A stretch of 64,000 nucleotides of DNA. It comes from Candidatus Obscuribacterales bacterium (lineage in GTDB: Bacteria; Cyanobacteriota; Vampirovibrionia; Obscuribacterales; Obscuribacteraceae). The notes below the pieces were generated by a model. It was not told where the DNA came from. It saw only the letters and a list, made by a program, of their open reading frames with translations, and did no database searches. The position numbers were made by a program, and so were the translations under genes. The stretch spans positions 62,001 through 126,000 of the forward strand of contig JAGVKB010000142.1 in NCBI GenBank assembly GCA_020050835.1, given 5' to 3'. Below are positions 1 to 64,000 of the stretch, piece after piece (the stretch's first letter is position 1; each line of letters opens with the position of its first letter).

Positions 1-2
1 TC

Positions 3-1823
3 GATTCCTATCTCAATACCACCGGCAACAGCCTGTCGCGCCTGCGCTTTTTGGACCCAGCATGCGGCGCCGGGCATTTATTGGTGCCGGCTCTCAACCG
101 CCTGGTGCGTGAAGCAGTCTCGCTTGAGGGGAAGGCACCGGCAGCTGCTCTGGCTACGGTACTGTCGAGTCATCTGTACGGCTGTGATATCGATCCCCTC
201 ATGATTCAACTTAGCGGGTTTTCGATTTACCTGGCGGCCAGGCAGATAGCCAGCAACGTCGAGTTGCCGGTGCCACAGCTCTTTTGTTTTGGAGACCGCA
301 ATGAAAGCGGGTCCGATTCGGCGCTGTTCGGCAGCTTCTGCCTGGGTGTCAAGGACTGCCAACCGGACGCCGAATTGACCGGACCGGCCGGACAGCTGAA
401 ACTGTCTGATTTTGCCGGACCCTACTCGATCATCGTGACCAACCCGCCGTTTCTCGGTCATCGCTTGATTCCGGCTGAACTGGCCGCCTTTATCAAAAGG
501 CACTACAACGCCGGGCGCTTCGATCTCTATGCAGCCTTTTTGAGCCTGTGCTCTCGTCTTCTAGCAGAAGGAGGGCGAATGGCGATGATCTGTCAGCAAA
601 GCTTCATGTCTATCACCCGCTACGAGGCTCTGCGAGTCGAGCTAATGGAGAGCTGTGATATTGAGGCTCTGGTCCAGCTTGGCGCCGGAGCATTTGGCTC
701 GGTCTCCGGGGAAAAGGTGAACAACGCAATCATCATCGCCGCAAAGCGCGGCGAGCAAATCCGATCGGCCGAGCCAATTTCTTGCTGGAGAATCCTTGAC
801 CAGGCCGACAAGCAACAAGCCGAGCTCTCAGGAATTAGATCGATCCAGGCGCTTCAGCAGCCGAGAACCCAGTTCGCCACCAAGCACGGTGCCTCATTCT
901 CTTTCTGGTGCCCAAGCGAGCTCATGCGTTTGTTTGACGAACATCCCCCGCTGCAAAGCGCCGAGTCGGGAATCGACTGCGTAAACGGTCTGTTCACATG
1001 CAACAACTCATTGTTTGTCAAACATCACCGCGAAGTCAGCGATGATGATCGCCAGAATTGGGCTCCTTACGACAAGGGCGGTGGGCACAAGTGGTATCGC
1101 TCGACGAAATTTCTATTGAACTGGGGAAGCAATGGAGAGTCCATTCGGCAGTATCGCCTACAGCACGGACAGTCTGCCTGCCTGCCCGGCGAGCGCTACT
1201 ACTTTAAGCCTGGTATCACCTATTCCTACATCGGTACAAAGGGCTTCAGCGCCAGATTGCTCAGCCCGGGATCGATTTTCGACATCGCCAGCTCATCGCT
1301 GTTCAGCAGGCGCATCGACCTCATGTTTGTGCTGGGTTTGCTCAATTCAGCCTTGGCACGCTTCTTACTGGGTGTGCTCAATCCAACTGTCAACTTTCAA
1401 ATTGGCGACCTGCGCCGGATTCCGTTCGCCATTCCGGATAGTACATTGCTAGCCGAAATTGCCGATTCAGCTGGGCGAGCCGTAGAGATTGCCAAGAAGC
1501 TCGAAACATTCGACCCGGACTCCCCTCATTTCGCCGGGCCGGTGCTGTTTCGATACGCCAGCGAAAGAAGCGGCTCCGAGAAACTCGCTGAGGCCTATCG
1601 CGAGCACATTCAACAGCTTGAAACGCTATGCAACGCTGAGTCTGAATGTCAGAATCGAATAGACAGAGCAGTATTTGAACTCTATAGAGTCAGTGCGGCG
1701 CACCGAACGACGATTATTGAAGATCCTTGGGTGGCCCGCACTAACAAACGGCTGGCAAACGTGCCTAGCTTTGACCGGTGCCGGACCGAGGCTGCCAAGC
1801 ACCTCGCGGCGACTAGCTCGTAA
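3..1823 (+). CDS. PglX-like adenine-specific DNA methyltransferase (5' end outside window)
   Basis: N6-adenine DNA methyltransferase of the Eco57I/PglX type, expected to methylate adenine in a non-palindromic site. The frame is open to the window edge, so the N-terminus is missing. SAM-binding motif I (DPACGAGHLL) lies at the visible start and catalytic motif IV (NPPF) about 130 residues later. The stretch AMICQQSFMSITRYEALR and the later GLFTCNNSLF and KWYRSTKF segments resemble PglX of BREX systems, including its target-recognition half. The gene ends at a TAA, facing the RND pump gene. No BREX partner (pglZ, brxC) lies downstream; anything upstream is outside the window. It could be a solitary type IIG-like enzyme, a BREX PglX, or a DISARM-type methylase. 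Family is confident; the system is unknown. Confidence 0.85.
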   Translation, partial: DSYLNTTGNSLSRLRFLDPACGAGHLLVPALNRLVREAVSLEGKAPAAALATVLSSHLYGCDIDPLMIQLSGFSIYLAARQIASNVELPVPQLFCFGDRNESGSDSALFGSFCLGVKDCQPDAELTGPAGQLKLSDFAGPYSIIVTNPPFLGHRLIPAELAAFIKRHYNAGRFDLYAAFLSLCSRLLAEGGRMAMICQQSFMSITRYEALRVELMESCDIEALVQLGAGAFGSVSGEKVNNAIIIAAKRGEQIRSAEPISCWRILDQADKQQAELSGIRSIQALQQPRTQFATKHGASFSFWCPSELMRLFDEHPPLQSAESGIDCVNGLFTCNNSLFVKHHREVSDDDRQNWAPYDKGGGHKWYRSTKFLLNWGSNGESIRQYRLQHGQSACLPGERYYFKPGITYSYIGTKGFSARLLSPGSIFDIASSSLFSRRIDLMFVLGLLNSALARFLLGVLNPTVNFQIGDLRRIPFAIPDSTLLAEIADSAGRAVEIAKKLETFDPDSPHFAGPVLFRYASERSGSEKLAEAYREHIQQLETLCNAESECQNRIDRAVFELYRVSAAHRTTIIEDPWVARTNKRLANVPSFDRCRTEAAKHLAATSS

Positions 1824-1838
1824 GATCCGCTGAATGCT

Positions 1839-1880
1839 GCCGGAGTTTCGCCGAAAGTTTCTAGCTGCCGAAACTTCGGC
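1839..1880. terminator. stem-loop between convergent genes
   Basis: A 12-bp stem, GCCGGAGTTTCG (1839-1850) against CGAAACTTCGGC (1869-1880), has one G-U pair and an 18-nt loop. It fills the gap between the convergent methyltransferase and RND pump genes, so it could end both transcripts. There is no good U-tract on either strand, so a Rho-independent role is uncertain. Confidence 0.5.
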
Positions 1881-1885
1881 ACAGA

Positions 1886-4800
1886 TTACATTGCCGGCTC
1901 AGAAATTGTCGGCGGCAGCTTACCCTCCCGCTTCGGACGCATGAATATTTCAAACAACGCTGGAATTACAATCAACGTCAGCGCTGTGCTGCTGAATAAC
2001 CCACCGACTATCACTACCGCCAGCGGTTGCTCGAGCTCCCGACCGCTGCCGCCCAGCACGGCAAGCGGCAGCACACCCAGTGCAGTAGCGGTGGCGGTCA
2101 TCAGCACCGGCGATACTCTGTCCATCGCCCCTTGAAATACTGCGTCGTCAAAGCTTCTACCCGCCCGCAGAAGATCGTTTATGTGTGTGACGATCAGCAA
2201 ACTGTTGCGCGTGGAAATACCGAAAAGGCTAATGAATCCGATCAAAGAGCCGATGCTTAGCTCATTGCCGGTGAGAGCAACAGCAAAGATCCCCCCAATC
2301 GCTGAAAGCGGGAGATTGCTCAGCACCAGGAAGGCAAGTTTCCAGGATTGCAGCCCACGATTCAAAAGCAAGACGATCACTGCCAGTGCAAGCCAGGACA
2401 TCCAGAGCAGTGTATGCGTGGCTTCTTTCTGTGCGGCATACTGCCCCGCATAGACTATGTAGTAACCGGGAGGCAGGGTAATCTGTTTGTCAATTTTCTG
2501 TCGAGCTTCATTAACAACACTAACGACATCTCGGTCTGAGACATTGGCCTGAACAACGATCCGACGCGCCACATTCTCCCTAATCACAGCATTGGGACCT
2601 TCTTTGACCTCGATCGTCGCCACCTCCGAAAGCGGGATTCGAGCACCGATTGGAGTATCAATTAGCGTCTGGCGAAGCAGGTCTAAATTGTGCCGGTACT
2701 CCTCCGCCAGCCAAACTTTCAGTCCGAACAGCTGCTGCTTGTAGAGCACTTCTGAGACTATTTTGCCATTGAACAGTATCTCGAGATCGGTGGAAAGCTC
2801 CTCAGCTGTTAGCCCGTAACGAGACGCCTTGCCATGATCGATCTTGACTCGCACCTCCGGAATCAGCACCTGCGACTCCGGACGTACATCCACAGCACCG
2901 TGCACTTTTGTCAAAATGGCCACGACCTGATCGCCCAGTAAGCGCAGTGTGTCAAGATTATTACCGAAAATCTTGATTGCGACATCGGCCTTCGTACCGC
3001 CCGACAATATGTCGTCGACACGGTGCGAAATAAAGGAACCCACGTCGATTGCCACACCCGGCAGCTCGCGCAGGTGGTCGCGAATGTCGGCTAAGACTCG
3101 GCTCAGAGATCGTTTCGATTCTTTCAATTGCAAGTCGAATTCACTATAGTTCGAACCGCCAGCATCATCGTCTAATTCGGCCCGACCGACTCGTTGCCCG
3201 ACCGCCACCACATCGGGATGCTCAAGCAGCTTTTTTTCGACCGCTATCCCCATGCGCGTAGTTGCCTCGATGTTCTGCCCAGGCAGTCCGGTCATTGAGA
3301 TAATCAGGTTGTTTTCTCTAAATTCCGGAAGAAAGGTCTGACCCATCATTGGCACCAGGCCAACTGAAAGAATCAGGATGATCAGCGCCGCTCCAACCAC
3401 GGCCAGCGGTCGGGACACGACTACCGTCAGAACATTGGCATAAGCACGCTTGATCAGTGATACTGTCAGCGGCTCGCTATCCGGCAGGCGCTTCACACTT
3501 CCCAGCAGATACATACAGAGCGCGGGCGTGACCGTCAATGCCACCACCAGGCTGCTCATGATCGCCAGAATATACGATGTGCCGAGCGGTCTAAAAATCC
3601 GTCCCTCTACCCCAGGCAAACTGAACACCGGGACAAACACCATTGCGACGATAAAGGTTGCGTAGATGACCGATGATCGCACTTCCCGGCTCGCATCGTA
3701 AATCACCATCAAGACCGGCTTCGGATTAGCGTTTGCCCTTCTTTCGCGCAGCCGCCGATAAACATTCTCCACATCGACGATCGCATCGTCGACTACCTCA
3801 CCGACTGCGATTGCCAGACCACCGAGAGTCATCGTGTTGATCGTTCCGCCGAACGCTCTGATCATAAGGGTCGCAGCTAGCAGGGAAAGTGGAATGGCAG
3901 TCAAACTGATGATTGATGTTCGCCAGCTCAGAAGAAACAGCAACAGAACCATAACCACCATCGCACCGCCGGTTGCAATCGCGGAAAGAACATTTGTGAT
4001 GGAGGTTTCGATAAAGGTAGCCTGTCTAAAGATATAGACAAGTTGAAGATCATCTGGAAGACCTCTTTGCACCTCCGCAATCGCCTGCTCTACCAGCCTG
4101 GATACCTCGAGCGTATTGGCCCAGGCTTGCTTGCTTATTACAATCTCCACACCTTGCTTACCATTGACGACCGCATTACCATATTTAAAAGCCGGTCCGA
4201 TCCGAACATCGGCAACATGCTTCAACAGCACCGGTGTTCCGGTTCTACTCACTACCACCGAATTTTCCAGCTCTTGTAGATTGGCGATTCTGCCGATTCC
4301 ACGAATTGGCATCTGCTGGTCAGCCGTCAGAAGATACCCCCCCGGCGCTGCCACGTTTGCCTGAGCCACAGCATCAAGCACTTGCTTGAGACTGACACCG
4401 TAAGACTTGAGTTTGTCGGGGATTACCATCACCTGGTACTCCCTCAGATCTCCACCATAGATTAAAACGCGCGCCACGCCTGGCACAGCTAATATACGAT
4501 TGCGAATCTGCCAGTCGGCAATTGACCGCAAGTCCATTGGCGAGACCTTGGCTGACAACAAGCCGATTTTGAAGATATCACCGATAACGGACATTACAGG
4601 CAGCATCGTCGGCGGTTCCATTCCCTGCGGTAGCCGCGGAATCACCAATTGAATCTTTTCGTTGACGAGCTGCCGACAGAGATAGATATCGCTACCGTAA
4701 TTGAACACCACGGTAATAATCGAAATTCCGGTCTGCGATATCGATTTCACCAGCGCTACACCGGGCGTGCCATTGAGCGCCGACTCGAGTGGAAGGCTTA

Positions 4801-4993
4801 CAAGAGACTCGACCTCCTCCGCCACCAATCCTGGTGCCTCAGTCTGGATTACTATCTGCGGAGGCGCAAACTCGGGCAAGACATCGACATTGGTTTTGGA
4901 TGCCACTACGCAACCGCTAACAACCAGAATTACCCCCAGTACTACGACCAGAAACCGGTTGTGAAGCGACCATTCGATCAGTTGACTAAGCAT
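1886..4993 (-). CDS. heavy-metal efflux RND permease (CusA/CzcA family)
   Basis: Inner-membrane proton/cation antiporter of the HME-RND family, which exports divalent or monovalent metal ions through a tripartite pump. The 1035-residue length is normal for the family. The N-terminal helix (about residues 11-30) is followed by a large periplasmic loop, and the second membrane block begins near residue 335. The charged TM4 motif typical of HME-RND, GEVVDDAIVDVEN, sits at about residues 398-410. A start at 4993 is supported by GGTGGAG 8 nt upstream. The periplasmic adaptor gene ends 78 nt upstream on the same strand, giving adaptor-pump order. No outer-membrane factor gene is in the window. I could not assign the metal; the Met residues known for Cu/Ag in CusA were not verified. 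Confidence 0.93.
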   Translation of the reverse strand: MLSQLIEWSLHNRFLVVVLGVILVVSGCVVASKTNVDVLPEFAPPQIVIQTEAPGLVAEEVESLVSLPLESALNGTPGVALVKSISQTGISIITVVFNYGSDIYLCRQLVNEKIQLVIPRLPQGMEPPTMLPVMSVIGDIFKIGLLSAKVSPMDLRSIADWQIRNRILAVPGVARVLIYGGDLREYQVMVIPDKLKSYGVSLKQVLDAVAQANVAAPGGYLLTADQQMPIRGIGRIANLQELENSVVVSRTGTPVLLKHVADVRIGPAFKYGNAVVNGKQGVEIVISKQAWANTLEVSRLVEQAIAEVQRGLPDDLQLVYIFRQATFIETSITNVLSAIATGGAMVVMVLLLFLLSWRTSIISLTAIPLSLLAATLMIRAFGGTINTMTLGGLAIAVGEVVDDAIVDVENVYRRLRERRANANPKPVLMVIYDASREVRSSVIYATFIVAMVFVPVFSLPGVEGRIFRPLGTSYILAIMSSLVVALTVTPALCMYLLGSVKRLPDSEPLTVSLIKRAYANVLTVVVSRPLAVVGAALIILILSVGLVPMMGQTFLPEFRENNLIISMTGLPGQNIEATTRMGIAVEKKLLEHPDVVAVGQRVGRAELDDDAGGSNYSEFDLQLKESKRSLSRVLADIRDHLRELPGVAIDVGSFISHRVDDILSGGTKADVAIKIFGNNLDTLRLLGDQVVAILTKVHGAVDVRPESQVLIPEVRVKIDHGKASRYGLTAEELSTDLEILFNGKIVSEVLYKQQLFGLKVWLAEEYRHNLDLLRQTLIDTPIGARIPLSEVATIEVKEGPNAVIRENVARRIVVQANVSDRDVVSVVNEARQKIDKQITLPPGYYIVYAGQYAAQKEATHTLLWMSWLALAVIVLLLNRGLQSWKLAFLVLSNLPLSAIGGIFAVALTGNELSIGSLIGFISLFGISTRNSLLIVTHINDLLRAGRSFDDAVFQGAMDRVSPVLMTATATALGVLPLAVLGGSGRELEQPLAVVIVGGLFSSTALTLIVIPALFEIFMRPKREGKLPPTISEPAM

Positions 4994-5071
4994 CTAGCAG
5001 CTCCACCGCTCACCAACAGATTTCATACCGCGGTCGGCAATCCACTGCTGCTGATTGTTCCGACCTCTTCT

Positions 5072-6616
5072 TCATCCCCGGCGAATTCTTTCGCTATCGG
5101 CAGCCGAGCTATGTCCCGACTCTTTGCTCTTGTTCTGCTTAGCAGATCGTTGAAAAATAGCACTGATTGCAAAACCGAGCACAAAGGCGGCCAACACCGC
5201 CAGGGCAAGAGCCTGATAACTGTACAGACGGTTGCGCTCGATCGCGTCCTGCTCGGCATCCTCCATCGCCAGGTGATCGCCTTGGGTCGGTTGATCAAAC
5301 AGCTCTATACCGCCATGACTTTTCAACATCTCGGCTGCCAGCTGAAATGCTCCTCTAACCACGACTCGCTGACCGGTTTGCAGTCCTTGAGTAATCTCGA
5401 GATTGTCCCCGAGGCTGCGCCCAACCTTTACCCGGCAGGCTTGATAGCCGCCTTTAGTCTCAAGAAAGACGATATGATGGCCGGTTCGATCGACTACCGC
5501 CTCCCTCGGCACGATAATTGCCAGGGTAGGATCGGAAGTTTCAATATGCACGGAGGCAAACATTCCCGGCTTGAGCTTGATCTCTTGATTGTCGATCTGC
5601 AGGCGTACCGGCAATGTTCTCGTTTCGGAGCTAACTTCGCGTCCGATGTACACCAGCTTTCCGCGAAAGCTTTTATCGGATAGAGCAGCCACTTTGACAG
5701 TGGCAAGTTGCCCGACTTTCATCCGGGCCATATCGTCCTCGTAGGCATCGCCGGTCACCCAAACTTCTCTCAAATCTGAGATTCGGAAGAGCGGATCTTT
5801 CGAATCAATCCCTTCACCTACAAACGCTTGCGTATCGGTGACAACACCACTTCTGATACAGCGGATCGGAACTGACAGGATTGTCCTCTGGTTTGCAATC
5901 GCGGCATCGATCTCCCGGTCTGATACACCCAGCTGTCGCAACCTACTGCTCAGCGAGTCTTGAGAAACCTTCAACTTGACCTTGAGTGCATGGACGGAGA
6001 TATCCTTCTTTTGAATTACTGCCTCCAGCTTGCTTTTAGCCAACTTGTATTGCGCCTGAGACTCCAACAAGGCCTTTTGAGCAAGAATCCCTTCTTCAAA
6101 AAGTCTTTTTTCTCGCTTGACCGAACCTTCCCAGAGGTTAACCTGCACGCGAGCCTGATCTATCTCCGCTCCATATTGGCTTTCGGCTCCGGAAATCTCG
6201 CTTTCCAAATCGGACTTATTCTGCACGGTTGCAGCAGCCAATTGGTTGATCTCCGGGCTATCGACTGTTGCCATCACTTCACCAGCGCTAACGTTGTCTC
6301 CAAGATCCACCCGAACATTAGTGATCCGGCCCGCCAAAGGCGCATGTTGAATGAATTCTCTCAACGGAATCGACTCGACCTTGCCGGTCGTCTCAATTGT
6401 CAGCGGCAAAGGACGGCGAGTGACGGTCTCCAGCTGCAAGCCGATTGCCGCCCTGGCCATACCGGAGAGCGGTATTACCTCTCCGGACGGGCCGGTTGGC
6501 TCGGATCCGACAAAACTGGTTGTTGATTGTGCATAGCCATGACCGCTGCAAAGAAACACTACCAAGAGCCAAACTCCTGGCAGCGCTTGCGAAAGACCGA
6601 GTGTCCGAATAATCAA
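5072..6616 (-). CDS. RND efflux periplasmic adaptor subunit (HlyD/CusB-like)
   Basis: Membrane-fusion protein that links the RND permease to an outer-membrane channel. A signal peptide (about residues 1-29) is followed by a barrel-sandwich half (APLAGRITNVRVDLGDNV), a long alpha-hairpin (about residues 130-240), the returning lipoyl half and a beta-barrel domain (VWVTGDAYEDDMARMKVGQ). Oddly, the C-terminus carries a hydrophobic segment (LYSYQALALAVLAAFVLGFA, about residues 465-490) and a short polar tail; most adaptors lack this. The frame can only start at the TTG at 6616, because an in-frame TAA lies just upstream and no ATG precedes the signal peptide. It is the first gene of the unit with the permease. 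Confidence 0.9.
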   Translation of the reverse strand: MIIRTLGLSQALPGVWLLVVFLCSGHGYAQSTTSFVGSEPTGPSGEVIPLSGMARAAIGLQLETVTRRPLPLTIETTGKVESIPLREFIQHAPLAGRITNVRVDLGDNVSAGEVMATVDSPEINQLAAATVQNKSDLESEISGAESQYGAEIDQARVQVNLWEGSVKREKRLFEEGILAQKALLESQAQYKLAKSKLEAVIQKKDISVHALKVKLKVSQDSLSSRLRQLGVSDREIDAAIANQRTILSVPIRCIRSGVVTDTQAFVGEGIDSKDPLFRISDLREVWVTGDAYEDDMARMKVGQLATVKVAALSDKSFRGKLVYIGREVSSETRTLPVRLQIDNQEIKLKPGMFASVHIETSDPTLAIIVPREAVVDRTGHHIVFLETKGGYQACRVKVGRSLGDNLEITQGLQTGQRVVVRGAFQLAAEMLKSHGGIELFDQPTQGDHLAMEDAEQDAIERNRLYSYQALALAVLAAFVLGFAISAIFQRSAKQNKSKESGHSSAADSERIRRG

Positions 6617-6669
6617 GGTCCAGACTGCTTACCGAATAACCAAGCCTCACAAAGGGCGGTCCTAGGCTC

Positions 6670-6675
6670 ATTATA
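6670..6675 (-). promoter_or_regulatory. -10 box (TATAAT) for the efflux operon
   Basis: A perfect TATAAT on the minus strand lies 54 nt upstream of the adaptor start. No convincing -35 hexamer is found 16-18 nt away, so the promoter may need an activator or may be a chance match. Confidence 0.4.
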
Positions 6676-6789
6676 CTTGTGCCCTGGCTGCGGCACTCAG
6701 CAGCTGCAGCGAAAGCCAACCGCGAGTTCAGCTGGCCCGCTTGCAATTCACCAGCCTCGGTCTACTGGCAGCTCAACACACAGTCTCAG

Positions 6790-8556
6790 TTAGGAATCAC
6801 CGGGATTGTCGTCTTCATCATCGTAATCATCTTCGGGATCCGGCTCTTCCGACTTCTTCTCTTCAACCTTCTTTACTTCCGGTTTCTTCACCTCGGGCTT
6901 CTTAACCTCCGGTTTCTTCTCGTCCGGCTTCTTCTCCTCGGGTTGTTTCACCTCCGGTTTCTTCTCGTCCGGTTTCTTCTCCTCGGGTTGTTTTGTCTTG
7001 GGCTGCTCGTAAGTCACGCCGCGCACCGAAAAGACTGTATCGACATCCTTGCCGGTCTCGCTACGGACCAGAGACCCATCTTCTTGAAAGCGATGAGATC
7101 CGACGAATTTGTGTTTGCGATTGCCAGTTTCCCAGACTTCGTCTCCTTCTTTGGTCTCGCCGGTCCTTTCCCACACCAGAGTTTGCCTGAAAGGCGGCTG
7201 GCCAGGCTGAGCAACGATTCTGCTAATCTCCATCTTGTTTAGCTTACCGTCATTGGCATATGTGAATTGAATCTCTCGGCCCAGCGTGTCTGTGCTATGG
7301 ACTAAACGAGCCTGTCCATCTTTACCGATGCTATGCACCAATTCAGAACCTGACGCACTTTGAGTGAAAACAAAGTTCTTCTCCGGATAGGTCATTTGCA
7401 CTGAGCCGTCTGCCAGCACCTTCGGGTTGCATTTAACCACCTTTCCGTCACTATTCTTCCAGTCGTCTCCCTCGCCTTGCCTGACCAGCGCTCTTTTTTG
7501 ACCGTTAAGGTACTCCCGAGTCTCGCTCGATAGCTCGCCTTTTGAATCGTAGCCATAGCTAGTTCTTACGCCGTTCGAATCGCGGAATGATACCAGGCGC
7601 TGCTTTCCGTCTGGCAGCTTATCGAGCACCATCAAGTTGCCGCTCGGATTCATGCGGTAATCGTGCTTATCCGTGCTCCAGGTCCGATCGTTATTCGCAT
7701 GCATCTCCACGCGCATTCCGTTGGTCTGATTGATCTGGACATCAGTCACGCGATTAATCGGGTCTTTGGAAATCTTGGTCGAATCCTCGAGGTTTTTGGG
7801 ATCCAGCGATTTCTCACCGGCCGCCGGTTGATACACATTCCAGCCATTTTCGCCCTTCACACCGTGCCTGACGATGTTGCCGCCAGCATCCTTAACTGTG
7901 AAAGTTAACGGTTGGAGGTTGTTTCCCTCATATGAGTACTCAGTCAGGCGTTGTCCCGGAGTAACCTCGGACAGGATTCGGCCGCTGGGATCGCGTCGTA
8001 ATTCGCTGCCGGAACGCAATCGTTGATTATGCAAGCCATCTTTGCCGACGTAGTCGAGTTGCCCGTCCGGCGTCAGCCTGATGTCGACAATATGCTGTTC
8101 TTTGCCTGTAACCTCTTTGCCGTCCCTGAATTGCTTGACGGTAAACTCCGCGTCCTTCGGGCCCTTACTGCCCTCTTCCTTCACCTTGCCTTCGCGATCG
8201 ACAATCTTGTATGAGGCCGGGGTATTGCTGGCGCCTTCATACTTAAGGGTCGTTTTATCGCCTTGAGTATTTATGAACTCGATCGGACGTTTTGTCTGCC
8301 AGCTGTCAACCTTGACGCTCGATCCGTCATTATAGTTAACCGAAACTGTGCCATCGGGATTGGTTACGGCCTTATAGTCAGGCTGTTGAGCCAGAGCGCG
8401 TCGATCAGAAGCCATTCGCATTGCGTATTGCTGTTGGCGCAACATCGAAGCTTCGTCACCAAATCGCTGGGCAACATCAGGGCCGGCTTTGCCGGGCAGA
8501 TTGCCGTCGCCGGCAGCACTCGGCCGTTCGTAGTCGCCTCTCTCACGTCCAGTCAT
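6790..8556 (-). CDS. YD-type repeat protein with Lys/Pro-rich pentapeptide tail
   Basis: A 588-residue protein of unknown function. From about residue 65 to 515 it consists of degenerate YD/RHS-like units (NPDGTVSVNY, GYDSKGELSSET, DTLGREIQFTYANDGKLNKM), which in other proteins form beta-rich shells or cell-surface repeats. Residues 524-568 are nine pentads of the form P-[E/D]-[E/V]-K-[K/Q], followed by a very acidic tail (PEDDYDDEDDNPGDS). There is no signal peptide or membrane helix and no toxin-like C-terminal domain, so it is not a complete RHS toxin. The protein at 25249-26640 shares the YD-like style and adds a peptidase domain. The start at 8556 has AGGGG upstream. Confidence 0.75.
   Translation of the reverse strand: MTGRERGDYERPSAAGDGNLPGKAGPDVAQRFGDEASMLRQQQYAMRMASDRRALAQQPDYKAVTNPDGTVSVNYNDGSSVKVDSWQTKRPIEFINTQGDKTTLKYEGASNTPASYKIVDREGKVKEEGSKGPKDAEFTVKQFRDGKEVTGKEQHIVDIRLTPDGQLDYVGKDGLHNQRLRSGSELRRDPSGRILSEVTPGQRLTEYSYEGNNLQPLTFTVKDAGGNIVRHGVKGENGWNVYQPAAGEKSLDPKNLEDSTKISKDPINRVTDVQINQTNGMRVEMHANNDRTWSTDKHDYRMNPSGNLMVLDKLPDGKQRLVSFRDSNGVRTSYGYDSKGELSSETREYLNGQKRALVRQGEGDDWKNSDGKVVKCNPKVLADGSVQMTYPEKNFVFTQSASGSELVHSIGKDGQARLVHSTDTLGREIQFTYANDGKLNKMEISRIVAQPGQPPFRQTLVWERTGETKEGDEVWETGNRKHKFVGSHRFQEDGSLVRSETGKDVDTVFSVRGVTYEQPKTKQPEEKKPDEKKPEVKQPEEKKPDEKKPEVKKPEVKKPEVKKVEEKKSEEPDPEDDYDDEDDNPGDS
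6853..6987 (-). repeat. tandem 15-nt repeats coding Lys/Pro pentapeptides
   Basis: Nine consecutive in-frame 15-nt units encode pentads such as PEEKK, PDEKK and PEVKK. A higher-order PEEKK-PDEKK-PEVKQ/K block occurs twice, which suggests expansion by slippage or unequal recombination. Confidence 0.85.
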
Positions 8557-8893
8557 GCTCGAAGACCCCTTTGATGTGCTTGCTCGATTTGCCTAGTAAC
8601 AGCGTAAATAGCTTGCGATCCCGACTCAATCAATCTCAAATTTGCCCCGCCGAGACGGATTCAAAACCGACAGCTCGCCCAACCCTATCAGGACTGAAGC
8701 GATTAAACCTTCTTTCAAGCGGTTTTACCAGAGGGGTCGACAGGACTGAGGGGGGATAACCGCATGTTTTTGAAGATCAATGTGCTCTTGGCATAAGCGT
8801 TTTGGAGCAATTGTCGCGCAGACAACACTACTCGCTCTACTTCGTATTTTACGCAATTGGGGCAGGTATCAACCTCGGACGGATTACACCTTG
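8557..8893. other. intergenic stretch of 337 nt
   Basis: This separates the YD-repeat gene from the next gene on the same strand. The open frames here are short and lack ribosome-binding sites. The only structure I can support is the possible promoter at 8605-8633; the rest shows nothing recognisable. Confidence 0.5.
8605..8633 (-). promoter_or_regulatory. possible sigma70 promoter for the YD-repeat gene
   Basis: Minus strand: -35 TTGATT (8628-8633), a 17-nt spacer and -10 TATTTA (8605-8610). The -10 is weak, matching only its first three bases. The implied 5' UTR is about 40 nt. Confidence 0.3.
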
Positions 8894-9511
8894 CTAGCGC
8901 GATGCAGTCGAAGACTCCGGCTTCACATCATCATCGGAATCTTCATCCACCTTATCTTGCAGCCAGGAGAGCAAATTGGCAAAACCATGCTCCTCCAATC
9001 GCTTCTGAAAACGATCATTCAATTTACTCAAGAGATCATTTTCATTGACGGAGAGGCTGATCACCGCCAGCTCACCGTTGCGAGAATGAAGACGCCAAAA
9101 TACGATGTCTTCCTTGTTTCCAACCACCAGCGCTGATTTCACCAGCACATCGCCATTCGCACTCGTTTCGCCGAGATAGCTCAATCGCCCTTTGTAAAAG
9201 ATTTTGTGCCACCGCGGATAATACCGGTTTTCCACCAACTTGCCGAACACCTTCACAAATTCCCGCTTTTGACTAGGCTCAAGCCGCCCCCAATGCGCTT
9301 TACCAAGCACTCTTTCGGCCATGCCGGCATAGTCGATATACTTTGCCGCCTCTCTGTGAATGTCGAGATCTTCCGGCTCACCGGACCAGGCCGAAAACAA
9401 CATCACAAGATCCTGGACCACCTTTTGCCCAGGTTCCGCGCTGGCCGCAAAAGAAAGCCCGATCGATAAGATCAACGCTATTGCAAAAGCCGCCTGTTGC
9501 CTGCCTGCCAT
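8894..9511 (-). CDS. MlaC/Ttg2D-like ABC transporter auxiliary (lipid carrier) protein
   Basis: A 205-residue exported protein of the MlaC/toluene-tolerance Ttg2D family. These periplasmic carriers shuttle phospholipids between the outer-membrane and inner-membrane Mla complexes. A signal peptide (about residues 1-25, cut after SAEP-like sequence) is followed by family features: YIDYAGMAERVLGKAHWGRLEPSQ and the later LVENRYYPRW. The C-terminus is an acidic tail. Start: GGAAGGA lies 4 nt before the ATG. No mlaA, B, D, E or F gene is nearby, so the partners must be elsewhere. It is divergent from the TPR gene at 9727. Confidence 0.75.
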   Translation of the reverse strand: MAGRQQAAFAIALILSIGLSFAASAEPGQKVVQDLVMLFSAWSGEPEDLDIHREAAKYIDYAGMAERVLGKAHWGRLEPSQKREFVKVFGKLVENRYYPRWHKIFYKGRLSYLGETSANGDVLVKSALVVGNKEDIVFWRLHSRNGELAVISLSVNENDLLSKLNDRFQKRLEEHGFANLLSWLQDKVDEDSDDDVKPESSTASR

Positions 9512-9541
9512 AAAATCCTTCCCAGCGTACTTGCAACTTTC

Positions 9542-9547
9542 ATTATA
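9542..9547 (-). promoter_or_regulatory. -10 box (TATAAT) for the MlaC-like gene
   Basis: A perfect minus-strand TATAAT lies 31 nt upstream of the start codon at 9511. The nearest TTG-type -35 (TTGAGG, 9569-9574) is 21 nt away, which is too far for a standard promoter. Confidence 0.4.
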
Positions 9548-9726
9548 CGGCTAGCGACCTGTCCCTCGCCTCAACCAGCAATTGCTTGTCCATTCGATGA
9601 TTTCGGCAGGCGCGTCCAAATGAATTTAAGGGGATGCCGAGCATGTCACAAGTGCTTGACATTGGGTATATAACGTAGTGAGCGCGTGAGCAAAACAGCC
9701 GGAAGGTAGCGGGGGCCGACCAGAGA

Positions 9727-11859
9727 ATGAACTTTCGAAGACCGTCGACAGCATTATGCGGCATTCTTTACCTACTCCTGGTCAGTCTCAATATCCCCGC
9801 CAATGCTGACCTTAAGAAGTCCGTGATTAAGATACCAAGCCCGGAAGCTACTGACGTGACCCCTTCCGTTCCCGCAGCGCGAGAAGCAGAGGCCAAACCA
9901 GTCCAGCAGCTGGAGCCGGAGCAGAAGCAGAAGCCCAGCGGCGAGCCAAAATCCAGCTCGCGCAGCAACGCATCCCGCCAAGAGGCAGCTCAGACAACAA
10001 CCTCCTCCAGCAGCTTGGAGAAAGGCCGGCGCAAGCTCAAGCTTCACGTCACCGCTACTCAAGAGCCGACCAATGCAACTTTGATCGAGCAGAATTTGAC
10101 GTCGGCAAACGAGCTCATGAAGCAAGGAAACTATGGAGCAGCAGCCGAAATTTATCATCAAACTTCCAATCTCGACCTCAAGAATGTCGAGGCGATTGTC
10201 GGCTATGGGACTGCGCTGGTCAAGCAAACCAAACTTGGTGGAGCGCTCGACCAATTTGACAAAGCGCTCAAGCTGGATCCGTTGAATGCCCAGGCTCATT
10301 GCGGCAGATCGACCGCTCTTTTGACAAAGGCCAAGTATTCGTCCGCATCAGCTGCTGACATCAAGTTGTCCTTAATTTCCGAAGTGGAGAAGGAGAGCAA
10401 GAAGGCGATTGAATTAGATCCCACCCTCACGCAAGCTCACTTCAATCTGGCAAACGCTTATCGAGAGCAAAGCAAGATCGACGAGGCAGTTTCAGAGCTG
10501 CTGCAAGCGGTGCATCTCGATCCCAAACATGGTGAAGCTTATTGTGAACTGGGCGAGATTGCGCTTTCCCAGAATCACTTAACCGAAGCAGCCGACTATT
10601 ACAAACGAGCGGCGGCAGCCAATTCTAACAATCCGACCCCACATTTCGGATTGGGTCGAACCTACATGAGAGACCGCAAGTTCAGCGCTGCTGCAACTGA
10701 GCTCAAAACAGCGGCTAATCTCTATCCCAACAGTTGGCAGGTCCATCAAGAACTAGCAGAAACCTATGGTGAGCTCGGAGAGTCAGAGCCGATGATCAAA
10801 GAGCTCAAAGACGTAATCCGGATCAAACCTAACTTTGTTCAAGCCTATCTGAGATTAGCCGATGCGCGCGAAGCCACCGGCAACCTAGAGACTGCGATTG
10901 AAGAGCTCAAATCAGCCATTGTAGCCAATCCAGACAGCATGGACCTCAAGCTCGAGTTGGGTTGGCAGACGCTTCGGCTTGGGAAGACCGGGGACGCACT
11001 GAAAGAATACTCAAACCTGCTGGAGCAGTCGCCGGCATCAGTTGATGCCGCGCGCGGTTTGGTGCGCTGCCATCATGTCGGCACGCTGCAGGAGCTAGTT
11101 GGTCAAACATTGCCGGGCAAAGACTTGGCCAAGTCGGATCAGTTGCTGGAAAAGGCGATCGCCAGCTCTCCTGCCAGCCTCGAGCTGCGCTACGCTCGTT
11201 CGGAGCTGAAAGCGCTCTCGGGAAATTCGGTGGATTTAAGCGCGGTCGGCAGTCCCAAGACATCGTCGGAGCGTGAAGCGTATGCCGAAGCGCTGCTTGC
11301 TCAGAACAACTACAAAGGAGCCAACGAACAGTTTCACACTCTCTTAGCCAAGGCCGAAAACGCCCGGCAAGTGTTCAAACTTGCGGACGTAGCCTTGCTG
11401 CTCAAAGATCTCGATGCAGCGGAAGCAGGCTATACGAGAGCCAATAGCATAGCCGGCGGCGCGGAGAGATCTCAGCGCGGACTTGGACTGGTATCAAAGT
11501 CGAGGGAGTCTGCCAAAGAATCTTTGTGCGAAGCGGATAATCTCAATAGAAGGAAAGATTTTGCAAAGGCAATTCCGGGTTACCGGATGGCCATCTACCA
11601 CAACCCGGCTGACGCTGCACCACATATTGCGCTGGCTCGCACACTCGAGAAAGTTCGTCAGCCAAAAGCGTCTACCCTGAAGGAAGCAGCGCTGCAGTAT
11701 AAAGCGTATCTTTCGGCCAGTTCATCGGTACCGGACAAAGAACGTCTCAAGTACATAAAACACATTCAAGAACTCGAATCGAGAGCGCTTAAACTGGAGC
11801 AGCTCGAGAAACAGGCTGACACCCCCCATCGACTCTCGCCGACAGCATATCTTCGTTAG
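9727..11859 (+). CDS. secreted tetratricopeptide repeat protein
   Basis: A 710-residue exported TPR protein of unknown partner. The signal peptide (about residues 1-28, ending PANA) is followed by a low-complexity Pro/Gln/Ser linker (to about residue 115). At least nine TPR units follow, with the usual spacing and endings (EAIVGYGTALVKQTKLGGAL, QAHFNLANAYREQSKIDEA, EAYCELGEIALSQNHLTEA, PHFGLGRTYMRDRKFSAA). A second block (about residues 500-690) ends in ALQYKAYL. TPR arrays bind proteins; no enzymatic domain is visible. The gene ends 7 nt before the convergent ABC permease gene. It resembles the protein at 17429 in plan (signal peptide, Pro-rich linker, TPRs). Confidence 0.85.
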   Translation: MNFRRPSTALCGILYLLLVSLNIPANADLKKSVIKIPSPEATDVTPSVPAAREAEAKPVQQLEPEQKQKPSGEPKSSSRSNASRQEAAQTTTSSSSLEKGRRKLKLHVTATQEPTNATLIEQNLTSANELMKQGNYGAAAEIYHQTSNLDLKNVEAIVGYGTALVKQTKLGGALDQFDKALKLDPLNAQAHCGRSTALLTKAKYSSASAADIKLSLISEVEKESKKAIELDPTLTQAHFNLANAYREQSKIDEAVSELLQAVHLDPKHGEAYCELGEIALSQNHLTEAADYYKRAAAANSNNPTPHFGLGRTYMRDRKFSAAATELKTAANLYPNSWQVHQELAETYGELGESEPMIKELKDVIRIKPNFVQAYLRLADAREATGNLETAIEELKSAIVANPDSMDLKLELGWQTLRLGKTGDALKEYSNLLEQSPASVDAARGLVRCHHVGTLQELVGQTLPGKDLAKSDQLLEKAIASSPASLELRYARSELKALSGNSVDLSAVGSPKTSSEREAYAEALLAQNNYKGANEQFHTLLAKAENARQVFKLADVALLLKDLDAAEAGYTRANSIAGGAERSQRGLGLVSKSRESAKESLCEADNLNRRKDFAKAIPGYRMAIYHNPADAAPHIALARTLEKVRQPKASTLKEAALQYKAYLSASSSVPDKERLKYIKHIQELESRALKLEQLEKQADTPHRLSPTAYLR

Positions 11860-11866
11860 GTTACGG

Positions 11867-12910
11867 TTACAGAATCGCTCGTCGCTTCGAAAGCAAAACG
11901 GCTGCTACGGTCATACCGATTACTCCCCAGACCAGCAGGACTGCTACATCACGGGTAAGGTCGGCGGGAGTCCCCAGCATCACTCCTTTGAACGCATCGG
12001 CGGAATAAAACATCGGCATCAACCTCGCACCCACTTGCTCCCAATGCGGCATCGCTTCAACCGGAATTACGATGCCGCTCATAAACATCAGCGCCACTCC
12101 CAGGATTGAGACTGTCATAGTGTAGATGCGAATCGTTTTGAGCACGCAGGCAAAACCGAGACCGATAGAGGTGAAACAGAACATCGATACGAGCGTTACT
12201 CCAACCAGACCGGCAAAGTTGTTGCCCACGGTAAAGCCAACGGTTGGACTGGTCAAGCAAAGTGCGAGCCACAAGATCACCGATGCCTCGATAGTCACCA
12301 TCAGTGTTTTTGCAATGATCGCCGCTCTCAAGCCATGCGGCGCCAGAATAATCTGCCGGTAGGTCTTTTCCATCCATTCATAAATCCAAGAAAAGCCGAG
12401 ATTCATCGAGGCAAGAACATAGCACAGATATGCACACAAGCCAGGCGTCACGAAATCACGCAGTCCGAACGTCACCGGAAAGAGCGTAGCCGACCGGAGC
12501 GGGAGGCTCAACTCTTTGGCCTTGTGAGTGAGCACCGACAAGATGCCCATCGAAATTTGCTGATCGATTAAGAGGTCGTGCCCTTCTGTCAAGATCTGAA
12601 CTCTGTCCTCCAGCGGATCTTGCGCAACGTTTGCCAGCGCGGCGATCTTACCGGAAGCCAAATCCTTCTTCGCCTGATCGAGATCGTCATACTTCAGCAC
12701 TCGAAATCTCTTTGATTCAGTCAAGTGCCTGGAAAGTTCGCTGATACCGGCTGGATCGAAAAGACCAAACGGAATATCGACAGCTCCGGCCAGCGTGTTG
12801 CCTACCGCCCAGATAATCAAAATAGCCAGCATGGTCGACGAAATGAAATAGAGCGGCCGCCTCGTCCACTGAAGAATATCCTTGTTTATGATCGCCAGTA
12901 TCTGATTCAT
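11867..12910 (-). CDS. ABC-2 type transporter permease
   Basis: A 347-residue integral membrane half of an ABC-2 exporter. A first helix (about residues 18-40) is followed by a large extracytoplasmic domain (to about residue 165) and a block of five further helices, which is the YhhJ/YbhR plan used for drug, lipid or polysaccharide export. Motifs typical of the family include RQIILAPHGLRAAIIAKTL after the second helix and FMSGIVIPVEAMP near the end. The start codon is 15 nt downstream of the ATPase gene stop, so the two are co-transcribed and form one transporter. Substrate is unknown. Confidence 0.88.
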   Translation of the reverse strand: MNQILAIINKDILQWTRRPLYFISSTMLAILIIWAVGNTLAGAVDIPFGLFDPAGISELSRHLTESKRFRVLKYDDLDQAKKDLASGKIAALANVAQDPLEDRVQILTEGHDLLIDQQISMGILSVLTHKAKELSLPLRSATLFPVTFGLRDFVTPGLCAYLCYVLASMNLGFSWIYEWMEKTYRQIILAPHGLRAAIIAKTLMVTIEASVILWLALCLTSPTVGFTVGNNFAGLVGVTLVSMFCFTSIGLGFACVLKTIRIYTMTVSILGVALMFMSGIVIPVEAMPHWEQVGARLMPMFYSADAFKGVMLGTPADLTRDVAVLLVWGVIGMTVAAVLLSKRRAIL

Positions 12911-12925
12911 TCTCTGCTGGCACCC

Positions 12926-13978
12926 TTACTCAGCTTGACCATTGAGATCATCCACGTCCAACTCGATCTCGGCATTTCCGGAGGTAACTTCGAGAAATAC
13001 TTCTTCTAAGTTGGGCTCGCTCGTCACGAATTTCGAGAACTCAATTTTCTGTGATTCAAACCACCTAACAACCAGCGCTGCGAATTGCCCGAGTGAAAGA
13101 TGCTTGGGCTGAGCCAGAGAAACAGTATTGCGCAATTGATCGTACTTCACCCGTGTATTTTGCTCTGCCGCCAGAACTTCGAATTTTTCTTTCAGTCCGT
13201 CAATACTCACCCCTTTGGCGATGCGCACAGAGATACTACGAATACTCTGTATCTTGTCTCGCAACTCATCTATCGTTCCCTCGAGCACGAGCCGCCCCTT
13301 GCGAATGATACCGATTCTGTCTGCAAGCAACTCCGCTTCTTCGAGATAATGAGTAGTCAACAAAACCGTAACTCCGTTTGCTCGCAATTCTCGAAGGCTC
13401 GTCCAGATCTGCCGTCGGGAGGCCGGATCGAGCCCAACTGTCGGTTCATCCATAAAGAGCACTTGCGGCTCAGGCAAAATCGCACAGGCGATCGAAAGTT
13501 TTCTCTGCATGCCGGTTGAGTATTCACCGGCTTGATCGTTGGCTCGCTCAGACAGACCAGCTTCGTCCAGCAGCTCCTTGATGCGCGCAGTGGCCTTTTG
13601 CTTGGACATTCCGTACAGTTCGGCAATAAACGCAAGATTCTCCCAAGCAGTTAGCTCTTGATAGATCGAGACGTCCTGCGACACCACTCCAAAGGCGCTC
13701 TTGGCCAATTCTTGCTGATTCCACCCGTGGTGACCACAGATGAAGAATTCTCCTTCGGTCGGAGCAAGCAGCGTAGTGAGCATATTGAGCGTGGTGGTCT
13801 TGCCGGCACCGTTGTCACCGAGCAGCGCGTACAACTCACCGGCATGAACCTTGAAATTTAGATGATCAACGCAGACCCGCTTACCAAAAACCTTCGTTAG
13901 ATTGACAGCCTCAATAGTTGGCGACAAAGGCTGCCTGGAATTTGCTGTGACTTCCGATTGACTCGATTCGATCTGCAT
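12926..13978 (-). CDS. ABC transporter ATP-binding protein
   Basis: A 350-residue cytoplasmic ATPase that drives the permease encoded just downstream. Walker A GDNGAGKTT (about residues 54-62), a Q-loop near FGVVSQDVS, signature YSTGMQRKL, Walker B VLFMDEPTVGLD and switch His in LLTTHYLEEAE are all present. The C-terminal 100 residues match the DrrA/CcmA-like exporter group, with an acidic tail. Residues 1-22 precede the first beta strand and are polar. The ribosome-binding site is weak (GCGAGAA). The family points to export. Confidence 0.92.
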   Translation of the reverse strand: MQIESSQSEVTANSRQPLSPTIEAVNLTKVFGKRVCVDHLNFKVHAGELYALLGDNGAGKTTTLNMLTTLLAPTEGEFFICGHHGWNQQELAKSAFGVVSQDVSIYQELTAWENLAFIAELYGMSKQKATARIKELLDEAGLSERANDQAGEYSTGMQRKLSIACAILPEPQVLFMDEPTVGLDPASRRQIWTSLRELRANGVTVLLTTHYLEEAELLADRIGIIRKGRLVLEGTIDELRDKIQSIRSISVRIAKGVSIDGLKEKFEVLAAEQNTRVKYDQLRNTVSLAQPKHLSLGQFAALVVRWFESQKIEFSKFVTSEPNLEEVFLEVTSGNAEIELDVDDLNGQAE

Positions 13979-14003
13979 ATTCTCGCTATTAGAGTCACAT
14001 ATG

Positions 14004-14009
14004 ATTGTA
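14004..14009 (-). promoter_or_regulatory. possible -10 box (TACAAT) for the ABC operon
   Basis: Minus-strand TACAAT lies 25 nt upstream of the ATPase start codon. No good -35 hexamer sits at 16-18 nt. This is offered only as the best candidate in the gap. Confidence 0.25.
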
Positions 14010-14150
14010 ACCGAATCTCATAGCAAGAATCCAAGTAAGCTGCCAGCCAGGTACAGAGCCTGCCTGGCCGAGATAGTCCGCAGGAAGGCGCGGTTAGTTC
14101 GTCCCGTATCGACGACAGCATTCCCTATGCAAGCAACGCTTATCGCTTTT

Positions 14151-14447
14151 CTAGCAGGCCGGTCCGGAACGTCCGAGCGCGCCACAAGCCTCCAGCAGGC
14201 TGTCGATGTGGGCTACTTTGAAGACCTTGTACTGCTCCGGACGAACGTTGCTGAAACTGACAGTCGTACCATGCGACTTCGCTCTCAGCAAAAGCTCCTC
14301 CAGCCATTCCAGCCCTTCGACCGAGATCATCATGACTTGCTCGAAGTCCAGATTTAGATCGACATTACCGGATGCCAATATGAGATCCACCTGATCGATT
14401 CGGCGCTCCAACGTTCCCTCTATCTTATATGTTTCTTGATTCTTCAT
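14151..14447 (-). CDS. STAS-domain protein (anti-anti-sigma-like)
   Basis: A 98-residue single STAS domain of the SpoIIAA/RsbV fold. In that family a Ser/Thr on helix 1 is phosphorylated by a partner kinase to switch partner binding. The strand-helix pattern is clear: EGTLERRIDQVDLILASG, then VMMISVEGLEWLEELLLRAK, then TTVSFSNV. In the usual DSSGL motif this protein has SVEGL, so the conserved Asp and the phosphorylatable Ser are replaced (Val at the phospho position, Glu after it). It may act without phosphorylation control. No anti-sigma kinase or phosphatase gene is adjacent. Start: AGAGCAGGCAG precedes the ATG. Confidence 0.75.
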   Translation of the reverse strand: MKNQETYKIEGTLERRIDQVDLILASGNVDLNLDFEQVMMISVEGLEWLEELLLRAKSHGTTVSFSNVRPEQYKVFKVAHIDSLLEACGALGRSGPAC

Positions 14448-14516
14448 CTGCCTGCTCTACCTGACTTACTATCACTATCTAGCCGACCAGCATTCTTACG
14501 AACCGGTTCACTTAGC

Positions 14517-17138
14517 CTATGGCCGCTGGCGACGCGAATACGCTCCAGTAAACAGCTCCACTACCTCTGAGAGCATCGGCAGGCGCGGATTTGTCCGCAT
14601 GCTCATATCATTAAAGGCGCTTTGTACCAGAAACGGAAGCTCCGCTTGATAAGCCTCCAGTGAAATTCCAAGTTCTTCCACCGACATCGGTTGCCCGACC
14701 GAGCTCAAGAGATCGTAGACGGCACGCTGCAGAGCCAAAATCAATCCGGGAAGAGCCTTTTGTCCGGAGCCTGTCGCTCCGTCGACATTCAAGTCCAGAA
14801 ACTGCGCGGCGCGCGCGTACTTCCGATCAGCAACGAAGAGCGGATAAGTCGAATGCGGAAGGAATTTCGTCGGAATGGACGAGTTGTAAACGATTGTCGA
14901 AAGCAAGAAGACGCCGTTGGCTCTTCCGTGCGGCACATCAAATGCCGCTCCGAGACTGTGCGCAAGGGCATGGTTGATACCGACAGAAGCGTTGCCGATA
15001 GCCATTCCGGCGAGGCAAGATGCATTATGCAACTTGTGCCTCCAGAGTACATTACCGGTATCTTTCATGGCGCTGGGCAGAGCCTCGAAGATCAACCTCA
15101 TCGCTTCGAGCGCCAGTCCATCCGTATAGTCGGTGGCCATAATGGACACAAGCGATTCCAGGGCATGCGTCAAGGCATCAATGGCGGTATCACCGGTAAT
15201 AGCCGGCGGCAGGCTTCTGGTCAGATTTGCATCCAAGATTGCCACAGCCGGCAGCAATGACTCGTCGACCAATGACACTTTCGATTTGGTGGCACTGTCT
15301 TTGAACACCGCAAATGGTGTCACTTCCGAACCGGTACCGGAAGTAGTGGGTATCGCCACCATCTGAGTCTTCACTTCCTTCGGAAACTCGTGTAGCCGAT
15401 GCCGGAAATCAAGGAAGTTGGCTGATAGCTCTTTAATATTCACTTCAGGCCAGTCGTAGCAGAGGCGCATAATCTTAGCCGCATCCAGTACCGAGCCACC
15501 ACCAAGCGCGATTACCGTATCAGGCTTGCTCTGGTTCATCGACGCGATCCCTTTTTGAATCGTCGCCCAATCGGGCTCTACGTCGATCTGGCTGAATACA
15601 TCCACTCGACAGTCTGCTGGAAGACGTTCCAGCACGATTGACAGATGACCGCGTCCTGCCGCGGAGCGAGACGTCACTACAAAAGCCGATTTGGTCTTCA
15701 CACTACGCAAATGCTCGATGCTGCCCGGATTGATATAAATGTTCTTGGTAGTCTGAAAAGTGAGCGTGAAGTTGCGTCTCTTCGGTACACGCTTGTAATT
15801 GATCAGATTTTGAATTCCGACATTGTCGGTCGTGATGTTGCCGCCACCGGTACCGCAACCGAAACTGAGCGTCGTATTGAGATTGTTGTATACCCCACCG
15901 AGCCCGCCAATCGAAGTGGGGGAGTTGACGATAATTCGTCCGGCGTTAATCGCCGTGGCATACCGCTCGATCACTCGATCATCATTGGCGAAGATACCTG
16001 ACGTATGCCCGGTCCCACCAGCATAGTTGACATCGAGAGCGCGGTTGATACCATCCTCGATACTATCCACCTTAACCACGCCCAACACAGGCATGAGCTT
16101 CTCTTTTGCCAGTTTGTGATAACGAAGGTCACCTTCCATCGGGCAAAGCAATATTTTGCAGTCACGCGAGACAGTCAAGCCAGCCTGCTCGGCGATGGTC
16201 GACGCGGTTTGCCCGACTAGCTTATAGTTCATGCCGCCGGTTTTCGGATCGAATGCGACGTCGGCAACCTTATGCACCTCTTCCGGGCTGCAGATGTAGC
16301 AGCCAAGGCGTTGAAACTCGGCCATCGCCTCATCATAAACTTCTCGATCGACAATCAGTGTCTGTTCGGACGGGCATTCTGTCCCATTATCGAAAGTCTT
16401 GGAGATGATGATATCCATGACGGCGGAAGGAACAATTGCTGTCTTGTGGATATAGACCGGCGTGTTTCCAGCCCCGACGCCGATCGCCGGCTTGCCTGAG
16501 CTGTACGCAGCCTTGACCATCTGAGTGCCGCCGGTCGCAAAAATCAAATCGACTTCTGGGTGCACCATCATCAGCTCAGTTTCTCTTCTCAGGCGCGATG
16601 ATTTTTCCACCCAGGTAATGAAGCCTCGCGGTGCTCCTGCTTCGAGGGCCGCCTCATAGAGAATCCGCGCGGTCATATTACTGCTGTCGGCAGCCATCAA
16701 GTGCGGGCTGAAGATGATGCTGTTGCGAGTTTTGGCCGCACACAAACTTTTAAAAATTACAGTGGACGTAGGATTAGTGACCGGCGCAAGTGCCAGAATA
16801 ACGCCGATCGGCTCGGCAATTTCCACCATGTTGTCTTCAGGAAACTCTTTGATTATTCCGACCGTTTTCTTGTTGCGAATCTGACTGTAGAGGTACTCCG
16901 ACGCGACGAGATTCTTCAGCACTTTGTCTTCGAGCAATCCCATCCGGGTTTCTTCGCGAGCAGACATCGCCATCTTTGTCGCATTGTCGATCGCCGCCAG
17001 CGCCATCGCCTTAACGATTTTGTCCACTTGCTCCTGGCTGTATTGAGAAAAAACCGCCGCAGAAAGCCGCGCTTGTCGCACGAGATGCTCTACTCGCTCA
17101 TTCAAACTTTGATCTTTCTCTCGCGTAGAACTCGTCAT
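14517..17138 (-). CDS. adhE: bifunctional acetaldehyde-CoA/alcohol dehydrogenase
   Basis: AdhE reduces acetyl-CoA to acetaldehyde and then ethanol, regenerating NAD+ in fermentation; it forms cytoplasmic spirosome filaments in other bacteria. The N-terminal aldehyde dehydrogenase half (about residues 1-440) has the catalytic Cys in NGTECPSEQ (about residue 255). The C-terminal iron-dependent alcohol dehydrogenase half (about residues 455-870) has IALGGGSVLDAAK, GTGSEVTPFAVF, DALTHALES and HALAHSLGAAFDVPHG, which supply the nucleotide site and the Asp/His iron ligands. Length is 873 residues from the chosen start, close to the 891 of E. coli. The start at 17138 (MTSSTREKDQ) has AGAGG about 12 nt upstream; a frame open to 17189 would add 17 residues. 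Monocistronic. Confidence 0.96.
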   Translation of the reverse strand: MTSSTREKDQSLNERVEHLVRQARLSAAVFSQYSQEQVDKIVKAMALAAIDNATKMAMSAREETRMGLLEDKVLKNLVASEYLYSQIRNKKTVGIIKEFPEDNMVEIAEPIGVILALAPVTNPTSTVIFKSLCAAKTRNSIIFSPHLMAADSSNMTARILYEAALEAGAPRGFITWVEKSSRLRRETELMMVHPEVDLIFATGGTQMVKAAYSSGKPAIGVGAGNTPVYIHKTAIVPSAVMDIIISKTFDNGTECPSEQTLIVDREVYDEAMAEFQRLGCYICSPEEVHKVADVAFDPKTGGMNYKLVGQTASTIAEQAGLTVSRDCKILLCPMEGDLRYHKLAKEKLMPVLGVVKVDSIEDGINRALDVNYAGGTGHTSGIFANDDRVIERYATAINAGRIIVNSPTSIGGLGGVYNNLNTTLSFGCGTGGGNITTDNVGIQNLINYKRVPKRRNFTLTFQTTKNIYINPGSIEHLRSVKTKSAFVVTSRSAAGRGHLSIVLERLPADCRVDVFSQIDVEPDWATIQKGIASMNQSKPDTVIALGGGSVLDAAKIMRLCYDWPEVNIKELSANFLDFRHRLHEFPKEVKTQMVAIPTTSGTGSEVTPFAVFKDSATKSKVSLVDESLLPAVAILDANLTRSLPPAITGDTAIDALTHALESLVSIMATDYTDGLALEAMRLIFEALPSAMKDTGNVLWRHKLHNASCLAGMAIGNASVGINHALAHSLGAAFDVPHGRANGVFLLSTIVYNSSIPTKFLPHSTYPLFVADRKYARAAQFLDLNVDGATGSGQKALPGLILALQRAVYDLLSSVGQPMSVEELGISLEAYQAELPFLVQSAFNDMSMRTNPRLPMLSEVVELFTGAYSRRQRP

Positions 17139-17294
17139 TGTGCCGTCTAACCTCTGCCAAACTGAAAGGAAGAAAAGTCGCTTTCCCAAAATCGGAACGG
17201 AATTGATAGCTCAAGTCGACCAAAGCCGGAGCCTGTCGTTTCCAAGTGTAAGCCAGAAGCCGCCGCCACGCACGGATTTTAAGCATCTCTTGAG

Positions 17295-17312
17295 GAAAGT
17301 TAATTTACTTTC
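17295..17312. promoter_or_regulatory. 6-6-6 inverted repeat between adhE and a divergent gene
   Basis: GAAAGT-taattt-ACTTTC is a perfect inverted repeat in the shared promoter region of adhE and the TPR gene at 17429. It does not match the Rex site (TTGTGA-N6-TCACAA), so the regulator is unknown. Confidence 0.4.
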
Positions 17313-17347
17313 GGCGATATTAACGGGGCAATTACGAAGGCACCCTC

Positions 17348-17376
17348 TTGGAATGCGTCAGTAAGATCGTTACAAT
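17348..17376 (+). promoter_or_regulatory. sigma70-type promoter for the TPR gene at 17429
   Basis: -35 TTGGAA (17348-17353), a 17-nt spacer and -10 TACAAT (17371-17376). The predicted transcription start is near 17383, giving a leader of about 45 nt. Confidence 0.5.
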
Positions 17377-17428
17377 CTCCTGTAGACTGGCTATCCTTCC
17401 ATCATAAAGATCGGGGCAACGATTCAAA

Positions 17429-20080
17429 GTGCAGCGTTCGAACACAACGCCTATAGATTGGATGCAGCGATCGCCCGGCCGCCTACCGAAGTCCCTCTTG
17501 AGATGCCGGCAAGCTCTTCTCCTGTTTTCCCTGTGTGGAGAGTTGTCCTTGTGTGCAGCTCAAGCTGCTGATTTCAGTCACGCCCAAAAAATCTTTGTGC
17601 CAGCCTCGAGAATTGACCGGCGCTTTGACTATGACTCACTGAGAGCACGGGCCGCCGGCTCTACCTTTTCCGGCGGCGGCGCCACAAATCACTCCGGACC
17701 AAGCACCGATTCGCCGGCGCCGAACAAGAACGGTCTGGTTCCACCGCCTCCGGCCATTCCCATTCCAATCAGCGGCTCGTCAGTCGGCAATGTGCCGCCG
17801 CCGCCACCATCGCCATCCATCGCTCCCGGGCTATCGGCAGCGGCAGGCAATCTGCCGTATACCGCAGCAAGATCGCCGGCGGCTTCTTCGAAAACCAGCA
17901 GCTCGACGAGCGTGCAGGCCAGAGCGAAATGCCAGCAATTGATCAAGCAAGGCAAGCTGGAAGACGCTGATTTCGTTTTGCGTGGAGCGCATAAGGTGGC
18001 GCCGAAAGACTCGCTCGTAACAAACGATCTCTTCAACCTGAGCCTGCAAAGGTCCCGCAAATTTCTCGCATCGAAGGACGTGGAATCAGCATCTAAAGCA
18101 GCTCGCGAAGCGCTCTATCTCAATCCGTCCAGCAGCACGGCAACTAATCTGCTCAATCAGGTCCTGAGAAAGAGCGGAGTCAACCCGCTGGATTCGGCGG
18201 CTCGCCTCAAGCTAGGCGATCAGCTAGCCGGCCAGGGCAGGGATACTGCCGCCCTGGTCGAGTATCGCGCATCGTTGAGACTCCAACCGAGCGCCAACGC
18301 TCACGTCGGACTCGGCAACATGCTCTTGCGTTCCGGACAGAAGAGCAAAGCGAAAGACGAGTATCAACTGGCGCTCGAAACCGATCCCAACTCCTCTGCT
18401 GCACACCGGCAGATCGGCTTGCTCAAGCTATCATCCGGCGACACAATCGGTGCCAATACCGATCTCAGCCGAGCAGTAATTCTTGATCCCAAAGACAAGA
18501 TAGCCGGCAAGGCGCTGACCGAGCTCTGGCAGAAGCAAGTGGCCAAACACCCGGACGATGCCAATAGCCGGCTTGGACTGGCTAGAGCCTATCAAATCAC
18601 CGGCGATCTCCAGTCAGCTCATAGCGAGTATCGCCAGGTTGTGCGCATCGATCCCAACCATCCCAATCTACCGGCCTGCAGACAAAGTTTCAAACTGGCC
18701 CTGGCCAGACAAGAAGCCGGTCGCCATATTGACGCTGCTCATACTCTCGAGTCTCAAGGCGCTCTTGCCGATGCACACGGCAAGGTAAGCGAAGCCTTGG
18801 CAGTCTGCCCGACCGATCCCGGCTATCGCATGTACCAGGGGCAGCTGCTGGAGAAGCTCGGTCAATATCAGCAAGCGCATGATGCTTACCTGGGCGTGCT
18901 GAAGAGCGACCCCAACAACGTTCTAGCCGCGCAACGCTTGAACGGGCTGCCGTCTTTGCTGACCACACCATTGGCGGCACCGGTTTTGCCGCTGACCGGG
19001 CCGGCAGCTGCCTCCGGCGCCGGTTCGTTGGGACCATTCGTCGAGCAGCCGCCAGCGCCGACCATCCCGACCGCTCCTCAACTAGCACCATCGGCGCTAC
19101 CACCATCCGATCACGTCAGCACTCTGTCCACCTTCCTTTCTCAACTGCGAGACCAGTCCCTGACGCAGCAAAAGCTGGATCAGGCGACCGAACGGAAAGC
19201 CGCCGACACACTCGATCGCGCTTTACAGCCACCGTCTGCTGTCGGCGGCGGGGCGAGCTCGCTGGTGGCTGCCGGTCTAACCGGACTGGCAGGGACTGCC
19301 GCCGCCGGATTAGCAGGAGCGAGCAACTCTTCCGATTTCAATCCCCCGGTAGTTGTAATGCCACCGTTGCCGAACATCTCGACGCCAGTTGCCGCTAGCT
19401 CGCAAGCGGCAACCTCACCGGTTCCGGTGACTGTTCCACAAGGACAGACCCACCAGCTGAGCACACTTGCCTCAGCCGCGCCGACTACCCAAGCGATGGA
19501 TCCGCTCACCTATCAGCGCTTGCTCTTTGCCGAACAGCAAAATAAAGCACTTTCGCAGCAGCTCCAGCAAACTCAACAAACCTTGCAGCAGTATCAACAG
19601 ACTGCCATCGGCTCGCCTTCGGACGTCAACAACATCGCGCCACCCTCGCCGCTTCCGGCTGGCGCACCGGCATTCGGTCCGCCGCAATCTTACGTTCCGC
19701 CACCGGCCAATCCCCAAGGCTATCCGATTCAAGCGTTATCTCCCAACGCCATGCCTCCCGTACGTTTCGAGCTGGAAAGCGTCTCTCACTCCAACAAGGG
19801 TGTGCAATTGAAAGTGGTCCTGAAAAACGATCAAAACGTGCCCTTGCCAATCGCTCCGTCCATGACCGGAATTGTCCGAAGTCTGGGAGCGCCGGATTCA
19901 ATGGTGAAGGTATCATTCCACGACAAGCAGGTGCCAGCTCACGGAAAGATTCGCGGAACAGTTAAGATTCCCACCCAGCAGATCTCCCCGACTGCCGATC
20001 TGTTCCTGCCCAATCTGCTGCCACCAGCAAGCATGCAGCGTGATGTACACCTGACTGCTGTGATGTCGCCACAAAGCTGA
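17429..20080 (+). CDS. secreted TPR protein with Pro/Gln-rich C-terminal region
   Basis: An 883-residue exported protein of unknown role. After a signal peptide (about residues 12-46, ending AAQA) come a Pro-rich linker (GLVPPPPAIPIPISG), seven or more TPR units (about residues 165-500; for example LKLGDQLAGQGRDTAALVEY and SRLGLARAYQITGDLQSAH), a low-complexity Pro/Ala region, and a coiled Gln-rich segment (about residues 690-725). A compact C-terminal domain follows (about residues 775-880), with alternating hydrophobic residues (VRFELESVSHSNKGVQLKVV) like an immunoglobulin-type beta-sandwich. The start is a GTG with GGGG 13 nt upstream; an ATG at 17462 fits the signal peptide equally well. 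It is divergent from adhE. Confidence 0.8.
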   Translation: MQRSNTTPIDWMQRSPGRLPKSLLRCRQALLLFSLCGELSLCAAQAADFSHAQKIFVPASRIDRRFDYDSLRARAAGSTFSGGGATNHSGPSTDSPAPNKNGLVPPPPAIPIPISGSSVGNVPPPPPSPSIAPGLSAAAGNLPYTAARSPAASSKTSSSTSVQARAKCQQLIKQGKLEDADFVLRGAHKVAPKDSLVTNDLFNLSLQRSRKFLASKDVESASKAAREALYLNPSSSTATNLLNQVLRKSGVNPLDSAARLKLGDQLAGQGRDTAALVEYRASLRLQPSANAHVGLGNMLLRSGQKSKAKDEYQLALETDPNSSAAHRQIGLLKLSSGDTIGANTDLSRAVILDPKDKIAGKALTELWQKQVAKHPDDANSRLGLARAYQITGDLQSAHSEYRQVVRIDPNHPNLPACRQSFKLALARQEAGRHIDAAHTLESQGALADAHGKVSEALAVCPTDPGYRMYQGQLLEKLGQYQQAHDAYLGVLKSDPNNVLAAQRLNGLPSLLTTPLAAPVLPLTGPAAASGAGSLGPFVEQPPAPTIPTAPQLAPSALPPSDHVSTLSTFLSQLRDQSLTQQKLDQATERKAADTLDRALQPPSAVGGGASSLVAAGLTGLAGTAAAGLAGASNSSDFNPPVVVMPPLPNISTPVAASSQAATSPVPVTVPQGQTHQLSTLASAAPTTQAMDPLTYQRLLFAEQQNKALSQQLQQTQQTLQQYQQTAIGSPSDVNNIAPPSPLPAGAPAFGPPQSYVPPPANPQGYPIQALSPNAMPPVRFELESVSHSNKGVQLKVVLKNDQNVPLPIAPSMTGIVRSLGAPDSMVKVSFHDKQVPAHGKIRGTVKIPTQQISPTADLFLPNLLPPASMQRDVHLTAVMSPQS

Positions 20081-20109
20081 AAGCTAAGTACGCTGTACGC
20101 TTAAACGAT

Positions 20110-21021
20110 CTAAAAGGCCCCTTGCGGTTGTACGTGATAAAGCGCACGGAAAGTAGCTTTGTCACCGGGAGACAGCTCTCGTACTATCTTGTCCACATAC
20201 ATAAGATCTTCGCGATAAGGGCTGTGCTGAATAATTCCCAGAGCATGACCGAACTCATGAGCGGTTGCGGCCGGCAAGCGACCTTCCGAACCGACCCCGA
20301 GCTCAATCACGACCGGGTTTTGGATGATGTCCCCCCGTCCGGGTTGAACAAAGCCGACAGGCACGAACTTCCTACCGGCGGCCTCATACTGGCGAATTTG
20401 AGCGATCGCCAATGGTTGCGAGCAGGTGTTGGCATCAACGAACGTGCCTCCCACTGCGTCGTCCTTGAAGCCGTCGGTCCAAAACACAAGAATATGCGCC
20501 ATGCGAGGATCTTCAGTAAAATCGAAACTGATCAGTCCCTCAGCCTCAAACCCTCGCCACATCTCGATTCCAGCCGCCGCCAGCTCGCACATATTGTCAG
20601 TCCAACCTTTCGCTTGCTCGAGTCCGACCAGGGGATCCTGCCGGCTCAGCATGTCACGAACCTGGTTTACTCGTTCGTTCTTGAGCTCGGATAAGGGGAG
20701 CTCAGGAAGTTTGAGTCCGGGAGCGATCCAGACGTGGAGCGGCATCTTATTGCGCTCCCAGCGGACAAAACCAAGCTGCTCATGCCACGGGTCGTAAGGC
20801 TGGCCCTGATTGCCCTTGGTCCGGCTTTCACCGGGGCGCAGATACACGCCCGAACCGGACGGTAAAGCGCTGCTAGACGGCTGCGAGAAGTTCTGGAAAC
20901 CGGCGCGCGGCAAGCTGCGAGATTGAGCACCGGCGCCTTGACATACACCACATAGGATGGCGAAGGCAGCCAGGTTGAAACCAACAAACTCTTTGATGCG
21001 GGTTGAGCGTCGCCGATTCAT
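20110..21021 (-). CDS. secreted matrixin-like zinc metalloprotease
   Basis: A 303-residue exported metzincin. The signal peptide (about residues 1-32, ending GAGA) is followed by a pro-like region and a catalytic domain. The zinc site HEFGHALGIIQH (about residues 255-266) has the HExxH helix, with the third His one residue later than in classic matrixins; this GxxxH spacing occurs in bacterial members that read HALGLWGH. The Met-turn is DLMY about eight residues later. Upstream, MAHILVFWTDGF and GGTFVDANT recall the beta strands before the active helix of matrixins. It probably cuts extracellular or periplasmic proteins. It is convergent with the TPR gene and stands alone. Confidence 0.82.
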   Translation of the reverse strand: MNRRRSTRIKEFVGFNLAAFAILCGVCQGAGAQSRSLPRAGFQNFSQPSSSALPSGSGVYLRPGESRTKGNQGQPYDPWHEQLGFVRWERNKMPLHVWIAPGLKLPELPLSELKNERVNQVRDMLSRQDPLVGLEQAKGWTDNMCELAAAGIEMWRGFEAEGLISFDFTEDPRMAHILVFWTDGFKDDAVGGTFVDANTCSQPLAIAQIRQYEAAGRKFVPVGFVQPGRGDIIQNPVVIELGVGSEGRLPAATAHEFGHALGIIQHSPYREDLMYVDKIVRELSPGDKATFRALYHVQPQGAF

Positions 21022-21194
21022 ATTGCGTCTTTAAATCACTCCGGTGAAGCCCGCCCTGGCTAGGATGACCTGTAAAAAAATCCCCCTTAGATGGCCATTT
21101 TATCGAACGCGTCGATTCGTAGCACATATAATTGTCGCTTAGGCTACATCCGTAAGCTTTTTATCTTTCAAATCCTGCTTTTTGGTTTCAGCTA

Positions 21195-21866
21195 TTGACT
21201 TCCAGTTATGACCAGTTAAGCCTAAAAGCCGCCGAGGCGGTAGCCGACCAACTGACCCGTAAGCCAGACAGCTGCCTAGGCTTGCCGTCCGGTCGATCAC
21301 CGCTGGGATGTTATCAGCTCCTTAGCCAGTGGTCGTCGGCCGGCAAGCTCGATTGGTCGCAAGCTCGTTGCTTTGCGCTCGATGACTACCTAGATGCCGA
21401 AGAGACCAAGACTTTCGCCTCTTTCTTGCACGAGAACCTCTACAAGCACACAAATTTACCGCTGACGCAACGCTTCAACCCCCGCTTCAACGATCACTAC
21501 GACGAGCTGATTGCCAGTTTGGGCGGCTTAGACCTGACTATGATCGGCATCGGCAAGAACTGCCATGTCGCCTTCAACGAGCCCGGTACCCCGAGAGCCA
21601 GCTGGACTCACTGCGTCTGGCTGGAAGAATCCACGCGCCAGCAAAACGCTGCTTATTTCGGCAGCAAAGAGCAGGTTCCGAAAAGGGCCGTCACAATGGG
21701 GCTGCAGACGATTTTACAGAGCCGCAAACTAATTTTGATCGTCAGCGGCGACTACAAACGTGATGCTTTGAAAAGAGCGCTCTCTGAGCCTTCGACGGCC
21801 TCGGTTCCGGCCTCCTTTGTTCAGGAGCACCAGGCTTTGACTGTTTTGACCGACTTTCAGCCATAA
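21195..21866 (+). CDS. nagB: glucosamine-6-phosphate deaminase-like protein
   Basis: NagB-type isomerase/deaminase: glucosamine-6-phosphate to fructose-6-phosphate plus ammonia, in the cytosol. The phosphate loop LGLPSGRSP, the active-site FALDDYLD, the GIGKNCHVAFNEPG signature with catalytic His and Glu, and WLEESTRQQNAAYF match NagB over the related 6-phosphogluconolactonases. At 223 residues it is shorter than usual (240-266), lacking some C-terminal residues. The start is a TTG at 21195 with no clear ribosome-binding site; the frame is open back to 21156 but offers no ATG or GTG. The Cys in place of Gly before the catalytic His is unusual. Confidence 0.8.
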   Translation: MTSSYDQLSLKAAEAVADQLTRKPDSCLGLPSGRSPLGCYQLLSQWSSAGKLDWSQARCFALDDYLDAEETKTFASFLHENLYKHTNLPLTQRFNPRFNDHYDELIASLGGLDLTMIGIGKNCHVAFNEPGTPRASWTHCVWLEESTRQQNAAYFGSKEQVPKRAVTMGLQTILQSRKLILIVSGDYKRDALKRALSEPSTASVPASFVQEHQALTVLTDFQP

Positions 21867-21917
21867 GTATTATGCTTAAAATAGGTTAGGTCGATCTGTC
21901 AACCAAGCAAACGCCTT

Positions 21918-22952
21918 ATGCCGTCTATTCTGCACAACCAATTGTCGCACAGCTGCACCGCCCGGGTGATAACTGCACTGGCGATAGCGCTCGTCTGGGC
22001 TTTCACGACTTCGCCCTCAAGCTGCCAGCAGATGCCTTCCGAGAATATCCCCCCGGATGTAACTATCTTGGACCCCAGTGCACCGTCTGCGGTGCCAGTC
22101 CCGTCCGTTATCGACAATTTGCCGACAGATGCTGCACCGGGATTGGTGTCCGGCCCGTCGACCGCGGTAGAATTTTTCAAGCCGACAGGCTGGCCATTTT
22201 CCAGCTCAGCGCCCGGCGGGCGATCGGGGACGCCGCCTGGTTTCACCGCTAACAGTCCCGGCCGAGCAGCTGGGCTCCCGCCGGGATTTTCCGCCAACAC
22301 ACCAGGCCAATCGCCCGGGCTGCCACCCGGCTTGGGGGCGGACACGCCAGGCCAGCCACCCGGTCTTTCACCGGGATTTTCAACTAATGCCGCCGGACGC
22401 CCATCGACCGCGCTCGGACAAACTCCGGCGCGACCAAATTGGGTTCCTTCCGGCTTACCCGGTCAGGCGACGCCGGTTGTCGCCCAGAAAGACCCACTGG
22501 CGGTGATCGATACGACGAAGGGAACAATTGTCGTTCGGCTCTTCCGAAAGTTAACACCAAATACGGTGGCTCACTTTATGTACATATGCCAGTCCGGTTT
22601 TTACAGCGGCCTGACCTTTCACCGTGTAATGCCAGGAGTGTTGGTGCAAGGAGGATGCCCACACGGCAACGGCTCGGGCTACTTCGTAGATCCATCCACG
22701 CAGCAGCCGAAATTCGTCATGCCAGAGAGCAATCCGAATCTCAAACACAACGCGGCCGGAGTAGTAGGCATCGCCAGGGCCGGCAAAAGCGCTCTGTCGG
22801 CCAGCAGCCAGTTTTACATCACACTCTCGCCCCAACCTCGAATGGATGGCGCCAGCTCAATCTTCGGCGGCGTAGTATCCGGAATGGATGTGGTCAACCA
22901 GATACAGCCTGGCGATCAAATCCTGCGTATCAGCGTGCAAGAGCAACCTTAA
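21918..22952 (+). CDS. secreted cyclophilin-type peptidyl-prolyl isomerase with Gly/Pro repeats
   Basis: A 344-residue exported peptidyl-prolyl cis-trans isomerase. The N-terminal hydrophobic stretch (about residues 16-32) is followed by SPSSC, which is a poor lipobox, so cleavage by signal peptidase I is more likely. Residues 104-163 are four 15-residue Gly/Pro repeats, then a cyclophilin domain (about residues 193-340) with FHRVMPGVLVQGG, SASSQFYITL and IFGGVVSGMDVV. The Arg of FHRV and the Gln of VQGG, both catalytic in cyclophilins, are kept. It probably helps fold envelope proteins. The repeats may be a flexible or wall-spanning stalk. It starts 51 nt after nagB. Confidence 0.88.
   Translation: MPSILHNQLSHSCTARVITALAIALVWAFTTSPSSCQQMPSENIPPDVTILDPSAPSAVPVPSVIDNLPTDAAPGLVSGPSTAVEFFKPTGWPFSSSAPGGRSGTPPGFTANSPGRAAGLPPGFSANTPGQSPGLPPGLGADTPGQPPGLSPGFSTNAAGRPSTALGQTPARPNWVPSGLPGQATPVVAQKDPLAVIDTTKGTIVVRLFRKLTPNTVAHFMYICQSGFYSGLTFHRVMPGVLVQGGCPHGNGSGYFVDPSTQQPKFVMPESNPNLKHNAAGVVGIARAGKSALSASSQFYITLSPQPRMDGASSIFGGVVSGMDVVNQIQPGDQILRISVQEQP
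22227..22406 (+). repeat. four 45-nt repeats coding Gly/Pro 15-mers
   Basis: Four in-frame units follow G-x-x-P-G-[F/L]-x-[A/T]-[N/D]-x-x-G-x-x-x, as in GLPPGFSANTPGQSP. They are similar but not identical in DNA, so they are an old expansion. Confidence 0.85.
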
Positions 22953-23115
22953 ACAGCGGCTGCAACCTTTCAGACCGGCAACTTAACCTCTCGCCTCCTT
23001 TCATTCTTACCGCCAGCTCAGTCTTTCCGACTCGCGGGCGGGCATTTTGACCAAGATTCAGCGCCAGTCCCGCAAAAGCCCAACTGACCCTGGCCGGACT
23101 AGCGCCAGCAGCGAG

Positions 23116-23144
23116 TTGCAAATTTATAACCAGTTTGATAAACT
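23116..23144 (+). promoter_or_regulatory. sigma70-type promoter of the arsR-like operon
   Basis: -35 TTGCAA (23116-23121), a 17-nt spacer and -10 TAAACT (23139-23144). The -10 abuts the inverted repeat at 23145, so a bound repressor would cover the transcription start. Confidence 0.5.
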
Positions 23145-23180
23145 AAATTCAAATATTCAATGGTTTGAATATTTGAATTT
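23145..23180. promoter_or_regulatory. perfect 16-bp inverted repeat, probable ArsR-family operator
   Basis: AAATTCAAATATTCAA (23145-23160), a 4-nt spacer TGGT and TTGAATATTTGAATTT (23165-23180) pair perfectly. AT-rich inverted repeats built on ATTCAAATATTTGAAT-like sequence are typical targets of ArsR/SmtB-family repressors. Its place between the -10 and the start codon at 23197 suggests autoregulation of the whole operon. Confidence 0.75.
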
Positions 23181-23196
23181 TTGGAGTGCAACAACA

Positions 23197-23559
23197 ATGC
23201 CTTATCGCAGCCTGGTTACTAAAGAACTTGCTGAGTTGTTTGCGGTTCTTTCGCACCACCAAAGAATTCGCATCGTCGAGGAATTACATGTCGGCGAAAA
23301 GGACGTGAGTTCACTGGCTACTATCTTGCAGATAAGCGCCTCCGGAGTATCTCAACATCTTTCTGTGTTGCGCGCGCACCGGTTGATTTTAGAACGCAAG
23401 CAGGGCCGAAACGTTTTCTATCATCTTCGGCAAGACGGTCTGGCAGCCTGGGCCATGCACGGGCTGCAATTCGTGGGACCACATCTACCAGATGTCGAAG
23501 AATTCCAATCCGCTGTCCACAAGGCTCGCACAGACTGGTCATTGCAGAACGAGACATAG
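23197..23559 (+). CDS. ArsR-family winged-helix transcriptional regulator
   Basis: A 120-residue ArsR-type repressor and first gene of a three-gene operon. The winged helix runs ELAELFAVLSHHQRIRIVEEL, then SSLATILQISASGVSQHLSVL (recognition helix) and LERKQGRNVFYHL (wing). It has no Cys, so the thiol sites used by ArsR, CadC or SqrR are absent; its signal is not a thiol-bound metal of those types. His residues near the C-terminus (MHGLQFVGPH) do not fit the SmtB alpha-5 spacing. The frame is open from 23047, but that start would translate through the operator; GGAG lies 10 nt before the ATG at 23197. It probably represses its own operon through the 23145-23180 palindrome. Confidence 0.88.
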   Translation: MPYRSLVTKELAELFAVLSHHQRIRIVEELHVGEKDVSSLATILQISASGVSQHLSVLRAHRLILERKQGRNVFYHLRQDGLAAWAMHGLQFVGPHLPDVEEFQSAVHKARTDWSLQNET

Positions 23560-23592
23560 CAATCACAATCATTCAAAGCAGGAGCTCATCGC

Positions 23593-24270
23593 ATGCAAAA
23601 ATTACTTTCCGGACTGCAGCATTTCCAGTCGCACGTGTTTCAATCACACAGAGAGCTGTTTGAGCGCCTGGCGTTAGGCCAAAACCCAGATGCTCTCTTC
23701 ATCACCTGCTCCGATTCTCGAATCAATCCAAATCTGATTACTCAGACTAATCCCGGCGACATTTTCATCCTGCGCAACGCGGGCAACATAATCCCACCAT
23801 ATGGTACAGACAACGGCGGTGAAGTTGCCACCATCGAATTCGCCGTGGCCGGACTGGGCGTCAAGGATGTGATCGTGTGCGGGCACTCGCAGTGCGGAGC
23901 GATGAAAGGACTCTTGCACCCGGATGATTTGAAGAACCTGCCGGCCGTTATGCGCTGGCTTTCTCATGCCGAAGCCACCAGGCGCATCGTCGAACAGAAC
24001 TACTCAAGCGAGGGGCTCAATGACGACCAGCTCTTGAATGTTGCTACGCAGGTCAATGTCCTGATTCAACTTGAGAATCTTAAAACTCACCCATCTGTAG
24101 CCGTCAAGCTCTCTCGCGGCGAGTTGAATCTGCATGGCTGGATCTACAAGATTCAGACCGGCGAGGTCTTCGGCTATGACCAGCAGGAGGGACAATTTCT
24201 GCCAGTATCGGAGGTATCCAATGCAAGCAACAAGAAGCAGAGAAAATTATCAGGAGCAGGCGTCATCTAG
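23593..24270 (+). CDS. beta-class carbonic anhydrase
   Basis: A cytosolic zinc enzyme catalysing CO2 + H2O to HCO3- + H+. The 225-residue protein has the zinc and catalytic motifs of beta-carbonic anhydrases: CSDSRI (Cys ligand and Asp-Arg dyad) and the HSQCGAM segment (His and second Cys). Between them are GDIFILRNAGNIIPPYG and GGEVATIEFAVAGLGV, which mark the plant/cyanobacterial-type clade. The start has AGGAG 8 nt upstream. It follows the ArsR gene by 33 nt and overlaps the bestrophin gene by 50 nt, so the enzyme and the channel are made together. It likely interconverts the species the channel passes. Confidence 0.94.
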   Translation: MQKLLSGLQHFQSHVFQSHRELFERLALGQNPDALFITCSDSRINPNLITQTNPGDIFILRNAGNIIPPYGTDNGGEVATIEFAVAGLGVKDVIVCGHSQCGAMKGLLHPDDLKNLPAVMRWLSHAEATRRIVEQNYSSEGLNDDQLLNVATQVNVLIQLENLKTHPSVAVKLSRGELNLHGWIYKIQTGEVFGYDQQEGQFLPVSEVSNASNKKQRKLSGAGVI

Positions 24271-25234
24271 ATCAAGCTCGGCCTGGGAGTTCTGGCATCA
24301 GGCATTTGCCATCAACGGCTCCATAACTCCCCATGTGCTGCCAAATGTCCTTTTAGTAGGCCTTTACGCTGGTCTGGTTTGCGCCACCATACTGCTGATT
24401 GATCAGACTGCGCACATCAATCTGTCGCTGCCGATCGCTCCCTATGAGTTCATCGGCGCCACCTTAGGCGTTGTTCTAGTCTTGCGTACAAACGCAGGAT
24501 ATGAACGATGGTGGGAAGCCAGAAAGCTCTGGGGAGGGATTGTTAATCAATCACGCAATCTCGCCATCGCGGGATTAAGTTATGGCCCCCATGATCCTGG
24601 CTGGCAAAAGGAGTTCATCGCCTGGGTGTCGGTCTTACCGTATATCACCACCTGCAGCCTGAGAGGAGAAAGGCCGAGCGAGAGATTAGGTGAATTGACA
24701 GGGCAACTGGAATTAGAAAGACTTGCGAATACAGAGCACATGCCGAGTCAAGCCTCTCTTGTACAGGCTAAACTGCTGCGCCAGGCCTACGAGCACCATG
24801 ACATGGAACGATTCGCATTCCTTGAGTTAGAACGACAACGTGCAACGCTGATCGATCATATCGGAGCCTGCGAACGCATATTAAAGACGCCGCTAGCACT
24901 GGCATACGCCATCAAGATCCGCCGATTCATAGCGATGTTCTTGCTGAGCCTGCCTTTTGCATTAATTGAATCACTCAAGAGTCCCTGGCTTGTTACGATC
25001 GTTACCATGCTGGTTGCCTACCCGCTGTTCTCGCTCGACCAACTCGGTGTAGAGCTTCAGAATCCGTTCAGCACAAAAAACCTCAGCCATCTGCCGCTCG
25101 ATGAGATCTCCAGCAACATCGAGGACAATTTAAGCGAGCTACTAGTCTCTGTGAGAGCGGATTCCGATTGCTCTGACAATCAAGAACAGGCGGTCAATCG
25201 CTTCCAGCATCGTGTCAAGGAAGTTGTCACTTAG
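24221..25234 (+). CDS. bestrophin-family anion channel
   Basis: A 337-residue membrane protein of the bestrophin (UPF0187) family, which forms pentameric anion channels; some plant and algal members conduct bicarbonate. The family signature RTNAGYERWWEARKLWGGIV follows the first two helices (about residues 33-90). Another helix pair lies near residues 225-265, and the conserved C-terminal NPFSTKNLSHLPLDEI closes the channel domain. The start at 24221 has a perfect GGAGG 6 nt upstream, inside the carbonic anhydrase gene, and gives a 50-nt overlap that implies translational coupling. A longer frame from 24134 adds 29 residues without a ribosome-binding site. Ion selectivity is inferred from the operon, not seen. 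Confidence 0.9.
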   Translation: MQATRSRENYQEQASSRSSSAWEFWHQAFAINGSITPHVLPNVLLVGLYAGLVCATILLIDQTAHINLSLPIAPYEFIGATLGVVLVLRTNAGYERWWEARKLWGGIVNQSRNLAIAGLSYGPHDPGWQKEFIAWVSVLPYITTCSLRGERPSERLGELTGQLELERLANTEHMPSQASLVQAKLLRQAYEHHDMERFAFLELERQRATLIDHIGACERILKTPLALAYAIKIRRFIAMFLLSLPFALIESLKSPWLVTIVTMLVAYPLFSLDQLGVELQNPFSTKNLSHLPLDEISSNIEDNLSELLVSVRADSDCSDNQEQAVNRFQHRVKEVVT

Positions 25235-25248
25235 GCGGGCTGACTTCC

Positions 25249-26640
25249 TTACGCGTTTCCGACGTAACGAAAGACAGTCGTGCCACCATAGCCTTGGCCT
25301 TTGATCAGGGATTGAACATGGTCGCTGGCCTCCTGGCCGTTGCCTAGATAAATTGCAATGTGACCGCTGTCATGATTCGCCGACTTGCCGTGCACGAGCA
25401 CGTCGCCCGGTTTCAGATCGTTGATCGATACTACCTGAAACCGATGGTCCTGGAGAAGTTGGTCCTTGGCCATGTATGCATGCCGGCCGTGAAGATGCAC
25501 GCCGATCTTGTCCAGCGCATCAGCTACTCCGGAATAGCACCAGCCAACCGTATTGCGCTCTGAGGCTTCCTGATAACCTGCTTTGACAATCTTACTGGCT
25601 ACATACTGATCGCCGGTGATATCAGCCGGTTCCGCTTCGGACTGGTCGCTCATCTGCTTGTATGCATGCGGGCCGGCGCCTAGAGCAAGCGCAACACGCT
25701 TCACATCTTCCTGGTCGTTAGCCATCGAGATCGAAACTCGCCTGTTGGGATCGTCTGGATAGCGGGCGAAGAGATTGTAGCCACCATTGACCGCTTCGTA
25801 CTCGTAGACGACTCCCTTCTGCTCGTTGCGATAGGTAGTGGATTTTGTCAGCTGTCCATCAATTATTCTTGTCACGACATCATCGCCACGGGTGAGATGC
25901 CCAACTTTATTGCCGTGAGCGTCGACAGCCGTGATATTGCCGAACAGATCGATCTCTGCGCTGGCAAGCTTAGCTGTTTGTCCTTCTCTGCTCGCCAGCC
26001 AGCTTCCGTCTGCTTGGCGGGCTGCCTGCTCGAAAACTTTGCCATCGGGATTGGTGATTTTATAGCCGGACATGGCATTATTGGCGTCATACGCAACTTC
26101 TGTCACTCGCCCGGTCGGACCTTCGATGCGATTAATCCGGCCATGCTCGTCGAGATATTTGACGCTGGTCAGATAGACCGGACGATTGGGATCGAGCGCT
26201 CCGCCGTCGCCGAGATCGTTGCCGTAATCGCGGTTGTACTTGAGTACCTTCTGAACCTCTTTAGCCAACTGTTCGTCAGAAAGGTTCGGGTGCAAGCGCT
26301 TGAACAGCTCAGCCATCGTTTCGCCGGGTCGCGGATTGACAGCCGCCACTGTGTCGCTGGTACCGCGCCGTTCGTTTCGCAGCGTCAGATCGCGCACCTT
26401 CTCCGAATCCCGCGTCAGCTCCACATCGGGAACATGACGCTCGGCAGCATCGTTCTGCTGAACATTTCCGGGCTCTAGATCGCTTGCCTGGCGATTACGC
26501 AGATATTGCTGCCACTCGTTTGACCAGCGCTCGTGATTCGAACCCGCCTTAATGTCAGGGTTCGGCTCTTTCTTTTCAGCCTTTTGCTCGAACGGATTAG
26601 GAACTCCAGCCACGTTTGTCACCACAGGGGATAAGGGCAA
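25249..26640 (-). CDS. YD-repeat/LysM-like protein with NlpC/P60-type peptidase domain
   Basis: A 463-residue modular protein. Residues 103-160 look like a LysM-type segment (GETMAELFKRL). Residues 160-330 carry YD-like units (YLDEHGRINRIEGPTGRVTE, DAHGNKVGHLT). The C-terminal 100 residues form a papain-like NlpC/P60 or CHAP fold, with the nucleophile Cys in GWCYSGVADAL (about residue 368) and His in SGHIAIYLG (about residue 427). Such domains cut peptidoglycan peptides or amidate/deamidate substrates. There is no signal peptide, which is odd for a wall hydrolase; it may be exported by a non-Sec route or be an effector. It is convergent with the bestrophin gene, 14 nt away. Confidence 0.78.
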   Translation of the reverse strand: MPLSPVVTNVAGVPNPFEQKAEKKEPNPDIKAGSNHERWSNEWQQYLRNRQASDLEPGNVQQNDAAERHVPDVELTRDSEKVRDLTLRNERRGTSDTVAAVNPRPGETMAELFKRLHPNLSDEQLAKEVQKVLKYNRDYGNDLGDGGALDPNRPVYLTSVKYLDEHGRINRIEGPTGRVTEVAYDANNAMSGYKITNPDGKVFEQAARQADGSWLASREGQTAKLASAEIDLFGNITAVDAHGNKVGHLTRGDDVVTRIIDGQLTKSTTYRNEQKGVVYEYEAVNGGYNLFARYPDDPNRRVSISMANDQEDVKRVALALGAGPHAYKQMSDQSEAEPADITGDQYVASKIVKAGYQEASERNTVGWCYSGVADALDKIGVHLHGRHAYMAKDQLLQDHRFQVVSINDLKPGDVLVHGKSANHDSGHIAIYLGNGQEASDHVQSLIKGQGYGGTTVFRYVGNA

Positions 26641-26772
26641 CTCTACTGTTCGTGTATATACCCAGCACAGTTAATTTTGGACAAAATCCGGCGGTTTGAA
26701 AAGGCCCTGGCTGCAGCAAACGTGGGGAGATCACGATGCTTTTCTTCAGATTTTACCTGCCAAGGCAGACCG

Positions 26773-27936
26773 CTAGTTAATTTCCATCACTCTCATTAGA
26801 TGATTGACCAGTTTATGCCCGCCAAAATGATTGAGGTGCGTAGTGTCCCAGAAGTCATCCTTTACGAACTCTGATGAGTCTCCCAGGTCCAGCATCTTGG
26901 CTTGATGCTTTCCGGCCAAGTCGGCGATCTGACCGCGAAAGCGACAGTAAAATTCACCCGGTAAGAGAGCGCGATTAGCGCCGGACAGCGGCATGTTTAC
27001 CAGAACGACCCGAATATGCCGCTCCTGGCAGACAGACAACAGCCTGTCGAGAAACCTCATCTGCAAACTAAGGTCTCGCTCACCGATGTCGCGATACCGC
27101 CGGCGGTACTCCTTCAAACTGTTTTCCCAGCGCTGCTCGGTTGTGCCGTTCAACATGAAGCCAGCGGTCGCTTCAGTCGCCTTTCCAGTTTGTGTTTTCG
27201 ACTCGATACCGGCCCAGCCGTAAACCTTGTTGAGAGCCTTGTCGAACTCTTGCTGCAAGCGCCAGCGTCGATTGTAAAAGAAGCAAACATGGCTGCAGAG
27301 AAACTCGATCTTGTCCTGCCAGGTCGGCAGATACAGCTCGGCATAGCGGCTGAAATTGGATAGCCCAACGAGCCGCTTGAAAGTAAATGTGGCAGTCGGA
27401 GCAGGAAGATCGTGATCGCTGAAGTCTCGGGGAGCGATGCCGAGAACCAACCAATCCGGACTCTTATCACCCTGCAGATACTCGTTGACATAAATGAAAG
27501 CATCGGACGACATCTGTCCGAAGATCGCCAGACTGTAGACACTGGGATTCTTGAAGCCGGCATTTTGAAGCTTCTCGGTCAGCACTGCCGAGCCGTGATG
27601 ATGAAAGATGTCGCCGAGACTCTTGTCGCGTTCGACATCCATTGCGAAGAACGGAAACATCATCAGTGAAGATCCCAGAAGCACTACGGTCGGCGGCTTC
27701 TTGAGCACCTTAAAGCCGTCGACAGCCAGGTCGATCGATCCGCTGCCGCTCCAGAGATCCTTCGAAATTGTCTTCTCTTCCCCGGCGACTTTCCACAATA
27801 GAACGTTGATCGTCAGGAAGAGTGCTGTCGCCCAGATTGTGGCAGTTCGAACAAGAGCCCAGCCGCCCTTTCCGGAAGCTGACTGCTTTTGTTCTGGCGC
27901 TCGGTTCGAGCTGGTTCTATCAAGCGTGGCTGGCAA
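26773..27936 (-). CDS. membrane-anchored SGNH/DltD-like protein
   Basis: A 387-residue protein with one N-terminal helix (about residues 28-48) and a large extracytoplasmic domain. Block I reads VVLLGSSLMM and the C-terminal block reads DTTHLNHFGG, the Ser and Asp/His motifs of SGNH hydrolase-like proteins such as DltD and AlgX/AlgJ, which serve O-acylation of cell-surface polymers together with an MBOAT acyltransferase. A central His-rich HHHGS and an APRDF motif are also present. No MBOAT gene is in the window. The start is a TTG with AGGGG 6 nt upstream. It lies 102 nt downstream of the start of the next gene's unit, on the same strand. Confidence 0.7.
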   Translation of the reverse strand: MPATLDRTSSNRAPEQKQSASGKGGWALVRTATIWATALFLTINVLLWKVAGEEKTISKDLWSGSGSIDLAVDGFKVLKKPPTVVLLGSSLMMFPFFAMDVERDKSLGDIFHHHGSAVLTEKLQNAGFKNPSVYSLAIFGQMSSDAFIYVNEYLQGDKSPDWLVLGIAPRDFSDHDLPAPTATFTFKRLVGLSNFSRYAELYLPTWQDKIEFLCSHVCFFYNRRWRLQQEFDKALNKVYGWAGIESKTQTGKATEATAGFMLNGTTEQRWENSLKEYRRRYRDIGERDLSLQMRFLDRLLSVCQERHIRVVLVNMPLSGANRALLPGEFYCRFRGQIADLAGKHQAKMLDLGDSSEFVKDDFWDTTHLNHFGGHKLVNHLMRVMEIN

Positions 27937-28038
27937 TTGGTCCCCTCATTTTGAGGCTCTTGACTATTTTAGGCAGTTGCTGCTTCTTAAGCCCGTTTTT
28001 CCACTTAAGCTAAATTAGTCTTAACCGGCCGGTCAGCT

Positions 28039-29037
28039 TTAAATACTGTTGGGATCATCGTAAGGGGGTATCACCGGACTCGGCTGAACCCTGTGCCGCT
28101 TGGGAATCAGAGGCAGGCTCGGGCTGAGTGGAGACGGCCTCGAAGGATTGATGTCCAGCGGCGATTGCCCCTGTCCAGGCCTTAAGCGCTGCCCGTTGTT
28201 GCGCTCGGTCCAGGTTCCCGAGCCTGAATCCCATTCCCAGACACCGTTTGGCATTCGCTGCATCTGTTCCATCTGGCTCCGGAACTCGTTGAAAATTTCG
28301 GACATCCCCGGCATAGCACCGAACGGCAACATTGACGAGCCACCAAACTGTTCAAACAGGTCTTGCGGTGGCATTCCGTCGAAATAGTCTCTAGAACGGG
28401 GGCGGGCTTTTGGCATCGGTCCCAGCGGTCCGGTCGGTCCGGGCGGGATACTTTGCGCGACCCCCACTCCGAGCGTTCTTTTCAGTCGCTCGACTCTGTC
28501 AGCATAAGCCATCGCCGGACTGCTTGAACCAAATATTCTCGCCTCCAGGCGCTCCAGCCGCTGATCGAGACTATCGGTCGCAAAAGTCTTCTTGAGAGCT
28601 CGCCATTCCAGCGTGTTTAGGATCGGGTATTGACTGGACGAGCTACCCGGACCGGCACCTTCTGAAGCGGTTTTCTTGTCTGAGCCGAGCTTCTCCTTAA
28701 CTGGCGACTGCGGCCGCTCACCTGCTGATTCACGCTCAAAGTGCGTACTCGAACTCGCGTCGCGCTCTGCCATCGCCTTTTTCAAGCGGGCTGCCCGCTC
28801 GTCATTCGAGCCGGACTGAGTCGAGCCAAACACCAGCAATTCGATGCGCTCAAGCCGCTTTTCAATTGGATCACGCGTATACAGTCGAAAGAAATAGCGG
28901 TGCTCGATCAAGTTGAGCTCGTCAGCTACGCTCTTTAGCGGGCCAGCAGCCAGCACGACGGCTGGGCAGCCCCCAGCCGCTAGTAGATTGATTGCAAAGA
29001 GAGCTGAAACCAGCAATCTCGGCGCGCCGATTCTCAT
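28039..29037 (-). CDS. secreted protein with two RLERIE-FG repeats
   Basis: A 332-residue exported protein of unknown function. The signal peptide (about residues 1-32) is followed by two homologous repeats: DPIEKRLERIELLVFGSTQ and DSLDQRLERLEARIFGSSS, each trailed by a R-[V/A]-x-R-L-K-K/R helix. Similar RLxxLE-xxFG repeats recur in secreted proteins of cyanobacteria-related bacteria. The linkers are Ser/Glu-rich, and the second half is Pro/Gly/Met-rich (FGAMPGMSEIFNEF). The start at 29037 is fixed by GGGGAGGG a few nt upstream; the frame is open to 29094 but that start has no ribosome-binding site and breaks the signal peptide. It is downstream of dnaK beyond a terminator. Confidence 0.72.
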   Translation of the reverse strand: MRIGAPRLLVSALFAINLLAAGGCPAVVLAAGPLKSVADELNLIEHRYFFRLYTRDPIEKRLERIELLVFGSTQSGSNDERAARLKKAMAERDASSSTHFERESAGERPQSPVKEKLGSDKKTASEGAGPGSSSSQYPILNTLEWRALKKTFATDSLDQRLERLEARIFGSSSPAMAYADRVERLKRTLGVGVAQSIPPGPTGPLGPMPKARPRSRDYFDGMPPQDLFEQFGGSSMLPFGAMPGMSEIFNEFRSQMEQMQRMPNGVWEWDSGSGTWTERNNGQRLRPGQGQSPLDINPSRPSPLSPSLPLIPKRHRVQPSPVIPPYDDPNSI

Positions 29038-29226
29038 CCAATCCCTCCCCTCGCTGCGCTCCAGCACAGCGCCCATCTGATCCCAGAATAACATCCAGAC
29101 CGGCTTCAGCTTTCCCAGTCGCCTCCCTTCTCATCTCTATCGACATCGACGCTGGAATTTAGTCCTTGTTTCCATCAGCCAGCGCTTGAGCGCTTAATTC
29201 TTGCCAGGGAAACCTCACTGCGCAGC

Positions 29227-29254
29227 AAAAGGGCGGCCCGAAAGCCGCCCTTTT
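29227..29254 (-). terminator. Rho-independent terminator of dnaK
   Basis: An 11-bp perfect stem, AAAAGGGCGGC (29227-29237) and GCCGCCCTTTT (29244-29254), with a 6-nt loop. On the minus strand it ends in TTTT, 18 nt after the dnaK stop codon. Confidence 0.88.
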
Positions 29255-29272
29255 ACAATGCGATTTGACGAC

Positions 29273-31237
29273 TTAATCGTCCGAAGCCCGAAACTCGGCG
29301 TCGACCACATCGTCACCGGCGGCAGAAGATCCGCTGCCAGCGCCGGGACCGGTCGACCCGCCTGCGCCATCGCCGCCGAAGCCCGGCTGACCGCCACCAT
29401 ATTCAGTGGCAGAACCGGCGCCGGCACCAACCGGCTCTCGCTGCGCTGCTGCCTGCTGCAGCATGACCAGCGCTCCTCTCAAGTCGTTCATGACGCTTTT
29501 GACTTCGTCGACTGGAGCTTCATCTTTCAGCTTCTGCCTGAGTTCTGCAACCAGCATTTCAGCACGCGATTTCTCCGAGCTGCTTACGCGATCGCCGAGT
29601 TCGCGAACTTGCCGTTCAATCTGGTAGCAAAGACTATCAGCTTCGTTGCGCGAATCTGCTTCTTCCCGGCGCTTGCGGTCGTCGGCTGCATGCGATTCGG
29701 CTTCTCTGACCAGCCTTTCGATATCCTCTTTCCCGAGGTTCGTGCTGGCGGTAATCGTAATCTTCTGCTCCTTGCCGGTCGATTGATCTCGAGCGGTAAC
29801 GTTAAGAATGCCGTTGGCATCGATATCGAAAGTCACTTCGACTTTGGGTACGCCTCTGGGAGCTGGCGGAATGCCGTCGAGACGGAAGTTGCCGAGCAAC
29901 TTGTTATCCTTGGCCATCGGGCGCTCACCTTGAAAAACGTAGATGTCCACAGCAGTCTGGCTATCATCGGCGGTTGAGAATACTTCCGACTTTCTGGTCG
30001 GAATAGTGGTATTTCTCTCGACCAACTTCGTGAACACACCGCCCATCGTTTCAATCCCCAGCGACAGCGGGGTGACGTCGAGCAGAACAACGCCCTTTAC
30101 TTCACCACCGAGTACGCCGGCTTGAATCGCTGCGCCGACCGCTACCACTTCGTCAGGATTGACGCTCTGGTTCGGCTCTTTGCCGCCAGTCAGACTCTTT
30201 ACGAGTTCCTGGACGGCAGGAATTCTGGTCGAACCACCAACCAACACTACTTCGTCCAACTGCTCGTAGGAAAGCTTGGCATCGGATAGCGCCTGTTCCA
30301 TCGGCTTGCGGCAGCGCTCGACCAGTAGGCGAGTCAATTCGTTGAAGCGAGCACGAGTGAGCTTCATCTCCAAGTGCTTGGGTCCGGTGGCGTCGGCCGT
30401 GATAAACGGCAGGGAGATATTGGTCTCGGTAACAGCCGAAAGCTCTACTTTTGCCTTCTCCGCGGCTTCGGTCAAACGTTGCAACGCCTGCCTGTCCTTG
30501 CGCAGGTCTATCCCTTCCAGCTTTGTGAATTCATCAGCAATCCAACCCACAACGCAGTGGTCGAAGTCATCTCCGCCCAGGTGCGTGTCGCCGGAGGTGG
30601 ATTTCACCTCAAAAACACCGTCGCCGACTTCCAGAATCGAGACGTCGAACGTACCGCCACCCAGGTCGAATACCAGAATAGTTTCGTTGGTCTTTTTGTC
30701 CAAACCATAGGCCAGCGCGGCAGCTGTCGGCTCGTTGATGATCCGCAAAACGTCGAGCCCGGCGATTGTACCGGCATTCTTGGTGGACTGGCGCTGCGAA
30801 TCGTTGAAATAAGCCGGCACTGTAATAACGGCGCTGGTCACCTTTTCGCCCAGATACTTCTCAGCATCTTCCTTGAGTTTGCGCAGAATCATCGCCGAGA
30901 TCTCTTCCGGCGTGTAGTCCTTGCCTTGGATTGCCACCTTGCAACCGCCGTCTGGACCTTCCTTAACTTTGTAGGAGACGATCGAACGCTCGGCTTCGAC
31001 TTCATTAAACCGACGTCCTATGAAGCGCTTGATCGAGTAGACAGTATTTTCGGGATTAAGAACTGCCTGACGGCGAGCGAGCTGACCAACCAATCTTTCG
31101 CCCGACTTGGTGAATGCCACGACTGAAGGAGTTGTCCGTCCGCCTTCGGCATTGGAGATGACTGTAGGCTTACCGCCCTCCATCACGGCCACTACGGAGT
31201 TAGTGGTTCCCAAATCGATGCCTAGTGACTTACCCAT
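29273..31237 (-). CDS. dnaK: molecular chaperone DnaK (Hsp70)
   Basis: ATP-dependent Hsp70 chaperone of 654 residues. The ATPase domain carries [11 protein letters not shown] at its start, [13 protein letters not shown] and [11 protein letters not shown]. The substrate-binding domain starts after a [11 protein letters not shown] linker, and the C-terminal lid ends in a Gly-rich tail and a VVDAEF acidic end typical of DnaK. The start is set at 31237, where GGGAG lies 8 nt upstream; a longer frame from 31252 would add five residues. No grpE, dnaJ or hrcA is adjacent, so this may be one of several hsp70 genes. It is monocistronic with its own terminator, and an inverted repeat wraps its -10 box. 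Confidence 0.97.
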
Positions 31238-31279
31238 ATTTGAAACTCCCATTGCTGACGCACGGACAGTTGCCCTCTG

Positions 31280-31301
31280 GTGACGATTATACTGACGTCA
31301 C
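31280..31301 (-). promoter_or_regulatory. dnaK -10 box inside a 6-10-6 inverted repeat
   Basis: Minus-strand TATAAT (31286-31291) lies 49 nt before the dnaK start, between GTGACG (31280-31285) and CGTCAC (31296-31301). This is neither the CIRCE element of HrcA nor the HspR HAIR site. It could be the operator of an unknown heat-shock repressor. No good -35 is visible. Confidence 0.4.
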
Positions 31302-31450
31302 GCCGAACTAACTTCTCAAAAACCTGTCATGTTGCGCTTTATTCTTAGACCTGATCCCATGATGCCAAGCACATTTTATGCTGCTTCCAAACTTATCAAA
31401 AGCTTTATATTCCTGACTGAGAGAGAGAATATCCGGCTGCTCCACGCCGC

Positions 31451-32185
31451 TTACTTCTGACCAGATTGATTAAGAACTTCACCAATCGCCAGCGGACAGA
31501 TTTCAACCGCCGTACCAGAAGATCGCGCCAGTTTAATCAAATCGGACGGTTGATATCGAAATGGAACTTGCTCGACAAGCGGTTGCCAATGCATCGGCAC
31601 CAGCCTGCTCGCCCCGATCTCCTCGGCGATTTTCAAGGCCTCCTGCGGCGAGGCAACTTTGTACTTGCCGCCGATCGGAATACAGGCCGTGTGTATCTTC
31701 TTGCCGGCCAGCGCCGCCGCGATCGCCGGCGAATATACGGTATCGCCGGAATGATAGTAGCCATCCATCAGGTAACCGTTAACAGGCTTGCCAGGAGCTG
31801 AGCTGCGTGCAAACAGAGCCAAGAGCGTCTTGCCCAGCCGGGTAGTCGGGTGATGAGCCGGAATCGCCTCGATTTTTATCCCTTGCTGGATGACCGATTC
31901 CCCTTCGTTAATTGAGATCAACATGTCTGCCGGAATCTTTCGTTTGTACTTTCTGGCCATCCATTGCATTAAGGCGGCCGGCCCGGCAAACTTGCAACGC
32001 CACGCCGCCCACAGCTCCGGTGCCGCCAGTACACCGTGATCGAAATGCCCATGCGAGAAAAGCACCAACTGACCGGGCGCCAGTCTCGTCCAGTCCACAG
32101 GATCCCGGAAATATGGGTCTACATAAACAGTTAGTCCGCGCAAGTCAAACTTGAAGGCGCTATATCCCAGATAGGTCAGGCTCAA
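31451..32185 (-). CDS. metallo-beta-lactamase-fold hydrolase (UlaG/UPF0173-like)
   Basis: A 244-residue MBL-fold metal-dependent hydrolase of the UlaG-like group, cytoplasmic. The first strands read MSLTYLGYSAFKF and VYVDPYFRDPV, then the metal motif FSHGHFDHG (about residues 44-52). Later His residues in AIPAHHPT and HSGDTVYSP, and LVPMHWQPL near the end, supply the remaining ligands. Substrate is unknown; members include L-ascorbate-6-phosphate lactonase and N-acyl-phosphatidylethanolamine hydrolases. The start is a TTG with GGAG about 10 nt upstream. It is divergent from the gene at 32438. Confidence 0.82.
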   Translation of the reverse strand: MSLTYLGYSAFKFDLRGLTVYVDPYFRDPVDWTRLAPGQLVLFSHGHFDHGVLAAPELWAAWRCKFAGPAALMQWMARKYKRKIPADMLISINEGESVIQQGIKIEAIPAHHPTTRLGKTLLALFARSSAPGKPVNGYLMDGYYHSGDTVYSPAIAAALAGKKIHTACIPIGGKYKVASPQEALKIAEEIGASRLVPMHWQPLVEQVPFRYQPSDLIKLARSSGTAVEICPLAIGEVLNQSGQK

Positions 32186-32437
32186 CTGCGGGGCTCTCCA
32201 TTGCCCGGGGTGGCAAAGTGGAAAAATACATTGGCGAATCGTAGCATCTTTAAAATCTAATTTCCCGCACCGGGTTACAATGCCTGAGGGGAAGTCAGGA
32301 GCCTATAATATTGAGCCCGACCACTGTTGGTCACGCAGTAAAGAGACAAAATTCGGATTGATTGACAGTAGCAATCCATTGCCTCTTTGGGCGTTCTGCC
32401 CATTCTCATAAATTTGACGCGGCGAGGAATCATAACA

Positions 32438-34252
32438 ATGAAAGTAACCCGGCTATGGTCATCTAAAGGAACAACCGGACCAGGCACTAGTGATAGCGCC
32501 GCTCAAGGCAAGGCACGCCGACAGGGCTCCAGAGCCGCTCAGTGGATAGCCTGTACAGTCGCACTCGGGTTCGCCAGCCTCGGGTCCAACTCGGCAGCTT
32601 CGGCTAAGAATGGGGCGGTCGAATTTGCCAAGTACTTCAATCCGGTCCAGAAGAAGGGCTATCTCAACGAGTCTCAGGATCGAATTATCAAGAAGAGATC
32701 TTTTAAATCCGGCGACATCCCAAATGTCGAAACTGCTTCAAATAAAGAATCAGGCATCTTTGCAATTCTTGCCCCCGACCAAATCTCCAACGACAGCCAG
32801 ATCGAGGAGTTGTTGGGTCAGAATTACATAAACGGACTTTCCGTAACATTACCCTGGCAGCAGCTCGAACCGACCGAAGATGAGTTCAATTGGCAGCCGG
32901 TCGACCATCTGCTCGAATTGCTGACGAAACACAACAAGAGCTTGATTCTCAGAGTATCCACTTGTGGCTTGGATCTACCCGCTTCAACCGCATCGGCAGC
33001 CGGCGTAGCGCCAGCGTCCGATGACAAGACCGGCAGTCCGGCCGACTCGGATACGCCAAAATGGGTATTTGATTCCGACGTCAAGTCCATTACGTATACG
33101 GGAGTGGACGGAAAGGCGCATCGAATGCCGATTTTCTGGGATGCGAATTATCTGGCCAACTGGCGAAATTTCGTCAAGGCGCTCGGCAAACGTTACGACA
33201 AGAATCCAGCGCTGCATAGTGTCGGTATCACAGGCGGTGGCGTTCTGGGCGGCACCGCGGTACTCCCGACCTTGGCAAGAACTGCGGCCGGGGCAGGATC
33301 GGACGAGCCGAAACCGGATAACGTCAGCACTCGTGAAATCGAGCAAAAGCTGAAGAAAGAATTTGGCATGAACCAGCGCCAGATCGTCGAACACTGGAAG
33401 TATGTCTCGGACATTTTTCCGAAGTCGTTCGAGACGGCCAGGCTCAATTTCGATATCGACCCGCCCACTCCCGGACGAGCCGGACAGGATGCTCTCGACG
33501 AGATATCCGATTACTTGATCTACCGTTATGGCGAGCGCGTCTACCTGACTAGACAGAATGTGTCGAATGCCAAGCACGGTTTCGACCAATACAGATTGTT
33601 CTTGAAGTTCCGCGGCGATACCTTGACCGGTTATCAATTTACTTCGGATATCTCGCCCGAAGCGCTAACCAAAGTTACACAGTCTGCGCTCGATGATGGC
33701 ATCAGCTACGCCGAAGTGCCTGCTTCATTATTGCTGAGCAAGGACGAGTCGTTGACCGGTCCGGTCAAATTCCTCTCCTCACATATCGGCTACGAGATCG
33801 TCACTCAAAAGGCTGCCCTGCCGGCTGAGATGATCTCGGGCGAGCCTTTGAAAGCTTCATTCACATTTATGAATGCCGGAGCGGCCGCTCCGCTTCGCCC
33901 GTCAAGGAACTTCGATAAGGATGTCGCTTCCAGCTACCGAATCATGGTCGAGCTCAGGGACGCCACCGGCAAACCGGTCGTTCTCTCCTTGCATACTCCT
34001 CCGACCCCAACCACTCAGTGGCTGGCAGGCAAGCCGGTAACATACGACCAGGAGTTAAAAATGCCGAAGCTTGCTCCCGGTGAATACTCCATCTTTATGT
34101 GGTTGGTTGATTCAGACTCGCAGCGCAAGCTTCAAATCCTAGATGCCATTTCGCAAGAGAAGCCGACGCCCAGCTACTCCATCCCATTGGGTAAGGTAAA
34201 AGTTGTGCCCGAGAGCAGTGCGATCGGCGCCAAGGATTCCACTCCGCATTAA
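32438..34252 (+). CDS. secreted glycoside-hydrolase-like TIM-barrel protein
   Basis: A 604-residue exported protein. The signal peptide (about residues 1-45, ending ASA) precedes a domain resembling family 42-like barrels: INGLSVTLPWQQLEPTEDEF, DHLLELLTKHNKSLILRV, then FWDANYLANWRNFVKALG and VGITGGGVLGG. The C-terminal part (about residues 470-590) is a beta-sandwich like those after DUF4832 domains (ISGEPLKASFTFMNAGAAAP, GEYSIFMWLVDSDSQ). The catalytic Glu pair is not certain, so enzymatic activity is unproven. The start at 32438 has GCGAGGA 9 nt upstream; the longer frame from 32387 does not. It probably binds or cuts an extracellular polysaccharide. Confidence 0.7.
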   Translation: MKVTRLWSSKGTTGPGTSDSAAQGKARRQGSRAAQWIACTVALGFASLGSNSAASAKNGAVEFAKYFNPVQKKGYLNESQDRIIKKRSFKSGDIPNVETASNKESGIFAILAPDQISNDSQIEELLGQNYINGLSVTLPWQQLEPTEDEFNWQPVDHLLELLTKHNKSLILRVSTCGLDLPASTASAAGVAPASDDKTGSPADSDTPKWVFDSDVKSITYTGVDGKAHRMPIFWDANYLANWRNFVKALGKRYDKNPALHSVGITGGGVLGGTAVLPTLARTAAGAGSDEPKPDNVSTREIEQKLKKEFGMNQRQIVEHWKYVSDIFPKSFETARLNFDIDPPTPGRAGQDALDEISDYLIYRYGERVYLTRQNVSNAKHGFDQYRLFLKFRGDTLTGYQFTSDISPEALTKVTQSALDDGISYAEVPASLLLSKDESLTGPVKFLSSHIGYEIVTQKAALPAEMISGEPLKASFTFMNAGAAAPLRPSRNFDKDVASSYRIMVELRDATGKPVVLSLHTPPTPTTQWLAGKPVTYDQELKMPKLAPGEYSIFMWLVDSDSQRKLQILDAISQEKPTPSYSIPLGKVKVVPESSAIGAKDSTPH

Positions 34253-34285
34253 GGAGCGGACCGGCGAAACTCTTAAGAGCTTTAG

Positions 34286-34319
34286 CGAGCAGGCGGTGCA
34301 TTAAGCGCACGCCTGCTCG
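34286..34319. terminator. long stem-loop between convergent genes
   Basis: CGAGCAGGCGGTGC (34286-34299) pairs with GCACGCCTGCTCG (34307-34319) with one bulged base and a 7-nt loop. It follows the + strand gene ending at 34252 and, on the minus strand, the small gene ending at 34356. A smaller stem, CGGCTctcAGCCG, is just beside it. U-tracts are short, so it may act as a bidirectional terminator or 3'-end stabiliser. Confidence 0.6.
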
Positions 34320-34355
34320 TTAAGCCGGTCGGCTCTCAGCCGAGCCGTTGAAGGA

Positions 34356-34427
34356 CTAAAACAACTCGCGCACGACCATTGCATAGCCTGTAGCTAAAAC
34401 CACCGTCGCAAATCCGATAAGAATCAT
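34356..34427 (-). CDS. 23-residue single-helix membrane peptide
   Basis: A small gene encoding a 23-residue peptide (MILIGFATVVLATGYAMVVR plus ELF). Residues 1-19 form one transmembrane helix, and a short charged end suggests an inside C-terminus. The case for a real gene is the Shine-Dalgarno: GGAGGAG exactly 6 nt before the ATG, in an otherwise uninformative gap, and a stem-loop after the stop. A 31-residue frame on the same strand ends in a TGA that overlaps this ATG, so coupling is possible. Single-helix peptides of this size are often subunits or regulators of membrane complexes (KdpF and CydX style), but no such partner is adjacent. Partner and function are unknown. Confidence 0.6.
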   Translation of the reverse strand: MILIGFATVVLATGYAMVVRELF

Positions 34428-34641
34428 TTGGCACTCCTCCGATTTTTCATATCTGAAGTGCTAACTGTGAAGATCCCCAACTTTAGTCGGTCTTGACAAT
34501 GGATTTTTTGATTAGTCATTTTTAGTCCAAATATCCCGACCAAAGACGTCGTCTTCGCCGGCCATGTCCGTCAAGCTTGGTGCTATCTTTGGGTTGAGAT
34601 ACTCTTATGCCTCCATCTATCTTTCCATCAAGGGAACAATC

Positions 34642-36165
34642 GTGATCGGTCGCAACAACTTTGTGCTGCTTTCCATCTGGCTCTTCCTTGGCTCGAACGT
34701 GCTCGCCGCGCCGGCAGTTCAAGCGCCGCCGGCCTCACGCCCGATTACGGACAAATGGGCTCTGGTGATCGGTATTAGTAAGTATCAAGATCAATCACTC
34801 AATCTCACTTATCCCGCCAAGGATGCCAAAGATTTCTACAACTACTTGATCGGTGAGGGCAACTTCGCCCCCGATCACGTAAAACTCCTGATTAATGAGC
34901 AAGCCACACGCGAAAAGATCCTCTCGAACCTTGGTGATAGCTGGCTGCCTCGCCTGGCGCTCAAGGACGATCTGGTTGTAATCTTTATTTCCAGCCACGG
35001 AAGCCCATCCAAACTCGATGTCGGCGGGCTGAATTACATCGTGGCCTACAACACGAATCCCAAGGAGCTTTATGCTACCGGCATTCCCATTCAAGAATTA
35101 GCCAGCATCATCAAAGAGCGAGTGCACAGTAATCGTGTGGCAGTGATCCTGGATGCCTGTCACAGCGGAGCAGCGGCACCAGCGGCCAAAGGACTTTCTC
35201 GGCAGGCCAATTTCGACGCCAATCAAGTGGCAGTCGGCTCCGGCCAATTGGTTATCTGCTCGAGCGAACCGGGACAGGTTTCCTGGGAATCGCAGAATTA
35301 CCCCAACAGCGTCTTCAGTCACCAGCTCATCAATACGCTTTCCGAAACCACCGGCACCGTAAACTTAGTGGATTGTTTCAACAAAATGAAACGTCGCGTC
35401 GAAGCGGAAGTCGCTCGCGACCGAGGCGAATCTCAAACGCCTGTGCTGAAATCCAAATGGCAAGGAGAAGATCTTTGCATTGCGGTCAAACCGACAGATC
35501 CCAGACCTGGTCTGCCTGAGCTTCCCCAAGAAACCATAAGCGCTGGCTCCCAAGTTCAGAACGGCCCGGCTCGCGACGCCAACGCCTCCCTCACTTCGGC
35601 GGCGCCACTACCAATAGTGCCACAGGAGAGCGCTAAGTCAGCTCAAGCTACTCTCTTCCTGCCACCGACTGTTGCCGTGCTGCGTCCGGTTGGACCACTC
35701 AAGATTTCAATCAAGGGCTGGAAGAATGAAAACGAGCTGCCCGATCTTCCCGGAGCCGTTCAGGCTCAAGTTGCCGGCGCACTGTCTAGAAAGTTCGGAC
35801 GCCCTCTCGTCGACCTAAAACAAACTGCACGCCTAGTCTCGTCGCCGCGCTCGGAAGAGCAATGGCGAGAGCTCGGGCACCAGTTGAACGCTCGTTACCT
35901 GATTGCAGGCACCGTAAACGATGTGGAATGGGTAGGCAGAGTAATGACCGGCAATGACTACCGGCTGGTCTGCTCTGTCCAAGTAATCTCCGGTGAGACC
36001 GGTCGAGTTCTGTGGCATCTGGATGGATACTCGGTCAAGCGAAACTCCTGGGTAAAAGATCAAATGCTCGGCATGACCAAGTTCTTCGAGCTAGAAGTAG
36101 CCCCAGATATGGGCGATGATCTGGCCAATCAGATTAATCAGGCTTTGTCGGCCCAGCCAAACTAA
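34642..36165 (+). CDS. secreted caspase-like (C14) protease with CsgG/TolB-like C-terminus
   Basis: A 507-residue exported cysteine protease of the caspase/metacaspase superfamily. A signal peptide (about residues 1-28) is followed by the p20-like domain: KWALVIGISKYQD, catalytic His in FISSHGSP (about residue 119) and catalytic Cys in ILDACHSG (about residue 173). After a Pro/Ala linker, the last 150 residues (FGRPLVDLKQTARLV, NARYLIAGTVNDVEWVGR, SGETGRVLWHLDGY) resemble the CsgG/LpoB/TolB-N fold, which associates with the envelope. The GTG at 34642 has AAGGGA 5-6 nt upstream and fits the signal peptide; a frame open from 34564 does not. A TTGACA at 34493 lacks a matching -10. Metacaspase-like enzymes prefer Arg/Lys or Asp; specificity is unknown. 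Confidence 0.85.
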   Translation: MIGRNNFVLLSIWLFLGSNVLAAPAVQAPPASRPITDKWALVIGISKYQDQSLNLTYPAKDAKDFYNYLIGEGNFAPDHVKLLINEQATREKILSNLGDSWLPRLALKDDLVVIFISSHGSPSKLDVGGLNYIVAYNTNPKELYATGIPIQELASIIKERVHSNRVAVILDACHSGAAAPAAKGLSRQANFDANQVAVGSGQLVICSSEPGQVSWESQNYPNSVFSHQLINTLSETTGTVNLVDCFNKMKRRVEAEVARDRGESQTPVLKSKWQGEDLCIAVKPTDPRPGLPELPQETISAGSQVQNGPARDANASLTSAAPLPIVPQESAKSAQATLFLPPTVAVLRPVGPLKISIKGWKNENELPDLPGAVQAQVAGALSRKFGRPLVDLKQTARLVSSPRSEEQWRELGHQLNARYLIAGTVNDVEWVGRVMTGNDYRLVCSVQVISGETGRVLWHLDGYSVKRNSWVKDQMLGMTKFFELEVAPDMGDDLANQINQALSAQPN

Positions 36166-36180
36166 CTCGCCTTGCCACCT

Positions 36181-36369
36181 TCACGCCAGCTTCCGGCTAT
36201 CTTCCAGCCGCCACCAGGTCCATTCTCGTAAGGGAGCGGCGCCGAGTTTACCGTAAAAGGCTTGCGCGTCAGCATCTGAATTGAGCACATGCCAATCGAT
36301 TCGAGGGCAGCCACACGAGTCAATCCATTCTGTAATGCCGCCCCGTCCGCTCCGCTTAAAATGCACCAC
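36181..36369 (-). pseudogene. remnant of a GNAT acetyltransferase C-terminus
   Basis: About 45 codons read like the end of a GCN5-type N-acetyltransferase: CPRIDWHVLNSDADAQAFYG then KLGAAPLREWTWWRLED, matching the IxWHVLxxNxxAxxFYxxLGA pattern. The acetyl-CoA-binding half is absent; directly upstream (26 nt) is the 3' end of the kinase gene. This is a truncated relic, presumably cut when the kinase gene region moved in. Confidence 0.6.
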
Positions 36370-36395
36370 CGCCCGTTGGCTGACTTGTTTGCCGT

Positions 36396-38378
36396 TCAGT
36401 CTTCAGCTTGAATTCGCCGCCAGCCATTAGCCCTGATCCGCCCGCAGACTTCCTTTTCAGCCGCAGTTATGTCAGCTTGCTTGCACCGCTGGCAAGCCCG
36501 GCGATAGTAATCTTCGGACTCCGTTACCCGGCCCTGAGCCTGCAAACTCTCAGCCAAAGAGAGATAGACATTGATCAATACAAAGTCCTTTCGTTCTGCC
36601 GGTAGCAACAGCTCAGGTACGGACAGCGCCTGCTTTAACCAGTCCGATTCCTTTCGTCTTTCACCAATACGTTTTAGGGACTCCGCCCCATTAATCAACA
36701 TGTCAAGCCTTGGCCCCGTCTGCGGTCCGTGATTTCGCTCGGCAGCACTAATAGCCCTTTGATAGCAAGAAACCGCCTCTTTGTTGCGGCCTTCCTGCTT
36801 GTATGCCGAACCCAGACCACGCAAGCCAAAGGTGATCAAAAACATCTGCTTTGGCTCATGTTCGACCAGGTCCACCAGCTGAGCGAAGAGCTGAATTGCT
36901 TCTCTGGTACGACCATGCGTCCCAGCGATGTACTCGCCACGTTGCAAAACGATCGTGAGATAGTTCGGCTCTCCCTCTGCTAACGGCAAAATGTCCTTTT
37001 TCTTGTATGCATCGAGAATCTCCTGACAGATGAGATTACCCTCAAAGAGATCTATCGACTTCTGATTTCTCAAATAGTAGTTGTAAAAAGACACCACCGA
37101 TCGCTTGGAATATTTCTTAACACCATCCCTGTCGTTTGACAGGCGACAAATCTCGGACAGTTTCTTGCTTGCCCTCGCCGATGCCAGAGAATCTGCTCCA
37201 AACCTGCTTTCTGTCGCATTCAAGAGTTGCATCTGCGCTTGCACAGCTTCACGGTAATCCCTGCGCTTGATCGAACGATCGACAATTACATTCAATGTAG
37301 CTATCCGTTGCTCCAGCGAGGGAAACAGATTTGACTCCGCAAGCAGAGCGGCTTTACAAGCGAATATAGTGCCAGCATCGCTAGTCAAAAATACCAGTGG
37401 AGCTGCCACTGCCAGAAGCGACACGCCGGCGAGAGCGACCGCAGCCACCGGCAAGCGGGAGGCTGCTTTGTCTGCGCAGTTATTTAGGGACTCGAGTGCT
37501 TCCTTGAGATCATCTATCTTTTGATAGCGGCTGTCCGGGTCCTTTGCCATCGCTCGCAGGACAATCTCCTCCAGTTTGAGCGACAACCTTGCTCGATTGC
37601 TCAAAATACGCATCGGAGGTGGAGCGTCCTTTACCTGCTTGGAGATTAGCTTGAGGAATTGTTCGTCATCGAAAGGCGGACTGCCAGTGAGAGCTTCATA
37701 CATAACGCAACCCAATGAATAGATGTCGGATCGCATGTCAATCTCTCGCCCCAGGCACTGTTCCGGACTCATATACTTCGGACTGAAGAAATGCTCCCCC
37801 GTCTGTGTCAATACCGTAAGCGCAGCACCTTTGTCTTCGCCAGCCAGAATTCGAGCAATTCCGAAATCGATAATCTGCACCGATTCCTTACCGTCAGCCG
37901 TCCGCGATATCATAATGTTGCTCGGTTTAAGATCGCGGTGAATCACACCATTCTTGTGGGCGTGAGAAAGTCCGCTGCAAACCCGAATGAACATGCGCAT
38001 CAGACATTCCAACGGCAGCCATTCTCGCCGCTCAATGAGCTCCTTCAGGCTTTTTCCTTCCACAAATGACATTACCAGGTATCTCTGTCCGGTCCCCAAC
38101 ACTCCGGAATCGTGAATTGCCACCAAATTCGGGTGAGACAACCCGGCTAGAATAGTTGCTTCCCGCTCGAAGCGTCTTTGCTGAGCAGGCTGCAAGACGA
38201 ACTCCAAACGAAGGACCTTTACAGCAACCTTGAGATTCATCAATTGATGATTCGCGAGATAGACGTCGCCGGTCTCACCGCTGCCGATTTTAGCCAGTAT
38301 CTGGTAGCGCCCATCTATGATGTCGCCGACATTCACTGCGTCATTACCACTCGCGCTGCTTTCCTTAGTCATCGGCAT
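36396..38378 (-). CDS. membrane-bound Ser/Thr protein kinase with TPR tail
   Basis: A 660-residue Hanks-type kinase. The cytoplasmic kinase domain (about residues 25-300) has the glycine loop IGSGETGDVYL, Lys54 in VAVKVL, the catalytic loop HRDLKPSN (147-154), DFG (171-173) and an SPEQ activation-loop end, so it should be active. A transmembrane helix at about 310-331 leads to a presumably extracytoplasmic C-terminal half with TPR units (NRDGVKKYSKRSVVSFYNYY, LGSAYKQEGRNKEAVSCYQR, LSLAESLQAQGRVTESEDYY). The plan, kinase-TM-TPR, suggests sensing of an envelope protein or complex. The start has GGAG 9 nt upstream. It follows glgP by 79 nt on the same strand and may be co-transcribed with it. 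Confidence 0.93.
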   Translation of the reverse strand: MPMTKESSASGNDAVNVGDIIDGRYQILAKIGSGETGDVYLANHQLMNLKVAVKVLRLEFVLQPAQQRRFEREATILAGLSHPNLVAIHDSGVLGTGQRYLVMSFVEGKSLKELIERREWLPLECLMRMFIRVCSGLSHAHKNGVIHRDLKPSNIMISRTADGKESVQIIDFGIARILAGEDKGAALTVLTQTGEHFFSPKYMSPEQCLGREIDMRSDIYSLGCVMYEALTGSPPFDDEQFLKLISKQVKDAPPPMRILSNRARLSLKLEEIVLRAMAKDPDSRYQKIDDLKEALESLNNCADKAASRLPVAAVALAGVSLLAVAAPLVFLTSDAGTIFACKAALLAESNLFPSLEQRIATLNVIVDRSIKRRDYREAVQAQMQLLNATESRFGADSLASARASKKLSEICRLSNDRDGVKKYSKRSVVSFYNYYLRNQKSIDLFEGNLICQEILDAYKKKDILPLAEGEPNYLTIVLQRGEYIAGTHGRTREAIQLFAQLVDLVEHEPKQMFLITFGLRGLGSAYKQEGRNKEAVSCYQRAISAAERNHGPQTGPRLDMLINGAESLKRIGERRKESDWLKQALSVPELLLPAERKDFVLINVYLSLAESLQAQGRVTESEDYYRRACQRCKQADITAAEKEVCGRIRANGWRRIQAED

Positions 38379-38457
38379 GGATTACTCCGGATGCGCTTAC
38401 GAGAATCAGGTCTCCTTCAAATCTCCGTTGCTCTCACAAGGGTGCCGGCTCGAACAA

Positions 38458-41019
38458 TCAATTAGCCCAAAACACCAGTCCAGTTTCAAACGGCGTGATT
38501 TGATCGTCGTGATGCGGCAGCACTCTTACCGTAAAACCATGCATGCCGCTCTTGAAATAACGGATAGCACCGCTGAAGAGACAAGAATCGCCGTCGCGTT
38601 CTTCACTTGCCACCATCGGCGATATCTCTCCCTCGATAATGTTGCCATGCCCGTCAATCGACCCGTGGAAGATCTGAACAGCCACCTCATCAGGAGAAAT
38701 CCCTCCCAGCTTAACTCTTGCCCTTACACGCATGTCGTCACCAACCTGAACCTTGCTGTGAACGCTAGCGTCCACCGATTCGATCCGAACTTCACGCCAG
38801 TTTCGCTGCAGCTTCTCCTTCCAAGCAGACAGCTCCTTTGCCTTCTGGGCATCAGACTCCAAGAACTCGGCATAACGAGCGGCAGACGGGAAGTACATTC
38901 GCTGCGCATACTCGCGCACCATGCGGTTGACATTGTAGACCGGGCAGATCTCCAGCATCGCCGATTTCATGCGCGAGATCCAGGCCCTGGAGCGTCCATC
39001 TTTGCGGCGATCGTAAAACAGCGGAATGATCTCCTTTTCCAGCAAGTCATAGAGATCATTTGATTCGACATCGTCTTGATACTGCGAGTCCTCGTACACT
39101 TCACCACGACCGATCGACCAGCCGGCGCTCGGCGTATAAGCCTCATCCCACCAACCATCTAATATGCTTACGTTGATGCCACCATTGAAACTAACTTTCA
39201 TCCCGCTCGTTCCACAAGCTTCCAGGAAGCGCCGTGGCGTATTAAGCCAGACATCGACCCCCTGAACCAGCCAGCGAGCAACGTTGACATCATAGTCCTC
39301 TAAAAACACGAAGCGCCCGCGCACGCCTTCCTGCCGTGCGAAATGCACGAGCTGGCGAATCAGCTCCTTGGCCGGAGTATCCTCCGGATGGGCTTTGCCG
39401 GCGATGATGATCTGCACGGGACGTTCTTTGCTTGCCAGGATTGAGGCAAGCCGAGCCGGATCGCTAAGCAACAGATTCGCTCGCTTATACGTCGCCATCC
39501 GACGAGCAAACCCAATTGTCAGAATTTGGGGATCGAGCACCTCAGCAGCTGCCTTCATCTCTGACGGCACTGCTCCGCGCTGTTCCAGTTGACCGCGCAC
39601 ACGCCGGCGGCAGAATGCCACCAAGCGCTCGCGGCGGCGCTCATGAATGCGCCACAGTTCTTCATCGGGAATCTCTTCGACCCGCTTCCAGACATTCTGG
39701 TCGCCCACATCTTCCGACCATTGAGGGCCAAGATAGCGATCGAAAAGATCGGACATCTCTTCGGAGATCCACGAGCGCGTATGAATTCCATTAGTAATGT
39801 GGGTGATCGGAACTTCGTTTTCCGGAATGCCTTTCCAAACCGAGCCGAACAGCTTCCGCGAAACTTCTCCGTGCAATCGGCTTACCGCATTTGTTTTGGA
39901 AGAAAGCTTGATCGCCAGATTGGCCATCGAAAACGGTTCGCTATTGTCGTACGTATCCGAGCGTCCAAGCGCTAGAAAGTCTTGTTGGGTGAGATTCATC
40001 GACCGGTAGTAATCTCCCAGATAACGCTCCACAAGTTCCGGAGAGAACTTGTCTATTCCCGCAGGAACAGCAGTGTGAGTGGTGAAGATCTGACCGGCGG
40101 CGGCCACTTCGCGAGCTTGAGCGAAAGTCATTGCATGCTCTTCCATCAGCATGCGAATCCGCTCCAATCCAAGAAATGCAGAGTGCCCCTCATTCATATG
40201 GCAAACCGATGGATTAAGGCCGACCGCACGCAATGCACGCATGCCGCCGATGCCCAGAATGATCTCTTGTTGTATCCTCACTTCCGGATCGCCGTGATAG
40301 AGCGCGTCTGTAATATCTTCGTCTTTCTTGCTGTTATTGGCGATATTAGTATCCAGCAGATAAAGCGAAACCCGCCCGGCTTGTGCCATCCAAATCTGCG
40401 CATAGACCTTGCGACCGGGAAAGTCCACGGAGATCATGAGCGGATTGCCGTCGCCGTCTTTCACCGGTTGAATCGGCATATTGTAAAAATCATTGAGCGG
40501 ATAGCGCTGTTGCTGCCAGCCATCCGGATTCAAGTACTGACGGAAATATCCTTGTTGATAAACGATGCCAACACCGACTAAGGGCAGCCCTAATGCTGAT
40601 GCCGATTTGATGTGATCGCCGGACAAAATGCCGAGACCGCCCGAATAAATAGGTAAACACTCAGTCAACCCGAACTCGGCCGAGAAATAGGCCACTACAT
40701 CTTTACGCGACTTACGGGACTGCTTTTGATACCACGTGCTTTCGCCGCGCATGTATTCACTGAGCTTTTGATAAATCCGCTCCAGATGGACCAGAAAGCC
40801 TTCATCGGAGGCAGCTTCATTCAAACGCTCCTGGCTGATAGTTCCAAGCATGAGCACCGGGTTATGGCCGGTACTTTCCCAGAGATCGCGGTCCAGCCTT
40901 CTAAAGAGATTAATAGTCTCGTGATCCCACGTCCAACGCAGGTTATAGGCGAGCTCCCGCAAACACTCTAGCTTCGGCGGAAGAAAGGGCACTACTTCAA
41001 CGGTACGAATCGGTTGCAA
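38458..41019 (-). CDS. glgP: alpha-glucan (glycogen) phosphorylase
   Basis: A cytosolic PLP enzyme of glycosyltransferase family 35 that releases glucose-1-phosphate from alpha-1,4-glucan ends. The 853-residue protein is the short DUF3417-containing type common in bacteria and archaea, not the 800+ residue muscle type. The N-terminal LRELAYNLRWTWDHET is the DUF3417 signature, AYFSAEFGLTECLPIYSGGL is the next landmark, and the PLP Lys is in GTSGMKVSFNGG near residue 607. The start is a TTG at 41019 with AAGGAG 9 nt upstream and a stop codon just before. It points to glycogen or maltodextrin storage. Confidence 0.95.
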   Translation of the reverse strand: MQPIRTVEVVPFLPPKLECLRELAYNLRWTWDHETINLFRRLDRDLWESTGHNPVLMLGTISQERLNEAASDEGFLVHLERIYQKLSEYMRGESTWYQKQSRKSRKDVVAYFSAEFGLTECLPIYSGGLGILSGDHIKSASALGLPLVGVGIVYQQGYFRQYLNPDGWQQQRYPLNDFYNMPIQPVKDGDGNPLMISVDFPGRKVYAQIWMAQAGRVSLYLLDTNIANNSKKDEDITDALYHGDPEVRIQQEIILGIGGMRALRAVGLNPSVCHMNEGHSAFLGLERIRMLMEEHAMTFAQAREVAAAGQIFTTHTAVPAGIDKFSPELVERYLGDYYRSMNLTQQDFLALGRSDTYDNSEPFSMANLAIKLSSKTNAVSRLHGEVSRKLFGSVWKGIPENEVPITHITNGIHTRSWISEEMSDLFDRYLGPQWSEDVGDQNVWKRVEEIPDEELWRIHERRRERLVAFCRRRVRGQLEQRGAVPSEMKAAAEVLDPQILTIGFARRMATYKRANLLLSDPARLASILASKERPVQIIIAGKAHPEDTPAKELIRQLVHFARQEGVRGRFVFLEDYDVNVARWLVQGVDVWLNTPRRFLEACGTSGMKVSFNGGINVSILDGWWDEAYTPSAGWSIGRGEVYEDSQYQDDVESNDLYDLLEKEIIPLFYDRRKDGRSRAWISRMKSAMLEICPVYNVNRMVREYAQRMYFPSAARYAEFLESDAQKAKELSAWKEKLQRNWREVRIESVDASVHSKVQVGDDMRVRARVKLGGISPDEVAVQIFHGSIDGHGNIIEGEISPMVASEERDGDSCLFSGAIRYFKSGMHGFTVRVLPHHDDQITPFETGLVFWAN

Positions 41020-41233
41020 TGAGGGAGACTCCTTTTAAAGCTCTTTAGATGAGCAGCGATTGAGCTATTCTAAACGACCTCAGCGCGCGGCACGTTAACA
41101 GGCGCAATCGCGCAGCCGGCCTCACGCTGCCGCAATGCTGCACTGAATCCAGTTGGCAAGAAACACTAACGCAGAGCAAGCAACGGCGTCGGCGCTCCCG
41201 GCAATTTCCCTTCAATTCAAACTACCGGCTCGA

Positions 41234-42397
41234 CTAATTGCTGACAGCACCGGCTCCAGCGGCGCTTTGATTGCCGCCGTTAAAAACGTTGTAGTCGAAT
41301 GTAAACCTTATGACCAGATCGGAGTCGGCTCCAGCAGGCAGCGGCGGCAACGGCGAAATTTTGTCAATCGCTTCCATGGCTGCATCATCCGCCAATGACA
41401 ATCCCGATGATTTTTCAAGCTTCACACTGGTTATCTCGCCATCCTTGTGGATTTTGAACTTGACGGTGATCCGCTTAGACTCATTGCCTCTGGGTGGAAA
41501 CCAATTTTTCTTGATTCGCTTTTGCAGTTCGGCCAGATAGGGACCGAAATCGACATCCTGGCCATCACCGCTGCTGGATGCCTGCCCCTGCCCATCACCA
41601 GCTGTACCGGCGGAAGAATCGGAAGGTGGACCGGACGGCGCTGCCGGCGCCGGAGCTACTGGAGCCAACGTCGTAGCAACAGGCAACGGCTCGTTTTTTA
41701 GCGGCTCCACCTTTGGCTCAACCGGCTTCGGTTGCGGTGGCACAACCTCCCGCGGCTTCGGCTCCTCCTGCCTGACTTTCGGCTTCGGCGGCTCGGGCTT
41801 AGGCTTTGGCGGAGGGGAAGGCGGCGGCGGGATCAATTGAATGTCGGTATACTGCTCGGTCGGCTCCTTGGGCGCCACGATAAATAGCATCATCACCAAG
41901 CCGCAGACCATGATAGTAAAGTGAGCCAGATAAGAGCTGCTGGTGGCCTCTGGCAATCCCAGCAAGAACTTGGGATGGACCGCTCCTTTCCACGTTACAG
42001 CGGCGCGATCGTAAGCATCCCTTACTGCATACGCCACAAAAGTTAGGATCAGCCCAGCATAAATCAGCAAGAACGGACTGCCGGCCGGAACAGTCGAAAA
42101 CCACTTAAGCGCTTCGGGATCAATCTGCTGTTGCGCCAGCGACGCCAACATTCTAATCACGCTGAGCGCTGCGCCTTGAAAGACAAATGAAAGAAACAAC
42201 AAGACGTTGACGAAGAAAGCGCACGCGAACAGAATCCCCTTGCCAGCCTCTCCGTTGTAGAGCTGGCCCAAGCCGGGGCACAAAGACAAAGCCGCGGCAC
42301 GCTTGGGATTACGGGGCGCATCCACGCAGACATTCGAATGCAGCTGCGAACAAGCAGCTATTACCGGTCTCTCTTGTAAGGGGCGGTAGGTTCTCAA
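41234..42397 (-). CDS. TonB-family protein with two extra N-terminal helices
   Basis: A 387-residue energy transducer that couples the proton-motive force (via ExbB/ExbD) to outer-membrane transporters. The C-terminal TonB domain (about residues 285-378) reads LAELQKRIKKNWFPPRGN and KFKIHKDGEITSVKLEKSSG. Before it is a Pro/Lys/Glu spacer (about 189-250) that spans the periplasm. The signal anchor is the third helix (about 159-175) and carries the conserved S-x3-H of TonB (Ser155/His159). Unusually, residues 31-126 add two helices with a TM2-like CPGLGQLYNGEAGKG motif. The start is a TTG with AAGGA 12-16 nt upstream and is uncertain; a GTG at 42325 is possible. No exbB/exbD is near. Confidence 0.85.
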   Translation of the reverse strand: MRTYRPLQERPVIAACSQLHSNVCVDAPRNPKRAAALSLCPGLGQLYNGEAGKGILFACAFFVNVLLFLSFVFQGAALSVIRMLASLAQQQIDPEALKWFSTVPAGSPFLLIYAGLILTFVAYAVRDAYDRAAVTWKGAVHPKFLLGLPEATSSSYLAHFTIMVCGLVMMLFIVAPKEPTEQYTDIQLIPPPPSPPPKPKPEPPKPKVRQEEPKPREVVPPQPKPVEPKVEPLKNEPLPVATTLAPVAPAPAAPSGPPSDSSAGTAGDGQGQASSSGDGQDVDFGPYLAELQKRIKKNWFPPRGNESKRITVKFKIHKDGEITSVKLEKSSGLSLADDAAMEAIDKISPLPPLPAGADSDLVIRFTFDYNVFNGGNQSAAGAGAVSN

Positions 42398-42537
42398 AAC
42401 TCAGACGATCCTTTGTTCTGCGTAAGATTTCATTGTGCAACATTTAGCCTAGGATGTCATATCCAGCCAACTTATTCATTAACTGAGCCAAAGGTTGTCA
42501 ACCGCCAGTTTGCTGAGCCGTCTTTTCGCTAAAAGTC

Positions 42538-43086
42538 TCAGACCGACCGATCGCCAGAAGCGGCTTCCGTGCCAGCGGCAACGCTCGCTTCCTCGGTTTT
42601 TGCGCCGGCAGGCTTAACTAATCTTTCCAAAAGGCGCTTGATAGCCACCGTCAAAAAGATGGCGCCGCAGACAATCTCAACTGGACCAATCGCCAGAATC
42701 GGAATCCACTCGCGGGCTCCCAGCTCAAGCTGCATGCGCGACTGCGAGTGATCCTCCGGTCGAAAAAGGACTACTACCGGTGCCGCCGGCTCGAGGTTGA
42801 TTTTTCCTAACTTGCGGGCCAGCACGGCGGTGTTGTGATAGATAACACCGCGTTCATCTTTGTATCCGTAGACCACATTCAGCCGGCTTTCGTCACCGGC
42901 GCGCTTCCACTCGGTGATCATGACCCTACCAGTGGTGGTATTGGCATTTGACCAACGGAGGTCAGCGAGAGCCAGGTTGAGACCGGCTCCGGCCAGAACC
43001 ACCCCGGAGACGATGAACAGCAGACCCAGTATCCACAAGGGCAGGTCGGCACTCAACAGCTTTAGACCGGACCGCAGTCTTGACAT
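42538..43086 (-). CDS. DUF3592-like membrane protein
   Basis: A 182-residue protein with two helices (about residues 18-40 and 128-150) that flank a compact beta-rich extracytoplasmic domain (NTTTGRVMITEW, NVVYGYKDERGVIYHNTAVL), the layout of DUF3592 proteins; a soluble acidic tail follows. The function of this family is not known. The frame is open to 43284, but the first 66 residues look non-coding; the ATG at 43086 has CGGAG about 9 nt upstream. It is divergent from the thioredoxin-fold gene at 43317. Confidence 0.72.
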   Translation of the reverse strand: MSRLRSGLKLLSADLPLWILGLLFIVSGVVLAGAGLNLALADLRWSNANTTTGRVMITEWKRAGDESRLNVVYGYKDERGVIYHNTAVLARKLGKINLEPAAPVVVLFRPEDHSQSRMQLELGAREWIPILAIGPVEIVCGAIFLTVAIKRLLERLVKPAGAKTEEASVAAGTEAASGDRSV

Positions 43087-43316
43087 TGCCACACTCCGAA
43101 GAGACTGCCTGAAAGTCGTTCGCCTCGAACGCGAGCGATGCGCGCCAAACAGCCAGCTTGCCCGATTTCGGCAATCGCCAAGACGAAGCATAGCATGACG
43201 TAAAGAATGTGAATCGAGCCAGCGGACTAGCCAATCGGAATCTCGCTTACCCAGGGCAAGCGTCGACGACGAACCGCTTATCAAGCATGTAAAATATTGG
43301 TTGGAGGGGATTCACG

Positions 43317-43826
43317 ATGGTTGCACTGGCGCAAGGTACAAAAGCACCCGCATTCACACTGCGTGGTTTAGACGGGTCGAGCTACGGTTTGACGGAAGTT
43401 CTGAAGGGAAACCCTGTCATCTTGGCTGCCTTTTTGAAAGTTTCCTGTCCGGTCTGTCACATCGCCTTTCCTTATCTCGAGCGCTTACACAGAAGCTATC
43501 CATCCATCCCGATTTGGGGCATCTCTCAAGACGATGCCGATTCCACCACCTCATTTGCCCGGATGTTCGGCTTAACTTTTCCGATGCTCCTGGATGCCGA
43601 ACTGGAAACGACCGTGGCCTATGACCTCACCCATGTGCCGTCGATGTTTTTGATAAACGAAGACCGAACAATCGGCGAATCAATTGTCGGCTGGGTAAAG
43701 TCCGACCTCGAGAAGCTCAATATCGAACTAGCCAAATTCGCCGGCGTCTCCACCGTCGCACTCTTTACCGCCGCCGATGAAGTGCCGGAGCTTAAGCCTG
43801 GTTGCGTTTCGAAACGTCCCGTATAA
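43317..43826 (+). CDS. thioredoxin-fold redox protein (AhpC/TSA or TlpA-like) with CPVC
   Basis: A 169-residue protein of the peroxiredoxin/redoxin superfamily. The motif SCPVCHIAFPYLERL (about residues 41-55) supplies a CxxC redox centre, and the cis-Pro is in THVPSMFLIN (about residues 105-114). A CxxC in place of the single peroxidatic Cys of most AhpC-type enzymes suggests a thiol-disulfide reductase or a PrxQ-type peroxidase. No signal peptide is visible, so it is probably cytoplasmic. The start has a strong GGAGG (43304-43308). The gene's end contains the first of two CGTTTCGAAACG palindromes. Confidence 0.83.
   Translation: MVALAQGTKAPAFTLRGLDGSSYGLTEVLKGNPVILAAFLKVSCPVCHIAFPYLERLHRSYPSIPIWGISQDDADSTTSFARMFGLTFPMLLDAELETTVAYDLTHVPSMFLINEDRTIGESIVGWVKSDLEKLNIELAKFAGVSTVALFTAADEVPELKPGCVSKRPV
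43805..43816. promoter_or_regulatory. palindrome CGTTTCGAAACG, first of two
   Basis: A perfect 12-bp palindrome within the last codons of the redoxin gene. Its centre is 62 nt from the centre of a second copy, close to six helical turns. Confidence 0.55.
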
Positions 43827-43854
43827 GTTTGGCAGGCAACAAGCCGAATCCTGT

Positions 43855-43860
43855 TACACT
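43855..43860 (+). promoter_or_regulatory. extended -10 box (TGtTACACT) between twin palindromes
   Basis: TACACT is preceded by TGT, giving the extended -10 pattern TGnTATAAT-like. A TTGGCA (43829-43834) is 20 nt upstream, too far for a normal -35. It lies between the two palindromes, so a protein bridging them would cover it. Confidence 0.4.
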
Positions 43861-43865
43861 GAGAT

Positions 43866-43879
43866 ACGTTTCGAAACGT
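43866..43879. promoter_or_regulatory. palindrome ACGTTTCGAAACGT, second of two
   Basis: A perfect 14-bp palindrome 6 nt after the extended -10 box, at or near the transcription start of the DUF4149-like gene. Its core equals the copy at 43805-43816. Operators of TetR or LacI type often have such symmetry, but the protein is unknown. Confidence 0.6.
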
Positions 43880-43944
43880 TCAAGAGGAACCGGACAATCG
43901 CCACTGCCTGTTGTAAATTCTCCCTAGCACGTCTCGCCGAGATA

Positions 43945-44454
43945 TTGCGCTTGATCGCCCTGTCCATCTTGTTCGGCGGCTCGGTAACAATCGTGGCTGT
44001 GGCCATGATGCTTGTCTTCTCCGCAGTCGCCGAGGGCATTCCAAAGACTCAAGCCGCCACGGCTAATGCTCCAATCTTTATTCACTTCAGCAAAGTCTTG
44101 CTCGGCGGCGGTATCACTCTGCTTATAGCAGAAGCGCTCTCATTCTCTCAAAGTAAGAATACGGCGAAATCCACGCTGATTCGCTACGTTTTGAGCCTGT
44201 TGTGCGTAGCAACCACGATGATCTTTGCTCTGGGCATTGTCCCACCGATGTCCGAGATGCTTACGATTATGCATACAAAGACCAACCTGTCTGCCGAAGA
44301 GTTGACGGGACTTCAGTCCAGCTTTCACCGCTTGCACGAGATTTCGCGACTAGTAGTTGGTGGCACAATTCTTACCGCCCTTTTTTCTCTCCTGATTCCC
44401 GCATCCATGTCGCAGCCCGCTGCCGGCGTGCCTGGCATCACGCTCGATGAGTAA
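43945..44454 (+). CDS. DUF4149-like four-helix membrane protein
   Basis: A 169-residue membrane protein with four helices (about residues 1-28, 46-62, 75-98 and 140-158). The layout and the small first loop (FSAVAEGIPKTQ) resemble DUF4149 proteins; function unknown. The frame is open from 43777, but that start overlaps the redoxin gene and reads through both palindromes as non-coding-looking sequence. The TTG at 43945, after a weak GAGATA, yields an N-terminus (RLIALSILFGGSVT) that fits the family; an AGAGGAA at 43882-43888 has no ATG, GTG or TTG just after it. The start is therefore uncertain. It is followed by the HD hydrolase after 12 nt. Confidence 0.65.
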   Translation: MRLIALSILFGGSVTIVAVAMMLVFSAVAEGIPKTQAATANAPIFIHFSKVLLGGGITLLIAEALSFSQSKNTAKSTLIRYVLSLLCVATTMIFALGIVPPMSEMLTIMHTKTNLSAEELTGLQSSFHRLHEISRLVVGGTILTALFSLLIPASMSQPAAGVPGITLDE

Positions 44455-44466
44455 GGGTATCCCGCC

Positions 44467-45759
44467 ATGCAAATCAATCCGGGCAAACGAAGCTATCTAG
44501 ATCCGATTCATCAGGACATAGTTCTCGACCGCGCCAAACCATCCGAGCGCTTAGTAATGGATCTGATCGACACACCGGAGTTTCAACGCTTACGGAGAAT
44601 ACATCAGCTGGGCGTCTCGTACTTCACGTTCCAGGGAGCTGAGGGCTCTCGGTTTACACATTCTGTGGGCGTGATGCACATCGCTTCCCGCATGACCGAG
44701 CTGCTCGCCGAGCGAACACCGACCGCGCTCGAGATGAAGCCGCTGATTGTTGCTACCGCCTTGCTTCATGATGTCGGGCACGGGCCCTACAGCCACGTGA
44801 CTGAAAAGATAGTGGGCTACGATCACGAGGAGTGGTCCTGCAAAATTATCACCGGCGACACGATGCTGAATAAGGTGCTTGCCGATTTCGACCCCAAGCT
44901 GCCGGCCCAAATCGCCGCGGTCCTGAAAAAGACTTTCGAGCCACACTGGATATCGCACATGGTGTCCAGCCAATTAGACTGCGATCGCTTTGATTACCTC
45001 TTGCGCGACAGTTACATGACCGGCACCACATATGGTTCATTCGCACTGCAACGCATACTCTCCTCGCTCGAAGTAGATGAAGATTCGGATCGCATCGTCG
45101 TATCGGGAGACAAGGGGCAGATCGCTGTCGAAGACTACCTGTTTGCCCGTTATTCAATGTACGCTCAGGTTTATTATCACAAAAAGAACCTCGCCGCTCG
45201 GGCTCTCCTCAAGAAACTGGTCAAACGGGCAAGACAGCTTGGAGACAAAGTTTGCTTCATGGATGAGCCTACCCGCAAGTGGTTGATGGCAGAAGAAATT
45301 AGCGTCAAAGACTATCTCGACCTGGACGACGTTCAGATGACCTATCACATCAAACGCTGGCTCAATGATCCAGACCCTGTACTTTCTGACCTGGCCGCTC
45401 GATTCATCAACCGCAAGCTCTTCAAGGCGAGCCGCCTGCCGGCGCTTTCGCGCCCTGCTGTCGAAGAGATTCGCAGCAAAGCAGGACGCGTGATCAGTGA
45501 GATTGGATTAGATCCCGAATTCTATGTTGCCCTGGAAACAACCGGTTTAAGACCATACGATTACTACCGCCCGGACTCAGACTTTCCCCAAACCAACATC
45601 ATGGTGCGCACTGAAAATGGTTCGGTACGGGAGCTCTCTACTCTCTCCTCTCCGGTTGAAGCCTTAGTAAAGGGAGATTTTGAGACTTATTGGCTGATTT
45701 ATCCCGATGAAGCGCGAGACAAGATATCAACTTTGCGAGAGCTTGCCACAGCCCACTGA
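44467..45759 (+). CDS. HD-domain phosphohydrolase (SAMHD1/dGTPase-like)
   Basis: A 430-residue metal-dependent phosphohydrolase. The HD motif is split in the usual way: FTHSVGVMHIASRM (first His), then TALLHDVGHGPYSH (His-Asp pair, about residue 99) and later SSQLDCDRFDYLLRDS (Asp). The start segment DPIHQDIVL and TPEFQRLRRIHQLG with SHPxSGAxxSRF-like residues is typical of SAMHD1-type triphosphohydrolases, which hydrolyse dNTPs or related nucleotides. The substrate is not proven by sequence. It may be co-transcribed with the DUF4149-like gene and ends 21 nt before the convergent histidine kinase. Confidence 0.9.
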   Translation: MQINPGKRSYLDPIHQDIVLDRAKPSERLVMDLIDTPEFQRLRRIHQLGVSYFTFQGAEGSRFTHSVGVMHIASRMTELLAERTPTALEMKPLIVATALLHDVGHGPYSHVTEKIVGYDHEEWSCKIITGDTMLNKVLADFDPKLPAQIAAVLKKTFEPHWISHMVSSQLDCDRFDYLLRDSYMTGTTYGSFALQRILSSLEVDEDSDRIVVSGDKGQIAVEDYLFARYSMYAQVYYHKKNLAARALLKKLVKRARQLGDKVCFMDEPTRKWLMAEEISVKDYLDLDDVQMTYHIKRWLNDPDPVLSDLAARFINRKLFKASRLPALSRPAVEEIRSKAGRVISEIGLDPEFYVALETTGLRPYDYYRPDSDFPQTNIMVRTENGSVRELSTLSSPVEALVKGDFETYWLIYPDEARDKISTLRELATAH

Positions 45760-45780
45760 TGATTGCTTCCGCTTATTTTT

Positions 45781-47280
45781 CTAGGGATCTACTGATGCTG
45801 GCAGAGCACTAGCGCCCGTAAGCACGAACCAGAAGCACGCCCCTTTTCCTTCCTCGCTGGTCACTCCGATTCGGCCTCCGTGCTGCTCGACAATCAGCTT
45901 GCAGATTGGCAGTCCGAGACCGGTGCCACCTCTTTTGGTGGCATCTTCAACACTCACTTGCCGGTATCTTTCGAAGATCAAATCCTGATGCCGCTTCGCA
46001 ATTCCGGGACCCTGATCGCTGACGCGAAACTCCACATCCGATGAGCCCGGCTTTCGTTCCACTTCCACGGTCACAAGACCTTTGTTCGGCGAGAACTTAC
46101 AGGCATTTGAAAGCAGATTGACGAGCACCTGCACCAGCCTGTCCGGATCAGCCAGAACACTCATCGCCGCTCCGGACTTCTGAATGTTCACCGCATTCTG
46201 CGCAGCGTCCGCAGCGACCGCTTCAATTGCCTTATCGACCAGCTCAAAAACGTCCACTTGCCGGCGATCGAGCGCCATCTTTCCGGCCTCGAGCTTTTCG
46301 AGATCCAGCAGGTCATTAATCAACCGAATCAAGCGAGTTACGCTCATCTCGACTTTGCTGGAACGATCGACAATCGGCTGCGATACATCACCCAGAACGC
46401 CGTTGCCGAGCATATACAAGAATGCCTGCACCGTCGTCAGCGGCGATCTCAGATCATGGCTGATCATCGCCACGAATGCCTGCCGAGCTCGCTGCGCTTC
46501 AGCCAGTTCATCCGACATTTGATGAAAGGATTGATCGAGCATGGCAATCTCATCGGCCCCGGCTATCTTCGGATTGAGCGGTTGCCCGCGTTTTAAGCGA
46601 TTGGTGTTATCCACCATTACCGTCAGGCGCGAAGTGATTCCGCGCGCGAAAAACAGCTGTAAGACAGCAGCAAAGCCTACATTTACAATTAACCCTACAA
46701 TCAAAAGCGAACGAATGATTTCTCGAATCTTTCTCTGCTCCTCCGGGCTGGCAGCCAAGCGCTTCTCCATATCTTGACCGAGCAAAAGTATCTTCTCCAC
46801 CAGCCGATGATAGGCCAGCACGACCGGCTCGGTCGGACTATTGAGCAGCGCCAGTGAGGCTTGTGTATCCATGCCATCAATCTTCGACTTGGCACCATTC
46901 ATCCAATCAGAACAAAATCTCGCTTCTGAATCAATCTGCGCGATCAACTCCTTGGCGGTCTTATATGGCTCCAGCGAACGTTTCAGATCTGAGACGGTGC
47001 TGTGCAGATCAGTCGAGAGGGTTAAATACTGGCGCCAATAATCATCCTTGCGCGTCGCCACATAGTTTCGCAGTTCGTTCTTCGACTCAATGAGCGCCCT
47101 TCCAAGATGCTGAATCTCAACGGCAATCGCTTTCAGGTCCTTTTCTCGTTCAACCTCTCGCTCGGTCTGCAGCACCTGCAAAAAGAGGATGCCGACAAAC
47201 ATCAACTCAATCCCGATCATCATAGATACGAGTATCAAGCCTTGTTTGGCAAGCGACAGCTTACTTTTTGCACCAAGCAT
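45781..47280 (-). CDS. membrane sensor histidine kinase (orphan)
   Basis: A 499-residue two-component sensor kinase. Two helices (about residues 13-34 and 192-211) enclose a periplasmic four-helix domain of the CHASE3 type; then HAMP (about 212-264), HisKA with phospho-acceptor His275 in FVAMISHDLRSPLT, and the ATPase with NLLSNACKFSP, SDQGPGIA and GGTGLGLPICK. No response regulator gene is adjacent, so its partner is elsewhere. The start at 47280 (MLGAKSKLSL) has no strong ribosome-binding site. It is divergent from the alpha/beta hydrolase gene. Confidence 0.93.
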   Translation of the reverse strand: MLGAKSKLSLAKQGLILVSMMIGIELMFVGILFLQVLQTEREVEREKDLKAIAVEIQHLGRALIESKNELRNYVATRKDDYWRQYLTLSTDLHSTVSDLKRSLEPYKTAKELIAQIDSEARFCSDWMNGAKSKIDGMDTQASLALLNSPTEPVVLAYHRLVEKILLLGQDMEKRLAASPEEQRKIREIIRSLLIVGLIVNVGFAAVLQLFFARGITSRLTVMVDNTNRLKRGQPLNPKIAGADEIAMLDQSFHQMSDELAEAQRARQAFVAMISHDLRSPLTTVQAFLYMLGNGVLGDVSQPIVDRSSKVEMSVTRLIRLINDLLDLEKLEAGKMALDRRQVDVFELVDKAIEAVAADAAQNAVNIQKSGAAMSVLADPDRLVQVLVNLLSNACKFSPNKGLVTVEVERKPGSSDVEFRVSDQGPGIAKRHQDLIFERYRQVSVEDATKRGGTGLGLPICKLIVEQHGGRIGVTSEEGKGACFWFVLTGASALPASVDP

Positions 47281-47486
47281 GAACGAAAGTCACTCGCGGC
47301 CAATGAAACCAATCAACCTGAATTCTAGCTTAACACCAGCTCCGGCTCGCCCGGATTTGGCCGAAATCCAAGCATGACAAGAACTGCGAGATAGAACGAT
47401 GCACTTCATTAAGTGATCTGTTGGTCAGCCGGAAGGGAAACTGGCCAGCTTAAACTGCCACTGTTGGCCATTCCCGAGGGCAGAGC

Positions 47487-48587
47487 ATGCTGCGCGTCCG
47501 TTTTGCGATCACTTTCCGCCGGCAAATCTCATTGCTGCTTGCGCTGATTCTGAGTTGCGCTGGCTCGGGGCATGCCAATCAGCTGCTCAAACAAACCGAT
47601 ACAACCAGAGTGGAGCTGGTCGTTCCGGTTGCCTTCGCAACCGATCGCAGCCGGTCGGAAGAACGGTCTTTCCAAGCTTGGTTCGGCAAGCAATCAATTG
47701 ATGATCCCGACTCGCTCAGTTATGGCATTATTGAAAAATCCACTGTAATTAGAGACTTTCCAAAGTCGCTGCTTCCCCGGCCGGACTACCAAAATGGGTC
47801 AGAGCAACCGCTTGATTCCGACTCTTCGAACGGCTCCGCCGAATGCAGAGGCAAAGAGCGGGTAAGCAATCATGAGATAACATCTCTGTTTCAGGAGCTC
47901 AGGCGCAAAAACAAAACCGGCCGGATCGTTGTCTATGTGCATGGCTGCTGTATGAGCTTTGCAGCTTCCGCCGGCGAGGCAGCCTCGTTGTCTGCCTGGA
48001 TTCAACAACCCGTTGTTATGTACGACTGGGGCTCGCCACCGGCTAGCTATGCCGGGTCGCTCGTGTCGTATCCGCGCAGCCAGGCAAGATTCAACGCCTT
48101 CATCGAAAGAGTTGGGCGCGAATTCCCTGATTGTCAGATTTCGCTTGTCGGCTTCAGTCTAGGCGCACAACTCATCACTGATTTCCTGTTGCAGGGCTCG
48201 AATGACTCCAGGCAGATAGCCGATGTCGTATTGGCCAAACCGGATGTCGACTTAATCGCCTTCAAAAGCCATCTGGACAAGCTTTTTACTCGAGCTGCAC
48301 GAATTCATATTCTGGCAGCCAGGAATGACTGGGCGCTCGCTTTATCCGGCGCGCTCAGGCGGCTGTCCAGCCCGAGTTTCGACTCCACGCGCCTGGGAGC
48401 AGCTGAGGCAGCGCTGGCCGGCAAAAGCTCCATAAAAATCCTGGAGATCTCTCAACTGGGAATCAATCACGTCCTGCCTTGCTCGGTGATCGCCGAGATC
48501 CTCAAATTTGGTGGCAACCCGTTAGATTCTGAGCGCTACTTATTCAAAGACCTCGCTAATGGCTTAGTTGAAGTTTCTTGGCGCTAA
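47487..48587 (+). CDS. secreted alpha/beta hydrolase (DUF900-like)
   Basis: A 366-residue exported alpha/beta-hydrolase. The signal peptide (about residues 1-31) is followed by VPVAFATDRSR, the DUF900 entry motif. The core has VVYVHGCCMSFAASAGE (oxyanion region), MYDWGSPP, the nucleophile elbow LVGFSLGAQL with Ser, and late Asp and His candidates in ILAARNDWAL and GINHVL. Substrate is unknown; an esterase or lipase role in the envelope is likely. There is no adjacent partner on the same strand until ffh. Confidence 0.83.
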   Translation: MLRVRFAITFRRQISLLLALILSCAGSGHANQLLKQTDTTRVELVVPVAFATDRSRSEERSFQAWFGKQSIDDPDSLSYGIIEKSTVIRDFPKSLLPRPDYQNGSEQPLDSDSSNGSAECRGKERVSNHEITSLFQELRRKNKTGRIVVYVHGCCMSFAASAGEAASLSAWIQQPVVMYDWGSPPASYAGSLVSYPRSQARFNAFIERVGREFPDCQISLVGFSLGAQLITDFLLQGSNDSRQIADVVLAKPDVDLIAFKSHLDKLFTRAARIHILAARNDWALALSGALRRLSSPSFDSTRLGAAEAALAGKSSIKILEISQLGINHVLPCSVIAEILKFGGNPLDSERYLFKDLANGLVEVSWR

Positions 48588-48761
48588 ATCTTAAGATGTG
48601 CGCCACCAGAGGATTGCCAGGCTGATTCTTTTGTTAGCCTGTTAATATGCTTGATGCTCGTTAGCCCCGAAGCTCCTTTGCGGCTAAAATGAGCTCTGCT
48701 CGGCCGGTGCTTGTCCGGTTCAAGCGTCCTGACTATCAGCTGAATCATCGCGAGTAATTAA

Positions 48762-50258
48762 ATGTTCGAAACACTGACCGACAGATTGCAAGGCGTCATG
48801 AAAGCCATCCGGGGCGACGCCAAACTCACACCGGAAAACATCGAAGAAGCGATTCGAGAAGTTCGAAAGTCGCTGCTCGAAGCAGACGTAAGCTTGAAGG
48901 TGGTCAAGCTCTTCATCAGCCGAGTACGCCAGAAGGCGTTGGGCGTCGAGGTGTTAGATTCGGTCACTCCGGCGCAACAATTCATCAAAGTTGTCTATGA
49001 CGAGCTGGTCGTCATCTTGGGCGGCGAGAACGTACCGCTCAATATGAAAGGTGGCCCGAGCATCATTATGCTGCTCGGACTGCAAGGCTCGGGAAAGACC
49101 ACCGCTTGCGCAAAGCTCGCACTCAAGCTGAGAAAGGACGGCTACAATCCGTTAATGGTGGCCTGCGACGTGCAACGGCCGGCCGCTATCATGCAGCTTC
49201 AGACACTCGGGAAACAAGTAAACATTCCGGTCTTTACGATTGCCGGATCGCAAGATGTCCAGGAGATCGCCGCCAAATCGCTCGAGCAAGCGAAGGCAGT
49301 CGGCAACAATCCGGTCATTTTTGACACCGCCGGACGGCTTCAGGTGGACACCGATCTCATGGCCGAGTTGATGTTGCTCGATCGCGGCTTCGAGCCAGGC
49401 GAGAAGCTGCTCGTGGTCGATTCTATGACCGGGCAAGAGGCGGTCAACGTCGCTGAGACCTTCAATACCCAGTTAGAGATAAGCGGCGTCATCCTCACCA
49501 AGGTGGATGGCGATGCTCGTGGCGGCGCCGCACTATCCGTGCGCGAATCGACAACCAAACCGATTAAGTTCATCTCAACCGGCGAGAAGCTCGACCAGAT
49601 TGAGGCCTTTTACCCCGATCGCATGGCCAGTCGAATCCTCGGAATGGGCGATGTGCTGACTCTGGTTGAGAAGGCCCAGGCAACCATTGACGAGAAGGAG
49701 GCCGAAAAGGTCGCCAAACAGATGATGGGTGGTGAGTTTACCCTCGAGATGTTTGTCTCGGCTCAACGCATGATGAAAAAGATGGGCTCCTTGGGCGACA
49801 TCATGAAGATGATGGGAATGGGCGGCATGCTTGGATTATCCAGCGAGCAGCAGGACCAGATCGCCAGCCATGGTGAGAATATGTTCAAACTTTATGAGAC
49901 AGCTATTAACTCCATGACGCCAACCGAACGCCAGAAGCCGGAGATCATCAATATGAGCCGGCGCAGACGAATAGCTGCCGGTGCTGGTCTTAAGGACAAT
50001 GAAGTGGGTCAAATGTTAAATGAGTTTGAACAGATGCGTAAAATGTTCACCCAAATGAGGAAGATGTTCGGCAATGGATTTCCCGGTATGCCCGGTGGGA
50101 TGCCCTTTGGAATGCCGGGCGGTCCTGAGCCTCCAGGCGGCGTCATGCCTCAGCTTCCCAAGTTGCCGCCGGGCGGCTTTCCGCGCAACCCACCTCCTGG
50201 CTTCCCACTCAAAGGACCAGGCGGGGGCTATTTTCGCAAGAAAGGCAAGCGTTTTTGA
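48762..50258 (+). CDS. ffh: signal recognition particle protein Ffh (SRP54)
   Basis: The GTPase of the signal recognition particle, which with SRP RNA and FtsY targets nascent membrane proteins. The N domain is followed by the G domain motifs LGLQGSGKTT, CDVQRPAA, DTAGRLQVD and TKVDGDARGG, then a Met-rich M domain (about residues 320-430) with MMKKMGSLGDIMKMMG and SRRRRIA (RNA-binding). The Gly/Pro/Met-rich C-terminal tail (GMPGGMPFGMPGG) is longer than usual. It begins the ffh-rpsP-khpA block, with 147 nt to rpsP. Confidence 0.97.
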   Translation: MFETLTDRLQGVMKAIRGDAKLTPENIEEAIREVRKSLLEADVSLKVVKLFISRVRQKALGVEVLDSVTPAQQFIKVVYDELVVILGGENVPLNMKGGPSIIMLLGLQGSGKTTACAKLALKLRKDGYNPLMVACDVQRPAAIMQLQTLGKQVNIPVFTIAGSQDVQEIAAKSLEQAKAVGNNPVIFDTAGRLQVDTDLMAELMLLDRGFEPGEKLLVVDSMTGQEAVNVAETFNTQLEISGVILTKVDGDARGGAALSVRESTTKPIKFISTGEKLDQIEAFYPDRMASRILGMGDVLTLVEKAQATIDEKEAEKVAKQMMGGEFTLEMFVSAQRMMKKMGSLGDIMKMMGMGGMLGLSSEQQDQIASHGENMFKLYETAINSMTPTERQKPEIINMSRRRRIAAGAGLKDNEVGQMLNEFEQMRKMFTQMRKMFGNGFPGMPGGMPFGMPGGPEPPGGVMPQLPKLPPGGFPRNPPPGFPLKGPGGGYFRKKGKRF

Positions 50259-50405
50259 TCTGCTAGAATAAGCAGGCGCAGAAAGTACGAAGCTTTCTGT
50301 AGGCAAGCGTGTTGACGCATGGAAAAGGCGAAGGACGACGCCGACACAGCGCTTGAGTGTGAGCGCTAAACACAATTATTCAGAGGTCCATTAGAGGAAG
50401 GTTCA

Positions 50406-50672
50406 GTGGTTAAAATCAGGCTTAAGCGCATCGGGGCAAAGAAGACGCCCCATTACCGAGTGGTCGTGACAGACGGCCGCAATCGGCGCGATGGAATGCC
50501 CATCGAAGAAGTAGGCTATTACAATCCTCGGTCTAAAGAACTCAAGCTCGATAAAGAAGCGGTCGAAAGATGGATAAAAAATGGCGCCCAGCCCAGCGAG
50601 ACGGTGCAAAGTCTTATAAGAAAGGCTGGGGACGCCCCTCAGGCCCCCGCTTCCGCCCAGCAGGCCCGGTAG
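50406..50672 (+). CDS. rpsP: 30S ribosomal protein S16
   Basis: An 88-residue component of the 30S subunit body. [33 protein letters not shown] and [16 protein letters not shown] match the family over its full length; a short Pro/Ala tail follows. It starts at GTG 50406 with AGAGGAAG about 8 nt upstream. The ffh-rpsP order is conserved in many bacteria. The 3' third overlaps a long alternative frame that leads into khpA. Two small stem sequences (AGAAAG/CTTTCT and AGCGCT/AGCGCT) lie in the leader, possibly for regulation. Confidence 0.96.
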
Positions 50673-50947
50673 ATTACTCGAATACTTCCGGCGAAGACCT
50701 GGCAGAATACGTGCTGACAGTTCTCGCACGCGATCCCAATGCGATCGAGATCAAGCGGGACTCGCAGCAACAGGCTCATGTGATCGTTTCAGCAACGTGC
50801 GATCCGGCTTTGACCGGACGCCTGATTGGCAAGGGCGGCAAGACAATTTCCGCGCTCAGGCTTTTAGTGCGGGCCGTCGCGAACGAACATGGGAAAAGGG
50901 TAGATGTCGAAGTCGCCTCTCAATCCGAGGAACAGTCCGACCAATAA
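50570..50947 (+). CDS. khpA: RNA-binding KH-domain protein KhpA
   Basis: A type II KH RNA-binding protein that elsewhere pairs with KhpB/Jag to bind mRNAs and affect cell elongation. The core is [20 protein letters not shown], then VIVSATCDP and the GxxG loop [15 protein letters not shown]. The family usually starts at the EDLAEYV segment, but no ATG, GTG or TTG lies close before it (a GTG inside it would cut the first helix). The only canonical start is the ATG at 50570, which would overlap rpsP by 103 nt and add a 40-residue basic Pro-rich extension. Real initiation may use a rare codon or frameshifting from rpsP. The gene identity is firm; the start is not. Confidence 0.85.
50576..50582 (+). 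other. possible slippery heptamer in rpsP
   Basis: A AAA AAT in the rpsP frame (codons AAA AAT at 50577-50582) has the X-XXY-YYZ form of a -1 frameshift site. A -1 shift here would enter exactly the khpA frame. It would also cut the conserved S16 C-terminus, so use is doubtful. Confidence 0.25.
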
Positions 50948-50965
50948 TCGCTTCCGGAAAGGCCA

Positions 50966-51343
50966 ATGAGCGACTCCGAATCTAAGCCTGAAGAGCAGAA
51001 AAAGAGACCTTCCAGCAATTTCATGGACTCCGGCTCAACAATTGTTGGCGGTGAGAACCTAGGAATTGGTTTGATCCAGAAACTGCTCGAAGCCAATGTC
51101 TTGTCTCCGGCCCAGGCACAACTTGTACTTGCCGACCAGGAAGTGACCGGAATGAGCGTGGAGGAAGTCGTCTTGGCCAGAGGCTGGGTGACGGAAGCCA
51201 AACTAGATGAAATTGCCCCGGGTCGGAAGAAACCAGACCAGCAGAATTCGCTCAGAGTTTCAGCTGGTAGCAAGAATTACCAGCAAAACTTCAAACAGTA
51301 TCGCTCGCTAATGGAAAGGATACTGGGCATTAGCTGGGATTGA
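50966..51343 (+). CDS. small protein with GspE/MshEN-like N-terminal domain motif
   Basis: A 125-residue cytoplasmic protein. Residues 33-85 (LIQKLLEANVLSPAQAQLVL and VTGMSVEEVVLARGWVTEAK) match the helical repeat found at the N-termini of GspE/PilB ATPases (MshEN/T2SSE_N), which in some proteins binds c-di-GMP. There is no ATPase part, so it is a stand-alone domain. Short polar ends flank it. It starts 18 nt after khpA, where rimM and trmD follow in many genomes, and is convergent with the TPR gene. Function unknown. Confidence 0.65.
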   Translation: MSDSESKPEEQKKRPSSNFMDSGSTIVGGENLGIGLIQKLLEANVLSPAQAQLVLADQEVTGMSVEEVVLARGWVTEAKLDEIAPGRKKPDQQNSLRVSAGSKNYQQNFKQYRSLMERILGISWD

Positions 51344-51357
51344 ACACCAATACGCAG

Positions 51358-52221
51358 TCAGGGCGCGGACATCTGTCCGAGCGCGTTACGAACCCAATCG
51401 CCGCGAGCGCCCTTCAGCTCGGTCCGGCTGTGATGAAAGATACGAGCATCTGGATCGGCGCCGGGAAACTGAGAGACTCCGATTACAGTAAAGTCGAAAA
51501 TGATCGTGTCTTCATATTGCGCTCCAGTCGACTCCGGAGCCGCACCACTGTCCGAACGGCTCGACTCTTCAACCGGCTGGCCAGGCCTGTCGATTGAGTT
51601 TTGGGCAGGCTCAGAAGCGGAAAGCAGTGGAGTTCGAGCAGCCCTGGTCGAACTTACTACCGCAGACTGCCGGACGAGTCGGGACCCGCTCTGAGCAGAT
51701 TCGTATGCAAACCGCGCTTCCTCTTCGCGACCGGTCTTCCGCAAGAGAGTGGCATACTGCCGCAAAGTGTATGCATATGGTGCGGCCTTACCGGTACCCA
51801 GCTTTTCGCTCTTGGACAGCGCGCTTTTAAACAGCACACCGGACTGATCGTATTTGCCCTGCTCTCTTAAACTAGCTGCCAAGTTTGTGAGCATCAGCAC
51901 GAGATTGCGATCATCGACTTTGTGCTTCTCGGCATCCAACAAAGCGGCTTGATAATACCTTTCGGCCGACGCATAGTCGCCCTTGACGTACGCCGCTGCG
52001 CCCAGGTCGCTGAAGTATCTCCAAATCGAGTCAGCAATTCCTGTTCGTCCGAGCTCCGACACCGTGGCGTGCAGCTTGAATGGCTCAGCACTGGTCGGTC
52101 CGCCTTCCAACGCTGATGCAGAGCCGGCGCTCGCCAGTAGTGACAGTAAAAAAAGCCAAGCGACATCTCGCCGCGGCTGAGCGGTTTTGCCAATCTTGCA
52201 GCGCTCGAAGCTGTAGTCCAC
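51358..52221 (-). CDS. secreted TPR protein
   Basis: A 287-residue exported protein. The signal peptide (about residues 18-38, ending ASA) is followed by three TPR units: DLGAAAYVKGDYASAERYYQ, NLAASLREQGKYDQSGVLFK and QYATLLRKTGREEEARFAYE. The C-terminal 100 residues are Ser/Pro-rich with a short hydrophobic strand (IIFDFTVIGVSQFP). Start is the GTG at 52221 with AAAGGAGG 8 nt upstream, a near-perfect ribosome-binding site. Partners unknown. Confidence 0.8.
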   Translation of the reverse strand: MDYSFERCKIGKTAQPRRDVAWLFLLSLLASAGSASALEGGPTSAEPFKLHATVSELGRTGIADSIWRYFSDLGAAAYVKGDYASAERYYQAALLDAEKHKVDDRNLVLMLTNLAASLREQGKYDQSGVLFKSALSKSEKLGTGKAAPYAYTLRQYATLLRKTGREEEARFAYESAQSGSRLVRQSAVVSSTRAARTPLLSASEPAQNSIDRPGQPVEESSRSDSGAAPESTGAQYEDTIIFDFTVIGVSQFPGADPDARIFHHSRTELKGARGDWVRNALGQMSAP

Positions 52222-52479
52222 TGCTCAGCCTCCTTTCACCACTATATCAAAGCTCTCGGAGCGGGCGACGAGCAGGTGCTACAACACAGGAAACTTCGCA
52301 GACAACATAGGATATTTCCTAGCTACCGTTTGTTTCGTCAAAGCAGAACCGCAAAGTTTCGGCTTGTTGAGCAAGCGGAGATATAGTATCCGGTCATACC
52401 AGATACGGGCCAGCTAATTTATGGAAGAACTACAGGCGGTGGCAAGTGAGCGCCTAATATCGTTGCGATCTAAAACCCC

Positions 52480-53067
52480 CTAGAGATCCATTGCTCCGTC
52501 TGCTCCGGGGAAGGTTCCGGCGGACGGATTGTAATAGCCGCCACCGACTTGCCCGCCGGGTAACTCTCTAGCATTTCCGCTGATTGACTCTGCCCACTCC
52601 TGTCCTCCCGGAAGGAATTCGTCCCGTCCCCAGGCCGAAGGCAGTAATCCTCCTGGTCTTCCACGAACGCTCGGGTGTCCGGTTGTCAGTCCTTCGCTTG
52701 TCCTTCCTTGAATACCGGCATTGATTCTGTTGTCCGGTCCGAAGCCGTCGTTATCCGGAGGTGGTCCGACGGCGCCCTCATCACCAAAAATTCGATCCGC
52801 CAGTCCGCCAGCGCCGTCAACGAACCCTGCCAGACTTGTCGGTGGCAGCCCTCGTCCGTCGTGCCCGTAGATAGGAGCTAGACGGCCGTACGATGCTCTC
52901 GGCAGTACTGGAGCACCTGTTCTGCCGTCCTGATCTGTCCTCGTATCAGTCTCGCCCGAAATTCGCATCTGCGCCCCCGAATAATCGCCGGCGGTATAAT
53001 CCAGAGCCCATACCGGGTTTACCAGCCACGCGCATGAAGCGAGAACGATAGATAACGTCTTGAGCAT
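52480..53067 (-). CDS. secreted Gly/Asp-rich protein
   Basis: A 195-residue exported protein of unknown function. The signal peptide MLKTLSIVLASCAWLVNPVW is followed by a low-complexity Gly/Pro/Asp-rich chain without helices or Cys (GRGLPPTSLAG, GPDNRINAGIQG, LPGGQVGGGYYNP). It may be a disordered or surface-layer-associated protein. GGGAG lies 9 nt before the ATG. It is 42 nt downstream of the Cys-rich gene, on the same strand, so the two may be co-transcribed. Confidence 0.65.
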   Translation of the reverse strand: MLKTLSIVLASCAWLVNPVWALDYTAGDYSGAQMRISGETDTRTDQDGRTGAPVLPRASYGRLAPIYGHDGRGLPPTSLAGFVDGAGGLADRIFGDEGAVGPPPDNDGFGPDNRINAGIQGRTSEGLTTGHPSVRGRPGGLLPSAWGRDEFLPGGQEWAESISGNARELPGGQVGGGYYNPSAGTFPGADGAMDL

Positions 53068-53109
53068 AATTTCAAACTCCCTAGTAAATGTAGCGCCCCG
53101 AAGAACCTT

Positions 53110-53325
53110 CTAAATGGTAGAGCCACCCGCTTGACAAAACCACCGGTAAAACCATGGATCTTTTCCGCCTGCCTTCGGATCGTGCGGCAATTTCAAATGA
53201 CACTTAGACGGTCTGGTCGGTTTACACGCCAGAGTGCACACGCCATTCGAACACTCGACCGAGGCGTCCGCCAAAGGCATCAGCTGAACACTCGATGGAT
53301 CACAGGAGCAGTTCTTGCCGCTCAC
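53110..53325 (-). CDS. small Cys-rich protein downstream of an in-frame amber codon
   Basis: A 71-residue protein with seven Cys (CSCDPSS, VECSNGVCTLAC, SKCHLKL, FCQAGG), suggesting disulfides or metal binding. It begins at a GTG that directly follows a TAG stop (TAG-GTG), in the same frame as an upstream 17-codon segment that starts at an ATG with a strong ribosome-binding site. There is no ribosome-binding site of its own. It is therefore either re-initiated after the stop, read through the amber, or the C-terminal part of a broken gene. It is upstream of the secreted Gly/Asp-rich gene. Function unknown. Confidence 0.45.
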   Translation of the reverse strand: MSGKNCSCDPSSVQLMPLADASVECSNGVCTLACKPTRPSKCHLKLPHDPKAGGKDPWFYRWFCQAGGSTI

Positions 53326-53379
53326 CTACAATGTGCGCATTCGCTTGCCATCCCGCTGGCTGTCACTATTGATCCTCAT
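53326..53379 (-). other. 17-codon leader frame ending in amber, in frame with the Cys-rich gene
   Basis: ATG at 53379 opens a frame of 17 codons (MRINSDSQRDGKRMRTL) ended by TAG at 53326-53328. GGGAGGGAG lies 3-5 nt upstream of the ATG. The next codon is the GTG of the Cys-rich gene in the same frame. The peptide is polar and basic, not a signal peptide. Confidence 0.5.
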
Positions 53380-53506
53380 GTCTCCCTCCCGCAAGTGCAA
53401 TCCGTGGTTCACCGCCACGCGCATAATAAGTCGGTAACTGTGGCGAAGCCGTGACATCAAATTAAACAGTCTTTCCGCCTTTGATCCTTGGCACGCAAGC
53501 AGAGAT

Positions 53507-54295
53507 CTACGAAACAGCCTGTTGATTCTGTTTCACCAGCTCGCGTAGATAACGAATCTTCTTTCGTACGTAGTCGCTGTAAATTAAGTTGAGTTGAAGC
53601 CCGAGCTTTCCATCAAGGAAACCGGCGCGCACCACAAACCGATAAACGAATGTCCAGATCGGATGAAGCAGCTCGTTGCAAATGCTGATTTGCCAGGGCT
53701 TATAACCGTTCTCGAAAAAGTGTTTAGCGGACAGGCGAGCATACTTTTCCATTGCAGCCGAGAAGCCGCTTACATCCTTGTAGGAGTAGTGGTTCATATC
53801 CTGGCTCAAGCAACCAACCGGTCCGTCGACAAAAACCCTTTCATGCACGGCTCTTTGATTGAACTTTCCCTTCGATTTGCGAAACAGCCGCAACTGCGCG
53901 TCCGGGTAGAACCCGCCGTGCCTGACAGCCTCGTCCCCGATGAACAAAACTCGTGGAATCTTGTAGCCATGGCACATTTCGAGCTTGCCACCATTCTTCA
54001 ACTGCTCGACCTCCGCCACCAACTCCGGTGTCATCACCTCGTCAGCATCCAGACTGAGCACCCAGTCGTTGACGGCTAATCCAAGTGCAAAGTTCTTTTG
54101 AGCCGCATAACCGAGCCAGTCTTGATGAACCACCCTGGCACCATTCGCCTTGGCGATTTCAATTGTTAAGTCGGTCGAGCCCAAATCGACCAGAACGATC
54201 TCGTCGGCGATCAGACTGGCAGCAGCCAGGACAGCACCGATCGTGCGCTCCTCATTCATCGCTACAAGGACAAGAGAGATTTCCGTCACAAGCAC
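53507..54295 (-). CDS. family 2 glycosyltransferase (WaaE/KdtX-like)
   Basis: A 262-residue GT2 enzyme. The N-terminal SLVLVAMNEERTIGAVL and IVLVDLGSTDLT bind the nucleotide sugar, and VLSLDADEVMTPEL carries the DxD-like metal motif. The rest (HGGFYPDAQLRLFRKSKGKF, AVHERVFV, HYSYKDVSGFSAAMEKYARL) matches the WaaE group, which adds beta-1,4-glucose to the LPS core heptose in enterobacteria. Here the acceptor is a guess: an envelope lipid or glycan. It starts at GTG 54295, 55 nt from the stop of the retropepsin genes upstream, on the same strand. Confidence 0.85.
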   Translation of the reverse strand: MLVTEISLVLVAMNEERTIGAVLAAASLIADEIVLVDLGSTDLTIEIAKANGARVVHQDWLGYAAQKNFALGLAVNDWVLSLDADEVMTPELVAEVEQLKNGGKLEMCHGYKIPRVLFIGDEAVRHGGFYPDAQLRLFRKSKGKFNQRAVHERVFVDGPVGCLSQDMNHYSYKDVSGFSAAMEKYARLSAKHFFENGYKPWQISICNELLHPIWTFVYRFVVRAGFLDGKLGLQLNLIYSDYVRKKIRYLRELVKQNQQAVS

Positions 54296-54350
54296 CTAAG
54301 ATTCAGCGGTATCCATTTCGATCATGCAAACTGCCAAATCTATCCTACAC

Positions 54351-55679
54351 TCAGGGATTCTTGAAGTGAATCACATTATGATTGTAATCTATGCTGTACT
54401 CCGCTTCTTTGAAAAAAGTTTGGCCCAGGAGAGGAAATTGCATGTGAGCATCCTCAACCACTGTCACTTCCACATTCTCCTTGAAGATCGGCCCTAGCTC
54501 CATATCATGCACAGTAAAGTGGAAACTCTTGGTCGCTCCGCCGATACCAACCGATTGGCCGGCTTCGGCATCCTCAGGAATCTCCATTCCGAGTTTGCGC
54601 AATTGACCAAGCGTAAATGAGACACCATCAGCCCCTGTATCAAAATACATTGCGCAAGGTTGCCCGTTTACCTTCACGTTGACTATTAAATTATTGCCGT
54701 ACTTCCTAAATGGAACATTGTTGCGATCGTTCTTCTCAAATCGCGCGGTTGCCTCCCTCTTTCTGAAAGTGATCGTGTTACCAACCGTATCGGTCGAAAC
54801 TTCGAAATTCTGAAAGAACGTCTGTCCAAGTAATGGTTCGGCAGATAAATACTCCTGTATCGAGATCACAAAGTTATGCAACTCCATATTTCCCACGCGA
54901 AAGGTGACAGGCATCTCCCATGTTCCTACCGGCGTACTGGACCCGACGCCCACACTTTGTCCGGTTGGCGGACCAGACGGTAATCTAACACCCATCTCCT
55001 GTAAGTGATTTTTCCCGAATACACAGCTTGATGCACCGGTATCGAAGACCATCTCGATTGCTTGGCCATTGACATAACCTTCGATGTGTTGGCTGTTGCC
55101 CTTGCGCTGAAAGCTTACTGTCGATTCGCGGGGAAGTCTTGCGTAATCGGCAGTACCGGTATAACCTCCTGGCGCGCGGCCTCCATAAGTATGGACACCG
55201 CGTGAGCTGGCAGGTTGCCCTTGGCAGCAATACGCCATCGGCTCGCTGCGAGCATTGGTTACGCCACCGCGGGAGCCACCAGCTTGGGAACTGCCTCTGG
55301 AAACGCTCCCTCGTCCGGCTGATGCCATCTTCTTCATGAAGTCAGGATCATACTTCTGCAACACACTGCTTGCCAGGCGGCCAGCTTCCGAGTCCTGGAA
55401 TCTTTCTACCAAGATGCGGTACATCTGCTTGGCACGAGGCCAATCATTCAATTGCTGATAGTTCAGCGCTGAATAGTAGTAGACGTTGCTTTCTCTCGAC
55501 GAATTGCGCACCAGATAATCAAAGTACGGAGCGGCAGCCTTATAGTTCCGCTTGTTATAAAGCGCCACTCCCTGGTCGTAATACGCGTCAGCACTTGCGC
55601 TTGAACCGCAAAGCAAGCAGATGCACAATACCAGCCAGACCAGAATGTTTCGCTCCGGCTCGAGCGCCCTAGAGATCAT
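54351..55679 (-). CDS. secreted TPR protein with two retropepsin-like domains (copy 1)
   Basis: A 442-residue exported aspartic-protease-like protein. After a signal peptide (about residues 1-30, ending ASA) come TPR-type units (DAYYDQGVALYNKRNYKAAA, YYSALNYQQLNDWPRAKQMY), a Gly/Ser/Arg linker (about 120-180), then two retropepsin domains in one chain. Domain 1 (about 186-305) has VFDTGASSCVFG with Asp213 and PLLGQTFF; domain 2 (about 325-440) has YFDTGADGVSFT with Asp347 and FPLLGQTFF. Each has the DTGA catalytic triad and the LLG (hydrophobic-hydrophobic-Gly) motif. The two could pair within the chain as one active site. It is 42 nt from its paralog upstream. Confidence 0.86.
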   Translation of the reverse strand: MISRALEPERNILVWLVLCICLLCGSSASADAYYDQGVALYNKRNYKAAAPYFDYLVRNSSRESNVYYYSALNYQQLNDWPRAKQMYRILVERFQDSEAGRLASSVLQKYDPDFMKKMASAGRGSVSRGSSQAGGSRGGVTNARSEPMAYCCQGQPASSRGVHTYGGRAPGGYTGTADYARLPRESTVSFQRKGNSQHIEGYVNGQAIEMVFDTGASSCVFGKNHLQEMGVRLPSGPPTGQSVGVGSSTPVGTWEMPVTFRVGNMELHNFVISIQEYLSAEPLLGQTFFQNFEVSTDTVGNTITFRKREATARFEKNDRNNVPFRKYGNNLIVNVKVNGQPCAMYFDTGADGVSFTLGQLRKLGMEIPEDAEAGQSVGIGGATKSFHFTVHDMELGPIFKENVEVTVVEDAHMQFPLLGQTFFKEAEYSIDYNHNVIHFKNP

Positions 55680-55721
55680 GCCCTCCCCCTCCTTAGACTG
55701 CCAACCAATTTCAATGATTAC

Positions 55722-56954
55722 TTATCGTCTCAAGAAATGAATAACGTTACGCTCGCTATCCACCGTAAATTGCCAGTCTCTGTAAAAGTTCTGTCCGAGC
55801 AACGGTTTGGGCATGGATGCATTCTCTACCACGCTCACTTCGACGTTCGACTTCTCGATCGGCCCCAGTTTCATTCTGTCAACGCTGAAATGTATGCTTC
55901 TGGTAGTGCCGCCAATTCCCATGCTCTGACCGATTTGCGCATCATCGGGAATCTCGAGTGCAAGATTTTTCACTTGCGAAAAGGTAAATGCGATGTTATC
56001 AGCTCCGGTATCAAAGTACATCGGGCAAGACTTGCCGTTAACCAGAACGTTTACGACCATCTCGTTGCCTTCTCTCTTAAAGGGAACATCATAATTGCTG
56101 GCCGCTGCAGATCCACCCGTGCCTCGTTTCCTAAACGAGATGGTCTTTGCTCCAGGATCGGTAGTGCACAAGAAGTCCTTGAAAAAGGTTTGGCCCAAGA
56201 GCGGTTCGGTCGGCATTACATCTTGAATGATCACACTGAAATTGCGACGCTCGATGTTGCCAACCTTGAGGTTGATTTGCATCTGCCAGGTCCCAACAGG
56301 AGAGCTTGAACCTACACCAAAAGACTGTCCGACCGGGGGACCGGACGGTGGAGTAACACCCAACTCGCGCAGATGATTCTTACCGAAAACACAAGACTCA
56401 GCACCGGTATCGAAGACCATCATAATCTTGCGTCCGTTCACATCCGCCTCGATGTGTTGGCTGTTGCCCACTCGCTGAAAGTAAATTTTCCCCTCATTGG
56501 GAAGTTGATCGAAATCAGCGCTTCCGCCAGAACCCGATTGGAGCAGACCAATGAAAGCCGCTGCCGGCGACGACCCAGCCGACGAGGAGGCTTGCGCGCC
56601 GACTCGTTTCATAAAATCAGGATCGTATTTCTGAAGGACTCCCCTGGCCAGACCGCCGCCTTGGCTATCAGGAAACTTTTCGACCAGATGCCTGTACATC
56701 TGTCTGGCTCTGGGCCAATCACTCAATTGCTGATATGTCAAAGCTGCGTAATAGTAAGCATTGCTATCGGACGGAGAATTGCGGATTGCGTACTCGAAAT
56801 AAGGTGCCGCCCCTTTGAAATTACGCTTGTTATAGAGCGCCACGCCTTGATCGTAGTAGGCATCTGCCGACGCAACGGGAGCGTGCAGAAAGCACAATGA
56901 AACAGTAAGCAATGCAAGCAGGCGCCTTCCGATCTTGCCTACTTTGAAGATCAT
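55722..56954 (-). CDS. secreted TPR protein with two retropepsin-like domains (copy 2)
   Basis: The 410-residue upstream paralog of the 54351-55679 protein. It has the same order: signal peptide (1-30), TPR units (DAYYDQGVALYNKRNFKGAA), a shorter Ser/Ala linker, and two retropepsin domains with FDTGAESCVFG (Asp182) and FDTGADNIAFT (Asp315), each closed by a PLLGQ motif. The linker lacks the RGG-type sequence of copy 1. The gene order and 42-nt spacing show a tandem duplication in one operon. Substrate or target is unknown; secreted bacterial aspartic proteases of this type are rarely studied. The TATAAT at 57004-57009 is upstream. Confidence 0.86.
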   Translation of the reverse strand: MIFKVGKIGRRLLALLTVSLCFLHAPVASADAYYDQGVALYNKRNFKGAAPYFEYAIRNSPSDSNAYYYAALTYQQLSDWPRARQMYRHLVEKFPDSQGGGLARGVLQKYDPDFMKRVGAQASSSAGSSPAAAFIGLLQSGSGGSADFDQLPNEGKIYFQRVGNSQHIEADVNGRKIMMVFDTGAESCVFGKNHLRELGVTPPSGPPVGQSFGVGSSSPVGTWQMQINLKVGNIERRNFSVIIQDVMPTEPLLGQTFFKDFLCTTDPGAKTISFRKRGTGGSAAASNYDVPFKREGNEMVVNVLVNGKSCPMYFDTGADNIAFTFSQVKNLALEIPDDAQIGQSMGIGGTTRSIHFSVDRMKLGPIEKSNVEVSVVENASMPKPLLGQNFYRDWQFTVDSERNVIHFLRR

Positions 56955-57003
56955 TGCGCTCCCTCCCAGCAGTGGATAACAGTTACGCCCGCCAGATTGT
57001 TCT

Positions 57004-57037
57004 ATTATAGCTGCGCTTTGTTTGGTCTACCGGACCA
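57004..57037 (-). promoter_or_regulatory. -10 box and inverted repeat upstream of the retropepsin operon
   Basis: Minus-strand TATAAT (57004-57009) lies 50 nt before the start at 56954. Just upstream, TGGTC-taccg-GACCA (57023-57037) is a 5-5-5 inverted repeat at the place where a -35 would sit; no -35 hexamer is present. This would suit an activator-dependent promoter. Confidence 0.35.
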
Positions 57038-57074
57038 GTACCAATGCCGTTCATACTAAGGAGCATGTGTCCAC

Positions 57075-57091
57075 GCCGGCGAGCCGCCGGC
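57075..57091. other. GC-rich hairpin GCCGGCG-agc-CGCCGGC
   Basis: A 7-bp perfect stem with a 3-nt loop lies between the acyl-CoA dehydrogenase and retropepsin genes. There is no U-tract, so it is not a clear terminator; it may slow read-through. Confidence 0.35.
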
Positions 57092-57175
57092 GCTCCCGGA
57101 AGACATCCGGTTGTGCCGCTTGCGGACGGATCCTAGATGCGGAAAAGTGAACGGCAACGGGACAAGGACGGACAC

Positions 57176-58324
57176 CTAAATCTCCAGCTCCTTCACAAGC
57201 AGGACCTTCTGGAATTCTGATGTGCCTTCACAGATCTCCATCACCTTGGCGTCGCGATAGAAGCGCTCGAGGTCGGAATCACAGCTGATGCCGGCGGCTC
57301 CCAAAACTTGAAGCGCTTCCCCGCTGTGAGTGCGAGCCACTTTTGCGGCAAACCATTTGGACATTGCGGCGTACTTCCTGAATTCGCCGGGGTTCTCATC
57401 CTTACTCCAGGCAGCTCGATAAGTGTGCAACTTGGCCGCTTCAGCTTCCGTGCCGTGATCCGCCAGTTTCCACTGGATTGCTTGATTTTGCCCAATCTCC
57501 TTGCCGAACTGCTCTCGGCTTCTGGCATGAGAGACGGACTGGCCCAGGGCGGCAACGGTCAATCCGACTGCAGCCGCAGACACAATCACCTTGGCAATAT
57601 CCATAGCAAAGAGTACTTGCTCCTTTGTACTTACCGTTGATTCAAGCTTGCTGTCCGCAGGCACCACCAGCTGATCAAACTCCAAATCATTGGAGAGCGC
57701 GGAGCGCAGACCTAGCTTTACCTTGTCTGCGGACACCTTTAGGCCGCTGGTCGAATCAACGTCGACTACCAAGAGCATCAGCTCTCCATCTTGCTCTTCC
57801 TTGCTGGCAACTGCCTTCGCCAGTACGATCAACAACCCGGCCAACTCGGCATTTACCACCCAAGTCTTTTTACCGGAAAGGATATAGTTGCCGCCGTCCT
57901 TGAGAGCGACAGTCGTGACAGCTTCGAAGTCACTGCCAGCATTTACTTCTGAGAAAGCCAGGCTCGCCACCACATCACCGCGCGATAGTAGCGGCAGATA
58001 GCGCGATTTCTGCGCTTGGCTCCCATATTGCTTGATCAATTCGATCGCCGCCGTGTGCTCTGCAATTGAGAGACCAAGCCCAGGCTCGTATTCCGAGATC
58101 GCTTGCACCAGGAGCGCAAGATTGAAAAATTTACAGCCTTGACCGCCAAACTCCTGTGGCACTGTCACGCCAAGGCAACCGGACTGCCCGATCTCTTGAA
58201 GAAACTCCTTGAGAGAGAGCTTGTGCGATTCCAGCTCTCTGGCTACTGGTTGAACCTTCTCTCTGGCAAATATTCGATACTGCTCCATCAATGCTTCTTC
58301 CGAAGCGCTCAGAAACGTATTCAC
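57176..58324 (-). CDS. acyl-CoA dehydrogenase
   Basis: An FAD flavoenzyme of 382 residues that oxidises acyl-CoA to enoyl-CoA in fatty-acid or amino-acid breakdown, cytosolic. The FAD/substrate motif LAFSEVNAGSDFEAV lies near residue 125; the C-terminal part has SREQFGKEIGQNQAIQWKLA and YRDAKVMEICEGTSEFQ, where the EGTSE Glu is the usual catalytic base. The GTG start at 58324 has GGAGGGAG 2-5 nt upstream; an earlier GTG (58345) lacks a site. Substrate chain length is unknown. It follows the MscS channel gene by 58 nt on the same strand. Confidence 0.92.
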   Translation of the reverse strand: MNTFLSASEEALMEQYRIFAREKVQPVARELESHKLSLKEFLQEIGQSGCLGVTVPQEFGGQGCKFFNLALLVQAISEYEPGLGLSIAEHTAAIELIKQYGSQAQKSRYLPLLSRGDVVASLAFSEVNAGSDFEAVTTVALKDGGNYILSGKKTWVVNAELAGLLIVLAKAVASKEEQDGELMLLVVDVDSTSGLKVSADKVKLGLRSALSNDLEFDQLVVPADSKLESTVSTKEQVLFAMDIAKVIVSAAAVGLTVAALGQSVSHARSREQFGKEIGQNQAIQWKLADHGTEAEAAKLHTYRAAWSKDENPGEFRKYAAMSKWFAAKVARTHSGEALQVLGAAGISCDSDLERFYRDAKVMEICEGTSEFQKVLLVKELEI

Positions 58325-58382
58325 GGCTCCCTCCATCAAGGACACGGGCGGATTTTATCACTGTTGCCGCAACGTTATCCGC

Positions 58383-59423
58383 TCATTTCTTTTCAGGTTC
58401 GGAATCAGGCTGCAGGGTCTCTAACTGCTGCCAGCAAGCCTGAATCACTTTACTTGTAGTCTCCTCTTGTTTCTGAATGCCATCCAGCCAAAATCGCAAG
58501 CGGTAAACAATCTGATCGACTCTGATTTCGCGCGCCCAGGAAGCTGCTGGTGGCTCCTTCAGCACACCGGCCACAGAGCCGGCGGCATTTTCAAGGGCCT
58601 CACAAACGCTCTTCGGCTCGACCTTACAACTCACCGGGACTTCGATCACGAATCCTTGGGTTGAGGTGGGCGAATCGTAGTTGATTACCTCATTTTGAAT
58701 GAGACTGGCGTTGGGAATGATCTTCACATTGTTATCTCGCGTGCGCAGTTTTGTACTGCGCCAGCCTATCTCCACAACCTGCGCTATTGCCGTGTGATTC
58801 GGATCGACTTGCATGTTGACCCAATCACCAGGCTTGAAGCTCTTCTCAAGTGTAAGTGTCAGCCCGGCAAAGATATTCCTCAAAGTATCTTGTAATGAAA
58901 GCCCCAGTACAGCCGTCAACACCGTCGAGGTCGCCAAGACGGGCAGCATGTTGACCCCCAACGCCAAATCAAGCAGGAGCAACCCAAGCGCGAAGTAAAG
59001 AACTGAAAGCACTACCACTCGGAAGGCAGCCGGCACTTCGACTTGTCGCTTCGACAGATACCAACTGGAAAAGATCAGATTTGAAGCCTGAATCAAAATA
59101 TGGACCAGCAAGAAGACGGGAACAAGCACTCCCAGCCGGAGCAACTCTTTGCCGGCTGTTCCGTTAAGGAGCCCGAAAAACGGAAGAACAGCCAGCGAAG
59201 CCAAGAGGATCTGGATCGCAGCATCCGTCTTCTTGACGACACTTTGAATCAAATAAGGATCATTAAGCCCGGTCAACAAGCACAGGAATTTAATTCCCTG
59301 CTTCCTGTAAAGCAGGAATAAGCACCATACGAATGCGGCCCAGAGCGGTATAGCGGCTGGTCCGCGCGTCAAAGCGTTTGATAACTTCTGGGGCAATTGC
59401 CCAGCTAATTGCCAGAGATCCAT
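58383..59423 (-). CDS. MscS-family mechanosensitive channel
   Basis: A 346-residue small-conductance mechanosensitive channel that releases solutes on osmotic down-shock. Four to five N-terminal helices (about residues 20-165) precede the pore helix and its Gly/Ala packing segment TAVLGLSLQDTLRNIFAGLT (about residues 165-190), then the MscS beta domain (EKSFKPGDWVNMQV, VEIGWRSTKLRTRDNNVKII) and a C-terminal alpha/beta domain. The frame is open to 59585, but the ATG at 59423 has AGGCAAAG nearby, and the longer start would overlap the divergent HEAT gene. An ATG at 59459 is another option. Confidence 0.88.
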   Translation of the reverse strand: MDLWQLAGQLPQKLSNALTRGPAAIPLWAAFVWCLFLLYRKQGIKFLCLLTGLNDPYLIQSVVKKTDAAIQILLASLAVLPFFGLLNGTAGKELLRLGVLVPVFLLVHILIQASNLIFSSWYLSKRQVEVPAAFRVVVLSVLYFALGLLLLDLALGVNMLPVLATSTVLTAVLGLSLQDTLRNIFAGLTLTLEKSFKPGDWVNMQVDPNHTAIAQVVEIGWRSTKLRTRDNNVKIIPNASLIQNEVINYDSPTSTQGFVIEVPVSCKVEPKSVCEALENAAGSVAGVLKEPPAASWAREIRVDQIVYRLRFWLDGIQKQEETTSKVIQACWQQLETLQPDSEPEKK

Positions 59424-59478
59424 CTTTGCCTGCACGAAAGCCAGAGCTGGAAAGATCATAACGCAATATAATTTCCAG

Positions 59479-61335
59479 ATGCGCACGAAATCTTCCTGCG
59501 GAATTATCAGCTCACTTCTGAAGCAACTCAAACGGCTGGCCTTCACTCTCAACGAGAAGCCGTCGACTGCGGTGGAAGAGTACACTCTCGAGCACTTCCT
59601 GCTCTATCACGGGTTGGTAGGAACCAGCCCGGAGAATCAACCGGAATTCAAGCAGGTCCGGGCCGATATCCTGGAAGCGTTCGAGCACAGAAGCAGCCTC
59701 AGCCTTTCAATCGCGCTCAAACTACAGCCGCTCTGGTGGGAAGACAAGCTTCAATCGATCATCTCAGAGGCCAAAGCCGCCCACGGTGAAGAGCTCTGCC
59801 TAAATTTGTTATGCCCGCCCGAAGCTGGCAACGAAGAGCTACCGCCAGCACAAAACCCTCTCAAAAGTGAGGATTGGCGGGTGCGCAGCAATGCAGCCAA
59901 TCTCCTCTCCTTCTTGAACGACAAGTCGGCGATTCCACGCGTCATCGAATCTCTGGGCCAAACAAGCACCGATAGCCTTAAGGCAGCGTTCTGCCACATC
60001 TCATTTTCTCTGAGCCAGCTGCAGTCGGAACAGTCAAAAGCGGCATTAGTGAAGTATCTTGACGACGAAGAGCCCTGGTTCCGCGTTGATGCGGCTCGCG
60101 CCCTGGCTACCTGGCCGTGGGACGCAGTTGCTGCCGATCTGGCGCGGGCGGTCCTGGCTCATCACAACCTATCCGATTACACAGCGATTGTGATCGCCCG
60201 AAAACATCATCCACTCGCTCTGCTAAAACACGCCGAGCCGGTCTGCCAGGAAGCAGGTCTGGAGATGGTGATTGAAATCATCAAGGCCTCTGCCCAGACC
60301 TTCCAATCCGAAATTGTCATGGAAACCGGAGTGCACTGGTGTTGGCCGGAACTCTCCGCTTCAGCGAAAGGTTATTCGAGCGCACGTCGAATCAGAGCGA
60401 CACTCGCTCTGTCCGAATGGTTGAGAGACAATTCTTCGCTCCTGGCCGAGCACCAAACCGAGTTAGCAATTCAGCCAGCCGACCAAGAAGCAGCCGCAAC
60501 TCTGCGCAGCCTGTCCGAGGAAAGACTGTTGGCACAAGTAGATGAAGCGATTGCCACCATCTCCTCTGAATTAAGCTGCAACCAGTTGGCCGAGGCGCTG
60601 GAAAAGTATCACCCTTCCGATGACAGCAAGCTTGATGACATCCGGCATACTATCTGGCTAATTGGAAAGCTGGGTGTGCGGGGATCTGCACCGCGCCTTG
60701 TCGCTTTGCTCAAGGAGCATCCGCCTTTCACCGACGATATGATCGACGCTCTCGGGCTGCTGGGCGATCCAATTGCAGCCGAGCAACTAATCGAATTGGC
60801 AAGACGGTCAGTGGATCTCGAAGATCGCCAGTCGCGCCCGGCAAGCGCCCATCCGGTCGAGGAGTCGGACGCGGCCGCTGCCAAACATTACTGGTTGATT
60901 CTCAAAGCGCTCGGGCATATTCCCCACTCAGGCAGTATTGAGCTGTTGCTCGATGCCTCGGAAGACTTTGCTCCAGACAAACGCCAGCAAGCGCTTCAAT
61001 CATTGATCTCCGCCTGCCGTAAGAGCGATTACCAAGAAAACTCCGGGCGGGTTCACGGGGCAATTGCTCGCTGCTTACAAGATCCATCCGCGCAAGTCAG
61101 AATGGTCGCACTTGACGGTGTATCACAACTGGAATTGATCGATCTGTCCACCAAAGCGCTCAAGCTTTTTGACTCAAAAGAAGTCTCGGTTAGTCGAAAG
61201 TCGCTTTCAGTGATGTCGGAGCTGGCTGATGCTGGCCACAAGAAGGAAGTTAGCGCCGCTGTTGAGTCTAAACTGCGAAGCGAATTCGACCGGTTCAAAA
61301 AGGAAAAGCTGCAAAACTTTCTCGACGGTCTGTAA
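59479..61335 (+). CDS. HEAT-repeat protein
   Basis: A 618-residue cytoplasmic alpha-solenoid. HEAT units are recognisable as DWRVRSNAANLLSFLNDKSA, EEPWFRVDAARALATWPWDA, LDDIRHTIWLIGKLGVRGSA and PSAQVRMVALDGVSQLEL, with the Asp/Arg pattern at helix turns. A long central part (about residues 240-360) is degenerate. HEAT solenoids bind protein partners; some bacterial ones are phycobilin lyase-like, but the catalytic features of those were not identified. No signal peptide or helix is present. It is divergent from the MscS gene, 55 nt away. Confidence 0.82.
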   Translation: MRTKSSCGIISSLLKQLKRLAFTLNEKPSTAVEEYTLEHFLLYHGLVGTSPENQPEFKQVRADILEAFEHRSSLSLSIALKLQPLWWEDKLQSIISEAKAAHGEELCLNLLCPPEAGNEELPPAQNPLKSEDWRVRSNAANLLSFLNDKSAIPRVIESLGQTSTDSLKAAFCHISFSLSQLQSEQSKAALVKYLDDEEPWFRVDAARALATWPWDAVAADLARAVLAHHNLSDYTAIVIARKHHPLALLKHAEPVCQEAGLEMVIEIIKASAQTFQSEIVMETGVHWCWPELSASAKGYSSARRIRATLALSEWLRDNSSLLAEHQTELAIQPADQEAAATLRSLSEERLLAQVDEAIATISSELSCNQLAEALEKYHPSDDSKLDDIRHTIWLIGKLGVRGSAPRLVALLKEHPPFTDDMIDALGLLGDPIAAEQLIELARRSVDLEDRQSRPASAHPVEESDAAAAKHYWLILKALGHIPHSGSIELLLDASEDFAPDKRQQALQSLISACRKSDYQENSGRVHGAIARCLQDPSAQVRMVALDGVSQLELIDLSTKALKLFDSKEVSVSRKSLSVMSELADAGHKKEVSAAVESKLRSEFDRFKKEKLQNFLDGL

Positions 61336-61466
61336 ACTCTAGTTCTTGGCGCTGTACGTTATTAGACACTCGGCCGGTCAGCGGTTACATCCGGCGTTAA
61401 ACCGTGATAAGGTAATAGATGCTGGGTTTCACAGCAATTCTCTGAGAAAGTAAGGGGCGAGGCGTG

Positions 61467-62234
61467 ATGGCCACCACCGACTCGGAATCTTCCCAAAATC
61501 AAGAATCACCAAAGGACGAAGTCAAAGATTCTGACGCTGTCGGGGCGGGTTCGTCCGATTCGAAACCAAAAGAATCAGAGCCGGCGGCGGTCGAGTCGAC
61601 TGGCTCCGGTTTGAGCGGTGCACCGGAAGCTGCGGCCGAAAGCAAGCAAGAGGAGACGAAGCCGGAACCGCCGCCGATTAATCTCAGCGAAAGCCAACAG
61701 CTGCACCAGCACCACGTCTCGAAAATTCTGGACGAAGTCCTTGAAGAGCCCATGGAAAGCGGATCGTCGGGCAGGCTGAAGCACCCGATGATTCTAGACA
61801 TTGTGCTGGCAGTAAGCCTGTTGGTTGCAATGGCCGGCTTCACGATCGGCTTATTCAAGATGTATCTGACCCATTCGGCCGAACAGAGTATTACTCAGCA
61901 CAAGTACGAAGCTGCCATCGCCATTTTAAAAGGTGCACCACTGCCGGGGTTCTTCTCAGTGGACGGCTCAGATCCGACCGAGCTGCTCAATCAAGCTCTC
62001 TACCTGGATGCGCTGGACAAGATGGAGAACCAAAATGATATAGACGGGGCGCTTAATCAACTTCAGCAGATTACGGCCGGGTCGCGTTTTTTTGCATTAG
62101 CACAAGAGATAATCCACAACAACTACGAACCGTCTTCGACCATGTTGAAAATGGGCGTCGAGCATTCAGAGAAGAATCCAACTGCCGAGACCAAGCCGTT
62201 CAACCCGGAATTGCCTAAAGACGCTTCTCCATAG
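61467..62234 (+). CDS. membrane protein with acidic N-terminal domain
   Basis: A 255-residue single-pass membrane protein. The first 105 residues are a very acidic Ser/Glu/Pro-rich stretch (ESPKDEVKDSD, KQEETKPEPPP), probably disordered and cytoplasmic. One helix (about residues 110-132, ILDIVLAVSLLVAMAGFTIG) is followed by an external domain with a TPR-like pair (QHKYEAAIAILKGAP, LDALDKMENQNDIDGALNQL). Function unknown. The ATG at 61467 sits 4 nt after GAGG; a GTG one codon earlier is equally possible. The alkyltransferase-like gene follows after 12 nt, so they are likely co-transcribed. Confidence 0.72.
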   Translation: MATTDSESSQNQESPKDEVKDSDAVGAGSSDSKPKESEPAAVESTGSGLSGAPEAAAESKQEETKPEPPPINLSESQQLHQHHVSKILDEVLEEPMESGSSGRLKHPMILDIVLAVSLLVAMAGFTIGLFKMYLTHSAEQSITQHKYEAAIAILKGAPLPGFFSVDGSDPTELLNQALYLDALDKMENQNDIDGALNQLQQITAGSRFFALAQEIIHNNYEPSSTMLKMGVEHSEKNPTAETKPFNPELPKDASP

Positions 62235-62246
62235 CCGCGACTGAGA

Positions 62247-62663
62247 TTGGTGTCAAGCAGATCAAAGCAATCAAAGGACCGGAAAAGCAGCGCTGACACA
62301 GCCGAGAGCGCTTTCGAGCAAGTTTATTCGCTGGTCAGAACGATCCCTCCGGGCAAAGTGCTGACCTATGGAATCGTTTCGCATCTGCTCTCAGGCAGGC
62401 TAAGCGCTCAAGGCGTCGGTTGGGCGCTCAATGCATTAACAAATGATTCCGGCTCGCCGCCGGTCCCATGGCAAAGAGTGGTCAATGCTAAAGGCGGGCT
62501 GAGTACGCACAAACGGCCTGAGATTCCGCCCGGATTGCAAAAACATCTTTTGGAGCTGGAGGGAGTTCAATTCGATCAATGCGAACAGATTGAGCTGGAG
62601 ACTTATCTCTGGCATGAAGGCATTGCAAAACTCAGCAAAGTCGCGACAATCAAACGCCAATGA
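62247..62663 (+). CDS. alkyltransferase-like protein (MGMT family, Trp in place of Cys)
   Basis: A 138-residue member of the O6-alkylguanine-DNA alkyltransferase C-terminal family. The DNA-binding helix-turn-helix part reads IPPGKVLTYGIVSHLLSG and GVGWALNALTND; the active-site segment is PWQRVVN (residues 74-80), with Trp where MGMT has Cys in PCHR. Such ATL proteins do not remove the alkyl group but mark O6-alkylguanine for nucleotide excision repair. The usual Arg finger before VG is replaced by Gln-Gly (SAQGVG), which is unusual. The start is a TTG at 62247; a GTG follows at 62250. It follows the acidic membrane protein gene. Confidence 0.85.
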   Translation: MVSSRSKQSKDRKSSADTAESAFEQVYSLVRTIPPGKVLTYGIVSHLLSGRLSAQGVGWALNALTNDSGSPPVPWQRVVNAKGGLSTHKRPEIPPGLQKHLLELEGVQFDQCEQIELETYLWHEGIAKLSKVATIKRQ

Positions 62664-62682
62664 ACTTGGCGTTATCACATCT

Positions 62683-63003
62683 TCAATGACTGATGCCGGA
62701 CGCTCCCGGGACCATTTGCGGTAGACCGCGCCAGGATGGCACCGCCTGCCTTACTTGATTGATCTGCTGGACCAGATTCGAATCTACCTTGGGCGGACTT
62801 TTATAATTACGGGTGCCATCGGCATATTCAAAAGTCGAGTACACAACACCAAGTTTAAGCAAGGTAGATTTGGCTGGTTCTCCGCCAGTCCAGATCGGCT
62901 CATCCCAACTATAAGTGCTCGCACAAGCAAAGTTTACGCAGCCAAGAATCATCGCAAATCCAGCTGCAGAAAGCACCTCAACCACCAAGCGGGGACGTCT
63001 CAT
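62683..63003 (-). CDS. small secreted or lipoprotein-like protein
   Basis: A 106-residue exported protein. The N-terminal 30 residues (MRRPRLVVEVLSAAGFAMIL then GCVNFACAS) form a signal peptide; ILGC resembles a lipobox, but a signal peptidase I cut after ACAS is also possible. The rest is short and lacks known motifs (WTGGEPAKSTLLKLGVVYST). GGAGGGCGAAAC precedes the ATG. Function unknown. It is convergent with the alkyltransferase-like gene, 19 nt away. Confidence 0.6.
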   Translation of the reverse strand: MRRPRLVVEVLSAAGFAMILGCVNFACASTYSWDEPIWTGGEPAKSTLLKLGVVYSTFEYADGTRNYKSPPKVDSNLVQQINQVRQAVPSWRGLPQMVPGASGISH

Positions 63004-63111
63004 GTTTCGCCCTCCGAATTATCAAAAAACCAATCTCATTTTCCAATATAGTCGGCAGCTTATCGGTTGAGTCGATCTTTTAAGTTTTCGTGTTGACCTT
63101 CAGCAACAAGC

Positions 63112-63429
63112 TCAAGCAAGTGCAGCATAAGCTTGCAAGCCGTAAGAAGCGTTAAAAAGAGGCATTTGATCCTTGTAGCCTAAAAACTGAAGAAGCAGTT
63201 GCGTTCCAATAGCTACCGGCTGATGCGTCGGCAGAAAGCCCTGAATCTTGTCTTGACCGAACTCGACTCTGCACCCACCGGCAACGATTGCTACCACCCG
63301 GCAAGAAACTGGCTGTCCTGGCTTGAACTGATGCTTCCAACGTGAATTTAACTGAGATCCAAGCATAGTAAAACAAACCTCACTCAAAAGAAGAGCAACG
63401 AGAATCCAACCCAGGATGTCGAAGGTCAA
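63112..63429 (-). CDS. membrane-anchored protein with a short S1/OB-like beta domain
   Basis: A 105-residue protein: one helix (about residues 5-24, LGWILVALLLSEVCFTMLGS) and a small beta domain (HQFKPGQPVSCRVVAIVAGG, RVEFGQDKIQGFLPTHQPVA) whose G-x-V/S-C-R-V-V pattern and GFLP turn recall the S1 RNA-binding fold. The S1 fold here is short, and the match is by eye. It lies 98 nt downstream of the gcvH stop's opposite side, on the same strand as gcvH. Function unknown. Confidence 0.5.
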   Translation of the reverse strand: MTFDILGWILVALLLSEVCFTMLGSQLNSRWKHQFKPGQPVSCRVVAIVAGGCRVEFGQDKIQGFLPTHQPVAIGTQLLLQFLGYKDQMPLFNASYGLQAYAALA

Positions 63430-63527
63430 TGGTAAGTCCCAGCAGTTTGCAGGGATTTGGATTATAAGATCCGATTAATGGCGATGTCAAGAAAATTCTG
63501 GATTGGACAAGCCTATCTTATGCCAGC

Positions 63528-63938
63528 CTAATCCACGACAAAGTCTCGATAGCCGTCAGCAGTTAGAGCATCTTTGAGCTCGTCAACATTATCGAGTTTG
63601 ACCTTAATCATCCAGCCGTCACCGTAGCAATCAAGGTTGACCAACTCCGGTTCGGAAGCGAGCCGGTCATTTATGGCTGTAATCTCGCCGCCGGCCGGCA
63701 TAAACAGGTCCGACACCGACTTGACGGATTCGATGACGCCGAACTTCTCTTCCAATTTCAGCTTTTGCCCAACCTTGGGAAGCTCGACAAAGGTGACATC
63801 GCCGAGTTGATCGGCAGCAAATGCCGTCACTCCGATGGTAGCCAAATTGCCGCCCTCTACACGCACATATTCATGCGTCTTGACATACTTGAGCTCGCTG
63901 GGATAACTGAGCACCTTACTTCCTTCTGCTCCCGCCAT
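63528..63938 (-). CDS. gcvH: glycine cleavage system H protein
   Basis: The lipoyl carrier of the glycine cleavage system, shuttling the aminomethyl group between P-, T- and L-proteins in the cytosol. The 136-residue protein has YVKTHEYVRVEGG at the start, VELPKVGQKLKLEEKFGVIE and the lipoylated Lys73 in ESVKSVSDLF, and ends in the usual LTADGYRDFV. AAAGGAG lies 9-10 nt before the ATG. No gcvT or gcvP gene is in the window; they may be upstream, beyond the edge. I see no glycine riboswitch in the 62 nt before the window ends. Confidence 0.97.
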   Translation of the reverse strand: MAGAEGSKVLSYPSELKYVKTHEYVRVEGGNLATIGVTAFAADQLGDVTFVELPKVGQKLKLEEKFGVIESVKSVSDLFMPAGGEITAINDRLASEPELVNLDCYGDGWMIKVKLDNVDELKDALTADGYRDFVVD

Positions 63939-64000
63939 TCCTTGATCTCCTTTAACTCTCAGCCTACTGTAGAAAGCACGAGCAAAGATTTTACCAAGGA

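Follow-up and report, generated by a model that had tools for sequence, protein, structure and literature searches.

The question raised by this locus is whether two neighbouring genes of a Candidatus Obscuribacterales bacterium, each carrying two retropepsin halves behind a TPR region, encode an aspartic protease that works as a single chain, and whether such a chain arose by a fusion of its own in the bacterial lineage. It bears on an older one: whether a dimeric half-enzyme gave rise to pepsin, by duplication and fusion, or a halved pepsin to the retropepsins is described as a chicken-and-egg question, because the lobes of pepsin are no longer alike in sequence (PMC2761423). Here we analyse the window, a stretch of 64,000 nucleotides from a draft genome of 7.0 Mb, together with the relatives of the two genes, named B2 and B1 in the order of transcription. 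Domain content, the universal conservation of the catalytic Asp residues, the predicted one-cleft geometry, the distribution over the order and the conserved operon are computed directly. On the whole, the results make it quite probable that the genes encode a TPR-bearing, exported, single-chain aspartic endopeptidase with a pseudo-dimer, which most likely arose by duplication in the stem of the order and was multiplied afterwards.

Two tandem genes and their products

The features of the locus are collected in Table 1. The two genes are spaced by 42 bp on the same strand, with a good Shine-Dalgarno sequence at both B2 and B1 (GGGAGGGAG; AAGGAGG), and their products share one layout: a Sec-type hydrophobic N-terminus (...ASA-D) is followed by a short TPR region, then by a linker of low complexity and finally by two retropepsin halves, each half with FDTGA followed by an LLG (LLGQ) motif. 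The original prediction had placed an export signal and a TPR domain ahead of the halves, and the Sec-type N-termini and the Pfam TPR matches, which cover about residues 30-98 in both proteins, bear this out at the sequence level. The positions it gave for Asp213 and Asp347 are exact in the 442-residue B1, and the linkers of the two proteins do differ as claimed. From the signal peptide we infer that the proteins are exported, to the periplasm or to the surface. Between B1 and B2, dN is 0.35 while synonymous sites are saturated, and both genes are therefore taken to be under purifying selection. In the half-domain trees, the branch to B1 is several-fold longer than that to B2 (0.47 against 0.08 for the N halves, 0.30 against 0.13 for the C halves), which suggests that B1 is the faster-diverging copy of the pair.

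Table 1. Positions in the window of the two protease genes, their parts and their conserved neighbours
Feature	Position	Strand	Remarks
Family 2 glycosyltransferase	53507..54295	-	55 bp downstream of B1; conserved neighbour
ORF B1	54351..55679	-	442 aa; paralogue in tandem with B2 (58% identity), with a longer linker rich in Gly and Ser
B1 retropepsin C-half, residues 321-442	54354..54719	-	Pfam and model
B1 catalytic Asp347 codon	54639..54641	-	Sequence and homologue alignment
B1 retropepsin N-half, residues 185-307	54759..55127	-	Pfam and model
B1 catalytic Asp213 codon	55041..55043	-	Sequence and homologue alignment
B1 TPR region, residues 30-121	55317..55592	-	Pfam TPR; extent from alignment with B2
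B1 predicted Sec signal peptide, residues 1-31	55587..55679	-	By eye
ORF B2	55722..56954	-	410 aa; first protease gene in transcription order; predicted to be exported; TPR region followed by two retropepsin halves
B2 retropepsin C-half, residues 289-410	55725..56090	-	Pfam and model
B2 catalytic Asp315 codon (FDTGA, C-half)	56010..56012	-	Sequence and homologue alignment
B2 retropepsin N-half, residues 154-276	56127..56495	-	Pfam and model
B2 catalytic Asp182 codon (FDTGA, N-half)	56409..56411	-	Sequence and homologue alignment
B2 TPR region, residues 30-121	56592..56867	-	Pfam TPR matches; helices in model
B2 predicted Sec signal peptide, residues 1-31 (...VASA-D)	56862..56954	-	By eye
Acyl-CoA dehydrogenase	57176..58345	-	221 bp upstream of B2; conserved neighbour
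MscS-type mechanosensitive channel	58383..59585	-	Conserved upstream neighbour in part of the order

Family assignment of the halves

Both PF13975 and PF13650 match twice in each protein, with protein E-values of 1e-27 to 1e-25, and the matched stretches score 88.9-96.7 bits against cut-offs of 24-28; two complete halves per protein had been claimed, and two such stretches are what each protein has. TIGR02281 scores 70-75 against a cut-off of 57.95, which assigns B1 and B2 to the retropepsin-like clan AA. The D[T/S]G motif and the hydrophobic-hydrophobic-Gly motif are found in both halves of both proteins. Such a double match lies far outside what chance would give, and proteins of the full architecture are found in nearly every genome of the order. 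The canonical retropepsin (MEROPS A2) is a homodimer with one half per chain, whereas every complete member of the present family has two halves in one ORF. Against the PecA profile NF038019, with its cut-off of 150 bits, B2 reaches 13.8 bits (E = 0.027) and so falls outside that family. Two retropepsin-like halves in one exported chain, as in the structure 9IY9, are also the arrangement of B1 and B2, export being predicted for the latter.

Predicted one-cleft structure

The AlphaFold2 model of full-length B2 has a mean pLDDT of 87 and a pTM of 0.63. The catalytic part of B1, modelled by itself with 60 homologues, gives a pLDDT of 94 and a pTM of 0.90, so that the relative placement of the halves is confident, with the caveat that learned priors may favour the familiar pseudo-dimer for such halves. 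In the comparison with Foldseek and VIA-align, 9IY9 is the best among the matches listed and superposes over both halves (Z 20.7-20.8, 252-253 residues, 3.2 Å); tethered HIV-1 protease (Z about 16.5, 186-201 of 198-203 residues, 3.0-3.8 Å) and pepsins and renin (Z about 16) superpose over both halves as well. PE_PGRS16 (4EHC) is absent among the best 50 fold matches, which has no weight either way. As the superposition on tethered HIV protease spans both halves, the two DTG loops of the model should be related about as Asp25 and Asp25'. The original prediction had looked to structure modelling on whether the halves share a cleft, and in the model they are placed in a single bilobal unit, predicted to have one cleft.

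The linker between the halves of B2 is short in the model, with about 13 residues from the strand ending at 276 to the next one starting at 289. Together with the high pTM of the catalytic part alone and its superposition as a pseudo-dimer on tethered HIV-1 protease and pepsins, this argues against an arrangement in which each half pairs with a half of a second chain, to give an active dimer with two active sites. We regard such a dimer as very unlikely, even though homodimers are known among the exported retropepsins of bacteria, as in RloA (PMC12239564), chains can associate with their like through TPR domains, and the full-length model has a pTM of just 0.63. In the preferred reading, the two tandem halves would fold against each other as an intramolecular pseudo-dimer, each giving one DTG Asp to one cleft where the Asp pair would activate water, similar in principle to tethered HIV-1 protease or pepsin.

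The model and its superposition thus have the pepsin-type trait of two lobes in one chain, each with one Asp directed to one cleft. It is nevertheless hardly conceivable that bacterial pepsins (MEROPS A1), perhaps of eukaryotic origin, are encoded here. Pepsins do superpose on the model over both halves, but it is the retropepsin-type profiles that match both halves, while A1 families are absent from the Pfam scan of B1 and B2 (no match of PF00026 up to E = 1); moreover, the halves are about 34% identical, whereas the pepsin lobes have no sequence similarity outside the motifs (PMC2761423), and the closest sequences are bacterial single-domain DTGA proteins. Transfer of a eukaryotic pepsin is ruled out by the same profiles, half identity and bacterial nearest sequences.

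Conservation of both catalytic Asp residues

The homologue set consists of 96 complete members, with duplicates and contig-end fragments removed. Every one of the 96 has Asp in its N and in its C half, even at identities as low as about 25%, and 95 of them retain D[T/S]G in both, the members being chosen by whole-profile score and not by motif, though with a profile itself built from motif-intact sequences. Loss of one Asp alone occurs in none of the 96 complete homologues, so the conservation of both residues in orthologs, named as a check in the original prediction, is found throughout. A hydrophobic N-terminus is present in 91 of the 96. The sole exception in the motifs is L129, which has DPA and DPN and has lost further motif glycines; this ancestral-locus copy in one genome (7991-9166), with both motifs decayed, is likely a pseudo-enzyme.

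These counts bear on whether the family is catalytic at all. PE_PGRS16 with a similar fold and DTG/DSG was inactive in one study (cited in PMC6819658), and L129 lacks both motifs; the proteins might then be inactive binding or scaffold proteins that keep the fold. This is unlikely in our judgement, as 96 copies that have diverged strongly still share both Asp residues and almost all of the DTG and hydrophobic-Gly motifs, and the joint decay of the two motifs in L129 is what one would expect of a pair that acts together in catalysis. B1 and B2 would probably be proteolytically active. Both halves have Ala after DTG as in HIV protease, a residue linked to neutral-pH activity (PMC2761423), and by this analogy a neutral pH optimum is likely.

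Distribution in Obscuribacterales and beyond

Nearly full-length homologues (E < 1e-60) are found in 47 of 50 genomes of the same taxonomic family, and the three genomes without a strong match are 65-66% complete. The protease family is also present in all three genomes of the second taxonomic family of the order, and there are up to about 10 copies per genome. Homologous loci, searched with a profile from an alignment of seven sequences, occur in relatives named Candidatus Obscuribacterales and Melainabacteria (non-photosynthetic Cyanobacteriota). Two records titled Chloroflexi and Proteobacteria (L062 and L101) have sequences that group with Obscuribacterales, with the same gene family and, for L062, also the same operon; they are probably mislabelled bins. 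Across 292 genomes sampled from the phylum, a full-length match is seen in no genome except the source's own, and the others match the TPR part or one half only. Photosynthetic cyanobacteria and further orders of the class have, in the retropepsin proteins examined, a single DTG domain, sometimes after TPR. The TPR-single-retropepsin proteins of sister orders (L165, L170, L171, L182) have the same domain order as the family with TPR and double retropepsin (below, the TPR-double family), this order being what is established as common to both. The examined loci of a Myxococcota sample have a single retropepsin DTG in all but a Kofleriaceae protein of different architecture. On plasmids, tblastn against 72,556 records gives no match, and plasmid-borne spread is ruled out by this result. 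In the literature searched, neither a TPR-retropepsin fusion nor this family in Obscuribacterales is described. Taken over the genomes compared, this predicted exported protease family appears to be standard equipment of Ca. Obscuribacterales.

The surroundings of the genes are also conserved. The genes follow one another on a single strand and are for the most part closely spaced: MscS in some of the genomes, then acyl-CoA dehydrogenase, between one and three protease genes, and a family 2 glycosyltransferase. This arrangement recurs across the order, the second taxonomic family included (L174, L175), and in many genomes Ffh and a HEAT-repeat gene border it. Such a cluster looks like an ancestral operon, and the claim that the genes were duplicated in one operon agrees with the closely spaced paralogues lying in a cluster that recurs across the order. 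The protease copies outside this locus are dispersed. Multiplication would have followed two ways, to one to three tandem copies at the ancestral operon and to dispersed paralogues. In the window, the MscS gene and the HEAT-repeat ORF (59479-61335) are divergent and their 5' ends overlap by about 107 bp as listed, so that one of the start codons is probably further downstream.

Origin of the fusion

Identity between the two halves of a single protein is 22-41%, with a median of 34% over the 96 homologues. A second double-retropepsin family is present across the order, with proteins of about 800 aa that have a different, unassigned N-terminal domain, two DTGA halves and a C-terminal TPR; the genome of the window has it on other contigs (L179:3366-5783, L180:3603-5978), and an 807-aa member (L203:2384-4804) has a single DTG motif by pattern search. 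In Kofleriaceae there is a related-looking two-half protein without TPR (L109). The mean identity between N and C halves in the TPR-double family is 0.30, compared with 0.18-0.27 to any single-domain or other double-domain group, and compared with 0.23 within the chains of the family of about 800 aa.

The fusion had been proposed to be an independent one in the bacterial lineage. In half-domain trees, which rest on about 131 columns and include the family of about 800 aa of the same genomes but leave out 9IY9, a single branch (SH-aLRT 94-99, ultrafast bootstrap 58) sets apart all halves of the TPR-double family, and a clade of its N halves has support of 99/98 in the careful tree. The AU test rejects the N halves of both double families as one clade (p = 0.012-0.015), while the C halves of both as one clade give p = 0.16; a quick tree search, before the careful tree was built, also gave a slightly better tree with the C halves of both together. 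The grouping of the halves and the rejection of shared N halves thus stand on the side of the proposal, and the unrejected sharing of C halves, with the bootstrap of 58, leaves it partly supported. The findings on the C halves, and 9IY9 as the best structural match among those listed, fit an older fusion, in a common ancestor with the proteins of about 800 aa, Kofleriaceae and Bacteroides 9IY9, from which the double domain would have been passed down. We consider this possible but doubtful, given the rejected joint clade of N halves, the position of all TPR-double halves on one side of the branch and their higher identity within the chain. By these sequence comparisons, a duplication of a single retropepsin within the chain, placed in the stem of the order, is moderately favoured over a shared fusion. 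According to this favoured reading, the single retropepsin domain of an exported ancestor would have been duplicated in frame in the stem of Ca. Obscuribacterales. We see an even chance that the family is a natural, independent re-run of the duplication-fusion suggested for pepsin, in which the halves specialised after the in-frame duplication and are still recognisably similar, with single halves, some with TPR, persisting in sister orders. An example of such specialisation would be the largely conserved Trp of the N half (residue 223 of B2), which is without an equivalent in the C half.

Comparison with known systems and significance

Among known proteins, 9IY9, a putative exported endopeptidase of Bacteroides fragilis for which the literature search found no publication, is closest: it has two retropepsin-like halves (FDTGA, FDTGN) in one chain and is the best retropepsin-type sequence match to B1 and B2 in PDB. 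However, the identity is 17-18%, and about 150 residues of another kind precede its halves, with no TPR match seen. Tethered HIV-1 protease (1G6L, 3KT2, 1LV1) also has two halves in one chain with one cleft, and nearly the whole enzyme superposes; but it is a man-made fusion of identical halves, while B1 and B2 are natural, with diverged halves, an export signal and TPR. RloA of Pseudomonas resembles them as an exported bacterial retropepsin with DTG and several paralogues per genome, and differs by one half per chain, a homodimer in crystal and solution, and no TPR reported (PMC12239564). PecA and PE_PGRS16 of Mycobacterium have a surface-exposed single-chain aspartic protease fold with two motifs (DTG/DSG; PMC6819658), though in PE/PGRS context and with a very weak sequence match to B2. 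Single-domain clan AA DTGA proteins (TIGR02281; Rickettsia APRc, PMC4140852) are of the same family as the halves of B1 and B2, yet have one half per chain and dimerise. Pepsins are bilobal single chains with one Asp per lobe as well, but with larger lobes that lack sequence similarity to each other, and they belong to a different family. Single-chain double retropepsin-like proteins are hence already known in Bacteroides (9IY9) and Mycobacterium (PecA, PE_PGRS16), and the principle is not unprecedented. New here are the TPR architecture, the order-wide presence in many copies, the conserved operon and the still visible similarity of the halves.

As for function, RloA acts in osmotic tolerance and biofilm (PMC12239564), APRc is located at the outer membrane (PMC4140852), and PecA takes part in the processing of surface proteins (PMC6819658). 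The exported aspartic proteases known from bacteria thus serve envelope functions, and by analogy B1 and B2 may do so. Substrates of the family would be envelope proteins, and the TPR region may dock substrates or a partner in the envelope.

The halves of this family are about 34% identical, its class also has relatives with one half, and paralogues are numerous; how symmetry is lost after a fusion can hence be followed here, and a duplication-fusion of the kind suggested for pepsin becomes testable thanks to the half similarity still to be seen. The finding also points to an uncharacterised, predicted exported protease family across one side branch of the cyanobacteria.
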